Shown: positions 1-64,000 of the stretch, in pieces
Layout: each line of letters starts with the position of its first letter
Numbering within the stretch: the first letter of the stretch is position 1
Assembly: GCF_004364775.1 (NCBI RefSeq)
Contig: NZ_SOAL01000017.1
Coordinates: 1-64,000, forward strand
Length of the DNA: 64,000 bases
Origin: Comamonas sp. JUb58
GTDB taxonomy: Bacteria; Pseudomonadota; Gammaproteobacteria; Burkholderiales; Burkholderiaceae_C
Direction: 5' to 3'
Translations under genes and position numbers: made by a program
The notes under the pieces: model-generated
Told to the model about the DNA's origin: nothing
Database searches by the model: none
The model's input: the letters and a program-made list of their open reading frames with translations, nothing else

Positions 1-113
1 TGCTCCACCCGCCTGGCCTGGCGCTGGCAGCCTTGGTAGTGAGCTTGGCGGCTCGTGCCCATGAATCGGCAAGCCTGGCTCACGCTCAGTCCTTGAACGA
101 GCCGCTCTTGCAA
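1..113 (-). CDS. IS3-family transposase OrfB, N-terminal fragment (partial)
   Basis: After orfA the minus strand stays open in the -1 frame relative to orfA and encodes a peptide containing RLVQGLSVSQACRFMGTSR, typical of the start of IS3 OrfB (DDE integrase subunit). Only about 37 codons are inside the window. In this family OrfB is normally made as an OrfAB fusion by -1 frameshifting, and the roughly 28-bp overlap with orfA in the -1 frame agrees with that. No catalytic residue is visible, so activity cannot be judged. Confidence 0.6.
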   Translation of the reverse strand, partial: MQERLVQGLSVSQACRFMGTSRQAHYQGCQRQARRVE

Positions 114-478
114 GACTTGCCCAAAGGCTTTTTTACGACGCGCACTCCATAGTCTCTGCGCAGCACGTCGATCACAGCTTCAAACAGCTGCGCCTTTTGC
201 TGCGACTCCTTGAGCTGAACTTCAAGCTCTTTGATGCGTTGCTCAGGTGTCAGAGGCTGGGGTTTTTTATTGATCGGCATAGCCGCAGATGATGCACCAA
301 CGCTCCAACCAAGTCTGCCGTGCTTTCTCAACCACACCAATACGGTTGATCTGCCCTGAATGCCGTACTTGTGCTGTGCCTGCTTGTACGTCAGCTCGCC
401 TTTTTCTACCTGCTCGACAACGGCCAGCTTAAAAGCCAGCGTGTAATCGCTCTGTGTCCGCTTAGTCCTAGACTCCAT
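86..478 (-). CDS. IS3-family transposase OrfA
   Basis: A 130-aa protein with an N-terminal helix-turn-helix (YTLAFKLAVVEQVEKGELTY..AQHKYGIQG..TVLVWLRKHG) and a C-terminal leucine/glutamine-rich coiled coil (IKELEVQLKESQQKAQLFEAV), the usual OrfA layout for terminal-repeat recognition and dimerisation. The start at 478 (MESRTKRTQ) is chosen because AGGGAT lies 8 nt upstream; a start at 505 would lie close to the IS tip. It overlaps OrfB in the -1 frame. It looks intact. Confidence 0.85.
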   Translation of the reverse strand: MESRTKRTQSDYTLAFKLAVVEQVEKGELTYKQAQHKYGIQGRSTVLVWLRKHGRLGWSVGASSAAMPINKKPQPLTPEQRIKELEVQLKESQQKAQLFEAVIDVLRRDYGVRVVKKPLGKSCKSGSFKD

Positions 479-509
479 CTTGCTTATCCCTTTGGGTAAG
501 TCCAAGGTG

Positions 510-536
510 TCAACGCTAATACGGACGGGTCAGACA
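510..536 (-). repeat. terminal inverted repeat of the IS3 element
   Basis: Read on the minus strand this segment starts TGTCTGACCCGTCCG and lies immediately upstream of orfA. Its position and TG start suit an IS3-family left inverted repeat. The partner repeat is outside the window, so the exact length is inferred. Confidence 0.5.
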
Positions 537-541
537 CAACG

Positions 542-569
542 AAAAAAGCCGTCTTGCGACGGCTTTTTA
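542..569. terminator. bidirectional intrinsic terminator downstream of rpsT
   Basis: A-run, stem AAGCCGTC, loop TTGC, stem GACGGCTT, T-run. It sits about 70 bp beyond the rpsT stop and 5 bp from the IS end. It can terminate in either direction and may also shield rpsT from IS transcription. Confidence 0.85.
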
Positions 570-637
570 GTTCACTGAGAGCGCACCCGTTACAAACGGC
601 GGGCAGGGGATCCTGCCCGTGCGATTGCCTAATGGGC

Positions 638-934
638 TTAGGCGGCCAGTGCCAGGGCCTTGACCTTGGCAGCAATGCGGCTCTTATCGCGAGCAGCCTT
701 GTTCTTGTGGAAGATGCCCTTGTCTGCAATCGTGTCCAGCACGGATTGAGCCTTGGCAAACAGTTCGGTGGCCTTGGTCTTGTCGCCAGCGGCAACAGCC
801 TTTTCCACGTTCTTGATAGCGGTACGGTACTTGGAACGCAGCGAGGTGTTAGCGGCGTTCAGCTTGACGGTTTGGCGGGCGCGCTTACGGCCGGATGCCA
901 AACGGGGGTTCTTTTTGACTGGCTTAGATGCCAT
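638..934 (-). CDS. rpsT: 30S ribosomal protein S20
   Basis: A 98-aa, Lys/Arg/Ala-rich protein starting [21 protein letters not shown], full length for bacterial S20, which binds the 5' domain of 16S rRNA as a primary assembly protein. The central region [18 protein letters not shown] is typical of the family's long helices. It is transcribed divergently from murJ across 117 bp and followed by a strong hairpin terminator at 542-569. No autoregulatory RNA element could be identified. Confidence 0.98.
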
Positions 935-1051
935 GATGAGTGTCCTTTGAGTCTGCGGATGTTTTCAGTGAATCGGGCATTATAGCCGCTGTTTACTCAG
1001 AAATCCAGATAACCCGCAATTTCCCGCCAGCGGCGCGGCTACACTGCCCGG

Positions 1052-2617
1052 GTGTCACTGTTCAAAGCTGCCTCCACCGTCTCCCTGTTTACGCTGCTCT
1101 CGCGTATCACAGGGCTTGCCCGCGATCTGCTGATGGCCACCATGTTTGGTGCCAGTGCGTTGACCGATGCGTTCAACGTCGCCTTTCGCATTCCCAACCT
1201 GTTCAGGCGCTTGTTTGCAGAAGGGGCGTTCAGCCAGGCCTTTGTGCCGGTGCTGGCCACCACCTTGACCAAGGAGGGTGAAGAACGCACCCGCACCCTG
1301 GTGCACAGCGTGGCCACGGTGCTGTTCTGGATTCTGACGCTGACCTGCGTGCTGGGTGTGGTGGCAGCGCCCGCGCTGGTCTGGCTGCTGGCCAGCGGCC
1401 TGCGCCAGAACCCACACAGCTACGACGCGGCCGTGCTGATGACGCGCTGGATGTTTCCCTACATTGGCTTTATGTCGCTGGTGGCGCTGGCGGCGGGCGT
1501 GCTCAATACCTGGAAGCGCTTTATCGTGCCGGCCTTCACGCCGGTGCTGCTCAATGTCAGCATGATTGTGGCCGCGCTGGCGCTGACGCCCTGGATGCGC
1601 AGCCATGGGCTGGAGCCTATCTATGGCATGGCTGTTGGTGTGATGGCGGGCGGCGTGCTGCAGCTGGTGGTGCAGTTTCCTGCGCTGCGCCGCATTGGCA
1701 TGCTGCCGCGTATCTCCTGCCGGCCCTCGGTCATCAAGCAGGCCTGGGCCGATGCCGGCGTGCGCCGCATCCTGTCGCTGATGGCGCCCGCCTTGCTGGG
1801 TGTGGGCGTGGCCCAGATCTCGCTGATGATCAACACTCAGATTGCCTCCTATTTGGCACCCGGCAGTGTGACCTGGCTGTTCTATGCCGACCGGCTGATG
1901 GAGTTCCCCACTGCCTTGCTGGGCGTGGCGCTGGGCGTGGTGCTGACGCCGCAGCTGTCGTCGGCCAAGGCGGCGGGCGATGATGAGCGCTATGGCGCCA
2001 TGCTGGACTGGGGCCTGCGTATTGTGGTGCTGCTGGCCGCGCCTTGTGCGGCAGGCCTGCTGCTGTTTGCCAAGCCCTTGGTGGCGGTGCTGTTCCACTA
2101 CGGCGCGCTCAAGGGCTCGGATGTGGGCCAGATTGCGCTGGCGCTGCAAGGCTATGGCGTGGGCCTGCTGGCCATGGTCGCCATCAAGGTGCTGGCGCCC
2201 GGCTTTTATGCCAGCCAGGACATCCGCACGCCGGTGAAGATTGCCATCTGTGTGCTGGTACTGACCCAGCTGCTGAACCTGGTGCTGGTGCCAACCATGG
2301 CCCATACCGGCCTGGCCTTGTCGATCGGTCTGGGTGCCGTCATCAATGCGCTGTGGCTGCTGGTGGGCTTGATCCGGCGCGGCAGCTTCAAGCCCAAGCC
2401 GGGCTGGTGGATCTTTCTGGCCCGGGTGTCGCTGGCGGTGGCGCTGCTGAGCATATTCCTGGCCTGGGGTGCGCAGATGACCGACTGGGTGGCGATGGGG
2501 GCGCACCGCCTGGAGCGCGTGGGACTGCTGGCGCTGTGGATGGCCGGCGCTGCGCTGCTGTACTTTGGCGTGCTGGCCTTGTCGGGCATGAAGCTGCGCA
2601 ACCTGCTGCGCCGCTGA
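1052..2617 (+). CDS. murJ: lipid II flippase MurJ
   Basis: 521 aa, a polytopic membrane protein with about 14 predicted hydrophobic segments, of the MurJ/MviN branch of the MOP superfamily. It translocates lipid II across the inner membrane for peptidoglycan synthesis. The N-terminus SLFKAASTVSLFTLLSRITGL and the motif LLMATMFGAS..TDAFNVAFRIPNLFRRLFAEGAFSQAFVPV are highly characteristic. The start is GTG with no good Shine-Dalgarno, but upstream alternatives would run into the rpsT promoter region. rpsT and murJ being neighbours is common in beta- and gammaproteobacteria. Confidence 0.97.
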   Translation: MSLFKAASTVSLFTLLSRITGLARDLLMATMFGASALTDAFNVAFRIPNLFRRLFAEGAFSQAFVPVLATTLTKEGEERTRTLVHSVATVLFWILTLTCVLGVVAAPALVWLLASGLRQNPHSYDAAVLMTRWMFPYIGFMSLVALAAGVLNTWKRFIVPAFTPVLLNVSMIVAALALTPWMRSHGLEPIYGMAVGVMAGGVLQLVVQFPALRRIGMLPRISCRPSVIKQAWADAGVRRILSLMAPALLGVGVAQISLMINTQIASYLAPGSVTWLFYADRLMEFPTALLGVALGVVLTPQLSSAKAAGDDERYGAMLDWGLRIVVLLAAPCAAGLLLFAKPLVAVLFHYGALKGSDVGQIALALQGYGVGLLAMVAIKVLAPGFYASQDIRTPVKIAICVLVLTQLLNLVLVPTMAHTGLALSIGLGAVINALWLLVGLIRRGSFKPKPGWWIFLARVSLAVALLSIFLAWGAQMTDWVAMGAHRLERVGLLALWMAGAALLYFGVLALSGMKLRNLLRR

Positions 2618-2837
2618 GCGTTTTTGAGCGCTAACTGCAGGCGCAGTTGTGGCGGTAGCTCGGCAATAGTTCCTAGGGAGATTCCTGGGGATGGCCAGCA
2701 TATTTACGCAGCTTTTGCACAATTGTGTCCTACAGGCCCTGCATTCGGGGCTGTCTCGTGCTATACATGGCGTCATGGCACTGGCAGCGCCCGAGAGTGC
2801 CAGCGATGTATGCGAAGGCGCTGCAGTTGGGATGTGT

Positions 2838-3686
2838 ATGGACTTCCGCTTTTCTATCCCCACACCGTTGGAGCATTTCGAATCGCTGGTCAGCAGCGAT
2901 GATGGTTTTCCGCTGCTCGAAGCCGCCGCTGCCGTGGCCTGCATCGAATACCCGCAGCTGGATACCCAGCAGGTTCTGAACGAGGTCGACCAGCTGCTGG
3001 GCCAACTGATGGAAAGCCGCGATGCCAGCAGCCGCAGCGCGCTGACTCGGCTCAAGGCACTCAACCACCGTTTCTATGCCGATTGGGGTTTTCAAGGCAA
3101 TCCCAATGACTTCTATGCGCTGGACAACAGCTGCCTCAATGCCGTGCTGCACCGCAGGCGCGGCATTCCAGTGTCGCTGGCAGTCATCTGGCTGGAGCTG
3201 GCATCGGCCTTGCAACTGCCCGCGCATGGCATCTGCTTTCCCGGCCATTTTTTGCTCAAGGTGAGCGTGGCCGAAGGGCAGATCGTGCTCGACCCACTGT
3301 CGGGCCAGTCGTTCTCCAGCAATATGCTCGCCGAGATGCTGGAGCCCATGCAAAAGGCGTTTCACCGCGTCGATGAAGACGATGTGCCGCTGGGTCTGTA
3401 CCTGCAAGCCGCCAGCCCGCGCGACATCATTGCGCGCATGCTCTCCAATCTCAAGGAGATCTACCACAGCGACAAGAACTGGTCCAAGCTGATCGAAGTG
3501 CAAAACCGGCTGCTGGTGCTGCTGCCCAGCGAATGGACGGAATTGCGCGACCGCGGCCTGGCCTATGCAGAGCTGGGCGTGCATGACCGGGCCCGGGAAG
3601 ACCTGCAAACCTACCTCAACCAGACCGGCAATCCAGAGGATGCGGCCACTATCCGTGCTGCTTTGTTAGATTTGCAACGAATGTAA
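2838..3686 (+). CDS. SirB1/transglutaminase-like protein with TPR-like C-terminus
   Basis: 282 aa. Residues 1-200 match the SirB1 family (FSIPTPLEHFESLV..DD.FPLLEAA, then RRGIPVSLAVIWLELA and GICFPGHFLLKV), a transglutaminase-like fold. The C-terminal 80 residues contain a TPR-like pair (NWSKLIEVQNRLLVLLP, ELRDRGLAYAELG). Biochemical function is not established; relatives are annotated as SirB1 or tetratricopeptide proteins. The start at 2838 is preferred because family members begin within five residues of SIPTPL; in-frame starts at 2832, 2775 and 2691 exist. It lies between murJ and ppk2 on the same strand. Confidence 0.8.
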   Translation: MDFRFSIPTPLEHFESLVSSDDGFPLLEAAAAVACIEYPQLDTQQVLNEVDQLLGQLMESRDASSRSALTRLKALNHRFYADWGFQGNPNDFYALDNSCLNAVLHRRRGIPVSLAVIWLELASALQLPAHGICFPGHFLLKVSVAEGQIVLDPLSGQSFSSNMLAEMLEPMQKAFHRVDEDDVPLGLYLQAASPRDIIARMLSNLKEIYHSDKNWSKLIEVQNRLLVLLPSEWTELRDRGLAYAELGVHDRAREDLQTYLNQTGNPEDAATIRAALLDLQRM

Positions 3687-3689
3687 CGT

Positions 3690-3729
3690 TTGACGTTGTT
3701 TTGACATTTTCTTGTCATTCTGTCGTCAC
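3690..3729 (+). promoter_or_regulatory. tandem Pho-box-like array upstream of ppk2
   Basis: Four 7-mers repeat with exact 11-bp spacing: TTGACGT (3690), TTGACAT (3701), TTGTCAT (3712) and TCGTCAC (3723), separated by the 4-mers TGTT, TTTC and TCTG. This is the geometry of PhoB sites (CTGTCAT-like 7-mers, 11-bp period), two dimer sites in tandem. A -10-like AAGATA follows at 3741-3746, about 11 bp downstream, as expected for a PhoB-activated promoter in which the Pho box replaces the -35. ppk2 starts at 3769. PhoB control is inferred from sequence only. Confidence 0.7.
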
Positions 3730-3768
3730 ACAACTTCGGCAAGATAGCGGCACTAGGGATGCGCCACT

Positions 3769-4677
3769 ATGAAAGACAGATTAGGAATTTCACCAGAAGA
3801 CGTCATGCACAAGATCGCGCGTGACGTGATGGATGATTACGACGAGTCTCTGGAGCTCGAGATGGAGGACGGCATGCTGGGCGCGCCGTTCGCAGCCGGG
3901 ATGACGGAGCATGACTACCAGTACTTCCGCGAGCTGCTCAGGCTGCAGGGTGAACTGGTCAAGCTGCAGGACTGGGTGCAGCACACCGGCCAGAAGGTGG
4001 TGGTGCTGTTCGAAGGGCGCGATGCCGCAGGCAAGGGCGGTGTGATCAAGCGCATTACCCAGCGTCTCAACCCCCGTGTGGTGCGCGTTGCCGCCTTGCC
4101 GGCCCCCAACGACCGCGAACGCACGCAGTGGTACTTCCAGCGCTATGTGGCGCACCTGCCCGCCGCTGGCGAGATCGTGCTGTTTGACCGCAGCTGGTAC
4201 AACCGCGCTGGCGTCGAGAAGGTCATGGGTTTTTGCACCAATGACCAGTACGAAGAATTCTTCCGCACCGTGCCTGACTTCGAGAAGATGCTCGTCCGCT
4301 CGGGCATCCTGCTGGTCAAGTACTGGTTCTCGATCAGCGACGAAGAGCAGCACCTGCGCTTCCTGGGTCGTATCCATGACCCGCTCAAGCAGTGGAAGCT
4401 CTCCCCAATGGACCTGCAAAGCCGTGTCCGCTGGGAAGAGTACACCAAGGCCAAGGAAGTGATGCTGGAGCGCACCCACATCCCCGAGGCGCCCTGGTGG
4501 CTGGTGCATGCCGATGACAAGAAGAAAGCGCGCCTGAACTGCATCGCGCATTTCCTGGCCCAGGTGCCTTACACCGATGTGGACCATGAGAATGTGGTGC
4601 TGCCCGACCGGATCCGTCATCCGGACTACAGCCGCCTGCCCGTGCCTGCTTCCATGTATGTTCCGGAAGTCTATTAA
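3769..4677 (+). CDS. ppk2: polyphosphate kinase 2 (PPK2 family)
   Basis: 302 aa. PPK2 enzymes transfer phosphate between polyphosphate and nucleotides. Walker A GRDAAGKGG at residues 83-91, Walker B and following VLFDRSWYNRAGVE at about 137-150, and the lid region with RIHDPLKQWKLSPMDLQS are all present. The short N-terminal extension and single domain suggest class I (NDP-type) PPK2, inferred from sequence style. It has its own putative Pho-box promoter and a strong terminator, so it is monocistronic. A second, divergent PPK2 lies at 40751-41563. Confidence 0.95.
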   Translation: MKDRLGISPEDVMHKIARDVMDDYDESLELEMEDGMLGAPFAAGMTEHDYQYFRELLRLQGELVKLQDWVQHTGQKVVVLFEGRDAAGKGGVIKRITQRLNPRVVRVAALPAPNDRERTQWYFQRYVAHLPAAGEIVLFDRSWYNRAGVEKVMGFCTNDQYEEFFRTVPDFEKMLVRSGILLVKYWFSISDEEQHLRFLGRIHDPLKQWKLSPMDLQSRVRWEEYTKAKEVMLERTHIPEAPWWLVHADDKKKARLNCIAHFLAQVPYTDVDHENVVLPDRIRHPDYSRLPVPASMYVPEVY

Positions 4678-4705
4678 TTAAGATTTCGGATCATTCAATA
4701 CAAAG

Positions 4706-4736
4706 AACCTCGGTTTCATCACCGAGGTTTTTTTTA
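4706..4736 (+). terminator. intrinsic terminator of ppk2
   Basis: Perfect 9-bp stem AACCTCGGT/ACCGAGGTT with a 6-nt loop, followed by eight T residues, 29 bp after the ppk2 stop. Confidence 0.93.
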
Positions 4737-5004
4737 CGCTTGTATTGTGCTGATGCTGGCAGCAACGCGCCCATACGACAGCAAACGCAGGCCGTGGGCC
4801 AGCCGGCCTGCTCTCGGTGCTGATCACGTTTGCGGCGGGAGGGTGCCAGCAGGCTGCGAAGCTGTGTTGAGGAGGGGTACAGATTCAGTTGCTTCTCTAG
4901 CGCTTAGGGCGCTTGAAGATGCATGGTGCGGTGCTTGGAGCAAAAAGGGCGGCGTGATGGGCATCTGCACCTCGCCTGAGGATGCAGCGCCAAAGAGGCG
5001 GGTG
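4737..5004. other. intergenic region without recognisable features
   Basis: This region lies between the ppk2 terminator and the 3' end of the convergent AI-2E family gene. No coding potential on either strand, tRNA or convincing hairpin was recognised. Confidence 0.6.
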
Positions 5005-6123
5005 TCAGATCAGCCGCGCGGCAAACAGCTCTTTTTTCAGATAGGCGTAAAAGAGCGGCGCAGCCACCAGCCCGGCAGGGCCAAAGATAGCTTCCGCTAC
5101 AAACATCACCGACAGCAGCTCCCAGACGCCCATATGCGTCTTGGCACCCACAACCTTGGCGTTGATCAGGTACTCGGCCTTGTGAATCAGCACCAAAAAG
5201 GCCAGGCAGGCCACGGCGGTCAGCGGGGAGACCGACAGGCCGACGGTGGTGATGACGGCATTGCAGACGAGGTTGCCGACGATGGGGATCAGGCCGCCAA
5301 AAAAGGTCAGCATGATCAGCGCGCCGCTATAGGGCAGGCGCATATTGATCAGCGGCAGGATGCCCAGCAGGAAGATGGCGGTCAGCACCGTGTTGAACAG
5401 TGCGATCCAGAACTGGGCGGCAACAATCTGGCGGAAGGCATCGCCAAAGCGCTGCACGCGCAGTTGCAGCTGGTAGGCCAGGGGGGCGTGGGAATGGCGG
5501 CTGTGGCGCACGGCGGCCAGCGCGCCAATCAACAGGCCCACAAACACATAGAGCAGGCCGGTGAGCCAGAGCCGGCCCATGTTGGCAATGGCGCCGGCCT
5601 TGGTGCCCAGGTATTCAGCGGCGCGCTGCTGCAGGTCTTGCGCGCCATCGGGAAGCACATTGGCCAGCTCGGGCGGCAGCTTGCTGCGCAGGTCCAGCAA
5701 GGTCTTGGCCATCGAGACCAGCATCTCGCGGTACTGCTGCGGCGCGTTGAGCAGATAGCCCTGGGAATGGATCAGGCCAATGGTGACCAGCACCACCGGA
5801 ACCACCAGCACGATGGTGACGGACAGGTATTCCATCCACAGTGGTGGTGGCGTGTTCAGCGAGGTCGGCAGGCGGCTCAACTCGCGGATCTTGTGCACCA
5901 GAAACAAGGTGAAGGTGTAGCCGGCGCAGGCGGCCAGCAGGCCCACCAGCAGGCCATTGAGCATGATCAGCAGCAAGCCCGCAGCCATCAGCACATAGGA
6001 TGCCACTCTGACGCCCCAATGCGCAGGCGGCGGCCGCCAAACATGCGGCAGGTCCGCAGCGCCGCTGGCCGGCTGGCCGGCTGCGGGGCTGTTGGACGAG
6101 GGCTTTGCGGAATCCGGTTGCAT
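5005..6123 (-). CDS. AI-2E family (PerM/TqsA-like) transporter
   Basis: 372 aa, with about eight hydrophobic segments arranged as in the AI-2E transporter (UPF0118) family: an N-terminal pair (VLMAAGLLLIMLNGLLVGLLAACAG), a soluble central region (residues 120-190) and a C-terminal cluster with LPLINMRLPYSGALIMLTFFGGLIPIVGN. The motif FFGGLIPIVGN is typical. Some family members export autoinducer-2 and others act in Na+/H+ exchange; the substrate cannot be read from sequence. It begins with a 35-residue Pro/Ala/Ser-rich cytosolic tail. It lies 96 bp downstream of purM on the same strand. Confidence 0.85.
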   Translation of the reverse strand: MQPDSAKPSSNSPAAGQPASGAADLPHVWRPPPAHWGVRVASYVLMAAGLLLIMLNGLLVGLLAACAGYTFTLFLVHKIRELSRLPTSLNTPPPLWMEYLSVTIVLVVPVVLVTIGLIHSQGYLLNAPQQYREMLVSMAKTLLDLRSKLPPELANVLPDGAQDLQQRAAEYLGTKAGAIANMGRLWLTGLLYVFVGLLIGALAAVRHSRHSHAPLAYQLQLRVQRFGDAFRQIVAAQFWIALFNTVLTAIFLLGILPLINMRLPYSGALIMLTFFGGLIPIVGNLVCNAVITTVGLSVSPLTAVACLAFLVLIHKAEYLINAKVVGAKTHMGVWELLSVMFVAEAIFGPAGLVAAPLFYAYLKKELFAARLI

Positions 6124-6219
6124 GGTAGGCCATCCATCTGAGCGAGTCGGAGGGCCAGGAGCTGGCCCTTGCTGCGCGCTGGGCAGACGGCGCGATGCAC
6201 GCCTGCCCGACGGGTAAGC

Positions 6220-7269
6220 TTAGCGTACCGTGACTGCAGCCTCTGCGCCACGGGGGGCGATGCTGCCAATCGTCCACACTTGTTCACCCAGTGCGGAGAA
6301 GGCGTCCTTGACGGCCTGTTCGCTCTCGGCTGGAACCACCACCACCATGCCGATACCGTTGTTGAACGTGCGGTTCATCTCGATGTCGTCGATGCCAGCG
6401 GTCTTTTGCAGCCAGGCAAACAGCTCGGTCTGGGGCCAGCTGCCCTTGACCAGGTGTGCGCCCAGGCCTTCAGGCAGCACGCGGGGGATGTTCTCCAGCA
6501 GGCCGCCACCGGTGATGTGGGCCAGCGCCTTGATGGGCTGCGAAGCCAGCACCTTCAGCACGTTGAGCACATAGAGGCGGGTGGGCTCCATGATGGCGCT
6601 CTTGAAGGGCTTGCCGTCCAGGGTTTCTGGCAGGCCGCCTTGGCTTTCCGCGCGCTCGATGCACTTGCGCACCAGCGAGAAGCCATTGGAATGCACGCCG
6701 TGCGAGGCCAGGCCCAGCACCACGTCGCCGGCTTGCACGTTCTGGCCGGTCAGGATCTTGCTTTTCTCGACCGCGCCAACTGCAAAGCCGGCCAGGTCGT
6801 ATTCGCCGTCTGGGTACATGCCGGGCATCTCGGCGGTTTCACCACCAATCAGTGCGCAGCCCGACAGCTCGCAGCCCTTGGCGATACCGCCAACCACGGC
6901 CGCTGCCGTGTCCACATCCAGCTTGCCGCAGGCAAAGTAGTCGAGGAAGAACAGGGGCTCGGCGCCTTGCACCAGCACGTCGTTGACGCTCATGGCCACC
7001 AGGTCGATGCCCACGGTGTCATGCATATTCCACTCAAAAGCTAGGCGCAGCTTGGTGCCCACGCCGTCCGTGCCGGACACCAGCACGGGCTCCTTGTAGC
7101 GCTTGGGCACTTCAAACAGCGCGCCAAAACCACCGATACCCGCCATCACGCCTTCGCGCATGGTTTTCTTGGCCAGGGGCTTGATGCGCTCGACCAGCGC
7201 GTCGCCTGCGTCAATATCAACGCCAGCGTCTTTGTACGAAAGGGGGGTGGAGGAATTGGAAGAGCTCAT
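6220..7269 (-). CDS. purM: phosphoribosylformylglycinamidine cyclo-ligase
   Basis: 349 aa, full length. AIR synthetase performs the ATP-dependent ring closure of FGAM to AIR, the fifth step of purine synthesis. The N-terminus ([22 protein letters not shown]), the ATP-site region [16 protein letters not shown] and [12 protein letters not shown] are diagnostic. Its 5' end faces hda across about 400 bp. The overlap of its own stop region with neighbours is nil. Confidence 0.98.
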
Positions 7270-7457
7270 GAGGGACTACAAAGGCAATAAAGCTGACAAG
7301 CTGACCCAAAGGGGGCCAGAAACGTCGATTTTATGTCGCAAGCCATACCCGAGGGGGCAGAATGCCCGTCCGGTGTGCACTGTTACCGCCAGAGCGCGCA
7401 TTTGCGGCCTGCTTTGTGGCCGATTTCATGCATAAATGCGGCGCAGGGGCCTTTTGT

Positions 7458-7486
7458 GTCACACAGCCGTTACTACCGACTAAAAT
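7458..7486 (+). promoter_or_regulatory. candidate sigma70 promoter for hda
   Basis: GTCACA (7458-7463), 17-bp spacer, TAAAAT (7481-7486). The -10 is 5/6 and the -35 4/6 to consensus. It points toward hda, with a predicted leader of about 185 nt that includes the palindrome and the small ORF. Confidence 0.4.
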
Positions 7487-7542
7487 CAATGGGTTTGCAT
7501 GTAGGGCCCTGGTCACTGCATGACGAGCAGGGGCGCCCCAAG

Positions 7543-7561
7543 TTGGCGCGCATCGCGCCAA
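7543..7561. repeat. perfect palindrome upstream of hda
   Basis: TTGGCGCG-CAT-CGCGCCAA, 8-bp arms around a 3-nt centre. No poly-T tract follows, so it is not an intrinsic terminator. It could be an operator or an mRNA hairpin in the hda leader. Confidence 0.55.
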
Positions 7562-7595
7562 CCAGACCGAACGCTTTCTTGTATTGAACGCAGCC

Positions 7596-7682
7596 ATGCG
7601 TGAGATTTCCTTTTATCTGATGTCCGACAACGCAGTGCCTCATGCACGGCGGGCCTGGGCGCGGATAGGAGTTGGCGCATGA
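7596..7682 (+). CDS. possible 28-aa upstream ORF translationally coupled to hda
   Basis: A 28-codon ORF beginning MREISFYLMSD whose TGA overlaps the hda ATG as ATGA. No strong Shine-Dalgarno precedes it, and it contains no known domain. The ATGA arrangement suggests translational coupling, but it could be chance in a GC-rich leader. The hda start has its own AGGAG, so coupling would not be essential. Confidence 0.25.
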   Translation: MREISFYLMSDNAVPHARRAWARIGVGA

Positions 7683-8374
7683 AGCAAATGGCTTTGGACC
7701 TGGGTTTGGCGCCAGCGCCAAGCCTGAACCGGTTTTTTGCGGGCTCCAACCAGGCAGCACTCGCGCATCTGCATGCCCAGGTCAATGAGGCCTGGGACAC
7801 GCCGCGCTCCACCGTGCCGACTTACCTCTGGGGTGAGATGGGCTGCGGCAAGACCTATTTGCTGCGCGCGGTGGCCGAAGCTCTGCGTGAGCAGGGCGCG
7901 CCGGTGGGCTGGCTCGATGCGAGCACCCGCTTTCCCAGTGCCTTCAACGAGCGCTGGTCGGCCGTGATCCTGGACGAGGTGCAGTTCTACAACCCGGTGC
8001 AGCAGGCCGCGGCCTTCAACTGGTTTGTCAACGCCACCAGCCCGGCCACGGGTGCGCGGCGCTGGGTGCTGGCGGCGGGCGACGTGCCGCCTTCGGACCT
8101 GAAACTGCGCGACGACTTGCGCACCCGGCTGGGCTGGGGCGAGATCTACCAGCTGCACCTGCTCAGCGAAGCGCAGCGCAGGGATGTGCTCAAGGATGAA
8201 GCCAAACGACGTGGCCTGGTATTGACCGACGATGTGATGGATTACATGCTCAAGCGTTTTTCGCGCGATTTGGGCAGCCTGATGCAGCTGTTGGACCACC
8301 TGGACAATTTTGCCTTGCGCAATAAAAGGGGCCTGACGATCCCCTTGCTCAAGGACATGCTGGAGACGGAGTGA
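7679..8374 (+). CDS. hda: DnaA regulatory inactivator Hda
   Basis: 231 aa, an AAA+ protein resembling DnaA domain III. With the sliding clamp it stimulates DnaA-ATP hydrolysis (RIDA) to prevent re-initiation. The N-terminal MKQMALDLGL is a clamp-binding (QL-type) motif, Walker A is EMGCGKTYLL (about residues 57-66), and a Walker-B-like VILDEVQFY follows. AGGAG lies 7 nt before the ATG. The gene leads a rightward run hda-HAD-pcnB-folK. Confidence 0.93.
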   Translation: MKQMALDLGLAPAPSLNRFFAGSNQAALAHLHAQVNEAWDTPRSTVPTYLWGEMGCGKTYLLRAVAEALREQGAPVGWLDASTRFPSAFNERWSAVILDEVQFYNPVQQAAAFNWFVNATSPATGARRWVLAAGDVPPSDLKLRDDLRTRLGWGEIYQLHLLSEAQRRDVLKDEAKRRGLVLTDDVMDYMLKRFSRDLGSLMQLLDHLDNFALRNKRGLTIPLLKDMLETE

Positions 8375-8406
8375 ATGGTCTTGCAGCAACAACCGAGATT
8401 TTTTGA

Positions 8407-9105
8407 ATGAATAACTCTGCTGGCACAAGCACAAGGCTTGCGCTTTTTGACCTGGACCACACGTTGCTACCGCTCGATTCGGATTACGAATGGGGGGAGT
8501 TCACCTTGCGCAAGGGCTGGTGCGACAAGCAGGAGTTTGGCAGCCGCAATGCGGCCTTTTTTGCCGATTACCAAAAAGGCACGCTCGATATCCATGCCTA
8601 TGTGCGTTTTGCCACCGAGGCCATTCGCAAGCTGGGCCCGCAGGCCGCTGATGAGGCGCACCGCGTGTTCATGCAGGAAGTCATCACGCCGCATATCCAG
8701 CCTGCCGCGCTGGCTCTGCTGCAGCAGCACCGCGATGCGGGCGACACCATCGTGATCGTCACCGCCACCAATGAATTCGTGACCCGCCCGATTGCCAAGG
8801 CCTTGGGTGTGGACCACCTGCTGGCCGTCAACCTGGCGCGCGATGCCTCGGGCTGGATCACCGGCGAGATCGATGGTGTGCCCACCATGCGCGCCGGCAA
8901 AGTCACCCGCATGGAGGCCTGGATGGCCGAGCGCGGCCTGAGCTGGGACAGCGTGGACAGCATCTTCTACAGCGACTCGATGAACGACGTGCCGCTGCTG
9001 GAAAAGGTGGATACTGCCGTGGCCACCAACCCCGACGCGCGCCTGCGCCAACTGGCCACCGAACGCGGCTGGCGCATCCTGGACCTGCTGGAGCCACACG
9101 CATGA
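8407..9105 (+). CDS. HAD-superfamily hydrolase, subclass IB (SerB/CicA-like)
   Basis: 232 aa. HAD motif I is LFDLDHTLLPLDSD (nucleophile Asp in DxDxT, about residues 15-19), motif II is IVTATNEF, and motif III/IV is FYSDSMNDVPLLE, giving a complete catalytic set for a phosphomonoesterase. The helical cap between motifs I and II is that of subclass IB, close to phosphoserine-phosphatase-like proteins, but the substrate is unknown. Its TGA overlaps the pcnB ATG by 4 bp, implying one operon and translational coupling. Confidence 0.9.
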   Translation: MNNSAGTSTRLALFDLDHTLLPLDSDYEWGEFTLRKGWCDKQEFGSRNAAFFADYQKGTLDIHAYVRFATEAIRKLGPQAADEAHRVFMQEVITPHIQPAALALLQQHRDAGDTIVIVTATNEFVTRPIAKALGVDHLLAVNLARDASGWITGEIDGVPTMRAGKVTRMEAWMAERGLSWDSVDSIFYSDSMNDVPLLEKVDTAVATNPDARLRQLATERGWRILDLLEPHA

Positions 9106-10715
9106 TCAAGACCATCATCGATAAATTGCTGGGCAAGGCGACTGCCGCCAGCAAAACCAAGAACCCCTTTGGCAAGCGCGAGGAAGTGGGCGTTGATGTG
9201 CACAACATCGATCCCAAGCTGGTGGACCGCCGGGCACTGGATGTCTGCAGCACCTTGAAGGAAGCGGGCTTCGAGGCCTATATCGTCGGCGGCGCGGTGC
9301 GCGACCTGCTGCTGGGCCTGCGCCCCAAGGATTTCGACGTAGCCACCAATGCCACGCCTGAGCAAGTCAAGAGCCTGTTCCGCCGCGCCTTCATCATCGG
9401 CCGGCGCTTTCGCATCGTGCACGTGGTCTATGGCCGTGGCCGCGAGAACGAGGTCATCGAAGTCACCACCTTCCGCGCTTTCCTGGACAGCTCCAAGGCC
9501 GAGCAGGTGCAGGGCAACGAGAAAACCAGCAAGGCCGCACTGGCCGGCATGAAGCTGGCGGTGGACGAAAGCGGCCGCGTGCTGCGCGACAACGTCTGGG
9601 GCCCCCAGAACGAGGATGCGGCGCGGCGCGACTTCACCGTCAACGCCATGTACTACGACCCGCAGACCCAGATCGTGGTGGACTACCACAAGGGCATCCG
9701 CGACTCGCAAAAGCATGTGCTGCGCATGATTGGCGACCCGGCCACGCGCTACCGCGAAGACCCGGTGCGCATCATCCGCGCCGTGCGTTTTGCCGCCAAG
9801 CTCAGCAAGAAGGGTTTCACGCTCGACCCCAAGACCGCCAAGCCCCTGGTCGAATGCGCCCAGCTGCTGCAGGAGGTGCCGCAAAGCCGCATGTTTGATG
9901 AGATGCTCAAGCTCTTGCAGACAGGCCATTCGCTGGCCTCGATCGAGCAGTTGCGTCTGCTGGGCCTGGCCAAGGGCATTTATCCGCTGCTGGATGTGGT
10001 GGTGGACCGCGCCGACCTGCCCTTTGTGCAGGCCGCGTTGATGGACACCGACCGCCGCGTAGCCGAAGGCAAGAGCGTGGCGCCGAGCTTTTTGCTCGCC
10101 TGCGTGCTGTGGCAGGACGTCAAGGCCGGCTGGGACAAGCGCATGCTCAAGGGCGAGCACCCGCACCCGGCTCTGCAGGATGCGATCGACGATGTCTTCA
10201 ACCACCGCATTGGTGATGTCTCCGGCCGGGGCAAGCTGGCCGCCGACATGCGCGAGATCTGGGTCATGCAGCCGCGCTTTGAAAAGCGCACCGGCAGCAC
10301 GCCGTTTGGCATGATCGCGCAGGCACGCTTCCGTGCCGGCTTCGATTTTCTGCGTTTGCGCGCCGATGTGGGCGAGGTGGACGAAGCGCTGGCCAACTGG
10401 TGGCAAGAGTTCCAGCAGGCCGATGAGGCCCGCCGCGAAGACCTGATCGCCCAGGTGCGCGAAGAGCAACGCGCCAAGCCCAAGGCTGGCGCACCCAAGC
10501 CCAAGCGCGCGCCTAGAAAGCCCGCTGCCACGGAGGCACAAGAGGGCTCCAGCCTGGACCAGGTGGCCCAGCAGGCGATGGACAGCGACAGCGAAGCCCA
10601 TGCAGATGCGCCAGCCAAGAAGCGCCGCCGTCGCCGCCGCAAACCCGGTTCGGGTGATGCTGGCGGTGCCGCAGCTGGCGGCGGCGGTGCCGATGCAGCC
10701 GCCCATGGCGACTGA
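9102..10715 (+). CDS. pcnB: poly(A) polymerase I
   Basis: 537 aa, class II nucleotidyltransferase. It adds 3' poly(A) tails to RNAs and so promotes their decay. The catalytic region GGAVRDLLLGLRPKDFDVATNATPEQ has the G[GS]xxRD and DxD-type carboxylates, and RRDFTVNAMYYD and RYREDPVRIIRAVRFAAKL are typical of PcnB. The C-terminal 100 residues are a low-complexity basic tail (KKRRRRRRK, then Gly/Ala), common in beta/gammaproteobacterial PcnB. It overlaps the 5' end of folK. Confidence 0.97.
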   Translation: MIKTIIDKLLGKATAASKTKNPFGKREEVGVDVHNIDPKLVDRRALDVCSTLKEAGFEAYIVGGAVRDLLLGLRPKDFDVATNATPEQVKSLFRRAFIIGRRFRIVHVVYGRGRENEVIEVTTFRAFLDSSKAEQVQGNEKTSKAALAGMKLAVDESGRVLRDNVWGPQNEDAARRDFTVNAMYYDPQTQIVVDYHKGIRDSQKHVLRMIGDPATRYREDPVRIIRAVRFAAKLSKKGFTLDPKTAKPLVECAQLLQEVPQSRMFDEMLKLLQTGHSLASIEQLRLLGLAKGIYPLLDVVVDRADLPFVQAALMDTDRRVAEGKSVAPSFLLACVLWQDVKAGWDKRMLKGEHPHPALQDAIDDVFNHRIGDVSGRGKLAADMREIWVMQPRFEKRTGSTPFGMIAQARFRAGFDFLRLRADVGEVDEALANWWQEFQQADEARREDLIAQVREEQRAKPKAGAPKPKRAPRKPAATEAQEGSSLDQVAQQAMDSDSEAHADAPAKKRRRRRRKPGSGDAGGAAAGGGGADAAAHGD

Positions 10716-11256
10716 AGCACTGGGCCAGGCCGAGCGCCTGGCCAATGGTGATGCCGCACCGCCCGCCGGGCAGAGCTTGCGTGCCTGGATAGGCCTGGGT
10801 GCCAATTTGGGCGACCGGGGTGCTGCGATGGCGGAGGCCTTGCAGCAGTTGGCGGGCAGCGCGGGTGTGGCCGTGCAAGCGGTTTCCTCGCTGTACAGCA
10901 GCCGGCCGGTGGATTCCAGCGGGCCCAACTACCTGAATGCCGTGGCCGAGCTGCGCACATCGCTGTCGGCACAGCAGCTGTTGCACTTGCTGCAGCAACT
11001 GGAGCTGGCCGCAGGCCGCGAGCGCCCCTACCGCAATGCCCCGCGCACCCTGGACCTGGATGTGCTGCTCTATGCGGACATCGATACCTCGATTGCGATG
11101 CCCGATCTGCAGGTGCCCCATCCGCGCATGTGGCAGCGCGCCTTTGTGCTGGCGCCGCTGCAAGAGCTGGCGCCAGCTTGGGTCAGCGATGCGCAGCTGC
11201 AGCCGCTTTTGGCGCAAGGTGTGCAGCGCAGCCAAGGACCGGACTGGTGGCGCTGA
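10705..11256 (+). CDS. folK: 2-amino-4-hydroxy-6-hydroxymethyldihydropteridine diphosphokinase
   Basis: 183 aa with the chosen start. HPPK transfers pyrophosphate from ATP to hydroxymethyldihydropterin in folate synthesis. Diagnostic features are AWIGLGANLGDR, SSLYSSRPVD, NYLNAVAELRTSL, RERPYRNAPRTLDLDVLLY and VPHPRMWQRAFVLAPL. The start at 10705 lies inside pcnB; 10693 is an alternative. pcnB-folK linkage is usual. A terminator follows at 11289-11324. Confidence 0.95.
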   Translation: MATEALGQAERLANGDAAPPAGQSLRAWIGLGANLGDRGAAMAEALQQLAGSAGVAVQAVSSLYSSRPVDSSGPNYLNAVAELRTSLSAQQLLHLLQQLELAAGRERPYRNAPRTLDLDVLLYADIDTSIAMPDLQVPHPRMWQRAFVLAPLQELAPAWVSDAQLQPLLAQGVQRSQGPDWWR

Positions 11257-11288
11257 GCGGGCGAGAAAGATATCGCAGCCCACAAGAA

Positions 11289-11324
11289 CAAAGCCCCGCA
11301 GCTGCACGCTGGCGGGGCTTTTTG
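11289..11324. terminator. bidirectional intrinsic terminator between folK and the Bug receptor
   Basis: Stem AAGCCCCGC/GCGGGGCTT with a 12-nt loop, T-run on the plus strand and an A-rich 5' side, between two convergent genes. Confidence 0.85.
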
Positions 11325-11353
11325 CTGAGCGCTACGGATGCGCAGTGCGGCGC

Positions 11354-12322
11354 TTAGTCGACCTTGGCGCCGGAGATCTTGACCACCGATTCGTACTTGT
11401 TGCGCTCAGCGGTCATGAACTTGTCAAACTCGGCCGGCGTGGTGGGTACGGGCTCGGCCATCAGGCTGGCAAAGCGGGTCTTGGTGGTAGGGTCCTTCAG
11501 CGCATCGGTGAAGGCCTTGTTGAGGCGGTTGATCACATCAGGCGGCGTGTTGGCGGGTGCCACCAGGCCCCACCAGGTGTCGATCTCAAAGCCCTTGAGC
11601 GTGTCAGCCAGTGGTGGCACGCCTGGCAGCATGGGGCTGGCGTGCAGGCTGGTGACGGCCAGTGCGGTGAGCTTGCCGCTGTGGATGTTGGCCGAGGCGG
11701 CCGCCAGGTTGTCGATGTTGAAGTCCACCTCGCCCGACAGCAGGGCCAGCTGGGCCGGGTTGGCACCACGGTAGGGCACATGCACGGCAAAAATGCCGGC
11801 CTGGCGCTTCATCATCTCTCCTGCCAGATGGCCGGAGCTGCCATTGCCGCCGCTGCCGAAATTGAGCTTGCCTGGGTTCTTCTTGGCGTAGGCGATCAGC
11901 TCCTGCACATTGCTGATGTGCAGCGCCTTGGCGCGCTCGGTGTTCATCACCAGCACATTGGGCACGCGCACCATCTGGGTGATGGCGGTGAAATCCGTGG
12001 CGGCGTTGAAAGGCATCTTGGTGTAGAGCCAGGGATTGACGGCATGCGTGGCCGTCGCCGACAGGCCGATGGTCAGACCGTCCGGCGCGGCCTTGGCCAC
12101 GATGTCGGCACCGATGTTGCCGCCAGCGCCTGCCTTGTTGTCGATCACCACGGTGCCCAGCTGGTCGCGGACACGCTCGGCCAGAATGCGCGAGGTGACA
12201 TCCAGTGGACCACCGGGTGCATAGGGCACTACCAGGCGGATCACAGGCTCTGCAAATGCGGCAGGTGCTGCGAGGGCGGTGGCCGCCAGGAGGGTGGATA
12301 ACAGGATATTTCTGCGTTGCAT
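11354..12322 (-). CDS. Bug-family periplasmic receptor (TTT substrate-binding protein)
   Basis: 322 aa. Signal peptide MQRRNILLSTLLAATALAAPAAFA with cleavage predicted after AFA, then the Bug (TctC) fold: IRLVVPYAPGGPLDVTSR..., IDNKAGAGGNIGADIVAKAAPDG, FAVHVPYRGANPAQLALLSGEV. Such proteins capture carboxylates for tripartite tricarboxylate transporters or act as orphan receptors; the family is expanded in Burkholderiales. No TctA/TctB genes are nearby, so this is an orphan. The start at 12322 is chosen because it gives a proper signal peptide. Confidence 0.9.
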   Translation of the reverse strand: MQRRNILLSTLLAATALAAPAAFAEPVIRLVVPYAPGGPLDVTSRILAERVRDQLGTVVIDNKAGAGGNIGADIVAKAAPDGLTIGLSATATHAVNPWLYTKMPFNAATDFTAITQMVRVPNVLVMNTERAKALHISNVQELIAYAKKNPGKLNFGSGGNGSSGHLAGEMMKRQAGIFAVHVPYRGANPAQLALLSGEVDFNIDNLAAASANIHSGKLTALAVTSLHASPMLPGVPPLADTLKGFEIDTWWGLVAPANTPPDVINRLNKAFTDALKDPTTKTRFASLMAEPVPTTPAEFDKFMTAERNKYESVVKISGAKVD

Positions 12323-12612
12323 GCTTGTGAATCTTCTTGAGGAGAGTGAATAACGACGCAGCGCCCGTGATGTGCAGGCACTACCCCCTGAGTGCCGCCA
12401 GCACAGCCCTGCCAACCAGAGGTTTGCGATGGAGGCTGGGCACCCAGCCCTGGGCCATACAAAGGTAGGCCAGGACGGGGCAACCAGCGACCAAGGGATG
12501 TGTTCGCGGCTCCAAACTTTCTAGTGTAGCGGCTGGGCCGTGTAGCTGCTGTGACGCGGCAGTCGGACAGGGCTGCGATTGCGCCATGTCAGGCCTTGCA
12601 TGGTGCCGCCGT

Positions 12613-13668
12613 TCATACGATCTGGTTTTGCTTATCGGCCTCGGTCACGAAGGCATCGGCAAAGAAGGCGTCTTCCGGCAGGCCGCGCTGGCTGGTGAAG
12701 CTGGCACGGGCGGAATCGACCACAATCGGCGCGCCACAGGCATAGACCTCGTGGCCCGACAGGTCGGCAAAATCATCGAGCACCGCCTGGTGCACAAAGC
12801 CGCTGCGGCCTTGCCAGCCGTCCTCTGCCAAAGCGTCGGATACCACCGGCACATAGCGCAGCTGGGGCATGTCGGCGCTGCGCGCCAGCATCCAGTCGTG
12901 CATGTACAGGTCTTGCGGGCGCCGGCCGCCCCAGTACACCACCACCGGGCGCTGGATGTCGTGGTGCTGCAGATGTTCGACAAGGGCCTTGATCGGCGCA
13001 AAGCCGGTGCCCGAGGCCAGAAAGACCATGGGCTTGTCGCCCTCATGCAGGTAGAAGCTGCCGAACGGGCCTTCAATGCGCAGGATCTCGCGCTCCTTCA
13101 TGGCACCAAATACGTGGTCGGTAAAAAGACCGCCGGGTGTGTGGCGGATATGCAACTCCAGACCGGGCGCGGTTTCCTGGTGGTGCGGCGCGACGGCCAT
13201 CGAATAGGCGCGGCGCACGCCGCCAGCCAGCAGGAACTCAATGTACTGGCCGGCATGGTAGCGAAAGCTGTCGGCCGCCGGCAACTGCAGGCGCAGCTTG
13301 ACCACATCGGGCGAGAGGCGCTCGACGGTTTGCACGCGCACCGGCATTTTCTTGATCGGAAAGGCGCTTTCATCGGTGACATGGCGCGACTCGATCACCA
13401 CATCGCTGGTCGGCACGGCGCAGCACGGCAGGATCATGCCGTCGGCCTCTTCCTGGGGGCTCAGTGCGCGTTCGCTGTGGGGGCCATGCACGACCGTGCC
13501 GCTGAGCTTCTTGCATTTGCAGGAGCTGCAGGCGCCATCCTTGCAACCATAGGGCAGGCCCACGCCGCTGCGGATGGCCGCGGTGAGGATGGCTTCCGAG
13601 GCCTGGGTGGCAAATGCGCGTCCGCTGGGCAGGACCGAGATTTGAAACGCGCTGGACGAAGAGCTCAT
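12613..13668 (-). CDS. 2Fe-2S ferredoxin/FAD/NAD reductase (CDP-6-deoxy-glucoseen reductase-like)
   Basis: 351 aa. An N-terminal plant-type ferredoxin domain (PYGCKDGACSSCKCKKL and a fourth Cys in ILPCC) is followed by an FAD domain (RAYSMAVAP) and an NAD(P)-binding domain (FLASGTGFAPIKALVEHL). This is the layout of AscD/RfbI-type reductases and of phenol or benzoate oxygenase reductases. No oxygenase or sugar-pathway genes are adjacent, so the electron acceptor is unknown. The start at 13668 has AAGGA upstream. Confidence 0.88.
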   Translation of the reverse strand: MSSSSSAFQISVLPSGRAFATQASEAILTAAIRSGVGLPYGCKDGACSSCKCKKLSGTVVHGPHSERALSPQEEADGMILPCCAVPTSDVVIESRHVTDESAFPIKKMPVRVQTVERLSPDVVKLRLQLPAADSFRYHAGQYIEFLLAGGVRRAYSMAVAPHHQETAPGLELHIRHTPGGLFTDHVFGAMKEREILRIEGPFGSFYLHEGDKPMVFLASGTGFAPIKALVEHLQHHDIQRPVVVYWGGRRPQDLYMHDWMLARSADMPQLRYVPVVSDALAEDGWQGRSGFVHQAVLDDFADLSGHEVYACGAPIVVDSARASFTSQRGLPEDAFFADAFVTEADKQNQIV

Positions 13669-13814
13669 TGCACCAAAATTCCTTATCGACACAAAACAAT
13701 GGCGCTCATCGGCGCCTGGGCTTGCATAAATGGGGGGCGAGCGGCCATTTGCAAGCCGCATGAGACGCTAGACTGCAGTGTCTGCCCCGCCGATGTGAAC
13801 CACGAAAGCTTATT

Positions 13815-14873
13815 GTGCCTTTAAACCAAAGCCCGCGAAGCGGGCCCCGACAGCGCTGCGCCATGGCAGCTGGCCAGGCCTTGCCAGCGCGTTTTCGGCG
13901 CCAACGGGTGCTGATTGTGGGTTGCGGCGATGTCGGCCAGCGGGTGCTGCGGCTGTGGCAGCGCCCGGGCCAGGACGCGCATGCGGCGCGCGGCCCGCTG
14001 GTGCGGGCGCTCAGCTCATCGCCGCAGCGCTTTGACAGCCTGCGCGCCTTGGGCGCTACACCCTTGCTGGGCAATCTTGACGAGCCGCGCAGCCTGCGCC
14101 GGCTGGCGGGCCTGGCCCAGCGCGTGGTGCATCTGGCGCCGCCTGCGCAGCCCGCTGCGGGCACGCCGCCAGCGCTGGCCTCGCGTGATCTGCGCACACG
14201 CCACCTGCTGCAAGCGCTGGTTTGCCGCGCGGGCCAGGCACCACAGCTGGTCTACGGCTCCACCAGCGGTGTCTATGGCAACTGGGACGGTGCCTGGGTC
14301 ACGGAGACCCATCCGCTGCGCGCCAGCACGGCCCGGGCCTTGCGCCGGGTCGATGCCGAGCGCCAGCTGCGCGCCTGGGCACGGCGCTTTGTGGCCAGCG
14401 GCGCTGCCGTGCATGTGCTGCGCATCCCCGGCATCTATGCGGGTGACCGCGAGGGCGGCACCCCGCTGGGGCGGCTGCAGCGTGGCACGCCACTGCTGCG
14501 GCGCGAGGACGATGTCTACACCAGCCACATCCATGCCGACGACCTGGCGCGCGCCGTGTTGCGGGCGCTGTGGCGTGGCATGCCCCAGCGCATCACCAAT
14601 GTGGCCGATGACTCAGCCATGCCGATGGGCGATTATTTTGACCTGGCTGCTGATTTGTGGCGCCTGCCGCATCCCGCGCGCATCAGCCTGGCCGAGGCCG
14701 AGCAGCAACTGAGCCCCACCTTGCTGAGTTTCATGCGCGAGTCGCGGCGCTTGAGCAATACGCGTATGCGGCAGGAGCTGGGCCTGGTGCTGCGCTACCA
14801 GACGGTGCACCACGGTCTGCAGGCGGCGGTGTATCTGGTGGGGCCGGGCACTGCGACGAGCCCGGACGCTTGA
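13815..14873 (+). CDS. NAD(P)-dependent epimerase/oxidoreductase (YeeZ-like SDR)
   Basis: 352 aa. An extended-SDR Rossmann fold: VLIVGCGDVGQRVLRL (GxGxxG variant), LVYGSTSGVYGN, a YxxxK-less active site, and IPGIYAGDREG. The family includes E. coli YeeZ; its substrate is unknown. The GTG start at 13815 has GAAAG upstream; an internal ATG at 13863 would give 336 aa and is a real alternative, as the first 30 residues are Arg-rich and not conserved-looking. It is convergent with the DUF4124 gene. Confidence 0.8.
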   Translation: MPLNQSPRSGPRQRCAMAAGQALPARFRRQRVLIVGCGDVGQRVLRLWQRPGQDAHAARGPLVRALSSSPQRFDSLRALGATPLLGNLDEPRSLRRLAGLAQRVVHLAPPAQPAAGTPPALASRDLRTRHLLQALVCRAGQAPQLVYGSTSGVYGNWDGAWVTETHPLRASTARALRRVDAERQLRAWARRFVASGAAVHVLRIPGIYAGDREGGTPLGRLQRGTPLLRREDDVYTSHIHADDLARAVLRALWRGMPQRITNVADDSAMPMGDYFDLAADLWRLPHPARISLAEAEQQLSPTLLSFMRESRRLSNTRMRQELGLVLRYQTVHHGLQAAVYLVGPGTATSPDA

Positions 14874-14891
14874 TCCTCAGCCGAAGGCCGG

Positions 14892-15668
14892 CTAGCAGGG
14901 CGCCGTGCCGCCCTGGCTGCGGCAGCCGCGCGGATTGGCGCCGGGGCTGGGTGGCCTTGCGGTTTCTCCAATCTGGCCACGGGGGTGCGAATAGCCTTGC
15001 GTATCCACGCACTTGAACACATCGCAGCGGCTGATGCTGGGTGCGGGGGCTGGTGGCGTCACCACCGGAGGGCGGGGTGGCGGGCGACCATAGGGGTAGC
15101 GGTCCCAATAGGGATCGGCGGGCAGTACCGCAGTCGGGGCGGGGCGGCTGGCCTCCAGGCGGCTATAGGCCTCCGGGCCCATGCAGTCGAGCTCCATCTG
15201 GCGTTTGGCCGCATCGAGTCGGGCGTTGCTGCCCATGGTTTTGTCGGCGGCGGCATCGGATGCGGCGCTGTAGCGCTCACGCGATTGCTGGCAGGCAGCT
15301 GACTGGGCAGGGTTGCTGCGCGCGGGGCGGTTGGCGGCCCGTTGCGCCAAATCCTCGGCGCGTTCATCGGCCTGTAGCCTGCGCTGGCTCAGCTCCTGCT
15401 GGCGCCGCTCGGCCTTGGCTTGCAGCGCTTCCTGCTCGCGGGCACGGTCCTGGGCCAGTTCCTCGTCGGTTTTGCGGCGCTCGATCTCGGTTGCGCTGGC
15501 ACCGCTGGCGCAGGCGCCGTCGGTGTAGGTGACCTTGCCGGTGCCCGGATCCACACAGCGGGTGACCTGGGCCTGCGCCATGGGCGCCGCCAGCGCGCAA
15601 GCACAGCAAAAACCCAGCCAAGCGGCATAGCGGAGGCTGGGCAGATGGGAGCGTGGCATGGCGCGCAT
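14892..15668 (-). CDS. exported DUF4124-type protein
   Basis: 258 aa. Signal peptide (AAWLGFCCACALAAPMAQA) followed by VTRCVDPGTGKVTYTDGAC, the pattern of the DUF4124 domain, then a Glu/Arg/Gln-rich coiled coil (residues 70-115) and a Pro-rich tail with four further Cys residues. Function is unknown; the domain is widespread in periplasmic proteins of beta/gammaproteobacteria. The start could also be at 15659. It heads a group of three small exported proteins on the minus strand. Confidence 0.78.
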   Translation of the reverse strand: MRAMPRSHLPSLRYAAWLGFCCACALAAPMAQAQVTRCVDPGTGKVTYTDGACASGASATEIERRKTDEELAQDRAREQEALQAKAERRQQELSQRRLQADERAEDLAQRAANRPARSNPAQSAACQQSRERYSAASDAAADKTMGSNARLDAAKRQMELDCMGPEAYSRLEASRPAPTAVLPADPYWDRYPYGRPPPRPPVVTPPAPAPSISRCDVFKCVDTQGYSHPRGQIGETARPPSPGANPRGCRSQGGTAPC

Positions 15669-15701
15669 GGTAATGGCTGCTGGAGTGGTGTGACCTAGCG
15701 C

Positions 15702-16157
15702 TTAGCGTTGGAACTGGCCGCCAAAGCGGCCGCCATTAGGGCGCGAGGCAGGGGCCGCTGGGCGTGGGCCCGAGTTGTAGGGACGGCCAAAGTTGGAACC
15801 GGTGCCGGGCGACAGTTGCTGTGGGCGCGATGGTGGTGGGCGGCTGCTGCCGCCATGGCCGGGGCGGTTATAGCCACCGCCGGGGCGGTAGTAGCCGCCA
15901 CCCGGGCGGTAATAGGGCCGGCCACCGCCGTACACATAGGTCGGAGAACTCTGGATCACCAGCGAGCTGCTGCCGTAGTAGGGGTAGCTGTTGTAGCCAT
16001 AGCCGTAACCCCCATAGCCGTAGCCATAGCTGGGGGTGGAATAGGTCGAATAGGCATCGCCGTAGTACACGCCGTCTGCCGGTGCGACCACGCAGCCGCC
16101 CAAGAGCAGGGCGCTGGCCGCGGCGATGGCCATCGTGCCGAGACGAATGGTACGCAT
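15702..16157 (-). CDS. Gly/Tyr-rich lipoprotein
   Basis: 151 aa. Lipoprotein signal MRTIRLGTMAIAAASALLLGGC with lipobox LLGG-C, so it is predicted to be lipid-anchored. The mature part is low-complexity: a YGYGYGGYGYGY tract followed by repeats of YYRPGGG and a Pro/Ser/Arg-rich end. AAGGAG lies 8 nt before the ATG. Function is unknown. The next gene upstream encodes another lipoprotein with the same YGSYGGGYGYGYQQ style, suggesting a pair. Confidence 0.8.
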   Translation of the reverse strand: MRTIRLGTMAIAAASALLLGGCVVAPADGVYYGDAYSTYSTPSYGYGYGGYGYGYNSYPYYGSSSLVIQSSPTYVYGGGRPYYRPGGGYYRPGGGYNRPGHGGSSRPPPSRPQQLSPGTGSNFGRPYNSGPRPAAPASRPNGGRFGGQFQR

Positions 16158-16214
16158 GGTGAAAACTCCTTGTTGGAAACGCCCGCGCGCTGGGCACGCG
16201 GGCTGGTCAGCCCA

Positions 16215-16706
16215 TTAGCGGCAGGGGCGGCTGGGGGTCAGCACATTGTCGCTGCCGGCTGCGTTCTGGCGCGCAGCCGCTGCGCATTCCTGCTGGTGGC
16301 GGCTTTCGCCAAAGCGGTTGCGGTCGCGCTCGCGGTTTTGGCGTTCGCGGTCTTGTGCCTGGCGCTCCAGTGCGCGGCGGCGGTCTTCGTCCCGGGCGCG
16401 CTGGTCGCGGTCGCGTTCACGGGCCTGGCGATCGCGGTCACGGTCACGCTCGCGTTCACGGGCTTCGCGCTCGCGGGCTGCACGGTCGCGGTCACGTTCA
16501 CGGTCGCGGTAATAGCGGTCGTCGTTGTAGCGGTCCTGCACATAAATGGTTTGCGAAGGCTGCTGGTAACCATAGCCATAACCGCCGCCATAGCTGCCAT
16601 AGCCCGAATCGCTGTAGTAGCCGTCGCTGCCGGTGGCAACGCAGCCGGTCGTGGCCAACGCGCTGAACGCGATGGTGGCAATGCTGAGCAGGTGACGATG
16701 ATTCAT
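16215..16706 (-). CDS. lipoprotein with Arg/Asp/Glu repeat tract
   Basis: 163 aa. Signal and lipobox ALATTG-C (MNHRHLLSIATIAFSALATTGC), a Gly/Tyr-rich stretch (GYGSYGGGYGYGYQQ), then about 85 residues dominated by RD/RE dipeptides (DRERDRDRAAREREARERERDRDRD...) and a Cys-containing end. The charged tract is probably extended or helical. Function is unknown. The start at 16706 rather than 16763 gives a normal lipoprotein signal. It is the first of three minus-strand envelope genes. Confidence 0.78.
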   Translation of the reverse strand: MNHRHLLSIATIAFSALATTGCVATGSDGYYSDSGYGSYGGGYGYGYQQPSQTIYVQDRYNDDRYYRDRERDRDRAAREREARERERDRDRDRQARERDRDQRARDEDRRRALERQAQDRERQNRERDRNRFGESRHQQECAAAARQNAAGSDNVLTPSRPCR

Positions 16707-17241
16707 ATTCGAGCCTTTTTGGTTGTGTGGTGGCATCGCTGATGCCATGGGGCCAGCAATCACGATTTCCCAATGCTAACCGTTACTCCCTCAAATCCCG
16801 GATACATGGCCCCATGTATGTAAAGACGTTTTTCCGGCCTTGGGGGTTGACGGCGGCAGCACAGCCATGCTGTGTTTTTCCAATCTTTACAGACTTCGCA
16901 GGCGTCGTATGCAGGAGACAGCCTTTTGTTCGATGTCCATGTCCGTATGGGTCGGTATCGGAAAGTTAGACCTATTCCGGGTAATTGCGTTCCGGTTGAT
17001 GCAATGCAGCAATCGCTGGAATGCGTTGCGCGCTGGCGCTTATATGCGATTTCAAACCCACTGTGTCGCTATTTTTACAGGACTTGTCCTAATACCGTCG
17101 TAGGCCCGGGTAGATAAAAAATCTCACTCACGCTATCGAGTTCGATGATGTACCGGATGAGCGGCCTCCATTACAAGTGGGCAGGGCCGCACATGCCGGT
17201 CCGGTGGCGCTTAACAGACGCTTTTGATGGAGTACGACGCA
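16707..17241. other. long divergent intergenic region upstream of the LivK-type receptor
   Basis: 535 bp of less GC-rich sequence between the divergent lipoprotein and receptor genes. Short open frames exist on the plus strand but have neither coding-like composition nor good ribosome sites. It probably carries promoters for both directions; none could be assigned with confidence. Confidence 0.5.
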
Positions 17242-18372
17242 ATGGATAAAAGTATCAAGGCTGCAGTGGCCATGGTGGTGGCCGGTATGGCCGTGGCTGC
17301 AAGCGCACAAGAGGTGGTGAAGATCGGTACGATGAGCCCGCTGTCCGGTCCTCAGGCGCACTATGGCAAGGACAACGTCACGGGCGTGCGTTTTGCGGTG
17401 GAAGACCTCAACACCCAGGGCGTGACCATCGGTGGCAAGAAGATCAAGTTCGAAGTGGTGGCCGAAGACGATGCGGCAGACCCCAAGCAAGGCACCGCTG
17501 CTGCGCAAAAGCTCTGCGATGACAAGGTGGCGGCGGTCGCCGGTATCCTGAACTCGGGCGTGGCGATTCCCTCGGCCAAGATCTTCAACGACTGCGGTGT
17601 GCCCTTCATCACTGGCGCGGCCACCAACCCTGAGCTGACCCGCCCTGGCTACCCAGGCGTCTTCCGCATCATCGCCAACGACAACGCACTGGGCGCTGCG
17701 CTGGCAGGCTATGCGGCCGACACCCTGAAGCTGAAGAACGTGGCCGTGATCGACGACCGCACCGCCTACGGCCAAGGCCTGGCCAATGTGTTCAAGAAGG
17801 ACGCTGGCGCCAAGGGCGTGAATATCGTCGCTTCCGAGTTCACCAACGACAAGGCCACCGACTTCATGGCCATCCTGACCTCCATCAAGGCCAAGAAGCC
17901 CGATGCGATCTTCTACGGCGGTATGGACGCGCAAGCCGGCCCCATGCTGCGCCAGATGGTGCAACTGGGCATGACCAATGTGAAGTTCTTCGGTGGCGAC
18001 GGTATCTGCACGGCCGAGCTGGCCAAGCTGGCCACCGGCACCAAGACCTTGGGCAATGTGGTCTGCGCCGACGGCGGTGCATCGCTGGCCAAGATGCCTG
18101 GCGGTACCGAATGGAAGAAGCGCTACGACGCCAAGAACCCTGGCGTGTTCCAGGTCTACAGCCCGTACTTCTATGACGCGACCATGCTGATCGTCGACGC
18201 GATGAAGCGTGCCGATTCCACCGATCCCAAGAAGTACCTGCCCGAGCTGCGCAAGTCCGAGTACAACGGCGTGACCGCGAAGATTGCCTTCCAGGAAAAC
18301 GGCGAGCTGAAGGTGCCTCTGTACACGCTGAGCCACTACATTGAAGGCAAGAAGACCCCGATCGGCGAGTAA
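17242..18372 (+). CDS. branched-chain amino acid ABC transporter substrate-binding protein
   Basis: 376 aa, LivK/periplasmic-binding type I. Signal peptide MDKSIKAAVAMVVAGMAVAASA, then EVVKIGTMSPLSGPQAHYGKDNVTGVRFAVEDLN, typical of the family. The start at 17242 is chosen because GGAG lies 9 nt upstream; an in-frame TTG/ATG pair at 17224 lacks a site. Permease and ATPase genes are not adjacent, so the importer partners are elsewhere. It ends in a strong terminator. Confidence 0.92.
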   Translation: MDKSIKAAVAMVVAGMAVAASAQEVVKIGTMSPLSGPQAHYGKDNVTGVRFAVEDLNTQGVTIGGKKIKFEVVAEDDAADPKQGTAAAQKLCDDKVAAVAGILNSGVAIPSAKIFNDCGVPFITGAATNPELTRPGYPGVFRIIANDNALGAALAGYAADTLKLKNVAVIDDRTAYGQGLANVFKKDAGAKGVNIVASEFTNDKATDFMAILTSIKAKKPDAIFYGGMDAQAGPMLRQMVQLGMTNVKFFGGDGICTAELAKLATGTKTLGNVVCADGGASLAKMPGGTEWKKRYDAKNPGVFQVYSPYFYDATMLIVDAMKRADSTDPKKYLPELRKSEYNGVTAKIAFQENGELKVPLYTLSHYIEGKKTPIGE

Positions 18373-18402
18373 GCTGCCGAACCGGTGCTGACTGCCAGCC
18401 CC

Positions 18403-18425
18403 AAGCCCGCCTAGGCGGGCTTTTT
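18403..18425. terminator. intrinsic terminator shared by convergent receptor and ogt genes
   Basis: Stem AGCCCGCC/GGCGGGCT separated by TA and followed by a T-run. The ogt stop codon and last codons lie inside the hairpin. Confidence 0.85.
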
Positions 18426-18944
18426 GCTGTGCTGGGCCTCATGCGCCAGCAGCCACTGCTTGCGCGCCAGGCCCCCGGCATAGCCGGTAAGCGATGCATC
18501 GCTGCCGATCACTCGGTGGCAGGGCAGCACGATGCTGATGGGGTTGGCACCATTGGCCATGCCCAGCGCACGCACCGCTGCCGGTCGGCCGATCTGCGCG
18601 GCCAGGCTCGCATAGCTGCGCGTGCTGCCTGCTGGGATGGCACGCAAGGCCGTCCAGACCTGGCGCTGAAAATCGGTGCCGCCCAGCGCCAGTTCCAGGC
18701 CATCGAGCGCCTGCAGCTCGCCATCAAAATACGCGGCCAGAGCGTTCGCCACTGGCGCTGGCATAGCCGTGCTGCTGTGCATTTGCACGGCATCGCGCGG
18801 GTACTGGCGGCGCATCAGCAAGGCCATGCGCGCTTCATAGCCCTGCCAGTCCAGCGCGCGCAGGCGCTGCTGCTCGTCGCAGAGCAGCAGGATGCCGCCT
18901 TGTGGGCTGGGGATGTGGGAGAGCAAGAGGTTCAGCGGGGCCAT
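18411..18944 (-). CDS. ogt: methylated-DNA--protein-cysteine methyltransferase
   Basis: 177 aa. Suicide repair of O6-alkylguanine. The active-site motif PCHRV has Cys142, preceded by GMANGANPISIVL, and the DNA-binding helix region is FQRQVWTALRAIPAGSTRSYASLA. Length and layout match Ogt. Its 3' end overlaps the terminator of the convergent receptor gene. A second, longer MGMT-type gene is present at 31171-31908. Confidence 0.95.
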   Translation of the reverse strand: MAPLNLLLSHIPSPQGGILLLCDEQQRLRALDWQGYEARMALLMRRQYPRDAVQMHSSTAMPAPVANALAAYFDGELQALDGLELALGGTDFQRQVWTALRAIPAGSTRSYASLAAQIGRPAAVRALGMANGANPISIVLPCHRVIGSDASLTGYAGGLARKQWLLAHEAQHSKKPA

Positions 18945-19165
18945 GGTGGGGATGGGGGATAGGTGGGGCGCGTACCTACCGCAGTGTAGAGCGCTGGCGC
19001 TGTACTGAATGCGGGCAGAGAAATCTGTAGCACTAGATCCATAACAAGTTTCCTGCGCATCAAAAACCTGGGTGACGGTGTTTGTATCCCAGTCCCTCTA
19101 CAATCGGCCGGCGAGCTGCAGCAGGCGGGGCCTCTTCAGGGCCTTGCCGGCAGCGGCTCAGCGTT

Positions 19166-19315
19166 ATTCTCAGGGCGGGGTGCAATTCCCCACCGGCGGT
19201 ATCTGGCCTCTAGCAGCCAGGAGCCCGCGAGCGCTTGCAAGGCCTACGGCCGCGCAAGGTCAGCAGATCTGGTGCGATGCCAGAGCCGACGGTCACAGTC
19301 CGGATGAAAGAGAAT
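19166..19315 (+). ncRNA. FMN riboswitch aptamer (RFN element)
   Basis: Classical RFN signature: P1 strands ATTCTC (19166) and GAGAAT (19310), the conserved AGGGCGGGGTGCAATTCCCCACCGGCGGTA, then ...AGCCCGCGAGCG..., and GACGGTCACAGTCCGGATGAAAGAG. It binds FMN. It lies 97 bp upstream of the ribH start on the same strand. Confidence 0.97.
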
Positions 19316-19326
19316 CGCGCAAAGCT

Positions 19327-19409
19327 TTTTGCTGTCTCCTGCGCCTGTGCGCGGGGTGCTGCCATGGGCTTGCGCGCGCCCTGATTCAGGTCATTGAAGG
19401 ACAGCAAAA
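19327..19409 (+). promoter_or_regulatory. Shine-Dalgarno-sequestering arms of the FMN riboswitch expression platform
   Basis: TTTTGCTGTC at 19327-19336 is a perfect reverse complement of GACAGCAAAA at 19400-19409. With a one-base bulge the pairing extends by CCT to AGG, covering the ribH ribosome site AAGGA. No T-run follows, so control is predicted to be at translation initiation rather than termination. Confidence 0.65.
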
Positions 19410-19411
19410 CC

Positions 19412-19933
19412 ATGAATCAGCATTCCAGCATTTCTTACTCCATCAACAAGGCCGCACGCCTGGCGATTGTCAGCGCGCAATGGCATTCGGACATCGTGCA
19501 CCAGGCGCGCGATGCCGCGATCGCCGAGCTGGCGCAACAAGGCTGGCGCGCCGACCAGATCGACCTCTATGATGTGCCCGGCGCCTTCGAGATCCCGCTG
19601 CTGCTCAAGCGCCTGGCCCAAAGCGGCCAATACGCCGGTCTGATGGCCTGCGGCCTGGTGGTCAACGGCGGCATCTACCGCCATGAGTTTGTGACCACCG
19701 CGGTGATCGATGGCTTGATGCGCGTGCAGCTGGACACCGGCGTGCCCGTGTTCTCGGCCGTGCTGACGCCGCGCGACTTCCATGACTCGCAAGAGCACCA
19801 TGACTTCTTCCACCAGCATTTTGTGAAGAAGGGCGCCGAGCTGGCCCGCGCCTGCGCCACTACCGTGCAACTGCACCGCAAGCTGGAAGAGCAGCAATTG
19901 CAGCAGCTGCAACCGCAGACCCTGGCAGCCTGA
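19412..19933 (+). CDS. ribH: 6,7-dimethyl-8-ribityllumazine synthase (RibH2-like)
   Basis: 173 aa. Condenses the pyrimidine and butanone-phosphate precursors to lumazine, the penultimate riboflavin step. Substrate-site segments are visible: [27 protein letters not shown] and [14 protein letters not shown]. The replacement of the usual GxVIRGxTxHF by [11 protein letters not shown] and the solitary riboswitch-controlled setting resemble type II (RibH2) synthases. The ATG at 19412 has AAGGA 10-11 nt upstream. No other rib gene is in the window. Confidence 0.92.
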
Positions 19934-20008
19934 TAGCTGCCAACAGCGTGAACTAAAGGGTTTTCCCTGGCCATCATGGGCAGGTAGCTGTTTTTTGGCA
20001 CACTGGCG

Positions 20009-20043
20009 AGCCGCTCTCCGCTTTGGAGTTGCGGCTTTTTTTA
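20009..20043 (+). terminator. intrinsic terminator downstream of ribH
   Basis: Stem AGCCGC/GCGGCT with an internal CTCC/GGAG extension and seven T residues. It ends 5 bp before the ATG of the MFS gene, so it could also attenuate that gene. Confidence 0.75.
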
Positions 20044-20048
20044 TTGCA

Positions 20049-21263
20049 ATGACCGATTCCGCATCTTTGACCCGCCGCCAGGCCTGGCTCGGCGTGATCG
20101 CCCTGGCCATGGGCGCCTTTGTTTTCAACACCACCGAGTTTGTGCCGGTGGGCCTGCTCAGCGACATTGGTGGCAGCTTTGGCATGGGCACCGAGCAGGT
20201 CGGCCTGATGCTGACCATCTACGCCTGGATCGTTGCGCTCACCTCGCTGCCCTGCATGCTGATGACCAAGAACGTCGAGCGCCGCAAGCTGTTGATGGGC
20301 GTGTTTGCGCTGTTCATCGTGAGCCATGGCCTGTCGGCCGTGGCCTGGAACTACGCCACCTTGCTGATCAGCCGCATGGGCATTGCGCTGGCGCATGCGG
20401 TCTTCTGGTCGATCACCGCATCCTTGGCGGTGCGCATTGCGCCGCAGGACAAGCGCCCGCAGGCGCTCGGCTTGCTGGCCACTGGCACCACCTTGGCGAT
20501 GGTACTGGGCGTGCCTTTGGGCCGCATGGTGGGTGAGGCGCTGGGCTGGCGCACCACCTTTGGCATCATCGGCGTGCTGGCGCTGGCCGTCATGCTGGTG
20601 CTGTGGCGCATGCTGCCCTTGCTGCCCAGCGAGAATGCCGGTTCGCTGCGCAGCATTCCGGTGCTGTTCAAGCGCCCGGCGCTGTCGGCCACCTATGCCT
20701 TGCTGATCCTGATGGTGACGGCCCAGTTCACCGTCTACAGCTATATCGAGCCACTGATCCAGCGCGAGGCCGGGCTGAACAACCAGGTCACCACCTGGGT
20801 GCTGCTGCTGTACGGCGGCATGGGTGTTGTCGGCAGCATCCTGTTCAGCAGCTTTGGCATGCGCTGGCCGCGCGGCTTTTTGCTGGGCGCGATGGCCGTG
20901 CTGACCGCCTGCCTGTGGTTGCTGCTGCCCAGCACGCGCTGGCCGCCTGCGCTGTACCTGGTCTGCGCCGTCTGGGGTGTGGTCATGCTGTGCATGGTGC
21001 TGCCGCTGCAGGCCAAGGTGCTGCGCCTGGCTTCGGATGCCACCGATGTGGGCATGTCGCTGTTCTCGGGCATCTTCAATATCGGCATTGGCGCAGGCGC
21101 CTTGCTGGGCAGCCAGGTGGGCATGCATGCCGGCCTGCACTACCTCGGCCCGGTCGGCGGCAGCATTGCCGTGCTGGGTGTGCTCTGGTGTGCCTATGCG
21201 GGCTGGAAGTGGCGCAGCAGCTTTGCCCCTGCAGGCGCCGAGGCGCGCATTGTGCCGCACTGA
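20049..21263 (+). CDS. MFS transporter (SotB/YdeA-type sugar-efflux subfamily)
   Basis: 404 aa, 12 hydrophobic segments, major facilitator DHA1 type. N-terminal [25 protein letters not shown] and the motif [13 protein letters not shown] resemble arabinose/IPTG exporters of the SotB group. The substrate is not known. The start at 20049 is preferred over 19995, which would place the ribH terminator inside the coding region. Having a terminator directly in front, it probably relies on read-through or a promoter inside the ribH end. Confidence 0.88.
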
Positions 21264-21300
21264 GCGGCAAGTCAGCGCCAGTAAGTCAGCGCTATTCACC

Positions 21301-21334
21301 TGCCCGGCACCGCCTCTGTGCCGGGCATTTTTTT
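21301..21334. terminator. intrinsic terminator between convergent MFS and PepSY genes
   Basis: Perfect 10-bp stem TGCCCGGCAC/GTGCCGGGCA, 7-nt loop, run of eight T. It ends 3 bp from the stop of the PepSY gene. Confidence 0.93.
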
Positions 21335-21337
21335 GGT

Positions 21338-22723
21338 CTATCGGCGCAGATAGATCCAGGCATCCAGTGCCAGCAGTGCCAACAGGCTGCAGCCCAGCAC
21401 CGGCAGCAGCCAGCCCAAGGCGACTGCCACAAGCAACAGAACCAACGCTGAAACACGCGGCAACTGGCGCCATTGGTGCATCAAGGTCAGCTGGCCATGC
21501 AGCCATTCGCGGCTGCGGCCTGGGCGCTTGCGCCACTGCAGCCAGCCAGTCAGCACCATCGCCACAATGCCGGCGCCCAGCAGCACCAGCAAGGCCTGGT
21601 TCAGCACACCCCAGCTGCCCATGTGCAGGTCAATGCCCCAGCGCGTCAGCTTGGAGGCCAGCGGGTAGTCGCTGAAGCGGTTGTGGTCCAGCACCTGGCC
21701 CTGCGCCAAGTCAATGGCCAGTGCATCGACCTCGGTCGGCCAGGAGCGGTTGATCTCCGTCACCGTCCAGGCCTTGCCGGCGGCAGCTGGCGGCCGGATC
21801 TCCAGCTTGGCGGATGCCAGGCCATGCTGGCGGGCGATTGCCAGCACGCTGTCAAAGTCCTGCGGCATGGGGCCCATACCTGCCATACCGGCCATACCAG
21901 CCATGGCCATGGGCGTGGCCTGGTGTTCTGCATGGTCCGCATGCGGGTCGGCGGGCTGGTGGTGGGCATGGGCGCTGCTGGCATCCGTGCCCAGGCTGGT
22001 GTTCAAACGCGGGGTTTGCCAGCCCATGTGCTGCAGCGCCTGGCCAAAATGGCCGCCGGCCCAGCGCGACCAGGTCAGGCCCGTGGCCGACAGAAACAGC
22101 AAGCCCACCAGCAACCACAGGCCCAAGCCATGGTGCCAGCGGCGCAGCGGAGCATGGTTTGCGGGGGCGCCGGCCCGCTGTGGGCCCGACAGCCACCACA
22201 GGGCTACACCGCCCAACGCAGCCACCCACAGCCAGGATGCCGCCAGTTCGCTGTAGGTACGGCCCCATTCGCCCATCAGCAGCTGGCGGTGCAGCAGATC
22301 AAGCTGCTTGCGCAGCGGCAGCACGCCGCTGGTGCCATAGACCGTCAAATCGCCCTGCAGCGCCAGGCTGTAAGGGTTCACAAAGAGGCTGCGGTACTCC
22401 GAGGGGCCCAGCGCTGCATCGGCCACCATCACACGGGTACTGCTGCGGCTATCGGGTGCCGGGCGCACAGCGACCACGGCAGCCGGAGTGGGCAGGGCCT
22501 GCAAGGCCGCTTGCACCTGGGCCGACAGCGGCTGGGCCTGGGCGCCAGGCGTCGGCTCTGTTTGCAGCGCGCTGCGGTAGAGCTGGTTTTCCAGCTGGGG
22601 CGTCAGCGCATACAGCAGGCCGGTCGCGGCGGCCACCACGATGAAGGGCGCGACCAGCAGGCCGATGTAGAGATGCAGTCTGCGGATCAGCAGCTGCCAG
22701 GTTTTGCGGGAGGTGGGAGACAT
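21338..22723 (-). CDS. PepSY-associated membrane protein
   Basis: 461 aa. N-terminal IRRLHLYIGLLVAPFIVVAAATGLLYAL and internal HRQLLMGEWGRTYSELAASWLWVAALGGVALWW and RRWHHGLGLWLLVGLLFLSATGLTW are hallmark segments of the PepSY TM (PiuB-like) family, with membrane helices near residues 20, 180, 225 and 385. A His-rich loop (SSAHAHHQPADPHADHAEH) followed by a Met-rich stretch (MAMAGMAGMAGMGPMP) at about 280-310 suggests metal binding. The family occurs in iron and metal uptake loci. It starts 11 bp after the PhnE stop, so it is probably the last gene of that operon. Confidence 0.85.
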   Translation of the reverse strand: MSPTSRKTWQLLIRRLHLYIGLLVAPFIVVAAATGLLYALTPQLENQLYRSALQTEPTPGAQAQPLSAQVQAALQALPTPAAVVAVRPAPDSRSSTRVMVADAALGPSEYRSLFVNPYSLALQGDLTVYGTSGVLPLRKQLDLLHRQLLMGEWGRTYSELAASWLWVAALGGVALWWLSGPQRAGAPANHAPLRRWHHGLGLWLLVGLLFLSATGLTWSRWAGGHFGQALQHMGWQTPRLNTSLGTDASSAHAHHQPADPHADHAEHQATPMAMAGMAGMAGMGPMPQDFDSVLAIARQHGLASAKLEIRPPAAAGKAWTVTEINRSWPTEVDALAIDLAQGQVLDHNRFSDYPLASKLTRWGIDLHMGSWGVLNQALLVLLGAGIVAMVLTGWLQWRKRPGRSREWLHGQLTLMHQWRQLPRVSALVLLLVAVALGWLLPVLGCSLLALLALDAWIYLRR

Positions 22724-22734
22724 GAGGATCGTGG

Positions 22735-24309
22735 TTAGCGCATTGCGCGGCGCAGCGCGGCACTGCTCCAGTCCACCGCCATGCTCAGCAGCAGCATGGC
22801 GATGATGACGGTGCTGGCCTGCGCGTAGTGGAACAGCGAGAGTTCGAAATACAGCAGCTGGCCCAGGCCGCCAGCGCCGACAAAGCCGAGGATGGCCGCC
22901 ATGCGGATGTTCATCTCCCAGCGGTACAGGGTGTAGGCCAGCAACTGCGGCGCGGCCGCAGGCAGGGTGCCGTAGCAAAAGGCCAGCAGGCGGCTGCTGC
23001 CGGCCAGGCGCAGCGCCCGGGCGGGGGCTGCGGGCGTGTTCTGCAAGGCCTCGGCATAGAGCCGGCCCAGCACCCCGGCCGTGTGCAAGGCCAGCGCCAG
23101 CGCGCCAGCAAACGGGCCCAGGCCCACGGCCAGCACAGTGATGGTTGCCCAGACCAGCTCGGGCACCGAGCGCAACAGGTTGAGCAGTGCATTCCAGGGC
23201 GTGCGCCAGCGCGGCAGGGCCAGCAGCAGCCCAGCCATCGCCGCCAGCAGGCTGCCGATGATGGAGATAGCCAAGGTCTCCCATACGCCCTGGGCCACCT
23301 TGCGTAGCCAGGCGGCGCTCAGGTCGGGCGAGAAAAAGCCGGCCACAAAGCTGCCCATGGATTGCAGCGCATCGCGGCTGAACAGTGCGGACCAGTCGAT
23401 ACCGAGCAAGCCAAAGCTGGCCCAGAGGCCGATGCCGCCCAGCAGCAGCATGGCGGCGCTGCGCCAGCCAAAGGGCAAGGCACGGGCTGCTGGCGGTGTA
23501 TCCAGCGCGCGGCGCAGCCACCAGGACAGCAGATCGGCCAGCGCCACCAGCAGCATAAAGGCCAGCAAGATGCTGGCGACTTCGCCGCCGTTGAGCATCT
23601 TCATCGCCTGGTCCATCAGCTGGCCCAGGCCGCCCGCGCCGACAAAGCCCATCACCACCGAGGCGCGGATTGCGCATTCCCAGCGGTAGACGGTGTACGA
23701 GGTCAGCTCACGCGCAGCTTGCGGCAAGCTGCCGTAGAGCAGGGCCTGCAAGCGGCCCGCGCCACTGGCGCGCAAGGCGCGGGCGGGGGCCGGGTCGGTG
23801 GATTCCAGAATCTCGGCATAGACCTTGGCCAGCATGCCGCCATAGGTCAGGCCCAGGGCCAGCACGCCGGCGGCGGGGCCCAGGCCAAACACCCGCACAA
23901 ACACCAGCGCCCAGACCAGCTCGGGCACGCCGCGCAAAATGGTCAGCACGCCGCGGGTGATGGGGTTGAGGCTGACCTTCTCGCGCGCCGCGCCGCTGGC
24001 CAGGTAGGACAGCGGCAGCGCCAAAAGCAGCGCCAGCGCCATGCCGGCAGTGGCAATGGCCAAGGTCTCCAGGCTGGCCTGGCCCAGGTAGCCCAGAAAC
24101 TCCTGGCTGCTCTCGGGCGGCAGAAACTGGGCCAGAAAGCCGCCGACGACTTTGAGGTTGTTGCTGTCAAAAAACGGCGCCAGCGAGAAGCCCGAGGTCT
24201 GCAGCATCGGCCACAGCACCACCAGCGCCAGCAGCAGCGCAATGAGCCGGCCACGGGCGGCAGGGTCGCGGCGCTGAGTGCCCGTGGCAGAAGCTCGCAT
24301 CAGCGGCAT
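22735..24309 (-). CDS. phnE: PhnE-type ABC permease, two permease domains fused
   Basis: 524 aa, about twice a usual PhnE. Two copies of the BPD permease domain are present: residues about 70-270 and 335-520. Each carries the same ending, [27 protein letters not shown] and [27 protein letters not shown], and the EAA-type loops [21 protein letters not shown] and [22 protein letters not shown] single chain can thus form the whole channel. It overlaps phnC by 10 bp. The substrate is an oxyanion or phosphonate-like compound, see the binding protein. Confidence 0.92.
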
Positions 24310-25148
24310 GTGATCACTTCAGCTGCCGGGGCGGGCAGCAGCTGCGGCGCGGCGCTGCCCATGCTGCCCATGCTGCCCAGGGTAGGCAAGGCAGCAGCGC
24401 TGCCATCGGCATGGGCGTACAAGGCCTGGAGCTGCGCCTGGCTCACCTGTGCAGCGGGCAGGTCAAAGGCAATGCGGCCATCGCGGATGCCGACAATGCG
24501 TGCAAAGCAGCTGAGGGCCAGGTCCACCGCATGCAGGCTGGCCACCAGAGTGGCCTGGCGTACGGCGGCCTCTTGCACCAGCAGCTGCACGGTGGCCAGC
24601 GACAGCGCCGGGTCGAGCGCGGAGACCGGCTCATCGGCCAGAATCAGCCGGGCCTGCTGGTAGAGCACCCGGGCAATGCCCACACGTTGCAGCTGGCCGC
24701 CGGAGAGCTGGTCGCAGCGCGCAAAGAGCTTGTCCTCCAGCTGCACACGGGCCAGCGCCTCGCGGGCGCCAGCAATATCTTGCGGATAGGCCAGCGATGC
24801 CAGCGCCTTCCACAGCGGCCACTGGCCCAGGCGGCCCGCCAGCACGGCGGTGACCACGCGCTGGCTCAGCGCAATCGGTGCGCTCTGGTGCACCGTGCCG
24901 ATGAGGCTGCGCAGCGCCTTGAGCTGGCGTGCGGAGGGCGCCGTCGGCAAGGCCTGGCCCAGCACCTGCATGCGGCCGCTGCTGGGCAGATGGGAGGTGC
25001 CAATGGCCGTCAGCAGCGAGGTCTTGCCAGCGCCGGAAGGCCCGATCAGCGCAATGCTCTCGCCCTGGGCCGCCGACAGGCGAATGCCCGCGAGTGCGAC
25101 AAAACCATTGGCGTGGGTCAGGCCCACATCGTCAAGCACAAAGCTCAT
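24300..25148 (-). CDS. phnC: PhnC-type ABC transporter ATP-binding protein
   Basis: 282 aa. Walker A is [12 protein letters not shown], signature [15 protein letters not shown], Walker [12 protein letters not shown]. It is the ATPase of the PhnDCE-like importer; the order binding protein - ATPase - permease is retained. The C-terminal 30 residues after [18 protein letters not shown] are low complexity. No C-P lyase or phosphonatase genes are nearby. Confidence 0.9.
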
Positions 25149-25223
25149 GGATCAAATGCTGGAAAAGTGCAGCAGAGGCAGGCAGCATGGGCGCTCCAAC
25201 AGCCCCCATGCCCCGGTGGCCTC

Positions 25224-26108
25224 TTACTTGAGCAGGCCGGCGGACTTGGCGGCCGCTTCGGTGCCGGCGTAGTTCTCGGGCTTGGTCGGGATGAACTTGG
25301 AGGCGCGCTGCAAATCCATGATGGCCTTGTGCTCGGGCTTGGACGGGTCCAAGGCCAGGAAGGCATCCGTCAGCTTCTTGATGACGGCCGGGTCCAGGTC
25401 GCCGCGCACGGTCCAGTTGTAGTCGAAATAGGTGGGGGTGGTGGCAAACACGCGCACCTTGCTGGTGTCCACCTTCTTGGTCTCGACCAGCTTGTCCCAT
25501 ACCGATGTATTGAGCACACCGGCTTCGGCCTTGCCGGCCGCCACAAAGGCCACGGTGGCATCATGCGCGCCCGAGTAGGCCACGGTCTTGAAATCCTTTT
25601 CCGGGTTCAGGCCGTCTTGCAGCAGAAAGTAGCGTGGCATCAGGCTGCCCGAAGTGGACGAAGGCGCGCCAAACGCAAAGGTCTTGCCCTTGAGGTCAGC
25701 CAGGGTCTGGATGCTGGGGTCGGCCGTGATGAACTTGCTGGTGAAGACCGCGTCTTCGGCGCGCTGCACGATCGGGATGGCCGTGCCATTGGTGCGGATC
25801 TTTGCCTGCACATAGGTAAATCCACCCAGCCAGGCCAGGTCCAGCTTCTTGGTGGCCAAGGATTCGACCACCGCCGCATAGTCGGACACCGGCGTGAACA
25901 CCACCTTCATGCCCGTCGCCTGCGACAGGTACTCGCCCAGCGGCTTGAACTTGCGCTGCAGCTCCGTCGGTGCCTCATCGGGAATGGCCGATACACGCAG
26001 CACGGCAGGGGTGTCTGCATGGGCGTTGAAAGTTGCCAGGCTGGCGAGGGTCAGCGCGGCCAGCGACAGGCCACGCAGCGCCGAGCGGCGAGCGGTAGAG
26101 TGGGTCAT
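25224..26108 (-). CDS. phnD: PhnD-type periplasmic binding protein (phosphonate or putative selenate importer)
   Basis: 294 aa. Signal peptide MTHSTARRSALRGLSLAALTLASLATFNAHA, then LRVSAIPDEAPTELQRKFKPLGEYL, WLGGFTYVQAKI and FGAPSSTSGSLMPRYF, typical of the PhnD/phosphate-phosphonate family. I recall the LRVSAIPDEAPTELQRKF group being named putative selenate ABC transporter binding proteins; that label is itself a prediction. The start at 26108 gives the signal peptide. It heads the operon with phnC, phnE and the PepSY gene. Confidence 0.85.
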   Translation of the reverse strand: MTHSTARRSALRGLSLAALTLASLATFNAHADTPAVLRVSAIPDEAPTELQRKFKPLGEYLSQATGMKVVFTPVSDYAAVVESLATKKLDLAWLGGFTYVQAKIRTNGTAIPIVQRAEDAVFTSKFITADPSIQTLADLKGKTFAFGAPSSTSGSLMPRYFLLQDGLNPEKDFKTVAYSGAHDATVAFVAAGKAEAGVLNTSVWDKLVETKKVDTSKVRVFATTPTYFDYNWTVRGDLDPAVIKKLTDAFLALDPSKPEHKAIMDLQRASKFIPTKPENYAGTEAAAKSAGLLK

Positions 26109-26128
26109 AAGTCTTCCGTTCGTTAAGC

Positions 26129-26155
26129 CACCGCCGTCCGGATACACGGCGGTTT
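26129..26155. repeat. hairpin in the leader of the phnD operon
   Basis: ACCGCCGT and ACGGCGGT arms around an 8-nt loop (CCGGATAC), about 20-45 nt upstream of the phnD start. No poly-T run follows in the direction of transcription. It may be an mRNA structure or operator. Confidence 0.4.
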
Positions 26156-26362
26156 AATAGGCCGCGCGGGTCACGCGCAGCGATAGAAACGTGTCACGAA
26201 TTCTCTGCAAAGAGAGCCGTAATACGTTCTCAGGACCAAGGCAGTACACCGACCACCAAGGGTGGATTCTTGCGTATTTGCCAAAACCACCGCTGCCCCT
26301 CACGTTCTTTTTGGGCAACAACGGGGTGCAAGCGCCTACTTAGGGTGACCGGGCAAGGCGCT

Positions 26363-27265
26363 TCAGGACAGTGCCAGCGGCGCGAAGTGGGCTTGCAAGG
26401 TGGCCAGCGCCAGCCGCACCCGCGCGGGCAGCGCCTGGCGTTCGGGGGTGAGGGCGGAGATGCGCAGGCTGCCGCAGTCCCAGTCGGGCAGCAGGCGCAG
26501 CAGCTGGCCGCTGCGCACCTGGTCGGCCACTTCGAGCGAAAACAGCCGCGCCAAGCCCAGTCCCTCGCTGCACAGCTGCTGCAGTGCGTACTGCTGGTTG
26601 CTGATGATGCGTGGCGTTGTGTGCAGCATGACCACCTCGCCGCTCTGGCGGTGCTGCAGCTGCATGCTGGCGCTGGTGGTTTTGCCGATATTGCGTGCGA
26701 TCCAGGGCCAGGCCTGCAAGGCCTGTGGGTGTTGCGGCACCGGCCTGCCTTGGGCCAGCGCGGGCGCGGCGCATATCCACCAGGGCAGGGTGCCCAGCGG
26801 GCGGGCCACCCAGTGGGAGTCGGGCAGCTCGCCCAGGCGGATGGCAATGTCCACCCGCTCTGCTACCAGGTCGCTGTGCGAGTCATCGAGCAGCAACTGC
26901 AGCCGCAACTGCGGATGGGCATGCAGCAAGGGGGCCAGCGCCCGGCCCAGCGGTGCGGCCAGGCCCAGCACCGCGGCAATGCGCAGCTCGCCCACGGGCT
27001 CGTCGCGCTCGGCATCCAGCTCGGCGCGGGCCTGGCGCGCGGCCTGCAGCATCACTGCGCACTGTGCATAAAAGCGCTGCCCGGCATCGGACAGGCTGAG
27101 CCTGCGCGTGGTGCGGTGCATCAGCGGCAGGCCCGCCTGGGCCTCCAGATGTCGCACCTGCTGGCTAACGGCCGAGGCGCTCATGCCCAGCAGGCGCGCG
27201 GCCGCCGTCATCGAGCCTTGCTCGACCACGGTCGCAAAAATAGCCATGCGCTTGAGGTCTTCCAT
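26363..27265 (-). CDS. LysR-family transcriptional regulator
   Basis: 300 aa. N-terminal winged HTH MEDLKRMAIFATVVEQGSMTAAARLLGMSASAVSQQVRHLEAQAG, followed by the effector domain (VGELRIAAVLGLAAPLGRALAPLL). The start at 27265 is chosen as family members begin MxDL; 27283 is possible. It is divergent from an NAD(P)-binding oxidoreductase gene with a 132-bp spacer containing a palindrome, the usual arrangement of a LysR regulator and its target. Confidence 0.92.
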   Translation of the reverse strand: MEDLKRMAIFATVVEQGSMTAAARLLGMSASAVSQQVRHLEAQAGLPLMHRTTRRLSLSDAGQRFYAQCAVMLQAARQARAELDAERDEPVGELRIAAVLGLAAPLGRALAPLLHAHPQLRLQLLLDDSHSDLVAERVDIAIRLGELPDSHWVARPLGTLPWWICAAPALAQGRPVPQHPQALQAWPWIARNIGKTTSASMQLQHRQSGEVVMLHTTPRIISNQQYALQQLCSEGLGLARLFSLEVADQVRSGQLLRLLPDWDCGSLRISALTPERQALPARVRLALATLQAHFAPLALS

Positions 27266-27275
27266 CGGCTGATTA

Positions 27276-27290
27276 TGAAGCACAGCTTCA
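27276..27290. promoter_or_regulatory. candidate LysR-type operator
   Basis: Perfect palindrome TGAAGC-ACA-GCTTCA in the spacer between the divergent LysR and oxidoreductase genes, 11 bp upstream of the LysR ATG. Binding is inferred from position and symmetry. Confidence 0.5.
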
Positions 27291-27397
27291 AAGAAATGCT
27301 TGGAATGAAGGGATTATCAATGCCGCTCGACCGGCATACAGTGTGGTCATGGCGTGGCGCAGAGGCTGCCCGCCTTTGTCCATGCGAAGGAAATAGG

Positions 27398-28057
27398 ATG
27401 AAAGTCACACTGATTGGATCGACCGGTTTTGTAGGCGCTGCACTGCTTGATGAATTGCTGCAGCGTGGCCACGACGTAGTGGCCCTGGTGCGCGACCCCG
27501 CCAAGCTGGCGCCCCGCCCGCATCTGCAAGTGCTGCAAGGTGATGTGATGGATGCGGCTGTGGTGCAAAAGGCGGCCACCGGCAGCGATGCCGTGCTGTC
27601 GGCCTACAACGCAGGCTGGACCAACCCGAATATTTACGAGGACTTCCTCAAAGGCTCGAAGGCCATCGAGGCCGGCACCCGCGCAGCCGGTGTGGCCCGC
27701 TACCTGGTGGTGGGTGGCGCTGGCAGCCTGTATGTGAACGGCCAGCAGCTGGTGGATTCGCCCGAGTTCCCTGCCGCCATCAAGCCCGGCGCCAGTGCAG
27801 CCCGCGACATGTACACCGCGCTGCAAAAAGAGAGCGCCCTGGACTGGACCCTGCTCAGCCCACCCGTGGGCTTCCATGGCGGATCGGCTGCGCAAAGCCA
27901 GGGCCGTACCGGCCAATACCGCACTGGCAAGGATGAGCCGCTGTGGCAAGCCGATGGCAGCCCTGGCGATATCTCGGCAGCAGATCTGGCCGTGGCCCTG
28001 GTCGATGCGCTGGAGCGGCATCTGCACAGCAAGGCACGCTTCACGGTGGCGTACTAA
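27398..28057 (+). CDS. NAD(P)-binding oxidoreductase (atypical SDR, YwnB/BVR-B-like)
   Basis: 219 aa. N-terminal Rossmann motif KVTLIGSTGFVGAALLDELLQRGHDVVALVRDP, then LQGDVMD, and YLVVGGAGSLYV..., typical of NAD(P)H-binding atypical SDRs. Family members act as flavin or quinone reductases or NmrA-like sensors; the substrate is unknown. GAAGGAAAT precedes the ATG. Probably controlled by the divergent LysR regulator. Confidence 0.87.
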   Translation: MKVTLIGSTGFVGAALLDELLQRGHDVVALVRDPAKLAPRPHLQVLQGDVMDAAVVQKAATGSDAVLSAYNAGWTNPNIYEDFLKGSKAIEAGTRAAGVARYLVVGGAGSLYVNGQQLVDSPEFPAAIKPGASAARDMYTALQKESALDWTLLSPPVGFHGGSAAQSQGRTGQYRTGKDEPLWQADGSPGDISAADLAVALVDALERHLHSKARFTVAY

Positions 28058-28071
28058 AGAAAGTCCCAGGC

Positions 28072-28869
28072 TTAGTCGGCCTGCGCCAGAAACGTCTGCA
28101 CCCGGCCGAGCACTTGCTCGGCCATTTCGCGGTGCGGCACATGGTGGGCACCGGCGATGATCTCGGTCTGGCCTCCGGCACCGGCCTGGCCGGCAATGCA
28201 CTCTGGGTGCGCGGTGCTGCCGTATTCATCCAGCTCGCCATGAATAGCGAGCAGGGGGCATTGCAGGCGGGGCAACCAGGCGTCCACGGTCCAATCGCTA
28301 AACGCGGGGCTGAGCCAGGTCTCCGTCCAGGCATCCACCACCCAGCGTGCCTTGCTGCCGTGGTATTTGGCCAGGCGCTCCAGCTGCGCAGCGTCCTGGA
28401 ACAGTGCGCGGGCCTCGACAATGCCCGCCCGTGTGCGGTCTTCGACAAAGGCCTGGGCGGCGATGGTCACCAGCGCCGTACAGTGCTGGCCGGCACCGGC
28501 CGCAATCGCAATGCCCATGCCGCCGCCCACGCTGTGGCCGAGCAAGGCAAAGCGGCCCAGACCCAGATGCTGGCGCACGACGGGGAAGTACAACTCCGCT
28601 TCTTCGCCCACAAACTGCGTGGACAGCAGGTCTGTGCGCGCATCCGATTGGCCAAAGCCCAGGCGGTCATAGGCGATCACCTGCCGGCCCGTGGCCTGGG
28701 CCAGCTGCGCCGGCAGATCCCTCCACAGCGCTACCGACCCCAGCGAGTCATGCAACAGCACCAGCGGCGCTTGGTGTGCGGTGCGCGGGGTCCAGGTTTT
28801 GGCGTACAGCCGGCCCTGTTGGGGCAGGCTGATCCAGTGTTCTTGGGCGATGGCGGCGGTGTCAGTCAT
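28072..28869 (-). CDS. alpha/beta hydrolase
   Basis: 265 aa. The nucleophile elbow is GHSVGGG (Ser in GxSxG, about residue 112), oxyanion-hole region LLHDSLGSVALW, acid Asp in HGELDEYG and catalytic His in GAHHVPHREMAEQV, so the triad is complete. The DRLGFGQSD motif is typical of the lactonase/dehalogenase-like esterase group. The substrate is unknown. It is convergent with the oxidoreductase gene, 14 bp apart. Confidence 0.9.
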   Translation of the reverse strand: MTDTAAIAQEHWISLPQQGRLYAKTWTPRTAHQAPLVLLHDSLGSVALWRDLPAQLAQATGRQVIAYDRLGFGQSDARTDLLSTQFVGEEAELYFPVVRQHLGLGRFALLGHSVGGGMGIAIAAGAGQHCTALVTIAAQAFVEDRTRAGIVEARALFQDAAQLERLAKYHGSKARWVVDAWTETWLSPAFSDWTVDAWLPRLQCPLLAIHGELDEYGSTAHPECIAGQAGAGGQTEIIAGAHHVPHREMAEQVLGRVQTFLAQAD

Positions 28870-28919
28870 GGTCTCGGCGGCGAGGGAAATGACCGCATCT
28901 TAGTAGCGCTGGGCGGTGT

Positions 28920-30452
28920 TTATCTGCCCGCCGGAGACACCACAAAGTTCATCTGCATCTGCTCGATCGCCGGGTCGGTCCAGCGGTAGGGCAGCTCGAC
29001 TTCTTGCACCTGCAGCATCGCATCGACGGGCCAGGCGGCCCACCACCAGGCATCGGGGGCCGGGTCCTCGGTGGAGATTTGCAGCCAGGGCAGGTGCTGG
29101 CGGCGCGCGCTTTCGGCGGCCTGCCAGGCGCAGTCCATATGGAAACCCGGCTCGTCCGCATCGCAGACCACGATCTTGGCCTGGGGGAACAGAATGCGCA
29201 TCACGCCGCCGGTGGTGTGGTGCTCGGCCAGCACCATGCCCTGGCCTTGGTAGCCGGCCTGGCGCAAAGTGCTGGCGATCAGGTCCAGCTGCCAGTTGAG
29301 GCGGTCACCCTTGCCACGCTTGGCATCGCGCAGCGGCGCCAGCAAGGCCAGCGACCACACCAGCACCAGCATGCCCAGGCAGGCCAGCAGATAGCGCCGG
29401 CGGCTTGTGTCCGACTGGGCCAGCGCCGGCCAGCGGGCCAGTATGTAGAGCGGAAAAACCAGCAGCAGCGGCTGGATCCAGCGGCCATCGAACTTGGCCG
29501 CGCCGGCCAGCGCCATCAGCGCCAGCGAGCCCGCCACCAGCGCCATATAGCGGCCCAGCAGCGGCACCAGCCAGTCAGGGGTAGGGCTGTTATTTTCGGC
29601 GCCGCTGGCTGCAGCGGGCTGCTGCCAAAAGCGCCCACTGGTCCAACGCGCCATCAGCAGCCAGGGCAGCACGGCCACCAGCAAAAAGGCCAGCAGATCG
29701 CGCAAGCCGTGGGCCAGGCCACTGAGGTAGGAGCTGGTCTCCGCCGGGTGCAGTTTGTCCAGCGTCGCGCCGCTGGCCGCTTGCCAGTGCTCCAGCACCC
29801 ACCAAGCATGCGGGGCGACCAGCGCAATGCTGATCAGCGGCGTGATCCACCAGCCGCGCGACAGCAGCGCGCGGCGCGTGCTGGCCATGCTCAGGCAGGC
29901 CAGCAGCATGGTGACGGCGACCAGCAGGTAGCTGTACTTGGACAGCATGCCCCAGGCGACCACCAGGCCCAGGTAGACAAAACCCAGCGGGCGCGGATGG
30001 CGCAACTGGCGAAGCAGCAACCACCAGGTTGCGCAGATGGCGCAGGTCAGCATCACCGTATGCGTCTGGTCACGCAGCAACTGCCAGGCAATGCCGGGAA
30101 GCCAGGTCATGCCGGCAGCGGCCAGCCAGGTCTGGCGCGCGGGCAGCACCTGGCGAGCGGCCAGCAGCATAAAGAAAAAGCTCAGTGCGATCAGGCTGTT
30201 TTTCAGCAGCACCACCGCCAAGGTGCTGGGGCCCAGCACCCCCACCAGGGCCCATTGCAGCCAGGTGTAGAGCGGCGGCTGGGGCCCATAGCCCAGTGCC
30301 AGTTGCTGCGACCAGACCAGTTGCTCGTTCTGGTCCCAGGACACCCCGTGCGAGGCCAGCAGGCGGCTGGCCATGACCAGCACAAACAGCACAGCAATCC
30401 AGCGCAGTGCTTGGCGATCAAGGGCAGGGGACGGGGGAGAAGGCGGGGTCAT
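28920..30452 (-). CDS. glycosyltransferase family 39 (ArnT/PMT-like) membrane protein
   Basis: 510 aa, 11-12 hydrophobic segments. The first periplasmic loop has SHGVSWDQNEQLVWSQQLALGYGPQPPLYTWLQW, with the acidic catalytic region typical of GT-C enzymes (ArnT, PMT), then a soluble C-terminal region. Such enzymes transfer sugars from polyprenyl phosphates to lipid A or proteins. Here D replaces the usual DE pair, so specificity is unclear. No lipid A genes are adjacent. Confidence 0.85.
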   Translation of the reverse strand: MTPPSPPSPALDRQALRWIAVLFVLVMASRLLASHGVSWDQNEQLVWSQQLALGYGPQPPLYTWLQWALVGVLGPSTLAVVLLKNSLIALSFFFMLLAARQVLPARQTWLAAAGMTWLPGIAWQLLRDQTHTVMLTCAICATWWLLLRQLRHPRPLGFVYLGLVVAWGMLSKYSYLLVAVTMLLACLSMASTRRALLSRGWWITPLISIALVAPHAWWVLEHWQAASGATLDKLHPAETSSYLSGLAHGLRDLLAFLLVAVLPWLLMARWTSGRFWQQPAAASGAENNSPTPDWLVPLLGRYMALVAGSLALMALAGAAKFDGRWIQPLLLVFPLYILARWPALAQSDTSRRRYLLACLGMLVLVWSLALLAPLRDAKRGKGDRLNWQLDLIASTLRQAGYQGQGMVLAEHHTTGGVMRILFPQAKIVVCDADEPGFHMDCAWQAAESARRQHLPWLQISTEDPAPDAWWWAAWPVDAMLQVQEVELPYRWTDPAIEQMQMNFVVSPAGR

Positions 30453-30553
30453 GCAGGCAGAGGGAAGGGCGGCGTGGCCGCCAAAAAAGCTGCCCGATCA
30501 TAAGGGGCAGACGTAAAGCCAACGCAAAGCGCGAAGGCAGTTGGAGGTGATTT

Positions 30554-31039
30554 TTAGTCCGCGCTGGGCCAGGGCGCATCGCCATAGAGCTGCGCTGCGC
30601 TGATGCCCAGATCCAGCCGCTTGATGGGCAGGGGTGGTGGTTGCAACTGCAGGCCCAGGCGCTGGTAAACGCCTTCGCTCGACAGCCCGTAGGGCGCCGC
30701 ATCGGCATTGTCAAACGCAAAAAACACCTGCTTGGCCTGGCCCGCCACAATCGCCGCCAGGCACATCGGGCAGGGGTGGCCGGAGGCATAAACCGTCAGC
30801 CCCTGCAGATGCGGCAGCTGGCGCTGGTGGCAGCAGTCGCGGATGGCTTCCATCTCGGCGTGGCCCGTCATGTCCTGGGTCTGGCTGATGGTGTTGACAC
30901 CTCGGCCCAGAATATGGCCCGCATCATCGGCAATTGCTGCGGCAAAGGGGCGGCCTTTTTGCAGATGGCGGTTGCGGTGAGCGCTGGCCAGCACCTCGCG
31001 CATGATGGCGGCGTGCTGGGCTTGCAGGGTGTCGGTCAT
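30554..31039 (-). CDS. nucleoside/guanine-type deaminase (CMP/dCMP deaminase fold)
   Basis: 161 aa. Zinc motif GHAEMEAI (HAE) and SGHPCPMCLAAIV (PCxxC), the complete cytidine-deaminase-fold active site. The length and PCPMC spacing suit guanine deaminase (GuaD) or related nucleoside deaminases rather than TadA. The start at 31039 (MTDTLQAQHAAIM) is chosen because residues upstream do not look like this family. Confidence 0.88.
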   Translation of the reverse strand: MTDTLQAQHAAIMREVLASAHRNRHLQKGRPFAAAIADDAGHILGRGVNTISQTQDMTGHAEMEAIRDCCHQRQLPHLQGLTVYASGHPCPMCLAAIVAGQAKQVFFAFDNADAAPYGLSSEGVYQRLGLQLQPPPLPIKRLDLGISAAQLYGDAPWPSAD

Positions 31040-31170
31040 GGGGATCTTCTTATCGGGGAACACGGGCTTGATTGTCCTGTCAGCCCGAAGAGCCGCGCGG
31101 CTTGGGCAGCAAAGGCTGACAGTGGCACTGCGGCTTGCGGGGTCGGCATGGTGGGGGCAAGATGCGGGGC

Positions 31171-31908
31171 ATGAACACTGAGCCGCTTTCTTCCCGCTCC
31201 CCGCCCCGCGATGCCTGGGATGCTGCGCAAACGGGCCATGCCTTGTTTCGCACCCGCCTGGGTGTTTGTGGCATTGCCTGGGGTGCGCAAGCCGTTGTCG
31301 CGCTGCGGCTGCCCGAGCCCAGCCTGGAGGCGACACAGTCGCGCCTGCTGGAGCATGCCCGCCAGCGCCGCGAGGGCTTGTGGCCACAGGCCCAGGCGCC
31401 CGGTGATCTGAGTGCCCAGGCTTTGCAGGCGGTGGCCGGCGTGCAGTGGCTGCTGGCCGGGCGCCAGGAGACCAGTGAACCGGAGGGCAGCGCGCGCTGG
31501 CCGGATGCACCTGCCCCCGTGCTGGGCGACCTGCGCAGCTTGCTGACCTTGAACCGCTGGTCCGCGCGCAGCGGTTTGCCGTTGCTCGATGATGTGGTGC
31601 TCGATTGGCATGGGGTGCCGGATTTTTCGCGTGCGGTCTACCAGCTGGCGTTGGCCATTGAGCCGGGGCAGACGCGCAGCTATGGTGAGCTTGCCGACGA
31701 CTTGGGTGGCAAGGGGATGGCCCGTGCGGTAGGCCAGGCGCTGGGGGCCAACCCCTTTGCACCCGTGGTGCCCTGCCACCGCATCTTGGCGGCGCATGGC
31801 GCGCGCGGCGGCTTCTCGGCCAATGGCGGCACGCGCACCAAATTGCAAATGCTGGAGTGGGAGGGCGCAGCGCTGGGCGATGGCATCAGCCTGGGTCTGT
31901 TTGACTGA
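31171..31908 (+). CDS. second methylated-DNA--cysteine methyltransferase-type protein
   Basis: 245 aa. C-terminal MGMT domain: FSRAVYQLALAIEPGQTRSYGELADDLGG and GANPFAPVVPCHRI with the acceptor Cys. The N-terminal half is about 60 residues longer than in Ogt and less conserved. Starts at 31162 and 31171 are both possible. The Arg-finger helix and PCHR core are intact, so it may be active. It is a paralog of the ogt at 18411-18944, with low visible similarity outside the motif. Confidence 0.85.
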   Translation: MNTEPLSSRSPPRDAWDAAQTGHALFRTRLGVCGIAWGAQAVVALRLPEPSLEATQSRLLEHARQRREGLWPQAQAPGDLSAQALQAVAGVQWLLAGRQETSEPEGSARWPDAPAPVLGDLRSLLTLNRWSARSGLPLLDDVVLDWHGVPDFSRAVYQLALAIEPGQTRSYGELADDLGGKGMARAVGQALGANPFAPVVPCHRILAAHGARGGFSANGGTRTKLQMLEWEGAALGDGISLGLFD

Positions 31909-31922
31909 GCCTCTCCATGGAT

Positions 31923-31949
31923 GAAAAAAGGGCCGCGTTGCGGCCCTTG
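31923..31949 (-). terminator. intrinsic terminator of the gcdH/CoA-transferase unit
   Basis: Read on the minus strand: AAGGGCCGC, loop AAC, GCGGCCCTT then a T-run. It lies 26 bp after the CoA-transferase stop. Confidence 0.88.
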
Positions 31950-31974
31950 GTGCATGGCGGTGACGCGCCCAGCG

Positions 31975-33213
31975 TCAGACGACGCCCTCGCTGTGCAGCT
32001 GCGCAATCTGCGCGGGCGAGCGGCCCAGCTCGGCCAGGATCTCATCAGTGTGCTGGCCCATCGCGGGTGGTGGGCGGCGCACCACAGGCGGCGTAGCAGT
32101 CAGCCGCATGGGGCTGGCGACGGTGCTGATGGTGCCGATCTGGTCGCCGGCATCGCGCGGGATCTGCACATGCAGGCCGCGTGCAATCACCTGCTCATCC
32201 TCAAAGGCCTGGGCGATGTTGTTGATGGGGCCGCAGGGGACGGCCTTGTCTTCGAGCAGCGCAATCCATTCGGCGGTGGTGCGGGTCTTCATCAGCGGGT
32301 ACATCAGTTCCTGCAAATCCTTGCGGTGGATGATGCGGCCCGAGTTGCGGGTAAAGCGCGTGTCCTGTGCCCAGGCCTCGTTGCCGGTGGCAGCGCAAAA
32401 GCGGGCGAACTGGCCATCGTTGCCAATGGCCAGCAGCACATTGCCGTCCTTGCTGGGGAAGTCCTGGTAAGGGCCCACGCTGGGGTGGATATTGCCTGCG
32501 CGCTGCGGAATATCGTCCGCATTCAGGTAGCCCACGGCCTGGTTGGCCAGCACGGCCATGCCCACATCCAGCAGCGCCATGTCGATGTGCTGGCCTTCGC
32601 CGGTCTGGTGGCGTGCCTGCAGCGCGGCCAGGATGGAGCAGCAGGAATAAATGCCGGTGAACACATCGGTGACCGCAACGCCCACCTTGAGCGGGCCGCC
32701 ACCGGGTTCGCCATCGGGGTGGCCGGTGATGCTCATCATGCCGCTCATCGCCTGCACCATCAGGTCGTAGCCGGCGCGTGGGGCATAGGGGCCGGTCTGG
32801 CCAAAGCCGGTGACCGAGCAGTAGATCAGGCGTGGGTTGATCTTGCGCAGGCTTTCATAGTCCAGGCCATAGCCCTTGAGGCCGCCGACCTTGAAGTTCT
32901 CGACCAGGATGTCGGCATCCTTGGCCAGCTCGATGATCAGCGCCTGGCCCTGGGGCGAAGCCATGTCGATTGTGATGCTGCGCTTGTTGCGGTTGCAGCA
33001 GGTGTAGTAGCTGGCTTGCTCGGTTTTGGCGCCGTCATCGGTGTGCAGGTAGGGAGGGCCCCAGTGGCGCGTGTCGTCGCCGGCTTCGGGGCGCTCGACC
33101 TTGATCACCTCGGCGCCCAGGTCGCCCAGCATCTGCGCGCACCAGGGGCCGGCCAGCACCCGCGACAGATCCAGAACTTTGATGCCGTCCAGCGGCGCGA
33201 TGCTTGCGGTCAT
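31975..33213 (-). CDS. CaiB/BaiF-family (class III) CoA-transferase, glutarate-type
   Basis: 412 aa. N-terminal DGIKVLDLSRVLAGPWCAQMLGDLGAEVIKVERP with the conserved nucleophile-bearing segment ILVENFKVGGLKGYGLDYESL (Asp in the class is at CSVTGFGQTGPYAPRAGYDLMVQ). Directly downstream of gcdH, it is likely a succinyl-CoA:glutarate CoA-transferase (C7orf10/SUGCT-like), activating glutarate for GcdH. The start at 33213 has GGAG 5 nt upstream. Confidence 0.88.
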   Translation of the reverse strand: MTASIAPLDGIKVLDLSRVLAGPWCAQMLGDLGAEVIKVERPEAGDDTRHWGPPYLHTDDGAKTEQASYYTCCNRNKRSITIDMASPQGQALIIELAKDADILVENFKVGGLKGYGLDYESLRKINPRLIYCSVTGFGQTGPYAPRAGYDLMVQAMSGMMSITGHPDGEPGGGPLKVGVAVTDVFTGIYSCCSILAALQARHQTGEGQHIDMALLDVGMAVLANQAVGYLNADDIPQRAGNIHPSVGPYQDFPSKDGNVLLAIGNDGQFARFCAATGNEAWAQDTRFTRNSGRIIHRKDLQELMYPLMKTRTTAEWIALLEDKAVPCGPINNIAQAFEDEQVIARGLHVQIPRDAGDQIGTISTVASPMRLTATPPVVRRPPPAMGQHTDEILAELGRSPAQIAQLHSEGVV

Positions 33214-33357
33214 GGTGTCTCCAAATTTGATAGCTGCCCATGCATGTGCAGTAGGCATTGCAGCAAGAAATTTCTGCAAAACTCGCCGATGGTACGTGCG
33301 GCCTCAGGGCGGCGCCATTCGCATCCGGCAAGGGGGTGGTTAAGCGATCACAAAACA

Positions 33358-33400
33358 CCACAACCCACCCACGCAGCGCCTGCGGTGAAGTGGGTTGTGG
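33358..33400. repeat. large hairpin between gcdH and the CoA-transferase
   Basis: 11-bp arms CCACAACCCAC (33358) and GTGGGTTGTGG (33390) enclose a second stem CGCAG/CTGCG. On the minus strand it is followed by TGTTTTGTG, a weak U-tract. It could be a partial terminator or an mRNA-stabilising structure that sets the gcdH to CoA-transferase ratio. Confidence 0.6.
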
Positions 33401-33444
33401 GCGGGCATGCAGCGGGGCTGCATGCAAGGGGGCTCAGGCCGTTC

Positions 33445-34635
33445 TTAGTTGGCGAACGCGGCGATGCCGGTCTGGGCGCGGCCCAGGATCAGCGCGTGCA
33501 CATCGTGCGTGCCTTCGTAGGTGTTCACCACTTCCAGGTTGACCAGGTGGCGGGCCACACCGAACTCGTCGCTGATGCCGTTGCCGCCCATCATGTCGCG
33601 GGCCAGGCGGGCAATGTCCAGCGACTTGCCGCAGTTGTTGCGCTTGATCAGCGAGGTGATCTCGATCACGTTCTGGTGCTCGTCCTTCATGCGGCCCACG
33701 CGCAGTGCGGCTTGCAGGCCCAGGGTGATTTCGGTCTGCATGTCGGCCAGCTTTTTCTGGATCAGCTGGTTGGCGGCCAGCGGGCGGCCAAACTGCTTGC
33801 GGTCCATCGTGTACTGGCGGGCGGTGTGCCAGCAGAACTCGGCCGCACCCATCGCACCCCAGGCAATGCCAAAGCGGGCGCTGTTCAGGCAGGTGAAGGG
33901 GCCCTTCAAGCCACGCACTTCGGGGAAGGCGTTTTCTTCGGGCACAAACACATCGTCCATGACGATTTCGCCGGTGATCGAGGCACGCAGGCCCACCTTG
34001 CCGTGGATCGCAGGAGCCGACAGGCCCTTCATGCCCTTTTCCAGCACAAAGCCACGGATCTGGCCGACGGCACCGCCTTCGGAGACTTCCTTGGCCCAGA
34101 CCACGAATACATCGGCGATGGGGCTGTTGGTGATCCACATCTTGCTGCCCTTGAGCTTGTAGCCGCCGTCCACCTTGTAGGCGCGGGTGGCCATGCTGCC
34201 AGGGTCGGAGCCGTGGTCAGGCTCGGTCAGGCCAAAGCAGCCGATGAACTCGCCCGATGCCAGCTTGGGCAGGTACTTTTGCTTTTGCGCTTCGGTGCCG
34301 AACTCGTTGATCGGCACCATCACCAGCGAGGACTGCACCGAGGCCATCGAGCGGTAGCCCGAGTCGATGTATTCGATCTCGCGCGCCACCAGACCGTAGC
34401 TCACATAGTTGAGACCAGCGCCACCGTATTCGGTCGGGATGGTGGGGCCCAGCAGGCCCAGCTCGCCCATCTCACGGAAGATGCTGGTGTCCACCGATTC
34501 CTTGCGGAACATTTCCTGCACGCGCGGTGCCAGCTTGTCGCGGCAGTAGGCACGGGCCGCGTCGCGGATCATGCGCTCGTCTTCGGTCAGTTGCTCGTCG
34601 AGGTGGAAGGGATCTTCCCAGGTGAATTGCGCCAT
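33445..34635 (-). CDS. gcdH: glutaryl-CoA dehydrogenase
   Basis: 396 aa, an FAD-dependent acyl-CoA dehydrogenase. Converts glutaryl-CoA to crotonyl-CoA in lysine, hydroxylysine, tryptophan and aromatic catabolism. [21 protein letters not shown] at the N-terminus, the FAD motif [34 protein letters not shown], and [20 protein letters not shown] are diagnostic. The catalytic Glu lies in TYEGT. It is divergent from a LysR gene and followed by the CoA-transferase. Confidence 0.95.
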
Positions 34636-34763
34636 GTCTGCTCCTTGGATCGGTGTTCGCGTATCGGAAGGCGGGGCCGGGCGCAGAAGCGCGGGCCTGC
34701 CAAAACAGCCGCCATGGTAGGCCTGCGGTCGCAGGGCGGCAAACGATTGTTTATCATCCAGAT

Positions 34764-34778
34764 ATGCGAACTACGCAT
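34764..34778. promoter_or_regulatory. candidate LysR operator controlling gcdH (T-N11-A palindrome)
   Basis: ATGCG-AACTA-CGCAT, a perfect 5-5-5 palindrome with the LysR-type T-N11-A core (T34765, A34777), in the 216-bp spacer between the divergent gcdH and LysR genes. An adjacent AAAC-GATT-GTTT (34741-34752) is a second weaker palindrome. Confidence 0.65.
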
Positions 34779-34851
34779 TTATAAAGACGTTTGTCCTGTG
34801 CAGTCCTAGAGAATAGCTAGGCGATTGGATGCGTCACCTCGGAGACAAGAT

Positions 34852-35790
34852 ATGCGTCGAATGATTCCTTCCACCCAGGCGCTGGCCTGTTTTGAGGCCG
34901 CCGCCCGCCACGAAAGCTATACCCGCGCCGCCCAGGAACTGGCGCTGACGCAAAGCGCCGTCTCGCGCCAGATCATTGCGCTGGAAGAGCAACTGGGCGT
35001 GCAGCTGTTCAAGCGCTCGCGCCACGGCATGGTGCTGACGCCTGCAGGCCACCAGTACAGCCAGCAGGTGGCGCAGTGGCTGCAGGGCATTGAGCGTGGC
35101 ACCTTGGACATCATGGCCCACCAGGGCGCCGGCGGCGCCATCAGCATTGCGGCGGTGCCCACCTTTGCCACCCGCTGGCTGCTGCCGCGCCTGCCGCAGT
35201 TCTTGCAGCAGCACCCGGGGGTGGTGGTGCATATCGATGTGCAGACCCGGCCCTTTGCCTTTGCCGAGCGCCTGGTCGATGCCGCCATCTATGCCGGCAC
35301 GGCCGAACAGGCGCGCCAGTGGCCGGGCACGCAGGCCACCTGGTTGATGGACGAGCTGATCGTGCCGGTCTGCAGCCCACGCCTGCTGGAGGGCGCCACC
35401 CAGCGCGGGCGCGGCCGCGCCTACCTGACCGTATCGCCCCAGGTGCTGGCCCAGCTGCCACTGCTGCAGCAAAGCACCCGGCCCGATGGCTGGCGCAAAT
35501 GGTTTGACGCCGCTGGCGTGCCGGCCCCCCATGCGCTCGATGGCCCGCGCTATGAGCTGTTCTCGATGCTGGCCGTGGCCGCTGCCGCCGGCATGGGCGT
35601 GGCGCTGATCCCGCCGATGCTGATCGAGGATGAGCTGGCCCGGGGCGAGCTGGTGGTTGCCTGCGAGCAGCCTTTGAAAGGAAGCCGCGCCTATTACTGG
35701 ATGACCCCGCAGGCGACCGAACCCATGCCCGCTCAGCCCGCGCTGCAGGCCTTTGGCAGTTGGCTCAAGGGCCGGGCGGGCGCATCTTAG
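34852..35790 (+). CDS. LysR-family regulator of glutarate/gcdH genes
   Basis: 312 aa. N-terminal HTH IPSTQALACFEAAARHESYTRAAQELALTQSAVSRQIIALEEQLGVQLF, GcvA-like, with an effector domain from about residue 90. Position, divergent from gcdH, suggests a GcdR-type role; effector probably glutarate or a CoA ester (inference). The start at 34852 has GGAG 9 nt upstream; a TTG at 34825 is unlikely. Confidence 0.9.
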   Translation: MRRMIPSTQALACFEAAARHESYTRAAQELALTQSAVSRQIIALEEQLGVQLFKRSRHGMVLTPAGHQYSQQVAQWLQGIERGTLDIMAHQGAGGAISIAAVPTFATRWLLPRLPQFLQQHPGVVVHIDVQTRPFAFAERLVDAAIYAGTAEQARQWPGTQATWLMDELIVPVCSPRLLEGATQRGRGRAYLTVSPQVLAQLPLLQQSTRPDGWRKWFDAAGVPAPHALDGPRYELFSMLAVAAAAGMGVALIPPMLIEDELARGELVVACEQPLKGSRAYYWMTPQATEPMPAQPALQAFGSWLKGRAGAS

Positions 35791-35930
35791 GGTAAGTGCT
35801 GCAGCGCAACAGGCCTCCGCCGTCACTACAATCTAAAAATTGCCTTAGAGGTAAAAACCGCCGTCCCAGAGACTAGGATGGACGGTATTCCCATAACGCC
35901 CGCCGTTGGCGAGAGACACAGGAGATCCGC

Positions 35931-36473
35931 GTGCCGGAAAACACCCCAGGAACTGCCACCGCGTCCGAGCGCGTCGTCAAGAAGTACCCCAACCGCCGTC
36001 TGTACGACACCCAGACCTCTGCCTACATCACCCTGGCCGAGGTCAAGGCCCTGGTCATGCAAAACGAGCCTATCGTCGTCAAGGACGCCAAGACCGGCGA
36101 GGACCTGACGCGCAGCATTCTGCTCCAGATCATTCTGGATGAGGAGGCGGGCGGCGCACCGATGTTCACCGAGGCCATGCTGGTCAACATCATCCGCTTC
36201 TACGGCCATGCGATGCAGGGCTTCATGGGCTCCTACCTGGAGCGCAATGTGCAGCTGTTCACGGAGATGCAAGGCCGCTTTGCCGACCAGATGAAGGGTG
36301 CCACGCCCGAGATGTGGCGCAACTTCCTGGGCATGCCGATGCCCGGCGTGCCAGGCATGCCCGATGCGGGCAACTACCAGGCCCAGTCGCAGCAGTTCTT
36401 CCAGCAAATGCAGGAACAGATGCAAAAGCAGACGGAGCAGATGCTGACGGCTTTTGGGATCAAGCGGCCTTGA
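35931..36473 (+). CDS. phaR: polyhydroxyalkanoate synthesis repressor PhaR
   Basis: 180 aa. N-terminal PHB/PHA accumulation DNA-binding domain VVKKYPNRRLYDTQTSAYITLAEVKALV..., with MFTEAMLVNIIRFYG (second domain), and a Gln/Met-rich helical C-terminus. It represses phasin genes and binds PHB granules. The start is GTG with AGGAG 8 nt upstream. In related genomes phaR commonly lies next to rimO; here a two-gene cassette intervenes. Confidence 0.95.
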   Translation: MPENTPGTATASERVVKKYPNRRLYDTQTSAYITLAEVKALVMQNEPIVVKDAKTGEDLTRSILLQIILDEEAGGAPMFTEAMLVNIIRFYGHAMQGFMGSYLERNVQLFTEMQGRFADQMKGATPEMWRNFLGMPMPGVPGMPDAGNYQAQSQQFFQQMQEQMQKQTEQMLTAFGIKRP

Positions 36474-36597
36474 TGCAGGGAATGGCTTGGTGCCCGCTGC
36501 AGGGGCCAGGCCATCTTGCGCGTTCTTGGCCTGTTGGTCTGCATGCCGCGCCCTGGCTGGGCTGACGCCAGACGGCAACGCAGCATGCGGCCATGTC

Positions 36598-36626
36598 TTG
36601 AACGCGGCGACTGCACGTGCTATAAA
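36598..36626 (+). promoter_or_regulatory. candidate sigma70 promoter of the RNA-repair cassette
   Basis: TTGAAC (36598-36603), exact 17-bp spacer, TATAAA (36621-36626). The predicted start of transcription is near 36633, leaving a leader of about 290 nt before the ligase. Confidence 0.5.
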
Positions 36627-36900
36627 CCCAGCTCTTTTCATCTTCCTGCCTTTTTCGGAGCCCCTCATGTCCCGCCTGTTCGTCACCTGCTAATCGCCGA
36701 CGACTGCATTTGCAGCCTCGTGCGGCGCAAGTCTGCGCCACAGCTGGCTGCGGTACTGGCTCCGAGCTTCCTACGCCTGCCATGAGGCCGCGGGAGCGCT
36801 GAATCCCCCGCTTCCCCTGCGCGACGACCTCTTTCCTTTTCTGGGCAAGAGCGGTCGACCTGCGCCTCACGTTCGTTGGCTTTCCCTGTCCTGCTGGACA

Positions 36901-36916
36901 GCGAGACGCTTCTCGC
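36901..36916 (+). repeat. hairpin in front of the RNA ligase start
   Basis: GCGAGA-CGCT-TCTCGC, 6-bp stem with 4-nt loop, ending 10 nt before the ATG at 36927. It could hide or present the weak ribosome site. Confidence 0.5.
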
Positions 36917-36926
36917 TGCAACGAAC

Positions 36927-37877
36927 ATGAATCCCCACACCCTTTCGATATTCAAATACCCGCGCACGCCGCACCTGGAAGGATCGCGCCTGCAAGCGGG
37001 CGACGATGCCAGTGACCAGGTGCCCCTCAAAGCCCTGGCTGGCCAACACGTCGTCATTGAGGAAAAACTCGATGGCGCCAACGCCGGCATTTCCTTTAGC
37101 GGCGCCGGCGAGCAGCTGCTGCAATCCCGAGGCCACTACCTGGTGGGCGGTGGCAGCGAGCGCCAGTTCAATCTCTTCAAAGTCTGGGCCGCTGCCCACG
37201 AAGCGGCCTTGCTCGAACGCTTGGAGGACCGCTTTGTCGTCTATGGGGAGTGGACCTATGCCAAGCACTCGGTTTTCTACGACCAGTTGCCGCACCACTT
37301 CCATGAGTTCGACATGTTGGACCGGGAGACGGGTCAATTTCTATCGACCCCGCGCCGCCATGCCTTGCTGCAGGGCTCACCGCTGCTGTCCGTGCCGGTG
37401 CTGTATGAAGGTCCGATGCCTACGGACCCTGCCTTGCTGTGGGCGCTGGTGCAGCCCTCCCTGGCCAAGAGCCGCGCCTGGCGCCAGTCGTTTGACCTTG
37501 TCGTCCAACGAGAGGGCCTACCGCCCCAGCTGTGCTGGCAACAGACGAATAACTCGGACCTGGCAGAAGGCCTGTACCTGAAGGTAGAAGCGGATGGCCA
37601 GGTGGTGGCGCGCTACAAGTTCGTCCGGCACGACTTTCTCCAGACGATTCTGGACAGCGGCTCACACCACAGCCAGCGGCCCATGATTGCCAATGGCCTG
37701 GCGCCAGGCGTGGACCTCTATGCGCCGCAGCCTTCGGTCCGCTGGGAGGACCTGTCCTTGCGAACCATTCGCTCGCTGGATGCATTGAAAGCTTTGGCAA
37801 GAGACAAGCGGGCTGCCAGGTCGAATGGCGCTGGCCGAGCATGGGGAAGAAGCTTTTCCGGAATGGATTGTGTATGA
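36927..37877 (+). CDS. ATP-dependent RNA ligase (Rnl2-like nucleotidyltransferase)
   Basis: 316 aa. Covalent nucleotidyltransferase motifs in order: motif I VVIEEKLDGANAG (Lys47 as adenylation site), motif III VVYGEW (106-109 YGEW), motif IV AEGLYLK (214-219) and motif V-like ARYKFVR (Lys231). This is the RNA-ligase/Rnl2 fold; no OB domain typical of DNA ligases is seen. It seals 3'-OH/5'-phosphate ends (family knowledge). The start at 36927 is preferred to TTG at 36876. Its TGA overlaps the next ATG by 4 bp, so it is translationally coupled to the end-healing enzyme. Confidence 0.87.
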   Translation: MNPHTLSIFKYPRTPHLEGSRLQAGDDASDQVPLKALAGQHVVIEEKLDGANAGISFSGAGEQLLQSRGHYLVGGGSERQFNLFKVWAAAHEAALLERLEDRFVVYGEWTYAKHSVFYDQLPHHFHEFDMLDRETGQFLSTPRRHALLQGSPLLSVPVLYEGPMPTDPALLWALVQPSLAKSRAWRQSFDLVVQREGLPPQLCWQQTNNSDLAEGLYLKVEADGQVVARYKFVRHDFLQTILDSGSHHSQRPMIANGLAPGVDLYAPQPSVRWEDLSLRTIRSLDALKALARDKRAARSNGAGRAWGRSFSGMDCV

Positions 37878-39013
37878 ACTGGTCAACGATTGCGGGCCTG
37901 GTGCCTGCGCCGGGCGCCGCCCCGGATTTTGAGGCCTGTCTTGCGGCCTTCCCCGTGCTGGAGCGGGCCAAGACGACGGTGCAGGACCCCCGTTTCCATG
38001 CTGAAGGGGATGTCTGGACGCATACCCAAATGGTGGTGCGCGAGCTGCTGGCGCTGCCGGACTACCTGCAGGCCAGCCCGCCTGACCGCACGGTTTTGTT
38101 CCTCGCGGCTTTGCTGCACGATGTCGCAAAATACCGGACCACAGTCATCGACCCACAGACCGGGGCCATCGGCCAGCCTGGCCATTCCCGCAAAGGAGCG
38201 GTGGAGGCCCGTGTGTTGCTCTGGGATGCTGGTGCGCCACTGGACCTGCGGGAAGCGGTCTGCCGCCTGATTGCCGTGCACCAAGTGCCATTTTTCGCGT
38301 TGGCCGGCTCTCGTTCTGGCAAGACGCCGGAGCACATTGTGCGAGAGGGATCCTGGCAGGTGAATCTGGTCCACTTGGCGGCTCTGGCCGAAGCGGATAT
38401 GCGCGGACGTGTCTGTGTGGACCAGCAGGCGGTGCTGGACAACATCGAGCTCTTTCGGGAACTGGCGCGGGAAGAGCGTTGCTACGGGAGTCCTCGGCAC
38501 TTTGCGGATGCCCACACCAGGTTGAGCTACTTCCGGGGCGCGGACGTCCACCCGGACTATGCGCTCTTTCAGGAACCTGGATCGCGCGTGACCGTGATGT
38601 GTGGCCTGCCCGCGTCGGGAAAGGACAGCTGGCTGGCGCAGCACCGGCGCGGCTTGCCCGTGGTGTCTTTTGACGATGCAAGAGAAGCGCTGGACCTGAA
38701 GCATGGCGAGAACGAGGGCGCTGCTGCGCACTTTGCCCATGACAAGGCCCGGGAACTGCTCCGCAAGAAGGCGCCTTTTGTCTGGAGCGCCACGCATCTG
38801 AGTCTGCAGATGCGAACGCGCACGCTCGATCTGCTGTTCGCCTATGGTGCCGAAGTGGAGTTGGTCTACCTGGAGCAACCCCGTGCCGAGTTGCTGCGGC
38901 GTAACAGCCGCCGGGACTCGACCCTGTCCAACAAGGCGCTGCTGTCGCTGCTGAACCGCTGGGAGCTGCCCACCGAGACGGAAGCCCATGCGCTGCGCAT
39001 TGAGCAACCCTGA
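37874..39013 (+). CDS. HD-domain phosphoesterase / polynucleotide 5'-kinase fusion (HD-Pnk)
   Basis: 379 aa, two domains. Residues 1-215 are an HD phosphohydrolase: VWTHTQMVV (His50), ALLHDVAKY (His82-Asp83), GHSRKGAV (His104) and VHQVPFF (His136). Residues 235-379 are a P-loop polynucleotide kinase: GLPASGKDSW (244-252), VVSFDDAREAL (Asp at 267) and the lid Arg cluster EQPRAELLRRNSRRD. The layout matches Runella slithyformis HD-Pnk, reported as 2',3'-phosphoesterase plus 5'-OH kinase. It heals RNA ends that the upstream ligase can seal. ATGA overlap with the ligase. A homologue to the T4 Pnkp/Rnl pair is not implied. Confidence 0.87.
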   Translation: MNWSTIAGLVPAPGAAPDFEACLAAFPVLERAKTTVQDPRFHAEGDVWTHTQMVVRELLALPDYLQASPPDRTVLFLAALLHDVAKYRTTVIDPQTGAIGQPGHSRKGAVEARVLLWDAGAPLDLREAVCRLIAVHQVPFFALAGSRSGKTPEHIVREGSWQVNLVHLAALAEADMRGRVCVDQQAVLDNIELFRELAREERCYGSPRHFADAHTRLSYFRGADVHPDYALFQEPGSRVTVMCGLPASGKDSWLAQHRRGLPVVSFDDAREALDLKHGENEGAAAHFAHDKARELLRKKAPFVWSATHLSLQMRTRTLDLLFAYGAEVELVYLEQPRAELLRRNSRRDSTLSNKALLSLLNRWELPTETEAHALRIEQP

Positions 39014-39253
39014 GGCGAAGGGGGCGTTGGCGGCCTTGGCAGTCGCCGCAACACAAACCGGCCCGCTGTGGACAGCTTGTGTTGTTTTCTGCGCTGGCGC
39101 TGAAGCCTTCCCCACGCTTTTCCGCCTATCTCCCACCCGAATGCAGGTCCTCCAGGCCCCCGCCTGCGGGTCTATACCCCAGGGGCGGAGCCTGTCAGGG
39201 CGCCTGCTTTAAAATACCGCCCAGATTAGTTGCCAGGTTCCCCTGCAAGAAAA

Positions 39254-40666
39254 ATGAATACCGATACCCACGCTGCCACTGCGACGCTCGACGCCAACCG
39301 AACCCCCAAGGTGGGGTTCGTCAGTTTGGGCTGCCCCAAAGCCCTTACCGACAGCGAGCTGATCCTGACGCAGTTGAGCGCCGAGGGGTACCAGACCTCC
39401 AAGACTTTTGAAGGTGCCGATCTGGTGATCGTCAACACCTGCGGCTTTATTGACGATGCCGTGCGCGAAAGCCTGGACACGATTGGCGAGGCCTTGGCCG
39501 AGAACGGCAAGGTGATCGTGACCGGTTGCCTGGGTGCCAAGACGGGTGCCGACGGCGGCAATATGGTCAAGCAGATGCACCCCAGCGTGCTGGCGGTGAC
39601 GGGCCCCCACGCCACGCAAGAGGTGATGGACGCGGTCCACACCAACCTGCCCAAGCCGCATGACCCCTTCATCGACCTGGTGCCTGGCAGCTTTGGCGAG
39701 GCGGGCATCAAGCTCACGCCCAAGCACTATGCCTATTTGAAGATTTCCGAAGGCTGCAACCACCGCTGCACCTTCTGCATCATCCCCTCGATGCGCGGTG
39801 ACCTGGTCAGCCGCCCGATTGGTGATGTGCTCAAGGAAGCCAAGGCGCTGTTTGCCGGCGGCGTCAAGGAGCTGCTGGTGATCAGCCAGGACACCTCCGC
39901 CTATGGCGTGGATGTGAAATACCGCACCGGTTTCTGGGACGGCAAGCCGGTGAAGACGCGCATGCTGGAGCTGGTGGAAGCGCTGGGCGAGCTGGCCAAG
40001 CCGCACGGCGCCTGGGTGCGCCTGCACTATGTCTACCCCTACCCGACGGTGGATGCGATTTTGCCGCTGATGGCCCAAGGCCTGGTGCTGCCTTACCTGG
40101 ATGTGCCCTTGCAGCACAGCCACCCCGATGTGCTCAAGCGCATGAAGCGACCGGCCAGCGGCGAGCGCAATCTGGAGCGCATCCGCGAATGGCGTGCGAT
40201 CTGCCCCGAGTTGGTGATCCGTTCGACCTTTATTGCCGGTTTCCCTGGCGAGACCGAAGAAGAGTTCGAGCACCTGCTGGACTTTATCCGCGAGGCCGAG
40301 ATTGATCGCGCAGGCTGCTTTGCCTATAGCCCCGTGGAAGGCGCTACCGCCAATGAGCTGCCCGGCATGCTGCCACCCGAAGTGCGCGAGGCGCGCCGTG
40401 CCCGCTTTATGGAAGTGGCCGAAGAGGTCTCCGCCAAGCGCCTGGAGCGCCGTGTGGGCCAGACCATGCAGGTGCTGGTCGACAAGGCCATCGGCCTGGG
40501 CAAGAAGGGCGGCATTGCCCGTACCTATGCCGATGCGCCCGAGATCGACGGTGTCGTGCACCTGCTGCCGCCCGAGAAGCTCAGCAAGACCTACAAGGTG
40601 GGCGAGCTGATCAAGGTGCGCATTGTGCGCAGCCAGGGCCATGACCTGGTGGGCGTGCCGGTTTAA
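39254..40666 (+). CDS. rimO: ribosomal protein S12 methylthiotransferase RimO
   Basis: 470 aa. Radical-SAM enzyme that methylthiolates Asp88/89 of S12. UPF0004 N-terminal domain ([33 protein letters not shown]: three cluster Cys), radical-SAM motif [18 protein letters not shown] (CxxxCxxC), and a C-terminal TRAM domain. The start at 39254 (MNTDTH) is chosen over 39230. It lies 240 bp after the HD-Pnk gene. Confidence 0.97.
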
Positions 40667-40683
40667 ACACTGGATCGCCAATA

Positions 40684-40723
40684 AAGCAAAGGGGCCTTGC
40701 TGTTGCAGCAGGCCCCTTTTGCT
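40684..40723. terminator. intrinsic terminator between rimO and the convergent PPK2 gene
   Basis: AAGCAAA-GGGGCC-TTGCTG / CAGCA-GGCCCC-TTTTGCTT, long near-perfect stem with a T-rich end on both strands. Confidence 0.88.
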
Positions 40724-40750
40724 TGGTCGTTGCGCTGTGGGTGCTTGTGC

Positions 40751-41563
40751 TTATTCCACCTGCAGACCCACGAGCTCCGGATAGTCCACCGGGTACTGCG
40801 GTTGCATATCCAGCAGGCAGTGGTTGAGCAGGGTATTGACCATTAGGTTGCGGTGCAGCTTGTTGTCGGCCGGCACCACATACCAGGGCGCATGGGCGGT
40901 GGATGTGGCTTCCAGCAGGTCTTCATAGGCTTGCTGGTAGGCGTCCCACTGCTTGCGCACCGTCAGGTCATCGAGGCTGAACTTCCAGCGTTTTTCCGGC
41001 ACATCGATGCGCTCCTGCAGCCGCGTGCGCTGCTCGTCCTTGCTGATGTGCAGCATGCATTTGAGGACGGTGGTGCCGTTCTCGGCCAGCAGGCGCTCAA
41101 AGTCGTTGATTTGCGCATAGCGCTGCTTGGCGACCTGGCGCGTGATCCAGCCGTTGACCAGGGGCACCAGCACATCTTCGTAGTGGCTGCGGTTCCAGAT
41201 GCCGATTTCGCCCTTGGCGGGCGCTACTGCGTGGCAGCGCCAGAGGTAGTCGTGCGAGAGCTCTTCCTTGCTCGGGCTTTTGAAGGTGGCCATGCGCAGG
41301 CCCTGCGGACCCGTGGTCTTGAAGACACCGCGCACGGTGCCATCCTTGCCACTGGTGTCCATGCCTTGCAGCACCAGCAGCACCGAGCGCTTGTTCTCGC
41401 CCTGCAGCGGCCGCATCAGCTGGGCCAGCTGCTTGTTGAGCATCTTCAGGTCTTTTTCCTGGGCCTTGACGGTACCGTGTGCGAATGGCGTGGCGGCCGG
41501 GTCGTAGTCTTTCAGATGGACTGCGCCCTTGACGGGCACGCGGTAGTTCTGGGGATTGGGCAT
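40751..41563 (-). CDS. second polyphosphate kinase 2-family protein
   Basis: 270 aa. PPK2 fold: Walker A LQGMDTSGKDGTVRGVF, IGIWNRSHYEDVLVPLV (Walker B region), and lid RLQERIDVPEKRWKFSLDDL. The sequence style (QGMDTSGKDG, NRSHYEDVLV) is that of class III PPK2, which can act on AMP and ADP; class assignment is inferred. The start at 41563 is preferred over 41608. It is encoded on the minus strand, far from the Pho-box ppk2 at 3769 and without a visible Pho box. Confidence 0.9.
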   Translation of the reverse strand: MPNPQNYRVPVKGAVHLKDYDPAATPFAHGTVKAQEKDLKMLNKQLAQLMRPLQGENKRSVLLVLQGMDTSGKDGTVRGVFKTTGPQGLRMATFKSPSKEELSHDYLWRCHAVAPAKGEIGIWNRSHYEDVLVPLVNGWITRQVAKQRYAQINDFERLLAENGTTVLKCMLHISKDEQRTRLQERIDVPEKRWKFSLDDLTVRKQWDAYQQAYEDLLEATSTAHAPWYVVPADNKLHRNLMVNTLLNHCLLDMQPQYPVDYPELVGLQVE

Positions 41564-41699
41564 AAAGGGCAAAACGGTGAAGCGGGCAAAGGGGCAAATG
41601 GGGAGCAACGGGCCATGATTTCAGCTTTTAGCGGGCTTGTCACCTGGGGCGCCAAGCCGGCAAGGGTATTCATGGCCCCGGCAAGCTATCCAGCGGGGC

Positions 41700-43088
41700 C
41701 TAGACCATCTTGCGGATGGGGCGCTTTTTCCAGACAGCCTGGTAGTACCAGGTCTGCAGCGCCAGGGTGATGCCGTAGGAGACGGGGAAGGCCATCCAGA
41801 TGCCCACCAGACCAAAGTGGCGGCTGAACAGCCAGGCCAGCGGCAGCTCCAAGGTGGCGATCACGCCAATGGTGATGACGGTGGGGATCAGCACATCGCC
41901 ACTGGCACGCATCAGCGCTGCAAGCGAGGCAAAGGCGCCAAACAGCAGGCCGCTCCACAGCACAATGCGCAGCAGCTCCACGGCCACATGCAGCACCTCC
42001 TGATCGGTGATAAAGATGGAGAGCAGGGGCCGCGCAAAAATGCTGCCCAGCAAGGCCGTGGCGCCACCGATGGCCATGTTGATCTGCATGGCGGTGCGGG
42101 CAATGGCGGGCAGGCGCTCGCTGCGGCCGGCGCCAATCGATTGGGCGGCCAGGATGGACGCGGTGATGGCGACCGAGATCAGCGGAAACTGCGCAAAGGC
42201 ATTGATCTGGTTGACGGCGCCGTAGGCTGCGGTGGCATCCGAGCCAAAGCCATTGATCAGCGACAGCACGACGAGGCCGGCCAGCGAGGTGGCAATCATC
42301 AGCACACCGGTGGGGATGCCCACGCGCAGCACGGCGCGCAGCAAAGTCCAGTCCAGGCGCATGGCGCGCAGCAGCGCCCGGTTGGGTGCCAGCACACTGC
42401 GCTTGCGGCGCAGCTGTATGGCCAGCCAGACAAGGGCTACGCTAAAGCCCAGAATCATCGATACCCCGGCGCTGGCCACGCCCAGGCGCGGCAGGCCGCC
42501 CCAGCCGGAGATCAGCGCCGGCGTGCTGACCAGGCCGATGCCGGTGGACACGATCAGCGACCACATGGGCGTGAGCGTGTCGCCCACACCGCGCAGCAGC
42601 GAGGTAAACAGCAAAAAGATGAACAGCCCCGGCATGCCCAGCAGCACGATGCGCGAGTAGATGGTGGCCTGTTCCAGAATGTCGGCCGGCGTGCCCAGCA
42701 TGCGCATGATGGGTTGGGTAAACAGTCCGCCAAACAGCGCCACGGCGGCGCCCATGGCCAGCCCGGTCAGCAAGGTGGTGCCGGCGATGGCGCGCACCTT
42801 GTCGGGTTGGCCCGCGCCCCAGGCCTGGCCAATCAACACCGAGGCGCCAGCCCCCAGGCCGATGACAAAGGCGATAAAGACAAACATGACCGGGAAGAAG
42901 GCCGCGACGGCAGCGAGGGCCTTGACCCCCATCATCTGGCCCAGGAACATGCTGTTGAGCGTGCCCGAGAGTGACTGCAGGATGTTGGACAGCAGCATGG
43001 GGCCCAGAAACACCATGAAGACTTGCCACAAGGGGCGCACAGGCGGGGCGGGCGGCACGGCCTGGGGTGAAGGGATGGACGAGGACAT
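41700..43088 (-). CDS. MATE-family multidrug efflux transporter
   Basis: 462 aa, 12 hydrophobic segments in two symmetric halves. N-terminal LWQVFMVFLGPMLLSNILQSLSGTLNSMFLGQMMGVKALAAVAAFFPVMFV is typical of MATE (NorM/DinF-like). It exports cationic drugs coupled to Na+ or H+; the substrate is unknown. An in-frame start at 43127 exists. It lies 35 bp downstream of the DUF2239 gene. Confidence 0.92.
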   Translation of the reverse strand: MSSSIPSPQAVPPAPPVRPLWQVFMVFLGPMLLSNILQSLSGTLNSMFLGQMMGVKALAAVAAFFPVMFVFIAFVIGLGAGASVLIGQAWGAGQPDKVRAIAGTTLLTGLAMGAAVALFGGLFTQPIMRMLGTPADILEQATIYSRIVLLGMPGLFIFLLFTSLLRGVGDTLTPMWSLIVSTGIGLVSTPALISGWGGLPRLGVASAGVSMILGFSVALVWLAIQLRRKRSVLAPNRALLRAMRLDWTLLRAVLRVGIPTGVLMIATSLAGLVVLSLINGFGSDATAAYGAVNQINAFAQFPLISVAITASILAAQSIGAGRSERLPAIARTAMQINMAIGGATALLGSIFARPLLSIFITDQEVLHVAVELLRIVLWSGLLFGAFASLAALMRASGDVLIPTVITIGVIATLELPLAWLFSRHFGLVGIWMAFPVSYGITLALQTWYYQAVWKKRPIRKMV

Positions 43089-43123
43089 GGGAAGGTGAGA
43101 AATCGGAGGGTGCGGGTAGGTGC

Positions 43124-43765
43124 TCAAACCGGCCAGATGGGGCGGCTGAGCTGGTGCAGATACGCTTGTACATCGTCAGGCCAGGCCTGGGTCTGCAGCA
43201 GGAACGCCGACTGCTTGTGGGCAAACAGCGCGCGGCAGGCTTCGTCAAAACCGGGCAGATCGCCGGCCATGGCCTGCATGAACTGGTAGGTGGCCTCGGT
43301 TGCGGCGCGCTGCGAATCCTGCTGCGCATGGGCATTGCGGGCGTCGTCGATCAGGCGGCGCAAGGCGGCAGAGGCGCCACCGGGCTGGCGGTTGAGCCAG
43401 TCCCAGTGGCGGGGCAGCAAGGTCACCTCACGCGAGACCACGCCCAGCTTGGGGCGGCCTACGGCACGTGCAGTGCGGCTGTGGGGAGTTGCTTCAACGG
43501 CTGCCGCAGCTGGGGCAGCGGTTGCAGGGGCTGCATCATCCAGCAGGGCTGCAGGCTGCAGGGCCGGTGCCAGTTCCGAGCGCCAGTTCAAATCCAGGCG
43601 CAGGCCGGAGAGGTCATCAAACACCCACAAAGGCGTGAGGCTGCCGCCGGGGTGCAGTTCATCATGGTTTTGCAGGTAGCGCAGCACCGTCAGGCGGTCG
43701 GCTTGGAGCAGGCGCTGGTGGCCCTGGAAAATAGTCAGCCGGCTGGTCAATGTCTCGGTCGTCAT
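43124..43765 (-). CDS. DUF2239-family protein
   Basis: 213 aa. Contains GRPKLGVVSREVTLLPRHWDWLNRQPGGASAALRRLIDDAR, the hallmark of DUF2239, found in proteobacteria without known function. The N-terminal half ends in an Ala-rich linker. The start at 43765 (MTTETLT) is chosen; 43804 is possible. An AT-rich promoter region lies upstream (43800-43850). Confidence 0.82.
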   Translation of the reverse strand: MTTETLTSRLTIFQGHQRLLQADRLTVLRYLQNHDELHPGGSLTPLWVFDDLSGLRLDLNWRSELAPALQPAALLDDAAPATAAPAAAAVEATPHSRTARAVGRPKLGVVSREVTLLPRHWDWLNRQPGGASAALRRLIDDARNAHAQQDSQRAATEATYQFMQAMAGDLPGFDEACRALFAHKQSAFLLQTQAWPDDVQAYLHQLSRPIWPV

Positions 43766-43923
43766 GGCCACTTGTTCTTTCTTTGTTCTTGCTAAGCCAG
43801 TCATTTTACCGGGGCTAAAATATTTGGCTATTTTTAATGGGTAAAAATATGTATCTGGATGCGTAGAGCTGCAGATGGCCTGTTGCAGCTGGCTCCAGAT
43901 CGTCTAGGGAGCGACGCAGGGGC

Positions 43924-43957
43924 GAAAAAAAACCTCCAGCGCGGGGCATGGAGGTTA
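43924..43957 (-). terminator. intrinsic terminator of efp
   Basis: Minus-strand stem AACCTCCA/TGGAGGTT with a 10-nt loop, followed by eight T residues, 29 bp after the efp stop. Confidence 0.88.
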
Positions 43958-43985
43958 TTTTGGCGAGGGCCTGTTGGCCCAGGCA

Positions 43986-44540
43986 TTACACGCGCTTGCG
44001 GTATTCAGCAGTGCGGGTGTCGATTTCGATCTTGTCTTCCTGGCTCACAAACAGTGGCACGGCGATTTCAAAACCGGTAGCGATCTTGGCAGGCTTGAGC
44101 ACCTTGCCGGAGGTGTCGCCCTTGACGGCTGGCTCGGTCCAGGTGATTTCGCGCACGATGGTGGTGGGCAGTTCGACCGAGATGGCCTTGCCGTCATAGA
44201 ATACCACTTCAGCGGTCATGCCGTCTTCGAGGTAGTTCAGGGCGTCAGCCATGTTTTCGGCTTCCACTTCGTACTGGTTGAACTCAGGGTCCATCCAGAC
44301 GTACATGGGGTCTGCAAAGTAGGAGTACGTGCAGTCCTTCTTTTCCAGGATCACGTTGTCGATCTTGTCGTCGGCCTTGAACACGTTTTCCGTGCCGAAG
44401 TTGCCGATCAGGCTCTTGAGCTTCATGCGCACGGTTGCAGCGCCACGGCCGCCACGTGCGTATTCGGTCTTCAGAACGATCATCGGGTCCTTACCGAACA
44501 TGATCACGTTACCAGCGCGGATTTCTTGAGCGATTTTCAT
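43986..44540 (-). CDS. efp: elongation factor P
   Basis: 184 aa, full length. EF-P rescues ribosomes stalled on polyproline. The modified-loop residue is Arg32 ([18 protein letters not shown] at position 32), the arginine type, rhamnosylated by EarP, which is encoded 165 bp upstream on the same strand. The start at 44540 follows the conserved [12 protein letters not shown]. An upstream in-frame ATG at 44591 is not supported. Confidence 0.97.
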
Positions 44541-44705
44541 AGCAATAGGTGCCTGTGTTGGGCCGCTCAAACTTCTACGGGCGGCGCGCAAGTGTCGTTG
44601 GACGGGCTGTGCTGCGCCGTAGCATGTTCCGCGGCGTTGTGCGCATCCATCAAACCCGGCTGCCTGGCGGCGCTGGGTGCGCGGATAAGCGCAAAGACTC
44701 CGATT

Positions 44706-45815
44706 CTAACATTTTTCGTCTACAAATGCCATCAGCTGCTCGGCAAGGCTGGGCTGGCTCTGCAGACTGTTGCGCGCCGCCTGCACGCACTGCGCCCATT
44801 GCGCCAGCACAGCGGCTGTGGTGGCAGGCCAGGCCGGGGGGCTGCCATCGGGGCCTGGGATGCCATTCCAGGCGGCATGGGCTTGGCGCAGGCTGCCCGG
44901 CGCGTCCAGCCAGTCCAGAAAGGCCTCCAGCTTGGCATGGTGGGCGTTGTCGTCCTGCGGGTAGATCTGCCAGACAAAGGGCTGGCCCGCCCACAGCGCC
45001 CGCACCAGCGAGTCTTCGCCACGCACAAAGTTGAGGTCGCAGGACCAGAGCATGTCGTCGAATTCTGGCTGGCTGCAGGGCTGCAGCAGCTGCACCTGGC
45101 GGGGCAGGGGCTGCGGCAGTTGCTGCTGCACCAGCGCCGTAGCGCGGCCGGGGGTGACCAGCCATTGCGTGGCCGTGCCAGCGCTGGCAAAAGCCTGCAA
45201 AAAAGCGGGCGGCTCATAGCAGAACAGCGAAAACACCAGGTCAGCATCTTGCAGGCCATGCCGGGCGCGCCAGGCGCTGCGGTCAAAACCTGCCTGGCGC
45301 TGGGCCAGGTCAGCCTCGCGCAGCAGGCCGCCGGTGCCGGCGCTGAAGCCGGGGTAGAAGAACCAGCGCGTAAGGCCGGCGGCGGGGCCGCTCATCAGCC
45401 GTGAAGGCAGGCGGTGGCAGCGCTCCACATAGTCTTCGGCAGACAGGTATTCCAGGTTGATCCAGACGCTGGGCCGCTGTGTTGTCGACTGCGCACGCGC
45501 CGCCAGCGCCTGCTGGAAGGCGGACGGAATCTCGCAGCCAAAGGCCTCCAGCACCACATCGGCAACGCCGCTGGCCGGCACCGCATCGGGCCAGGGCCGC
45601 ACCGTTACGCCGGCTGCGCCCTGCGGCGCCATCCAGGCCAGTGCGCTGCCATCGTCCACCCACAGGCGCACCTGGCAGCCGCGCTGGGCCAGGTCGGCGG
45701 CCAGGCGCCAGCACACGCCGATGTCGCCAAAGTTGTCGATCACCTGGCAAAAGATGTCCCAGACCTGTGGCAATGGAATGGGCGTGGCGGAGGGCGGGGT
45801 GGGAGCGTTGGGCAT
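44706..45815 (-). CDS. earP: EF-P arginine rhamnosyltransferase EarP
   Basis: 369 aa. GT-B-type glycosyltransferase transferring rhamnose from dTDP-rhamnose to Arg32 of EF-P. N-terminal WDIFCQVIDNFGDIGVCWRLAADLA carries the conserved Asp pair in NFGDIG, and the C-terminal part has FDDMLWSCDLNFVRGEDSLVRALWAGQPFVWQIYPQ, where the RGEDS Glu/Asp contact the donor. Pairing with efp Arg32 is a functional match. It is the first gene of the earP-efp unit. Confidence 0.95.
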   Translation of the reverse strand: MPNAPTPPSATPIPLPQVWDIFCQVIDNFGDIGVCWRLAADLAQRGCQVRLWVDDGSALAWMAPQGAAGVTVRPWPDAVPASGVADVVLEAFGCEIPSAFQQALAARAQSTTQRPSVWINLEYLSAEDYVERCHRLPSRLMSGPAAGLTRWFFYPGFSAGTGGLLREADLAQRQAGFDRSAWRARHGLQDADLVFSLFCYEPPAFLQAFASAGTATQWLVTPGRATALVQQQLPQPLPRQVQLLQPCSQPEFDDMLWSCDLNFVRGEDSLVRALWAGQPFVWQIYPQDDNAHHAKLEAFLDWLDAPGSLRQAHAAWNGIPGPDGSPPAWPATTAAVLAQWAQCVQAARNSLQSQPSLAEQLMAFVDEKC

Positions 45816-45854
45816 GACGGGGCGATGATAGTGCAGTCCCGGGCGTCACTGTTG

Positions 45855-46017
45855 TGGGATCCTCTGCACAACTCCCTGTCGTGGTCTGAACGCGGGCTTG
45901 GGCGATCCGCTGCGTTGTCTTCCTTGTCAATAGCCCGCTATTGACTGCAAAAGACGCCTTGCGGCTCATCCCGATCCGCGCCCATTCCACTTGACGAGGG
46001 TTATGCAGAGGATCCCA
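45855..46017. repeat. 163-bp imperfect palindromic element (MITE-like)
   Basis: Ends TGGGATCCTCTGCACAAC (45855-45872) and its near-perfect inverse (46000-46017; one mismatch) enclose two arms that remain similar all the way to the centre GTCAATAG-CCCG-CTATTGAC (about 45931-45950). No ORF is inside. No target duplication was recognised. Structure and position in the earP - CoA-transferase spacer suit a non-autonomous mobile repeat or a large bidirectional hairpin. Confidence 0.7.
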
Positions 46018-46071
46018 GGCGCTGCCGCCTGGGCCACAATAGCCCTCAGTCGATAAATGATGGAGACAGAC

Positions 46072-47286
46072 ATGCACCCCCACACTGCAACCCCCGGGCC
46101 CATGGCTTTGCAAGGCGTCAAGGTGGTCGAGATGGGCCAGCTGATTGCCGGCCCCTTTTGCGGCAAGACCCTGGGTGAGTTTGGCGCCGAGGTCGTGAAG
46201 ATCGAGGCGACGGGCGCGGGCGACCCGCTGCGCAACTGGCGCCTGCTGCAGGATGGCACCTCCGTCTGGTGGCAGGTGCAGTCGCGCAACAAGCAATCAC
46301 TGGCGCTGGATTTGCGCCAAAAAGAGGCGCAGGACATTGCCCGCCAGCTGATTGCCGAGGCCGATGTGCTGGTGGAGAACTTCCGCCCCGGCACGCTGGA
46401 GGGCTGGGGCATGTCGCCCGAGGAGCTGCATGCGATCAACCCGGGCCTGGTGATGCTGCGCATCTCCGGCTACGGGCAAACCGGCCCCTACCGCGATCTG
46501 CCAGGTTTTGGCGTGATTGGCGAGGCCATGGGCGGCCTGCGCCACCTGACGGCCGAGCCCGGGCGGGTGCCCGTGCGCGTGGGTGTGTCGATTGGCGACA
46601 CCTTGGCGGCGTTGCATGGCGTCATCGGCGTGATGATGGCGCTCTACCACCGCAAGGTGAATGGCGGCAGCGGCCAGGTGATCGATGTGGCCTTGCATGA
46701 GGCGGTCTTCAATGTGATGGAAAGCCTGATCCCCGAGTACAGCGCCTTCGGCACGGTGCGCGAGGCGGCGGGCAGCGCCCTGCCGGGCATTGCGCCGTCG
46801 AACGCCTATGCCTGCCAGGATGGCTGGGTGCTGGTGGCCGGCAATGGCGACAGCATCTTCAAGCGGCTGATGGACACCATTGGCCGGACGGACCTGGGCC
46901 AGGCCCCTGACCTGGCCAGCAATGCGGGCCGGGTGGCACGCATTGAAGAGATCGATGCAGCCATCAGCGCCTGGACGCAGCCGCGCGCCATTGCGCAGGT
47001 GATGGACGCCTTGGCGGCCGCACGGGTGCCGGCTGGCAAGGTGTACACCGCCAAGGACATCAGCGAAGACCCGCACTACCGGGCGCGCCAGATGATCCTG
47101 CCGCAGACCACGCGCGATGGCCACACGGTGGAGGTGCCGGGCATCGTGCCCAAGCTGTCCGTCACGCCGGGCACGATCCGCAGCAGCGCGCCCCATCTGG
47201 GCGATGACACCGATGCGGTGCTGCAGGGCCTGGGCCTGAGCGCCGCGCAGATTGCGGCGCTGCGTGAGCGCGGCATTGTGCAGTGA
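46072..47286 (+). CDS. CaiB/BaiF-family (class III) CoA-transferase
   Basis: 404 aa. Class III CoA-transferase with GVKVVEMGQLIAGPFCGKTLGEFGAEVVKIEATGAGDPLRNWRL and VLVENFRPGTLEGWGMSPEELHAINPGLVMLRISGYGQTGPY, the region carrying the catalytic Asp further on. Different from the glutarate-type enzyme at 31975. Substrate unknown. The start at 46072 has GGAG 7 nt upstream; 46057 is in frame. It lies directly after the palindromic element. Confidence 0.9.
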   Translation: MHPHTATPGPMALQGVKVVEMGQLIAGPFCGKTLGEFGAEVVKIEATGAGDPLRNWRLLQDGTSVWWQVQSRNKQSLALDLRQKEAQDIARQLIAEADVLVENFRPGTLEGWGMSPEELHAINPGLVMLRISGYGQTGPYRDLPGFGVIGEAMGGLRHLTAEPGRVPVRVGVSIGDTLAALHGVIGVMMALYHRKVNGGSGQVIDVALHEAVFNVMESLIPEYSAFGTVREAAGSALPGIAPSNAYACQDGWVLVAGNGDSIFKRLMDTIGRTDLGQAPDLASNAGRVARIEEIDAAISAWTQPRAIAQVMDALAAARVPAGKVYTAKDISEDPHYRARQMILPQTTRDGHTVEVPGIVPKLSVTPGTIRSSAPHLGDDTDAVLQGLGLSAAQIAALRERGIVQ

Positions 47287-47347
47287 GCGCGCACGGCTGA
47301 AGGGCCTGTTCGCTGCGGGCCGGGCCAGGGCATAAGACAATAGCGCC

Positions 47348-49333
47348 ATGCCCACCCACGTGCACTCTCCCGAACTTCTTGCCCAGGTGGCTGGCTTGCC
47401 AGCCATGCCCGGGGTCTACCGCTATTTCGACGCCAGCGATGCCCTGTTGTATGTGGGCAAGGCCATCAACCTCAAGCGCCGGGTATCGAGCTATTTCCAG
47501 AAGGACCATGGCGGCACGCGCATCGGTCACATGGTGGGCAAGATTGTGCGCATGGAGACCACGGTGGTGCGCTCCGAGGCCGAAGCGCTGCTGCTGGAAA
47601 ATAACCTCATCAAGACCCAGCACCCGAAATACAACATTCTTTTTCGGGATGACAAGAGCTATCCCTACCTGAAGATCACGGGCATGGCCATCCACGATGG
47701 CGACATGCGCACGCCCCCCAGCCAGTGCTATCCGCGCGTTGCCTACTACCGGGGTGCGACCGACAAGCGCCAGCGCTATTTCGGACCCTACCCGAATGCC
47801 TGGGCAGTCAAAGAGACCATCCTGCTGCTGCAAAAGGTGTTCCGCCTGCGCACCTGCGAGGACAGCATCTTCAGCAACCGCACCCGGCCTTGCCTGCTGT
47901 ACCAAATCAAGCGCTGCAGTGCCCCCTGCGTGGACCACATCAGCCCCGAGGACTATGCCGCCGATGTGGCCCATGCCGAAGCCATGCTGCGCGGCGAGAC
48001 CGACACCCTGCTCAAGACGCTGGAGGCGCGCATGATGGCGCACTCGGACAAGCTGGAGTTTGAGCAGGCGGCCGACATCCGCAACCAGATCAAGGCGCTG
48101 GCCAGCATGCTGCACCAGCAGAGCATCGAGACCATCGACGACCGCGATGTGGACATGCTCGCGGTGCAGGTGCAGGGCGGCAAGGCCTGCGTGAACCTGG
48201 CCATGGTGCGCGGCGGCCGGCATCTGGGTGACCGCGCCTATTTTCCGGTGCATGTCGAGGACAGTGCTGCCATCGCCAGCATGGAAGAGGCCGAAGAAGC
48301 CGAGGACCAGGCGGGCGGCCAGACGCGTGTGGCCCCGCCCGCCAAGACCGTGGAGCAGCGCGTGCTGGAGGCCTTTGTGGCCCAACACTATCTGCAGGTG
48401 GCACCGCCGCCGGTGCTGGTGGTCAGCGTGGCGCTGGAGCCCGCGCTGCTGGAGGCCTTGTCCCAGCAGACCGGCACGCGCATTGCGGCGGTGTCGCAGC
48501 CGCGCGAGGAACGCCGGGTCTGGCTGGAGATGGCGCAAAAGAATGCCCAGCTGCAGCTGGCCCGCTTGCTGGCCGAAGAGGGCTCGCAGCAGGCCCGCAC
48601 GCGTGCCTTGGTCGAAGCACTGGATTTGCCGCAGGACGATATCGACCAGCTGACCATCGAGTGTTTTGACATCTCGCACACATCGGGTGAGAACACCCAG
48701 GCCTCTTGCGTGGTGTTCCACCACCACAAGATGCAAAGCAGCGAATACCGGCGCTACAAGATCGAGGGCATCACCGGCGGCGACGACTATGCCGCCATGC
48801 GCCAGGTGCTGACGCGCCGCTACAGCAAGGTGGCCGAGGCCCAACGCGACGCCGGCGGTGCCGAACTGGGCAAGGGCGCTGCCCGCTTGCCCGACATCGT
48901 GCTGATCGATGGCGGCAAGGGCCAGGTCGGCGTGGCACGCGAGGTGTTTACCGAGCTGGGTCTGGACCTGTCGCGCATCGTCGGTGTCGAGAAAGGCGAG
49001 GGCCGCAAGGTGGGCTTGGAAGAACTGGTGTTCTGCGACGGGCGCGACAAGGTCTATCTGGGCCGCGACTCGGCCGCGCTGATGCTGGTGGCGCAGATCC
49101 GCGACGAGGCGCACCGCTTTGCAATCACCGGCATGCGCGCCGCGCGTGCCAAGGTGCGGGTGGGCGGCAGCCGCCTGGAAGACATCCCCGGTGTGGGCCC
49201 CAAGAAGCGCGCGCGCCTGCTGCAGCGCTTTGGTGGCGTGCGTGGGGTGGAGGAAGCCGGTGTCGATGACCTGATGACGGTGGATGGCATCTCGGCAGCC
49301 CTGGCTGAGGACATCTACAAGGCCCTGCATTGA
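47348..49333 (+). CDS. uvrC: excinuclease ABC subunit C
   Basis: 661 aa. Nucleotide-excision-repair incision enzyme. N-terminal GIY-YIG nuclease [31 protein letters not shown], Cys-rich [19 protein letters not shown] domain ([15 protein letters not shown]), RNase-H-like C-terminal nuclease ([27 protein letters not shown]) and tandem HhH at the end. It lies 108 bp before pgsA, a pairing common in proteobacteria. Confidence 0.97.
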
Positions 49334-49440
49334 TGGGCGGCCTGTGCGGCTTGGCAACAGCTTGCACAGGCTGGCCTGCCATCGGTGCTAAACGCCATAT
49401 CGTTCACTGAATTTGCACCGTAGCGTGCCACAATAGCCGC

Positions 49441-50007
49441 ATGTTCTTCACGATCCCCACCATCATGACCTGGACGCGCATTGTCGCGATCCCGCTCATC
49501 ATCGGCGTGTATTACTCGCCTCTTGATATGGCCACCAAGAACCTGTGGGCCACCGTCATGTTTGTGGTGTTCGCGTTCACCGATTGGCTCGACGGCTTTT
49601 TGGCACGCAAGCTCAACCAGACCTCGTCCTTCGGCGCCTTTCTGGATCCGGTGGCCGATAAGTTCCTGGTCTGCGCTTCACTGCTGATCCTGGTCTATCT
49701 GCAGCGTGCCGATGTGTTTGTCGCGCTTATCATCATTGGCCGCGAGATCGCCATCTCGGCCCTGCGTGAATGGATGGCGCGCATTGGCGCCAGCAAGAGT
49801 GTGGCCGTGCACATGGTGGGCAAGCTCAAGACCACCGTGCAGATGGTGGCCATCCCCTTTTTGCTCTACGACGGCAAGGTGGCTGGCATCGATACCGGTG
49901 TCTGGGGCACCTGGCTGATCTGGGGCGCAGCGGTGCTTACCGTCTGGTCGATGGTTTACTACCTGCAAAAGGCTTTGCCGGAGATCCGGGCTAGGGTTGA
50001 TTCTTAG
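49441..50007 (+). CDS. pgsA: CDP-diacylglycerol--glycerol-3-phosphate 3-phosphatidyltransferase
   Basis: 188 aa, membrane CDP-alcohol phosphatidyltransferase making phosphatidylglycerolphosphate. The motif FTDWLDGFLARKLNQTSSFGAFLDPVADK matches D-G-x2-A-R-x8-G-x3-D-x3-D. Starts MFFTIPTIMTWTRIVAIPL. About five membrane segments. Confidence 0.96.
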   Translation: MFFTIPTIMTWTRIVAIPLIIGVYYSPLDMATKNLWATVMFVVFAFTDWLDGFLARKLNQTSSFGAFLDPVADKFLVCASLLILVYLQRADVFVALIIIGREIAISALREWMARIGASKSVAVHMVGKLKTTVQMVAIPFLLYDGKVAGIDTGVWGTWLIWGAAVLTVWSMVYYLQKALPEIRARVDS

Positions 50008-50313
50008 TCGACCGCCAGAGGTTTGGGCGTAGACTGCATCTCGCCTGCACAAGGAATTCAGGCTACAGGGCCCGTGATGCTTGGCTTTTGCAAGGCAAAC
50101 CGGGCGCTGGTCAGCGAAAAAAAGTGATTTTTTGCCTGAGTACCCAGAAATTCCGTCTAGAATTCATCTCATTCCAGAGGCGCTGGGGTCGAGATGAAAA
50201 TTTCGTGCCAGTGGTGTTGTTTTTGAATCTGTGACAGTTGTACGGCGTACAAACTGCTCATAATGGGATGAAACATACACTTCCTTAACTCTCTTGATTA
50301 ATAGAGGCTGCTT
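50008..50313. other. pgsA - hupB intergenic region with promoter and palindrome
   Basis: 306 bp. Contains a palindrome TTGTAC-GGC-GTACAA (50238-50252) and a -10-like CATAAT (50259-50264) upstream of hupB. The rest has no recognisable features. Confidence 0.5.
50238..50252. promoter_or_regulatory. palindrome overlapping the hupB promoter region
   Basis: TTGTAC-GGC-GTACAA, perfect 6-3-6 symmetry, its left arm also serving as a possible -35 (15-bp spacing to CATAAT). Candidate operator. Confidence 0.4.
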
Positions 50314-50586
50314 GTGAATAAAACTGAACTCATTGAGCACATTGCTAACAATGCTGATATCTCCAAGGCTGCTGCGGCTCGTGCGCTGGAGTCCACCATT
50401 GACGCAGTGAAGAAAACCTTGAAAAAAGGTGGTACAGTCTCTCTGGTAGGTTTTGGTACCTTCGCTGTTGGTAAGCGCGCTGCGCGTACCGGCCGTAACC
50501 CACGTACCGGCGCTGCGATCAAGATCAAGGCAGCCAAGGTGCCTAAGTTCCGTCCAGGCAAAGCATTGAAAGATGCATTGAACTAA
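50314..50586 (+). CDS. hupB: HU-family DNA-binding protein
   Basis: 90 aa. Nucleoid protein HU. N-terminal [44 protein letters not shown], and the DNA-binding arm [31 protein letters not shown]. Start codon is GTG at 50314 with AGAGG upstream. Lower GC than its neighbours, as is usual for HU genes. tRNA-Val follows 16 bp later. Confidence 0.97.
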
Positions 50587-50602
50587 TTTCGGTTATCAGG
50601 TG

Positions 50603-50678
50603 GGGTGCTTAGCTCAGTTGGTAGAGCGGCGCCCTTACAAGGCGTAGGTCGGCGGTTCGACCCCGTCAGCACCCACCA
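50603..50678 (+). tRNA. tRNA-Val (anticodon TAC)
   Basis: 76 nt. Acceptor GGGTGCT/AGCACCC, D arm GCTC..GAGC, anticodon stem GCGCC/GGCGT with loop CTTACAA (anticodon TAC), T arm with GTTCGA, discriminator A, encoded CCA. It is the integration target of the adjacent prophage (inferred), whose attL core would lie in its 3' half. Confidence 0.97.
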
Positions 50679-50699
50679 AAGAATAACCAAGAAAATCAA

Positions 50700-50728
50700 C
50701 CCCTTAGAGTGATCTAAGGGGTTTTTTC
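50700..50728 (+). terminator. intrinsic terminator after tRNA-Val
   Basis: Stem CCCCTTAGA/TCTAAGGGG, loop GTGA, run of six T. It lies 21 bp past the tRNA, either host-derived or part of the prophage end. Confidence 0.93.
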
Positions 50729-50850
50729 TTTGCGTAAACACCCTCCAAAGGGTCAGCCCAGATCAGCCCATACCAGCCGATTTTGATTGCTTACCAACTT
50801 GCCTAGGCGTAGACTCGCGGCCATTAGATTGAGCAGATTGGCACACAGGT

Positions 50851-51966
50851 ATGGCAGGAAAGAAGCAGTTTCCGAACGGGACTTGGCAGTACACATTCAA
50901 GAAAAAGGGAGTGCTGGATAAGCCGATCTATCTGACGTTCAACACGGAGGAGGAGGGCGACATCCATGCGGCCCGCCTCGATGCACTGCTGTCCCGTGGG
51001 ATCGTGCCGGCCGAGCACCAGACTTCGGACCGGGTATTGAACATCGCCGAGCTTGTGCGCGAGTACGAGCGAGACGCGCACCCATCACCAAAGGACCGAG
51101 GCTGCTTCGGCACCATCCTGGAAAAACACGGTCAAATGCCGTTGACGGACATCAACGCTGCATGGGTAGATGCCTGGATTACGGAAATGAAGCGCATTGA
51201 GAAGTTGGCACCGGCGACCATCCGAGCAAAGGTAGGCGCTTTGGCCAGGTGCACCGATTGGGGCATGCGCAAAGGATTTTTGACCATGCCGGACCACGCG
51301 TTGCGCTCGCTCCCGGATGGCTATGCCCAGTACACCAGCGCAGATAGTGCCATCGCCGGGGTGAAGCGCGAAGACATTGAGCGCGACCGCCGGCTTGAGC
51401 GCGGTGAATATGAGTTGGTGATGGCCAAGATCGAAAAGGGCTTTCTTGACCGCGCGCAAAGACCCTTTGCGTTGAAGCCAAAGGTCGCCTATCGCTGCCT
51501 GTTTGTCCTGGCTGTTGAAACCGCGATGCGGCTGAGAGAAATGTTCACCTTGACTGTCGAGCAGGTGGACTTGGGAAGGAAGACGGTTTTTTTGGAGAAG
51601 ACGAAGAACGGCAGCAAGCGTCAAGTGCCGTTGTCTAGTGTGGCGCGAGGGGAGCTGCAAGCGTACCTCGATGAGGTTGGAACGCTTGCACCTGGTGCGC
51701 AAATTTTCCCGTGGTGGGATGGGAGGGAGAGCAGCTTGAACGCGGTGTCTGACAAGCTGTCGAGTGAATTTACCGATATTTTTGAACAGGCCCAATGCCC
51801 TGGCCTGCGATTCCACGACTTGCGGCATGAAGCCACAAGCCGATTATTTGAGCGCACGAAACTCAACGATACGCAGATTATGAAGATCACCGGGCATAAA
51901 TCGCAGCGCATGTTAATGCGCTACGCCAACTTGCGGGGCACCGACCTTGCCGATGCGCTTTGGTGA
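50851..51966 (+). CDS. int: phage tyrosine integrase
   Basis: 371 aa. Tyrosine recombinase. Catalytic residues: Arg227 (AMRLREM), His322-x-x-Arg325 (HDLRHEA), His349 (GHKS) and Tyr358 (MRYANL). An N-terminal Arm-DNA domain and SAM-like core-binding domain (residues 60-150) are suggested. It lies 172 bp from tRNA-Val, the presumed attachment site. Its 3' end overlaps the excisionase-like gene on the opposite strand by 54 bp. Confidence 0.95.
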   Translation: MAGKKQFPNGTWQYTFKKKGVLDKPIYLTFNTEEEGDIHAARLDALLSRGIVPAEHQTSDRVLNIAELVREYERDAHPSPKDRGCFGTILEKHGQMPLTDINAAWVDAWITEMKRIEKLAPATIRAKVGALARCTDWGMRKGFLTMPDHALRSLPDGYAQYTSADSAIAGVKREDIERDRRLERGEYELVMAKIEKGFLDRAQRPFALKPKVAYRCLFVLAVETAMRLREMFTLTVEQVDLGRKTVFLEKTKNGSKRQVPLSSVARGELQAYLDEVGTLAPGAQIFPWWDGRESSLNAVSDKLSSEFTDIFEQAQCPGLRFHDLRHEATSRLFERTKLNDTQIMKITGHKSQRMLMRYANLRGTDLADALW

Positions 51967-52176
51967 GCGGGGTTTGCGTGGCGTGCGGATCCGGTCCGCA
52001 GTCTGCGCCATGATGGCCTTTTCGGCATAGTCCAGCACATGCTTGGTCAGCAGCACATAGGCCGAGCCGACTTTGGCGGCCGGCAGCTTGCCGGCATTGA
52101 TGAGGTCGCGCACTGTCTGAGGGTGAACCATCAGGATTTCCGAGGCGCCGACGATGTTGACGGTGGGTGTGGTCAT
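51913..52176 (-). CDS. excisionase-like helix-turn-helix protein
   Basis: 87 aa. TVNIVGASEILMVHPQTVRDLINAGKLPAAKVGSAYVLLTKHVLDYAEKAIM is a MerR/excisionase-type winged HTH, followed by a basic tail (RTPRKPRSPKR). Next to int but encoded on the opposite strand, tail to tail with 54 bp of overlap. Role as a recombination directionality factor is inferred. The start at 52176 rather than 52203. Confidence 0.75.
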   Translation of the reverse strand: MTTPTVNIVGASEILMVHPQTVRDLINAGKLPAAKVGSAYVLLTKHVLDYAEKAIMAQTADRIRTPRKPRSPKRIGKVGAPQVGVAH

Positions 52177-52202
52177 GGTGATAACTTTGTCTGGAAATAA
52201 CA

Positions 52203-52225
52203 ACGCCCGCTATGAGCGGGCGTTT
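52203..52225. terminator. inverted repeat at the xis start side, possible terminator
   Basis: AACGCCCGCT-ATG-AGCGGGCGTT, 10-bp arms. Between the end of the 52243-52443 gene and the xis-like gene. The T-rich tail is weak, so terminator function is uncertain. Resembles other small CCCGC hairpins in this prophage. Confidence 0.5.
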
Positions 52226-52242
52226 GCTTGGTTGGGTTTGGC

Positions 52243-52443
52243 CTAGTTGGTCTTGAAGTAGGCCAGCCCTGCGGCTGTTGGTTGGTGGTCGGTGCCTTGC
52301 AGCATTCCGGCACGGTGCAGGGCCTGCACTGTGCTGTGCGTGCGGTGGCTAAAGCTGTTGCGGGTCAGCCCGAGCAACAGGGGCCGGCCGCTGACGGCGT
52401 TGTGCAGCATGGTGCGCTGGGCAGGTGAGAGCTTGGGTTTCAT
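52243..52443 (-). CDS. small phage protein, unknown function
   Basis: 66 aa (MKPKLSPAQRTMLHNAVSGR). It has a predicted helical N-terminal part and ends in AAGLAYFKTN, vaguely like a small winged-helix. No homologue recognised. Last gene of the leftward early operon before the hairpin. Confidence 0.55.
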   Translation of the reverse strand: MKPKLSPAQRTMLHNAVSGRPLLLGLTRNSFSHRTHSTVQALHRAGMLQGTDHQPTAAGLAYFKTN

Positions 52444-52492
52444 TGTTCCCGATCAGGTAGATGTTGGGTATTTGCCGTCCTGACTCGGCGAT

Positions 52493-52870
52493 TTATTCCC
52501 GTTCGGGAACATGCTCTGGTTGGGATGCCTCGTCAGGCGGTGAGAATTCCCATGGGCATTGCCTGGGTGGCTTATCGCCGGTGGCCCAAATGGCGGCCAG
52601 CCAGCCGGAGCAAGCTTTGTGCGATCCGTCCGCCAGCCGATCCACATGGCAGAGAAATGGCGTCTGCTCCAAGGTGGCCTTGACTGCATCGGCCATGGTC
52701 TGCATGCAACCGTTGGGCACGGTGCCGGCGCGGAATGCGCAGGATTTGCAGCGCTCGTCGGGTTCGCCCTGGGCCTCAAGCGCCTTGATGACGGGCTCCA
52801 CAAGGCGCACCAGCTGGGCGCCCAGCATGCGGCCTTCAGGGCTTATGCGATGATGGTCAGAGGTTGTCAT
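52493..52870 (-). CDS. phage protein with Cys/His cluster
   Basis: 125 aa. Cysteines at CKSCAFRAGTVPNGCMQT and ACSGW, with His in FLCHVDRLADGSH, suggest zinc binding. Function unknown. It overlaps the 3' end of the next upstream gene by 14 bp. Confidence 0.65.
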   Translation of the reverse strand: MTTSDHHRISPEGRMLGAQLVRLVEPVIKALEAQGEPDERCKSCAFRAGTVPNGCMQTMADAVKATLEQTPFLCHVDRLADGSHKACSGWLAAIWATGDKPPRQCPWEFSPPDEASQPEHVPERE

Positions 52871-53303
52871 TGGTGGCGCCTATTCCCTGTTCACGCTCAA
52901 CTGCTGCGATGACTTCAAGCACGTCATCCTCACTGACCCCCTCGGAGCGGCTCCAGGTACTTGCAGACCAAACCAGCTTTCGGGCGGCCTCATTGCTCAT
53001 CGGCATCCGCTCGGGCACAGCCTGCCGTCCTGATAGCTGGGCCAGCTGCTCGCGCGCATCGGTGTTCAGCCGATTGGCCATGTCCAGGCGCTGGGTGAGG
53101 GCGGTTACTTGCTGCTCGGCTATCACCGCGCGATTCGCTTGTGCGATGAGTTGATCCTCAAGAGAGTCGGCGCGGGCGCGCAAACTATCGAGCATGTTGA
53201 AGTCGGGAGCTTGCCCCAGTGGTGGTTTCCAGAGCATCCCGCCCGTATGGGTATAGCCGAGGTTTTCAAGCGTGGCTATCGCCGCTTCTGTTTTGTTTGT
53301 CAT
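52857..53303 (-). CDS. phage protein with coiled coil
   Basis: 148 aa. A central coiled coil (SLRARADSLEDQLIAQANRAVIAEQQVTALTQRL) and a C-terminal acidic helix. Function unknown. Its start is joined by ATGA overlap to the gene upstream (53300-53665). Confidence 0.65.
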   Translation of the reverse strand: MTNKTEAAIATLENLGYTHTGGMLWKPPLGQAPDFNMLDSLRARADSLEDQLIAQANRAVIAEQQVTALTQRLDMANRLNTDAREQLAQLSGRQAVPERMPMSNEAARKLVWSASTWSRSEGVSEDDVLEVIAAVEREQGIGATNDNL

Positions 53304-53665
53304 GGTTGTACTTCCAATGGCCCAATGTGCGATGCCTCATAAACATAGGCCTTGCGCCCGCGCTCGCGGCCAAGGCCTGGCGCGCGTTGGGGACGTTGAC
53401 CACGCTGAATCTCGTCCCATTCCAGCCACTGATGCCGGTTCATCGCACGGTATGCGCCGACTTTGGTGTGGTGGAGGCTCACCAATGCGGCTGCAGACTC
53501 GAAGATGCAATCAGTGTGGAAGAACCCCCAGAGGCACAGGTTGGATAGCGCATCGCGCGCACCTACGCTGTACGCGCGATTGAATGACTTCACCAGTGGA
53601 ACGGTGCTTTCCGTGCTGACTGCAGCGCCCAGGTCTGCCGCCAAGGAAACTGCGTGTTCGATCAT
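53300..53665 (-). CDS. small phage protein, unknown function
   Basis: 121 aa beginning MIEHAVSLAADLGAAV, with an Arg-rich segment (RGQRPQRAPGLGRERGRKA). AGGAG lies 5 nt before the ATG. ATGA overlaps at both ends place it firmly in the early operon. No homologue recognised. Confidence 0.65.
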   Translation of the reverse strand: MIEHAVSLAADLGAAVSTESTVPLVKSFNRAYSVGARDALSNLCLWGFFHTDCIFESAAALVSLHHTKVGAYRAMNRHQWLEWDEIQRGQRPQRAPGLGRERGRKAYVYEASHIGPLEVQP

Positions 53666-54303
53666 CGTTTCTCCTGGGCTGTAGCCATGGCGGCAATGGC
53701 TGCGTCGATTTCCGCATCCACTTCGGCCGGTGCATATTTCACGCCGCCGAACTCTTCCGGCACGCTGAGATAGAAGTTGTGCGGCGGTACGCTGATGTCG
53801 CGCAGCCATTCGTACCGCGCCGCCTTCTTGATCGTTTCCGCATCCAGCGCGTCAGCGGTCTGGGCCTTGGGTGCTGTGGTAGAAGCCAGTTTGCGGGAAT
53901 CAGCGGTGTGCACCGAATCGCAAACTGTCGACGCTGCGGCCAGTACACCGCGCAGCTGGGCCTGCAGTGCCGGGATACGCTCGTCGCGCAGCTTCTGGAA
54001 GCGCAGGTACACATCGGCCGGCATGGCCTTGCCCATGTACTCCATGTGCAGCCGCTCTCTGCTGCACTCCAGCTGCACCAGCTGTTCGATCAGGTCCCAG
54101 GTGGCTGGGCCCGCTTGTGTGGCCACCGCCAGGGCGGCGTAGTCCGCGCCGGCGCGGAATGCGCTGGCCCATGCGCCGCCCACATCGGGCACGATTGCAT
54201 TCGTCCTGCAGGTGGTCAGATACTCATCGAGTGCTGCTGCACCAGCAGCAGACAGGTCATTGTTAGGTTGTACCTGGGCGAGGATGGGATGTTGGCTGGT
54301 CAT
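53662..54303 (-). CDS. phage protein, unknown function
   Basis: 213 aa. Predicted mostly helical, with a region YEWLRDISVPPHNFYLSVPEEFGGVKYAPAEVDAEIDAAIAAM at the C-terminus that looks like a short conserved phage module. ATGA overlaps at both ends. Function unknown. Confidence 0.65.
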   Translation of the reverse strand: MTSQHPILAQVQPNNDLSAAGAAALDEYLTTCRTNAIVPDVGGAWASAFRAGADYAALAVATQAGPATWDLIEQLVQLECSRERLHMEYMGKAMPADVYLRFQKLRDERIPALQAQLRGVLAAASTVCDSVHTADSRKLASTTAPKAQTADALDAETIKKAARYEWLRDISVPPHNFYLSVPEEFGGVKYAPAEVDAEIDAAIAAMATAQEKR

Positions 54304-55043
54304 GTTTCTTCCCGTTCACGGGTTGCTTCTATTGCTGAATCGAGGACGGCGCGCAGGTGGTCGAGCGCCGACTCGTAGTGCTGGCCACGGCCGCCGAATG
54401 CGCCCATGGCTCGCTGGAATGTTTCGTCGTTGAAGTGCGCCGCCTCTGCAAACGCTCGCAGGCGCTGGGCGTCCTGGGCGTTGGTGTCGTGGACCTGGTC
54501 GGCTGTGTCCTGGGCAATCTCGTCTGCTGAGCGCCGCTTGTGGTGCACCGCGCCCGAGGGGCCAGCGGCCATGACTTCAAGGATTTCGGCCTCAGAAAAG
54601 AAAATGCCCGCTTCTGCGGGCACTGTGACCAGAACGGAGTCGCCCGGCGGGCCCCCCCGGTTGACGGCGTACTCTTCAATGATCGGGCTGGTGAGCTTCA
54701 GGATGGCCTTGGCCAGCGCGCGGGCCTCGGGCTGATTGCGGGCGTGTGCATGCTGGCCGACCCAGCGCGCGGCAGCGATCAACTGCAGGGCGATGCTCAC
54801 CACGTCGCAGGGTGCCTTGCCGCCGTCCGGGATGGCCTGGTGCAGCAGGATGCTGCCGCTCTCCGGATAGTCGGCCAGCCAGCAGTGAATGCTTTCCACG
54901 CCTTCCGTTGGTGCGGCGCCGGTGGGCGTGAGGCTCAGGCACACACGGTCGCTCAGTTGCTTCTCTGTGCGCTCTGGTGCTATGGCATTCAGCGCATCGA
55001 GCAGCTGGTGACCGTTGAGGGTCAAAGTGGTGGGGCTGGACAT
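54300..55043 (-). CDS. phage protein, unknown function
   Basis: 247 aa (start at 55043, MSSPTTLTLNG). The N-terminal half contains WLADYPESGSILLHQAIPDGGKAP, the C-terminal half is acidic and helical. Contains a CCCGC hairpin in its coding sequence (about 54602). No function recognised. Confidence 0.6.
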   Translation of the reverse strand: MSSPTTLTLNGHQLLDALNAIAPERTEKQLSDRVCLSLTPTGAAPTEGVESIHCWLADYPESGSILLHQAIPDGGKAPCDVVSIALQLIAAARWVGQHAHARNQPEARALAKAILKLTSPIIEEYAVNRGGPPGDSVLVTVPAEAGIFFSEAEILEVMAAGPSGAVHHKRRSADEIAQDTADQVHDTNAQDAQRLRAFAEAAHFNDETFQRAMGAFGGRGQHYESALDHLRAVLDSAIEATREREET

Positions 55044-55045
55044 GG

Positions 55046-55420
55046 CTATCCCCGGAGGCGGTGGACGCGAGCACCAAGGCCGCGCCAAGGATGGTTAGGG
55101 CCGGGGCCGCTAGAGAGCGCTGCCTGCTCTTTGTCTTCGGCGGTTGCCGGAGCTGGAAGCGGGCTGGAGGGGGCCGATGTTAGCTTGGGCTCAGGGTAGG
55201 GACGCTCTGTGCACCCCTCCTGGCTTTCAATGAATGGGATTGAGAGGGCGCCCTTCAGCACCTTTGCAGCTTCCACCTCAACCTTTGCGCTGTTGATGAT
55301 GGTTTGCGCCGTCTCATTAACCATGCCGGCTTGTGCCAGGTCAACTGTTTTGGTTGGATCTACCAAGTTTCGCAACTGGTCGAAAAGAATATCTCGCAAG
55401 CCCTGAACGTTGTTGTTCAT
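55046..55420 (-). CDS. small phage protein (DILFDQLRNL family)
   Basis: 124 aa. MNNNVQGLRDILFDQLRNLVDPTKTVDLAQAGMVNETAQTIINSAKVEVEAAKV resembles a short recurrent phage family. The C-terminal half is Pro/Ser-rich and low complexity. Function unknown. The gene 5 bp upstream (55425-55676) has a similar core, so they may be duplicates. Confidence 0.65.
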   Translation of the reverse strand: MNNNVQGLRDILFDQLRNLVDPTKTVDLAQAGMVNETAQTIINSAKVEVEAAKVLKGALSIPFIESQEGCTERPYPEPKLTSAPSSPLPAPATAEDKEQAALSSGPGPNHPWRGLGARVHRLRG

Positions 55421-55424
55421 ACGA

Positions 55425-55676
55425 TCACCTCTTAAAGAAGTCAGTGGTTAGGTTTTGCTGCACTGCGTCTGCTTCCAATCGTGCGGTGCTTACAACGAGG
55501 GAAACACTCGTCATAACGGCGTTTTTTCTGTTCTTTGGAAATTCCCCTTGCTTCACGGATTGAAGCGTCTTCAGGAGCATTTGTTTTGTTGATTCAAAAC
55601 TTTCGATATTTTTGCTTTGAGTCGAATGATTTCCTGCACTTCCGGGGGGAGGGTCCATCCGTTCATTATTTTCCAT
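55425..55676 (-). CDS. small phage protein, possible paralog of its neighbour
   Basis: 83 aa. The core QMLLKTLQSVKQGEFPKNRKNAVMTSVSLVVSTARLEADAVQQ aligns roughly with the 55046-55420 product. Its 5' end overlaps the 3' end of the HNH gene by 106 bp in another frame, which is unusually long and suggests that the HNH gene was added here. Lower GC than most of the prophage. Confidence 0.55.
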   Translation of the reverse strand: MENNERMDPPPGSAGNHSTQSKNIESFESTKQMLLKTLQSVKQGEFPKNRKNAVMTSVSLVVSTARLEADAVQQNLTTDFFKR

Positions 55677-56416
55677 TGCTCGTTCCTTTTGATTAGAAGG
55701 AGGTTGTCAAGAGTGCGAGGCAAAGATTTATTTATCGCCACCAAATAATGGCCATCTGGTATTGGGCCATGCATGGATTCCCACTCAATAACATCGACTC
55801 GTTTCCAATCGATCCGTTGTTTGCCGGTGTTGGAAACTTTTCTAACCCTTATCCCGTGACTATCTACTGTCTCAGCCCCTAATGCGGCATGGTAACCGCG
55901 CCCCACGCGATTTTCGCTACGCGTTCTCAAACCATGTTTGATTTGAGCAACATAAATCGCGGAAAGACTTCTACCAAGTTTCGCTGCGATGTCTGATCGC
56001 CTGCAGTCACTTTTAGTCATGACGTTTAGTATTTCTAAATCGCTTTGACTCCATGGCTTTCTCGGCTCATTAGTCCCTTTAATGGGTTTATTGGAGAGTC
56101 CAATAATTTTCGCTCTTTTGCGGGTGGCGGTTTCCTTACGTTCAAGTATTTCGCTGATTTGCCTATATGTATGTGTTTCATACAAGCGCCTGAGTGTTTC
56201 ATCCTCAAGCTGTGTCCAGCTTTCTAATGGAACATATTGATTTTTAAACCCTAGCTTTTTAATTTGCTGAAAAATGGCCGGTTTGGTTCTGTTCAGCTGT
56301 GTGGCAATATGGTCGGGAGATTTCTTCTCATTAGTAAGAAACAGCAAAGTTTCTATATCGGATGCCGTCCATGGACGGTTAATGCGAGGTCTTTTCACTT
56401 TGCTGTCTGTCTTCAT
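55571..56416 (-). CDS. HNH-type protein with three tandem Myb/SANT-like repeats
   Basis: 281 aa. Residues about 12-57, 64-108 and 118-161 are three similar HTH repeats each starting PW[ST] or SW[ST] (RPWTASDIETLLFLTNE, ESWTQLEDETLRRLYE, KPWSQSDLEILNVMTK). The C-terminus (IEWESMHGPIPDGHYLVAINKSLPRTLDNLLLIKR) resembles the HNH_3 class, but the usual His/Asn metal residues are not obvious, so catalysis is uncertain. Very AT-rich relative to its neighbours, so recently acquired, like a homing or free-standing endonuclease. Confidence 0.75.
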   Translation of the reverse strand: MKTDSKVKRPRINRPWTASDIETLLFLTNEKKSPDHIATQLNRTKPAIFQQIKKLGFKNQYVPLESWTQLEDETLRRLYETHTYRQISEILERKETATRKRAKIIGLSNKPIKGTNEPRKPWSQSDLEILNVMTKSDCRRSDIAAKLGRSLSAIYVAQIKHGLRTRSENRVGRGYHAALGAETVDSHGIRVRKVSNTGKQRIDWKRVDVIEWESMHGPIPDGHYLVAINKSLPRTLDNLLLIKRNEQWKIMNGWTLPPEVQEIIRLKAKISKVLNQQNKCS

Positions 56417-56419
56417 ATC

Positions 56420-56527
56420 TCAGTGTCCACAAGGCAGGCCTTCGCCTGGTTCGGGTTCTCGTTCCACGGGCGCGCCGCAGCTGCCGCAGCGCTTGGGTGG
56501 GCTGGGTGGGGTGGTTTGCTGGGTCAT
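56420..56527 (-). CDS. 35-aa zinc-ribbon-like phage miniprotein
   Basis: MTQQTTPPSPPKRCGSCGAP..., ending LPCGH, with CxxC and C-x-H so a half zinc ribbon. Its ATG overlaps the TGA of the RdgC fusion gene (ATGA) and its stop lies 3 bp before the HNH start. The overlaps support a real gene. Function unknown. Confidence 0.6.
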   Translation of the reverse strand: MTQQTTPPSPPKRCGSCGAPVEREPEPGEGLPCGH

Positions 56528-57651
56528 CCGATGACCTTTCGCGCGCCGGAGCTGTCCATCTTGGTGACGATGCCCTGGTGCTCCATGGCTTCCAGCAGGC
56601 TGGCGGCGCGGTTGTAGCCGATCCGGAGGAGGCGCTGCACCATCGAAATGCTGCCCTTGTTCTCAGCGCGGACAAGTTCTACGGCTTGCTCGTAAATCGG
56701 GTCCTGAGAGCCGTCGCCTGAGCCAGAGGGAGCCAGGGCACTCGCCTGAGGCATTGCGCCCAGCTCGGTACGGCCTTCGCCGCCCAGCGCGTCGATCAGA
56801 TCAGGGATCAGCTTGGACAGCTCGCCGGTGGCGATGGCCACATCAGCGTCGAAGCCGTTCTCGTCGGGCTTGTCTTCCAGCACCACGCCCAGCAGCTCCA
56901 CCTTTTTGAGCTGCATGCCTTCGGTGAGCACAAAGCTCACTCGGTCATCCCAGGTCAAGGCCAGCTTGGTGGGCAGCTTGCCTTGGTCGATGTGTTCGCG
57001 GACCTCGTCAATGCCCAGGGGGTGGCGACCATAGCGCACAACCGCTTTGGATTCGTCTGTGCCCTTGAGCTCGCACTCCTGGTCGATGCTGAAGCCGGCG
57101 GGCGCGTCGTAGCTGTGCAGCCAGGCGGCCATCGCACCCTGGGGGCTGTTATGGGTGTCGATCAGCGCGACGGCAAAGCCGGGCGAGGCTTCCACCAGCA
57201 TGGTCACCACGATGTCGGCCCGGCCCTGCGTGCTGGCATCGATCACCAGCAGGCGCGCGGCAGGGTCGATCCATACCCAGGTGCCCGCCTGCTTGGTGAA
57301 GGCCATGGGCAGCAGCTCCAGCTTGCACTCGTCCTTCAGGTCTTGGCGCTCCTTCCGGCCAGGCTTGCGGCCTTCGGTTTCCTCGATGTGGGCCGCCTTC
57401 TCATCGATCTTGCGGCTGAGCACGCTGGCGGGCAGCATCTTGCTCTCGCTCATGAGGCGCACTATCCAGTGGCCGCCCACAGACTCGACCATGGCGCCGT
57501 GCTCTTCGCCGCGCGGCGGCACCCAGCCCGTGGACTGCTCTTGTGTGGCGCCGCACACCTCAAATTGCTGCTTGGCCAGCGCCTGGTCGAGTTGCACCAG
57601 GTCGGGCTGCCAGGCTTCGGAAATGCGGTAAATGATCAGATTTTTAAACAT
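56524..57651 (-). CDS. rdgC: RdgC recombination protein fused to FtsK-gamma-like winged helix
   Basis: 375 aa. Residues 1-290 are RdgC (MFKNLIIYRI..., WVPPRGEEHGAMV, SVGGHWIVRLMSESKMLPASVL, LPMAFTKQAGTWVWIDP, LTEGMQLKKVELLG), a ring-forming DNA-binding protein that limits RecA. After a Ser/Gly/Pro linker, residues 317-375 (DPIYEQAVELV...SISMVQRLLRIGYNRAASLLEAMEHQGIV) match the FtsK gamma domain, which reads KOPS sequences. No ATPase region is present. The start at 57651 is the canonical RdgC start. The fusion seems new to me. Confidence 0.88.
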   Translation of the reverse strand: MFKNLIIYRISEAWQPDLVQLDQALAKQQFEVCGATQEQSTGWVPPRGEEHGAMVESVGGHWIVRLMSESKMLPASVLSRKIDEKAAHIEETEGRKPGRKERQDLKDECKLELLPMAFTKQAGTWVWIDPAARLLVIDASTQGRADIVVTMLVEASPGFAVALIDTHNSPQGAMAAWLHSYDAPAGFSIDQECELKGTDESKAVVRYGRHPLGIDEVREHIDQGKLPTKLALTWDDRVSFVLTEGMQLKKVELLGVVLEDKPDENGFDADVAIATGELSKLIPDLIDALGGEGRTELGAMPQASALAPSGSGDGSQDPIYEQAVELVRAENKGSISMVQRLLRIGYNRAASLLEAMEHQGIVTKMDSSGARKVIG

Positions 57652-57674
57652 GGGTGTTCCAAGAATGCAAACGA

Positions 57675-57689
57675 CCCGCACTGGGCGGG
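57675..57689. repeat. copy of the CCCGC-type prophage hairpin
   Basis: CCCGCACTGGGCGGG, the same 15-mer as at 61405-61419. In the spacer before rdgC and behind the zinc-ribbon gene. Confidence 0.55.
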
Positions 57690-57700
57690 TCGGTGTTGTG

Positions 57701-58112
57701 TCAGTGGTTGATGTTGGCCGCCACCGCTTCCGGCCAAGGGGTCCCCTTGGACACGGCTTCAGCTACGCGCTGTCGGCCATAGGCCGTCATGGTGGGGTGG
57801 GTGTGCAGGCAGCAATCAGCTGCCACCAGGAATGAATCGGCGCGCTTGAGGCAGACAGGGCACTGCAGTGCTTGTCCGTTGGCAACGCCTGGGCAGCAGT
57901 CTTCCGCATCGTCATCGTCCTCATAGCGAGAGCGACACACCCTGCATTTGAAAATGACTGTCGGTGGGCAGCAGCTTTTTGCGTCCTCTTGGTCGGTATG
58001 CTCTTCTCCGCACGCTGCGCACGCATAGCTTTCGATGGTGCCGCCGGCGTAACCTGCGTCGCTATGTTCGGGCCTACGCAGTTCGTGCTGATGATGCGAG
58101 TGAAAAAGTCAT
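57701..58112 (-). pseudogene. Cys-rich zinc-ribbon phage gene, frameshifted in a T5 run
   Basis: The ATG at 58112 overlaps the TGA of the upstream gene (ATGA), the operon's usual junction, but the reading frame ends after 12 codons. Removing one T from the five-T run (58103-58107 on the plus strand) opens one frame of 136 codons to 57701: a Cys-rich protein with YACAACGEEH, FKCRVCRSRYEDDDDAEDCC and LQCPVCLKRA...DCC, three zinc-ribbon-like units. Without the shift only a GTG-initiated 79-aa remnant (57701-57940) is possible. Real inactivation, sequencing error or programmed +1 shifting are all possible. Confidence 0.7.
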
Positions 58113-59203
58113 GCGTCTGCATGCTTCGCCCCCAGGTCGACCTGCAGCAGGTGTTGGACCATGGCATCGCGGATGGCCGGCAGATCGCAGGCGCGATACA
58201 GGCGCTTTGACTTGTCGGTGGCCACAGGCGGAAAGCCCAGCTGCTCCAGGCCGGCGGCGTCGATGCTCAGCGGCGCGATCAAGGTCTTGATCTGGCCCAG
58301 CGACACGCTCGCATCTGTATCCACCTCGGTGGCCGGTGCGGCGCCGGCGGCGGCACGCGCGGCAGGTTGCGGCATGGCGGCGGGTGCTGGCCGCGCAGCA
58401 GCGCCGGGCGCCGGAGCTGGTGCCGCTGCAGGTGCCGCAACAGGTTCTGCCACAGGTTCTGCAACTGGTGCCGCTTGCGGCGCGGGCGCCAGGGCCTGAC
58501 GCTGGCGGGCCAGCTCGGCGGCCTGCTCGTCCAGTTTGCGCTGCTGCGCGGCCAGCTCTGCCGCCACCCGCTCGTTTTCCTGCCGCTGGGCTTCGGCTGC
58601 GTCAGCAGAGCGGCGGTCTGCGGCCATCTGCTCCAGGCGGCCGATGGTTGCCGCCTTCTCGGCGGCGGCGCGGTCGGCGAATTCCTCGAACACTGCCGCG
58701 CTCACGTCGATGCCGCGCACGTAAGCGATGCCCGCCTCGATGCGCTCCACCGGCAGGCCGCGCGCCTTGTCCGAGTAGCCGGCAATGGTGGCGATGGCCT
58801 CGGTGTGCTTCTGCACACGCTCGGCCTCGGCCTTTTCCTTGGCGGCTTTCTCGTCGGCCAGCTTCTGCTCATGGGCCTTGATCTGCTTGTCGATCGCAAC
58901 CTCTGCGGGCTCCACGATGGCGATCAGGCGGGTAGCCTCCGTCTCGATCACCGTCTTGCAGTCGTTCAGTTGCCCCTTGGTCTGGTCGCGCAGGCGCTGG
59001 ATGGCAAAGCGGCCAGACTCGCGCAGCTCCAGACGCGCATCGCGCGCAGCCTTTGCGCCCTTGGTGGTGGTCATGTCGTAGGCCACGTTGTGGTACTTGG
59101 CGGCCAGCGCCGTCATATCGGCCTCCAAGGGCGTGAACAGCGCCAGGGCGGCGTCGTTGATGCTGGGGGTGCCCAGGGCGGTGGTGGTCAATTCGTTGCT
59201 CAT
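58109..59203 (-). CDS. phage coiled-coil protein (DUF1351-like) in recombination module
   Basis: 364 aa. Long coiled coil (residues 65-235: KGQLNDCKTVIETEATRLIAIVEPAEVAIDKQIKAHEQKLADEKAAKEKAEAERVQ), Ala/Pro-rich linker, and a C-terminal module LGQIKTLIAPLSIDAAGLEQLGFPPVATDKSKRLYRACDLPAIRDAMVQHL. Proteins of this kind accompany Erf/RecT and YqaJ genes in phages. Function unknown. The start at 59203 has GAGG upstream. Confidence 0.7.
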   Translation of the reverse strand: MSNELTTTALGTPSINDAALALFTPLEADMTALAAKYHNVAYDMTTTKGAKAARDARLELRESGRFAIQRLRDQTKGQLNDCKTVIETEATRLIAIVEPAEVAIDKQIKAHEQKLADEKAAKEKAEAERVQKHTEAIATIAGYSDKARGLPVERIEAGIAYVRGIDVSAAVFEEFADRAAAEKAATIGRLEQMAADRRSADAAEAQRQENERVAAELAAQQRKLDEQAAELARQRQALAPAPQAAPVAEPVAEPVAAPAAAPAPAPGAAARPAPAAMPQPAARAAAGAAPATEVDTDASVSLGQIKTLIAPLSIDAAGLEQLGFPPVATDKSKRLYRACDLPAIRDAMVQHLLQVDLGAKHADA

Positions 59204-59210
59204 GGCGTCC

Positions 59211-59945
59211 TCAAGCTGCAAATGGGTCTGCGATCACGGCGTTGCCCATGGCCTGGGCGACGGCGGCCTGGGCCTGCGGGTAGGCAGCGGCCATGTCCGT
59301 GTGGTGGGAGTGGGTCTGGTCGAACTCGGTCAGCGCTTGGCGGAAATATTCCTGTGCGGCTTCCAGGCGCTGCTGGATCAGCGCTTCCTTGTCCAAGTCG
59401 CGCTTGATGGTCCAGCTGGTGATACGGTGATGCTCGGCGATGTGGTCCACGATGTGCATCGTTGGGGGCTCATAGCCGATCAGCTTGTCTGGGGTGTTGA
59501 CCAGGCAGTAGTCGACCTGCCACTCGTCAGCATCCCAAAGCATCATGTACGCGCGCATCTGCCACTCGTAGATGGGGTCCATGCAGTCCTTGAGCCAGCC
59601 GGGGAAGGTCTTGGCCGACCAGGATGCTTTGATGTCGTGGCCGCGCCGGGGGGCCGCGTCGAACAGATCGCACTCGCCGCTAAGCCATTTGTTGGTGCGG
59701 CGCTCGGTGTTCTTCACCAAGGCCAGGCCGCGCACGCGGTTGAGCAGCTCGATGCATTCCTGCTCGACCTCGATGCCCTTCTGGGTTTCCTTGCTGGAAA
59801 ACTCGAAGTCGATGCCGAAGATTTCCTGCTGGGCCAGGCTGCGGATGTAGGTCTTAGCTCCCACCGACAGGATGCCCTCGGCCTTGGTCTTGGGCTCGGT
59901 CATGATGCGGCCCAGGCTGTGGCACCGGAAGAGAGTGTTATGCAT
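59211..59945 (-). CDS. YqaJ-type viral recombinase exonuclease
   Basis: 244 aa. Lambda-exonuclease-superfamily nuclease. Candidate catalytic residues: Glu59 (KGIEVEQ), Asp93 (SGECDLF), Asp104 and Lys106 (GHDIKASW). It pairs with the Erf annealase encoded just upstream, giving an exonuclease plus annealase recombination system. The start at 59945 overlaps the Erf gene by 8 bp. Confidence 0.88.
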   Translation of the reverse strand: MHNTLFRCHSLGRIMTEPKTKAEGILSVGAKTYIRSLAQQEIFGIDFEFSSKETQKGIEVEQECIELLNRVRGLALVKNTERRTNKWLSGECDLFDAAPRRGHDIKASWSAKTFPGWLKDCMDPIYEWQMRAYMMLWDADEWQVDYCLVNTPDKLIGYEPPTMHIVDHIAEHHRITSWTIKRDLDKEALIQQRLEAAQEYFRQALTEFDQTHSHHTDMAAAYPQAQAAVAQAMGNAVIADPFAA

Positions 59946-60705
59946 TGGAAACCCCCATTGCTGCGTTGAAGTCCTTGAGGCCCTGGATGTCGCGGGCCTT
60001 GCTGATTTCGGCGCGCGCTTGCTTGCACGCGGCCTGGAACTCTGGCGTTCCCTTGACGCTGAGCGCGTAGTCGATCCAGCCCTGCGTGAATTCAGACACG
60101 GGCTTGGCCGGGGCGGTGCCCGGCGGGCTGGCGGCGTTGCCGTCGTCGTCGTCTTCGCCCACGGCCACGTTGAAGATGTCCTTGAGCAGGTAGCGCTTGC
60201 CGAAGCTCTTGCCCGAGCCAACGGCATGCGTGCGGTTCATCACATCGCCGCCCTTGGGGCCCTTGCCGTCGGCGGGCATGTCGCAGTGGTAGGTGCGGGT
60301 GTGGCCGCCGATGTGGGCGACGTAGCAGAGCACGCGCACACAGCCTTCCGGTGCGCCTTCGCCCTCGTCAAAGCTCAGTGAGAAGCCGGAGGAGGTGTAC
60401 AAGGGACGCAGATGGCGATCCAGCTGCCCATAACTGGCGTACCGGCTGCGTGTCTGCGGGTTTACCGCGTCCGCAGCGATCCGGACCATCTGCGCCTGCG
60501 CGCTCACCATGGCCATGTTGAATTGCTGCTCGGCCTCCTTGGCCGTGATGCGCTCATGCAGGTCCAGCAGGCGCTCCATCTTGTCCATCGGGATTTCTGG
60601 ATTCTTAGCCGCGGCGATGATGGCCCGGGTCAGCTTCGCGGCTTCGGTGTTGTCCTGCTGCATGGGGAGGGCAGGTGCTGGGGGGCGGGTGGTGACTTCG
60701 TTCAT
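59938..60705 (-). CDS. erf: Erf-family single-strand annealing protein
   Basis: 255 aa. ERF superfamily: FNMAMVSAQAQMVRIAADAVNPQTRSRYASYGQLDRHLRPLYTSSGFSLSF and GPKGGDVMNRTHAVGSGKSFGKRYLLKDIFNVAVGEDDDDGN. P22-type annealase that promotes phage circularisation and recombination. The downstream YqaJ nuclease is its partner. Confidence 0.93.
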   Translation of the reverse strand: MNEVTTRPPAPALPMQQDNTEAAKLTRAIIAAAKNPEIPMDKMERLLDLHERITAKEAEQQFNMAMVSAQAQMVRIAADAVNPQTRSRYASYGQLDRHLRPLYTSSGFSLSFDEGEGAPEGCVRVLCYVAHIGGHTRTYHCDMPADGKGPKGGDVMNRTHAVGSGKSFGKRYLLKDIFNVAVGEDDDDGNAASPPGTAPAKPVSEFTQGWIDYALSVKGTPEFQAACKQARAEISKARDIQGLKDFNAAMGVSNA

Positions 60706-60709
60706 GGCG

Positions 60710-60808
60710 TTACAGGAATGCGATGTTGGTCTTGGCGATGATGTTTACGGCCGCGATGGCGGTAACGTTCAGCGCGATGTAGAGCAGGACCCAGAGGGGG
60801 AGCTTCAT
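60710..60808 (-). CDS. 32-aa phage membrane peptide
   Basis: MKLPLWVLLYIALNVTAIAAV..., a single hydrophobic helix. AAGGAA lies 8 nt before the ATG. ATGA overlap with the gene upstream. Function unknown. Confidence 0.65.
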   Translation of the reverse strand: MKLPLWVLLYIALNVTAIAAVNIIAKTNIAFL

Positions 60809-60981
60809 TGGTCGGTTCCTTTCTTGGTGCTCAGTGCCACCTGCTGGGCGGCGTGCATGGCGTCCTGCACATCGGCGGCCGTGGCCTGCTCGACGGCCAG
60901 GTCGGTACCAGGGTCGTAAAAGAAGATCACCGCCAGCAGGGCGGCCAGCATCCAAGCTGTGTGGATTGCGTTTTTACGCAT
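60805..60981 (-). CDS. 58-aa phage membrane protein
   Basis: MRKNAIHTAWMLAALLAVIFFYDPG is a membrane helix; the rest is Ala-rich and helical. GGAG precedes the ATG at 60981. ATGA overlap with the 32-aa gene and an 8-bp overlap with the gene upstream. Function unknown. Confidence 0.65.
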   Translation of the reverse strand: MRKNAIHTAWMLAALLAVIFFYDPGTDLAVEQATAADVQDAMHAAQQVALSTKKGTDQ

Positions 60982-61153
60982 AGCGGCTCCAGATAAATGC
61001 GAACAGGACCAGCGCGGCGGCCAGGCCCAGCCAAAAGAAAGGCCGCTTGTGCAGCGGCCTGGTGTAGCTTTCAAACGGGTCAAAGTACGCGGCGCCCCGG
61101 CCCCATGCTTCTTCCATCGTTCGCGGGGTGGGGCGGTTCAGTGGATGACGCAT
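60974..61153 (-). CDS. 59-aa phage membrane protein
   Basis: MRHPLNRPTPRTMEEAWGRG, ending in a membrane helix FFWLGLAAALVLFAFIW. AAGGAAG precedes the ATG at 61153. Overlaps its neighbours on both sides, as in the rest of the operon. Function unknown. Confidence 0.65.
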   Translation of the reverse strand: MRHPLNRPTPRTMEEAWGRGAAYFDPFESYTRPLHKRPFFWLGLAAALVLFAFIWSRYA

Positions 61154-61383
61154 GCAAGCTCTTCCTTGAGTTCGCCCAGCACACGATGAACGCGGTGGCC
61201 GCCTGCCGGCGAGATTCGATCCAGCTTTTCCGCCGCTTCCATGCCGATCTCCTGGTAGCTTTTGATCAGCTCCAGCAGTTGGGCGTTTTGCTCTTCGAGC
61301 CGGGCGCGCTCTGGATCGGCCGGCGGATCGTCGGGCAGCATGCCGTCATAGCCGGCCTGGGCGCGAGTGAGTGCATAGGTCAT
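61138..61383 (-). CDS. 81-aa phage protein, first gene of the leftward operon
   Basis: MTYALTRAQAGYDGMLPDD, with a short coiled coil (ARLEEQNAQLLELIKSYQEIGMEAAEKLDRI). The start at 61383 lies 14 nt after the second leader terminator's T-run. It is the first coding gene after the long leader. Function unknown. Confidence 0.7.
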   Translation of the reverse strand: MTYALTRAQAGYDGMLPDDPPADPERARLEEQNAQLLELIKSYQEIGMEAAEKLDRISPAGGHRVHRVLGELKEELACVIH

Positions 61384-61396
61384 AGGAAGCCCCAAA

Positions 61397-61421
61397 TAAA
61401 AAAGCCCGCACTGGGCGGGCA
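61397..61421 (-). terminator. leader terminator 2
   Basis: Minus-strand stem GCCCGC/GCGGGC with loop CCAGT and six T residues. 13 nt before the first gene. Shares the core of the hairpin at 57675. Confidence 0.85.
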
Positions 61422-61456
61422 AAGGCGCTGAATGTTCCGAAACAGCGCTTCGTGGA

Positions 61457-61484
61457 CAAAAAAAGCCACCTGTGAAGGTGGCTA
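61457..61484 (-). terminator. leader terminator 1
   Basis: Minus-strand stem AGCCACCT/AGGTGGCT with loop TCAC and seven T residues. Upstream of terminator 2 in the transcript. Confidence 0.88.
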
Positions 61485-61897
61485 AGCGCCTGTGGGGTCA
61501 CAGGCGGGAGGGTTTGGTTTCAAACTGGAGGATCTTGTTTGATCGTAACAGAGTATTACTTGAACAAAATCAGAAGCACCGGCATCCGATGCTTTTGATT
61601 TGCCCCTATCGCTAAGGGCAGTGCGTTCTCACGCTGGGATTTACTTTTCTTGGCAACCCTGTTTGCCTCACCCCGTACACACCCAGGGACCGGTGCCGCA
61701 GCTGCCATCTCGTTCGTTTGTTTCCCCGTATCCACGGTCCTATCTGGTTTCTCACCAGCCTACTAGCCTTAGCTGCGTGATCCTTTCGCCCCCCTGCAGG
61801 TTCTTGCCCGTCTCTTGGAAGCCCGGGCGATCCCCCCGGGGTCTTCGGGGGTGGTGATCCTGGCCCCCTACGCCGCTGATTAGCTTCGTTGGGATGC

Positions 61898-61941
61898 ATC
61901 TTAGCCTAGGGCTAATATTGGCGTCAATAGCCACAGGCTAA
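61898..61941 (-). promoter_or_regulatory. phage PL promoter with left operators OL
   Basis: -35 TTGACG (61922-61927 minus), 18-bp spacer, -10 TAAGAT (61898-61903). Operators TTAGCC-TAG-GGCTAA (61901-61915) and ATAGCC-ACA-GGCTAA (61927-61941) cover the -10/spacer and the -35 upstream edge. The half-site core TTAGCC/GGCTAA is shared with the right operators, so repressor binding is expected. Confidence 0.75.
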
Positions 61942-61977
61942 TTTTTGAAAAATTTCTCCGTTTGAGCTTTTGGAGAC

Positions 61978-61999
61978 GAAAAAAAAGCCCTGACGGGCG
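61978..61999 (-). terminator. terminator of the repressor operon
   Basis: Minus strand: GCCCGTCAGGGC then eight T. Short (4-bp) stem, so efficiency is uncertain. Located after the 62055-62345 gene. Confidence 0.6.
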
Positions 62000-62054
62000 A
62001 TGTTCGTGAGAGGCGAGGGAGACTTGGCGCTGGCCGACTTCCTCGCCGAACAGG

Positions 62055-62345
62055 CTAAGACATTCGTACGTCGAAGTAGGCCTCTTCCACAGCGATGTCC
62101 CTGAAGCCAGCCTGCCGGGCCTTGTCGAATGCGTTCTTCCAGGTGATAGCTATCTTTTCGTCGGACTTGGAGATGTGGCCGCCCTCCGATGCATCCATGA
62201 AAAGCTTGAACGCTTGCTTCAACGCTTGCTCGGACGGGAAGCAACGGCGCAACTCTTTGCTGAAACGGTCTTCAGCTTTTTGCTTTAGCGCTGGATCAAG
62301 ATCTGCAGGGCAATCTTCCAATCGGACTTCAATGACTGCGTTCAT
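62055..62345 (-). CDS. 96-aa phage protein downstream of the repressor
   Basis: MNAVIEVRLEDCPADLDPALKQKAEDRFSK..., helical and mildly charged. In the position of lambda rex genes, between cI and the left operators, on the same strand as the repressor, so it is likely expressed in the lysogen. Function unknown. Confidence 0.7.
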   Translation of the reverse strand: MNAVIEVRLEDCPADLDPALKQKAEDRFSKELRRCFPSEQALKQAFKLFMDASEGGHISKSDEKIAITWKNAFDKARQAGFRDIAVEEAYFDVRMS

Positions 62346-62365
62346 AGGGCACCTCAGCACTGTTT

Positions 62366-62404
62366 AAAAACACAGTACAAAGTGTAAATTTGAACTGTGT
62401 TTTT
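62366..62404. repeat. 11-bp inverted repeat between repressor and downstream gene
   Basis: AAAAACACAGT (62366) and ACTGTGTTTTT (62394) around a 17-nt loop. AT-rich region. A terminator after the repressor or an operator/promoter for the 96-aa gene; both remain possible. Confidence 0.6.
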
Positions 62405-62504
62405 GTACAGTACTTCGCCCTGGTTTTTTTGTTTTGACGTGATCTGTGCATGTTGCCAAATAGACACAGAGCCAGTGAACTCCTTTGCAGATGTCGGTAG
62501 GTAG

Positions 62505-63203
62505 CTATCTGTAGGCCCGACGATGCTCGACCATTGTTCCAATGATTTCAATGCTCTGCTCATCAGAGCGCATTGTCGGATAGTCGTCATTTAGAGGGAC
62601 GAGCTCAAAGATGTCATTGCCCAAAACATCTACAGCTCGATGACGATATTTTTTAAACGTGGCTTCCTCTCGGCCATTCTTTGCGACGACGAATGATCCA
62701 GGTCTTGGCTGGACGGAAGGATCGATGATGATGAGATCTCCTTCACGAAAGTCTGGCTCCATCGAATTGCCTCGCACCGTAAGAACAAACGTCTCTCCAG
62801 AGTGAGCATCGCTGGAGAGGAGCCAGTCGTGCGCATCTGAATGCTGAAAACTGTTGGAGATTTCTGTCCAAACTCCCGCTTGAACATACGAAATATGTGG
62901 GATCAATCGAGATCCTTTGGGGAGCCGGAACTCCACATTTGAGCCGCCTGGAGTGGATAGCTCGCTGGATTCAGCAGGAGCATCCATCCAGCCTTCAGGC
63001 TTGCCTGCTTTGGCTTCGATCTCTCGGGCAATCGCATTGCTCATCACACGCGGTTTGCCTGTCTTGGAGTTAAGTGAAGCGTTAAGCCACTGGCTGATCT
63101 GAGCCGGCGCTTTCCCAATGGTCTCGGAAAGAGCTGCTTGACTCCCTGCTTCCTTGATGAGCAGGCCCAGTTTTTCACGTCGAGTTACGTCTATCGGTTG
63201 CAT
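62505..63203 (-). CDS. cI: CI-type S24 phage repressor
   Basis: 232 aa. N-terminal HTH (SQAALSETIGKAPAQISQWLN) and a C-terminal LexA-like S24 peptidase domain: autocleavage site Ala109-Gly110 (YVQAGVW), nucleophile Ser147 (RGNSMEP) and base Lys184 or 185 (FKKYRH). It is expected to be cleaved after RecA activation and so to be SOS-inducible. No ribosome site precedes the ATG; see the switch region. Confidence 0.93.
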   Translation of the reverse strand: MQPIDVTRREKLGLLIKEAGSQAALSETIGKAPAQISQWLNASLNSKTGKPRVMSNAIAREIEAKAGKPEGWMDAPAESSELSTPGGSNVEFRLPKGSRLIPHISYVQAGVWTEISNSFQHSDAHDWLLSSDAHSGETFVLTVRGNSMEPDFREGDLIIIDPSVQPRPGSFVVAKNGREEATFKKYRHRAVDVLGNDIFELVPLNDDYPTMRSDEQSIEIIGTMVEHRRAYR

Positions 63204-63209
63204 GGCGTG

Positions 63210-63281
63210 AGTATTTAGCGCGAAGCTAACATTGGCAATGAGCGCAGGGCTATTGACTTTGGTTAGCCTGAGGCTAATAAT
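63210..63281. promoter_or_regulatory. phage genetic switch: OR1-OR3, PR and PRM
   Basis: Three operators, centres 63222, 63246 and 63270, spaced exactly 24 bp: TTAGCG-CGA-AGCTAA (63215-63229), TGAGCG-CAG-GGCTAT (63239-63253) and TTAGCC-TGA-GGCTAA (63263-63277). PR: TTGACT (63253-63258), 17-bp spacer, AATAAT (63276-63281). PRM on the minus strand: TTGCCA (63233-63238), 17-bp spacer, AATACT (63210-63215). The site nearest cI covers PRM, the site nearest cro covers PR, the middle one abuts both -35 boxes. Confidence 0.82.
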
Positions 63282-63287
63282 TCGTAA

Positions 63288-63533
63288 ATGACCCTATCCG
63301 AATACATCAACGCCCAGGGCCGGGGCGCAATTACCGCCCTTGCAAAACAGATCGGCGCACCTACCCCCGACGTGTCGCGTTGGGTGTCCGGTGAACGTCC
63401 CGTTCCCATCGGACGCTGTGTAGCCATTGAAGCTGCAACCTCTGGCGTGGTGACGCGGAAGGATTTGAAGCCCAGTGACTGGCCTCGCTTCTGGCCCGAA
63501 CTCGCCAACCACGATGAAACAGTTGAAGCCTAG
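63288..63533 (+). CDS. cro: Cro-like (YdaS family) repressor
   Basis: 81 aa. MTLSEYINAQGRGAITALAKQIGAPTPDVSRWVSGERPVP, a small HTH resembling YdaS/Cro proteins. Divergent from cI. The ATG lies 6 nt after the PR -10, so the message is predicted to be leaderless; no Shine-Dalgarno is seen. Confidence 0.85.
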   Translation: MTLSEYINAQGRGAITALAKQIGAPTPDVSRWVSGERPVPIGRCVAIEAATSGVVTRKDLKPSDWPRFWPELANHDETVEA

Positions 63534-63724
63534 AGGCGACATCAACGAACAGTGCACGGAGCTTCAGAACCGGGGCCCATTTTTTCCCCTGTTGCGCCGC
63601 TTTGACGGCGCATACGCCGTGAGAGCGCTCTACGGGCAGCGCTGCTTACGGACACGTTCTCACTAACAAATTCAAACCGATACGCAGGCCGGGCTACGCC
63701 TGCGCTGTCCACAAGGATCACGCT
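63534..63724 (+). other. leader between cro and the next early gene, with hairpins
   Basis: 191 nt. Hairpins GCGCCG-CTTTGA-CGGCGC (63591-63608) and CGCAGGC...GCCTGCG (about 63683-63704). No T-run after either. It occupies the position of nutR/tR1 in lambda; a put-like or nut-like role is possible. Confidence 0.4.
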
Positions 63725-63994
63725 ATGACAGACAACGACGAACTCCCGGCGTTCAGCCGCACGCAAGGAACGAAGGCGCGGGGCGACAAGGTTGAACTCC
63801 GTGGCGAAATTACGGCCGACATCATCAGCGTTATTGACGCAGAGAGCATGGCCGTTGGCAAGGACCGAATCCGCATGGTGGAGGAAATCCTGGGTGACTG
63901 GGCTAAGAAGCGTTTGCATGCCGCCAGTCTCCTGTATCGCGTGTCGCGGAACAATCCGGCGCTCTCGGAAGCATTCGGAGGCAATTCCGAATGA
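63725..63994 (+). CDS. 89-aa phage protein in the CII position
   Basis: MTDNDELPAFSRTQGTKARGDKVELRGEITADIISVIDAESMAVGKDRIRMVEEIL. The segment suggests a ribbon-helix-helix or small DNA-binding protein. AAGGAT precedes the ATG. It sits where cII sits in lambda, but no similarity to CII was seen. Overlaps the next gene by ATGA. Confidence 0.65.
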   Translation: MTDNDELPAFSRTQGTKARGDKVELRGEITADIISVIDAESMAVGKDRIRMVEEILGDWAKKRLHAASLLYRVSRNNPALSEAFGGNSE

Positions 63995-64000
63995 TCGAGA
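63991..64000 (+). CDS. start of next phage gene (partial)
   Basis: ATG at 63991 overlaps the TGA of the previous gene. Only three full codons (MIE) are inside the window. In lambdoid phages replication genes follow here, but nothing can be said from ten bases. Confidence 0.4.

Follow-up and report, generated by a model that had tools for sequence, protein, structure and literature searches.

We describe a two-gene unit of Comamonas sp. JUb58, consisting of an RNA ligase gene and a gene for an HD phosphoesterase fused to a polynucleotide kinase (HD-Pnk), and consider it, with a probability of about 0.5, to be a self-contained, horizontally moving RNA-repair cassette whose expression would be gated by a translation-sensing leader. 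The window, i.e. the whole stretch of DNA analysed, is 64,000 nucleotides long, and all features given below lie on its forward (+) strand. The two genes, their residues and their linkage, a conserved short upstream open reading frame (uORF) and, in most leaders, the complementarity of two strands termed A and D are established at the level of sequence. The enzyme pair alone is ordinary; the leader is the unexpected part.

The RNA ligase and HD-Pnk genes

The upstream gene (36927..37877) encodes an ATP-type RNA ligase of 316 amino acids (P0001), as judged from a Pfam match, alignment and structure comparison. It begins with ATG at 36927 and ends with the TGA stop at 37875-37877; TTG at 36876 was rejected as the start, as the starts of relatives align with the ATG. 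The match to Pfam RNA_ligase (PF09414) has an E value of 2.4e-35 and 122.7 bits (cut-off 27). The motifs named in the first-pass annotation of this DNA were found as described, i.e. Lys47 within EEKLDGAN, YGEW at residues 106-109 and EGLYLK at residues 214-219, and an alignment of 21 sequences shows no variation at Lys47, Asp49, Gly50, Glu108, Glu214, Lys219 and Lys231. We take Lys47 (of KxDG), Glu108, Glu214, Lys219 and Lys231 to be the residues of motifs I, III, IV and V. The protein has the nucleotidyltransferase fold of RNA ligases, which head the structural ranking, and DNA ligases share this fold at lower Z (9.1-11.6). With respect to an Rnl2-specific C-terminal domain, the best 16 structural matches to the whole ligase stop at residues 238-260.

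The ATG of the second gene (37874..39013) overlaps the ligase TGA as ATGA. Its product of 379 amino acids (P0002) was assigned by Pfam, alignments, profile and structure as an HD phosphoesterase joined to a P-loop 5'-OH polynucleotide kinase, with matches to HD (PF01966, 4.8e-6) and AAA_33 (PF13671, 2.6e-17). In two alignments, of 17 and of 23 sequences, the HD residues pointed out earlier, His50, His82-Asp83, His104 and His136, do not vary, nor do Asp175, Gly244, Gly249, Lys250 and Asp267-Asp268; the AAA_33 match together with Gly244, Gly249 and Lys250 agrees with the P-loop 5'-kinase that had been proposed. The catalytic Lys and Asp positions were checked, and the predicted catalytic residues are intact in both proteins. 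The N-terminal fold resembles the HD part of a tRNA-processing nucleotidyltransferase, and the top Foldseek match of the kinase part is the C. thermocellum polynucleotide kinase (4jt2, E 3.2e-6). When the kinase profile was compared with solved chains, L-seryl-tRNA(Sec) kinase was the best (2.9e-6), followed by T4 Pnk (3.3e-4) and C. thermocellum Pnk (2.7e-3), so that sequence alone does not point uniquely to polynucleotide kinases. Searches of solved structures by sequence with the ligase alone, the HD-Pnk alone and the ligase profile gave no match. The HD-Pnk of Runella slithyformis, from the Shuman group, reportedly has the same domain order as the window protein.

The ligase and HD-Pnk genes form one unit. 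They are adjacent in all 30 large loci, and the ligase is upstream of the kinase in 81 of 82 scan loci, the exception (L198) beginning at its contig end. A close ligase is present in every kinase-positive genome of the genus (24/24) and of the family sample (16/16, with G297, at 18.8 bits over residues 210-256, excluded from the family count). The co-occurrence and synteny check suggested in the first-pass annotation, in which the coordinates and ATGA overlap of the two genes were correct, showed the ligase nearly always just upstream wherever the kinase gene occurs. Conservation of the ligase and HD-Pnk across genera rules out chance reading frames.

Among beta- and gammaproteobacteria the genomic position of the pair varies. 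In the window its neighbours are phaR on the left (35931..36473) and rimO on the right (39254..40666), and the earlier suggestion that it is an insertion between these genes was borne out by comparing their spacing among 53 genomes of the genus, in which phaR was located in 50 and rimO in 51. The pair lies between phaR and rimO in three of these genomes (G000, G040 and G021), where the two matches are 2764-2783 bp apart, compared to 74-287 bp in 16 of the 53 (both hand counts), and the site is empty in the closest species without the pair there. It is not a dedicated site, as the operon is elsewhere in the other 21 kinase-positive genomes of the genus. A known, listed defence system was rejected, since PADLOC gave no match, and so was a phage gene, since one of 50,697 phage records matches, at 28.9 %. 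IMG/VR contained two loci, L199 and L198, the latter being host flank next to an element joined to rimO. A distribution complementary to that of RtcB was also rejected; the tendency is rather the opposite, RtcB being present in 21/24 kinase-positive and 10/29 kinase-negative genomes of the genus (hand count). A linked regulator or nuclease gene was likewise rejected: when neighbours were clustered by single linkage, excluding the ligase, the kinase and their antisense frames, the largest clusters comprised 15, 14, 14 and 13 loci, at scattered positions. A possible terminator downstream (39049..39088), recognised by eye as a CAACACAA/TTGTGTTG stem followed by TTTT, is absent from the terminator scan, whose rule accepts only loops of 3-8.

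The conserved leader

Upstream of 36927 lies a conserved leader that the first-pass annotation overlooked. It is easily overlooked, being outside the genes and having no Rfam match: over positions 36450-39300 of the window no Rfam family, tRNA included, was matched. A literature search, in which the coverage of subscription papers was limited, gave no description of this leader. A promoter-like sequence (36598..36626; TTGAAC, 17 nt, TATAAA) was noted by eye, and as a strict promoter scan found none in the region the call is weak. The uORF (36667..36693) has 8 codons, MSRLFVTC*, and is preceded by GGAG. Judged from the letters, this predicted frame has the shortness and the ribosome site of leader-peptide attenuators.

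In 97 of 102 leaders a frame of 8 or 9 codons, equipped with a ribosome site, terminates immediately ahead of strand A; of 4350 shuffled stretches, 2 satisfied the same rule, which permitted 7 to 9 codons. Nothing in the leader is more constant than the uORF, its length and its place before strand A; the A motif starts 0-5 nt past the uORF stop, and the distance from the uORF to the ligase is 111-384 nt. Five leaders failed the rule: the frame is present and A is changed in G052, TGG replaces the stop in L183, no uORF start was seen in G047 and L174, and G192 has a 9-codon frame and no A motif. The set comprised 112 partly overlapping loci, some genomes appearing under both G and L names, and ten of them (L124, L146, L147, L154, L164, L165, L188, L190, L198 and L199) lacked the ligase-start pattern. 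The scan had turned up 86 more relatives, which stand outside this set. The amino acids of the uORF are poorly conserved and its codons vary, so that no single tRNA is singled out. One starvation codon was accordingly rejected: codon 3 is CGC in 45/87 leaders, and also TGC, GCC, TAC and others. In beta- and gammaproteobacteria alike, the leader has remained attached to the enzyme genes, also beside a distant ligase, as in the Cupriavidus loci with a divergent ligase.

In the window, strand A (36696..36703, GCCGACGA) starts 2 nt past the uORF stop and is complementary to strand D (36873..36880, TCGTTGGC). A third strand, S (36919..36926, CAACGAAC), lies directly 5' of the ligase start codon and is the exact complement of GTTCGTTG at 36871-36878, a stretch that overlaps D. 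The ACGA anchor of A was found in 84 of 87 distinct leaders, and the anchor with its partner in 80; D was chosen as the best partner of A, and in the shuffle test leaders and shuffles were treated alike in the anchor and in how the best partner was chosen. The mean best-helix score of the 87 leaders was 21.4, compared to 15.3 in shuffles; in 54 of them the score was reached by at most 3 of 60 shuffles, and in 20 a helix other than A:D scored best. Among the 64 leaders in which A is not of the AACGAC type, 95 % have at least 8 contiguous A:D pairs (2.9 % of shuffles), with two-sided changes at pair 1 (G-C or A-U) and pair 3 (C-G or U-A). For these 64 leaders, the window's included, the predicted A:D complementarity with compensatory changes is well beyond chance. 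Where A is of the AACGAC type, which is the case in 20 leaders from Comamonas, Delftia, Acidovorax and their kin, A:D does not exceed shuffles, pairing outside the anchor being 49 % vs 50 % and at least 8 pairs being found in 5 % vs 10 %; for this reason the pair 4 change (A-U for G-C) in C. testosteroni relatives was withdrawn as compensatory. Four of the nine pairs in the pair table, from which G338, G205, G179, G168, G008, L120 and L122 are absent, are imposed by the anchor, and pair 9 fails in 36/80 leaders. The uORF:A hairpin that a four-strand attenuator of the classical kind would need scored 10.8, compared to 11.0 in shuffles, and this model was rejected.

In the unmasked RNA the best helix has a mean probability of 0.25, with values close to 0 for the window and for Pseudomonas, so A:D would have to form while the RNA is being transcribed or with assistance. 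When a ribosome was placed on the leader as a mask, opening of the ligase start was computed to cost less for a ribosome at codon 3 than for one at the uORF stop, by a mean of 2.95 kcal/mol compared to 0.26 in shuffles, in 36 representatives hand-picked from the 87 distinct leaders. The difference exceeded 0.3 in 30 of the 36, was neutral in three and had the opposite direction in three (Pectobacterium L118 and L121, and G338); the Wilcoxon p of 3e-7 is too small, because related sequences are not independent. The effect in the window, 2.44 kcal/mol, was reached by 1 of 12 shuffles. A similar mask comparison gave the predicted direction in 66/87 leaders, and relative to free RNA a ribosome at the stop closed the start slightly (median 0.33 kcal/mol; 44/87 up, 14 down). 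In these computations, the opening of the ligase start would thus depend on the position of the ribosome in the uORF.

Proposed mechanism and alternatives

The substrate, inducing signal and physiological role that we infer for the cassette are the following. By their predicted chemistry, the HD domain would strip a 2',3'-cyclic or 3' phosphate, the kinase would add a phosphate to the 5'-OH, and the ligase would then seal the healed ends. In combination, HD-Pnk and ligase would undo the cut of a metal-independent ribonuclease, whose target would most likely be tRNA or another RNA of translation. A ribosome reaching the uORF stop would cover A, leaving D and its flank free to fold onto the ligase start, which would be closed. 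If a ribosome were instead held up near the beginning of the uORF, e.g. because intact tRNA is lacking, A would be free to pair with D and the ribosome would also mask upstream RNA that otherwise closes the start, and ligase and HD-Pnk would be made. It is conceivable, and we suggest it tentatively, that the leader acts as an in-cis damage detector, failed translation due to cut tRNA releasing the repair enzymes without a regulatory protein.

Another ribosome-linked route seems somewhat unlikely, either transcription attenuation, as in armZ of P. aeruginosa, or re-initiation at the ligase start by way of the A:D fold. The T run that often follows D (GTCGTCGGCTTTTCC in Achromobacter and Ralstonia, with a comparable one in Pseudomonas) speaks for attenuation, and armZ is said, in the available part of the source, to use a transcription terminator (PMC13041342), but Janthinobacterium L148 is without a T run, the terminator scan finds none on the + strand inside the window's leader, and the distance from uORF to ligase would make the A-D loop long for an intrinsic terminator. 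For re-initiation, the closeness of A to the uORF stop means that A:D would place the stop next to the ligase start.

We consider it unlikely that the A-D domain is a self-control operator. In that case it would mimic tRNA, either broken or intact, and so capture the ligase or HD-Pnk, which would then block their own translation, the uORF only keeping the RNA open. The conservation of A in its letters, beyond pairing (GCCGACGAC or ACCGACGAC in 42/80 leaders of several families), the poor conservation of the uORF amino acids, the 20 leaders in which A:D fails and the leader kept in the Cupriavidus loci would all fit such an operator. However, what varies least in the leader, the uORF with its length and its location ahead of A, would not be needed for protein binding, and the Rfam search of positions 36450-39300 gave no tRNA match.

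It is improbable that the pair acts on DNA ends, alone or along with RNA, and not chiefly on RNA: D. radiodurans DRB0098 phosphorylates DNA 5'-OH and its operon is irradiation-induced, according to the accessible text of PMC1997131, and DNA ligases share the fold, but the ligase scores far above the RNA_ligase cut-off with RNA ligases first by structure, a translation-reading leader would better fit RNA damage, and in the accessible text of PMC1978522 disruption of DRB0100 left radiation resistance unchanged.

Comparison with known systems

The first-pass annotation was right about the predicted catalytic residues, and its interpretation is supported in part. The ligase/HD-Pnk pairing as such is known already, as the D. 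radiodurans operon DRB0100-DRB0099-DRB0098 is a studied relative. There, too, an ATP-type ligase lies upstream and an HD domain is fused N-terminally to a polynucleotide kinase in one putative operon (PMC1997131, in part), and the DRB0098 locus matches the window HD-Pnk at 31.9 % over 92 %. That the window's ligase and HD-Pnk share one operon, as in the D. radiodurans type, is read from gene order and overlap only. The D. radiodurans operon differs in having a macro-domain/PARG gene between the two, whereas the window genes overlap by ATGA, and in being irradiation-induced and plasmid-borne, with a shorter ligase (210 aa); inspection by eye of the 330 nt upstream of it showed no uORF-A-D leader. 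It was studied as DNA repair, and within the text available its ligase joined no tested DNA (PMC1997131) and is said to have neither DNA nor RNA ligase activity (PMC1978522).

T4 Pnkp with Rnl1/Rnl2 and the bacterial Pnkp1-Rnl-Hen1 likewise heal RNA before sealing it, as outlined in part of PMC4411300. The bacterial Pnkp1-Rnl-Hen1 differs from the window pair by another 3' phosphatase domain and by Hen1. The 3' phosphatase domain of T4 Pnkp is also other than HD.

Few systems are known for the timing of cut-RNA repair in bacteria, chiefly Rtc, in which a protein detects tRNA fragments. The Rtc operon (RtcA, RtcB, RtcR) is, like the proposed cassette, inducible bacterial RNA repair tied to broken tRNA (PMC7790460, in part), but it uses RtcB chemistry and the inducer protein RtcR, which binds tRNA fragments, whereas no position beside the window-type pair is regularly occupied by a regulator gene. 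If the cassette works as proposed, control of repair by a leader that itself reads translation would follow a second and simpler logic, and the substrate could be approached through the cause of early stalling in the uORF, which should be the very damage that the enzymes repair.

In P. aeruginosa, ribosomes that stall on a leader of 13 codons control armZ (PA5471, RtcB family), and codons 3 and 4 are involved when tRNA nucleotidyltransferase is missing (PMC13041342; for the stalling also PMC3516279; both in part). As in the window, armZ-PA5470 combines an RNA-ligase-family gene with a short uORF (PA5471.1), about 250 bp upstream, and in the same available texts its expression rises with translation trouble (PMC3516279; PMC13041342). 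It differs in ligase family, in having 13 codons instead of the 8-9 found here, in using transcription attenuation, and in that ArmZ is known as an efflux-pump anti-repressor and not as a repair enzyme. By analogy, armZ thus offers a precedent for a ribosome-stalling leader on an RNA-ligase-family gene.

Linkage of the RNA ligase and HD-Pnk genes

The gene pair described in the first-pass annotation was confirmed: an RNA ligase gene (36927-37877, 316 aa) and an HD-Pnk gene (37874-39013, 379 aa, here the kinase gene) overlap by ATGA on the forward strand between phaR (35931-36473) and rimO (39254-40666), both on the same strand. Among 53 genomes of the genus the kinase gene was found in 24, and a close ligase in the same 24 and in G027, the contig of which breaks off within the ligase gene; two further genomes had only a 35-40 % ligase. 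In the family sample (299 genomes) the kinase gene and a close ligase occurred in the same 16 genomes, one spurious row having been taken out beforehand, and 11 had a distant ligase only. Four of these 16 carriers belong to the genus and are also counted in the 53-genome set.

The pair is a unit, and the co-occurrence and synteny that had been put forward as a check hold, the ligase gene lying immediately upstream and on the same strand in 30 of 30 long-flank loci and upstream in 81 of the 82 loci from the collection scan. The upstream ligase was distant (28-34 %) in five scan loci (L146, L147, L188, L190 and L199), and in L147 the match stops 1.75 kb before the kinase gene. In an Undibacterium locus (L145) the two genes are approximately 500 bp apart. 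Clustering of the reading frames in the loci gave no third gene family at a constant place beside the pair; with antisense frames over the two genes set aside, the largest other clusters (15, 14, 14 and 13 loci) were scattered in position. We consider it very probable (roughly 0.85, a judgement and not a computed value) that the two enzymes, as predicted, heal and seal RNA.

Spread and genomic site

The scan in which carriers were named kept 80 of 166 relatives; among the carriers are Pectobacterium, Achromobacter, Bordetella, Roseateles, Massilia, Janthinobacterium, Ralstonia, Burkholderia, Cupriavidus, Undibacterium, Acidovorax, Delftia, Comamonas and Pseudomonas. In a class-wide draw only 5 of 369 genomes matched, two from the genus and three distant, and the cassette is therefore patchy. 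RtcB was commoner in kinase-positive (21/24) than in kinase-negative (10/29) genomes of the genus; the genome of the window has two RtcB matches, both elsewhere.

The pair had been interpreted as an insertion between phaR and rimO, and the spacing in relatives, with gaps worked out by hand, agrees with this. In 16 of the 53 genomes 74-287 bp separate the phaR match from the rimO match, compared to 2764-2783 bp in the three with the pair between them (G000, G040 and G021). Among the species that come next in phaR similarity, G019, G029, G018 and G017 have the short form. In G015, with 99 % identical phaR, the interval is empty too, but there is an extra element within rimO; similarity to the window picks up again at 39156. 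The pair may have been gained by the ancestor of these three species or lost from the remaining ones, and the data do not separate the two. In the other 21 kinase-positive genomes of the genus the operon is located elsewhere, and transfer is favoured because its positions are scattered.

G015 and an IMG/VR contig (L198) diverge from the window at one common base within rimO, after 39336. The second rimO piece of G015 starts at 39332, and window positions 39332-39336 are rimO codons 27-28; the rimO 5' end has the look of a mobile-element attachment site. Read by eye, the empty intervals of G019 (L079) and G015 (L078) contain a stretch resembling a T arm, GGGTTCAATTCCC or a variant of it, which looks like what is left of a tRNA or tmRNA 3' end. 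Frames named by eye occupy the interval in G036 (L085, short-chain-dehydrogenase-like) and G039 (L087, chemotaxis-receptor-like).

A conserved leader and its predicted switching

Ahead of the ligase gene, in the window (36667-36693, MSRLFVTC) and in nearly all relatives read, lies a short upstream frame (uORF) that has a ribosome site. The ligase start could be placed by pattern in 102 of 112 loci, and 97 of these leaders had a uORF of 8 (72) or 9 codons (25) ending 0-5 nt before a motif, strand A (36696-36703 in the window); the rule, which admitted 7 to 9 codons, was satisfied by 2 of 4350 shuffled stretches. The peptides differ (MPRFFAITC in Janthinobacterium, MPYASQHA in Pseudomonas, MSAIRHYA in Achromobacter), as do the start codons (GTG in 62/87, ATG in 25/87), and since these vary it is, on sequence comparison, the length and place of the uORF that are conserved rather than its peptide. 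No Rfam family matched window 36450-39300, and by DNA similarity the leader is present once in the genome. In our judgement, again not computed, the leader is very probably a real regulatory element.

Strand A, which reads GCCGACGAC or ACCGACGAC in 42 of the 80 leaders tabulated, has its complement in strand D (36873-36880); in most rows of the pair table the core of D is 33-66 nt upstream of the ligase start. The best helix from strand A had a mean score of 21.4, compared to 15.3 for shuffled partners (87 leaders), and in 54 of the 87 no more than 3 of 60 shuffles matched it; by hand count it was A:D in 67 and another helix in 20. As the anchor of the pair table dictates four pairs and the best partner is selected, the tabulation was rerun on shuffled leaders. 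In the 64 leaders with a non-AACGAC strand A, that of the window included, at least 8 contiguous A:D pairs were present in 95 % (2.9 % of shuffles), and 90 % of cells outside the anchor were paired (44 % shuffled). Within this group two pairs have changed on both sides: at pair 1 Pseudomonas, G332 and G067 have A-U instead of G-C, and at pair 3 Janthinobacterium has U-A instead of C-G. The signal was absent in the 20 AACGAC leaders (Comamonas, Delftia, Acidovorax and kin), with 49 % pairing outside the anchor vs. 50 % shuffled and at least 8 contiguous pairs in 5 % vs. 10 %. In these the uORF is followed by another conserved sequence, CGACTTCGTCACACGC ... GCGTGTGCGCTGCGGTG, which forms a local hairpin, and a supported A:D helix is lacking.

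Strand D and the bases following it have a second potential partner in the ribosome site or start region of the ligase gene, GTTCGTTG with CAACGAAC in the window and GGTTTTTCC with GGAGAAACC in Pseudomonas. This pairing was above the shuffle mean in 60 of 80 leaders, and L160 has a matching double change.

Two Cupriavidus-group loci (L188 and L190) have the same leader type, by eye, before a ligase of 31-32 % and an HD-Pnk of 60-62 %, which looks like a swap of the ligase behind a retained leader. On a Variovorax plasmid (L208) the two genes are separated by a frame of 114 aa that contains an HNH-like motif, and by eye the upstream DNA is without the uORF-A-D leader.

The cost of opening the ligase start with a ribosome on different parts of the leader was computed with ViennaRNA (33 nt footprint) for 36 representatives picked by hand. 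A ribosome with its A site on one of codons 1-5 lowered the cost by about 2 kcal/mol, and one at the uORF stop raised it slightly. The cost at the stop exceeded that at codon 3 by 2.95 kcal/mol on average, compared to 0.26 with the leader middle shuffled; this excess was greater than 0.3 in 30 of the 36 and less than -0.3 in 3. In the window it was 2.44 kcal/mol, with 1 of 12 shuffles as high. The effect was also seen in several AACGAC-type leaders (G002, G031, G281 and G070) and thus does not depend on A:D alone. In a similar comparison of all 87 distinct leaders, 66 were for and 14 opposed. The folding models thereby support a leader that would open the ligase start upon early ribosome arrest in the uORF. 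However, a ribosome at the uORF stop closed the start by a median of only 0.33 kcal/mol relative to free RNA (87 leaders), the helix was not predicted in free RNA in most leaders (mean probability 0.25), and the uORF-A hairpin that a classical attenuator would use was not above shuffles. The low helix probability and the missing hairpin make the mechanism a proposal, and we judge, without calculation, the chance that early ribosome arrest turns the leader on to be slightly below even.

Comparison with known systems

The Deinococcus radiodurans locus DRB0100-DRB0099-DRB0098 (L205) is a studied relative of the enzyme pair. Overall, the first-pass interpretation is supported in part. The D. radiodurans HD-Pnk phosphorylates 5'-OH ends, and the ligase accepts AMP and joined none of the DNAs tried (PMC1997131, PMC11833690, PMC1978522). 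HD-like phosphatases in use alongside RNA ligases are noted for jumbo phages (PMC7824862). A functional parallel to the leader is armZ of Pseudomonas aeruginosa, of the RtcB family, whose leader peptide reacts to ribosome arrest and responds also without the CCA-adding enzyme, codons 3 and 4 being involved (PMC3516279, PMC13041342). Salmonella Rtc uses a tRNA-fragment-binding protein instead (PMC7790460). No description of the enzyme pair united with such a leader in a conserved, mobile two-gene cassette was found in the literature searched. Compared to armZ, the cassette has a different leader and a different class of ligase; its enzyme half and its leader half each have a precedent.
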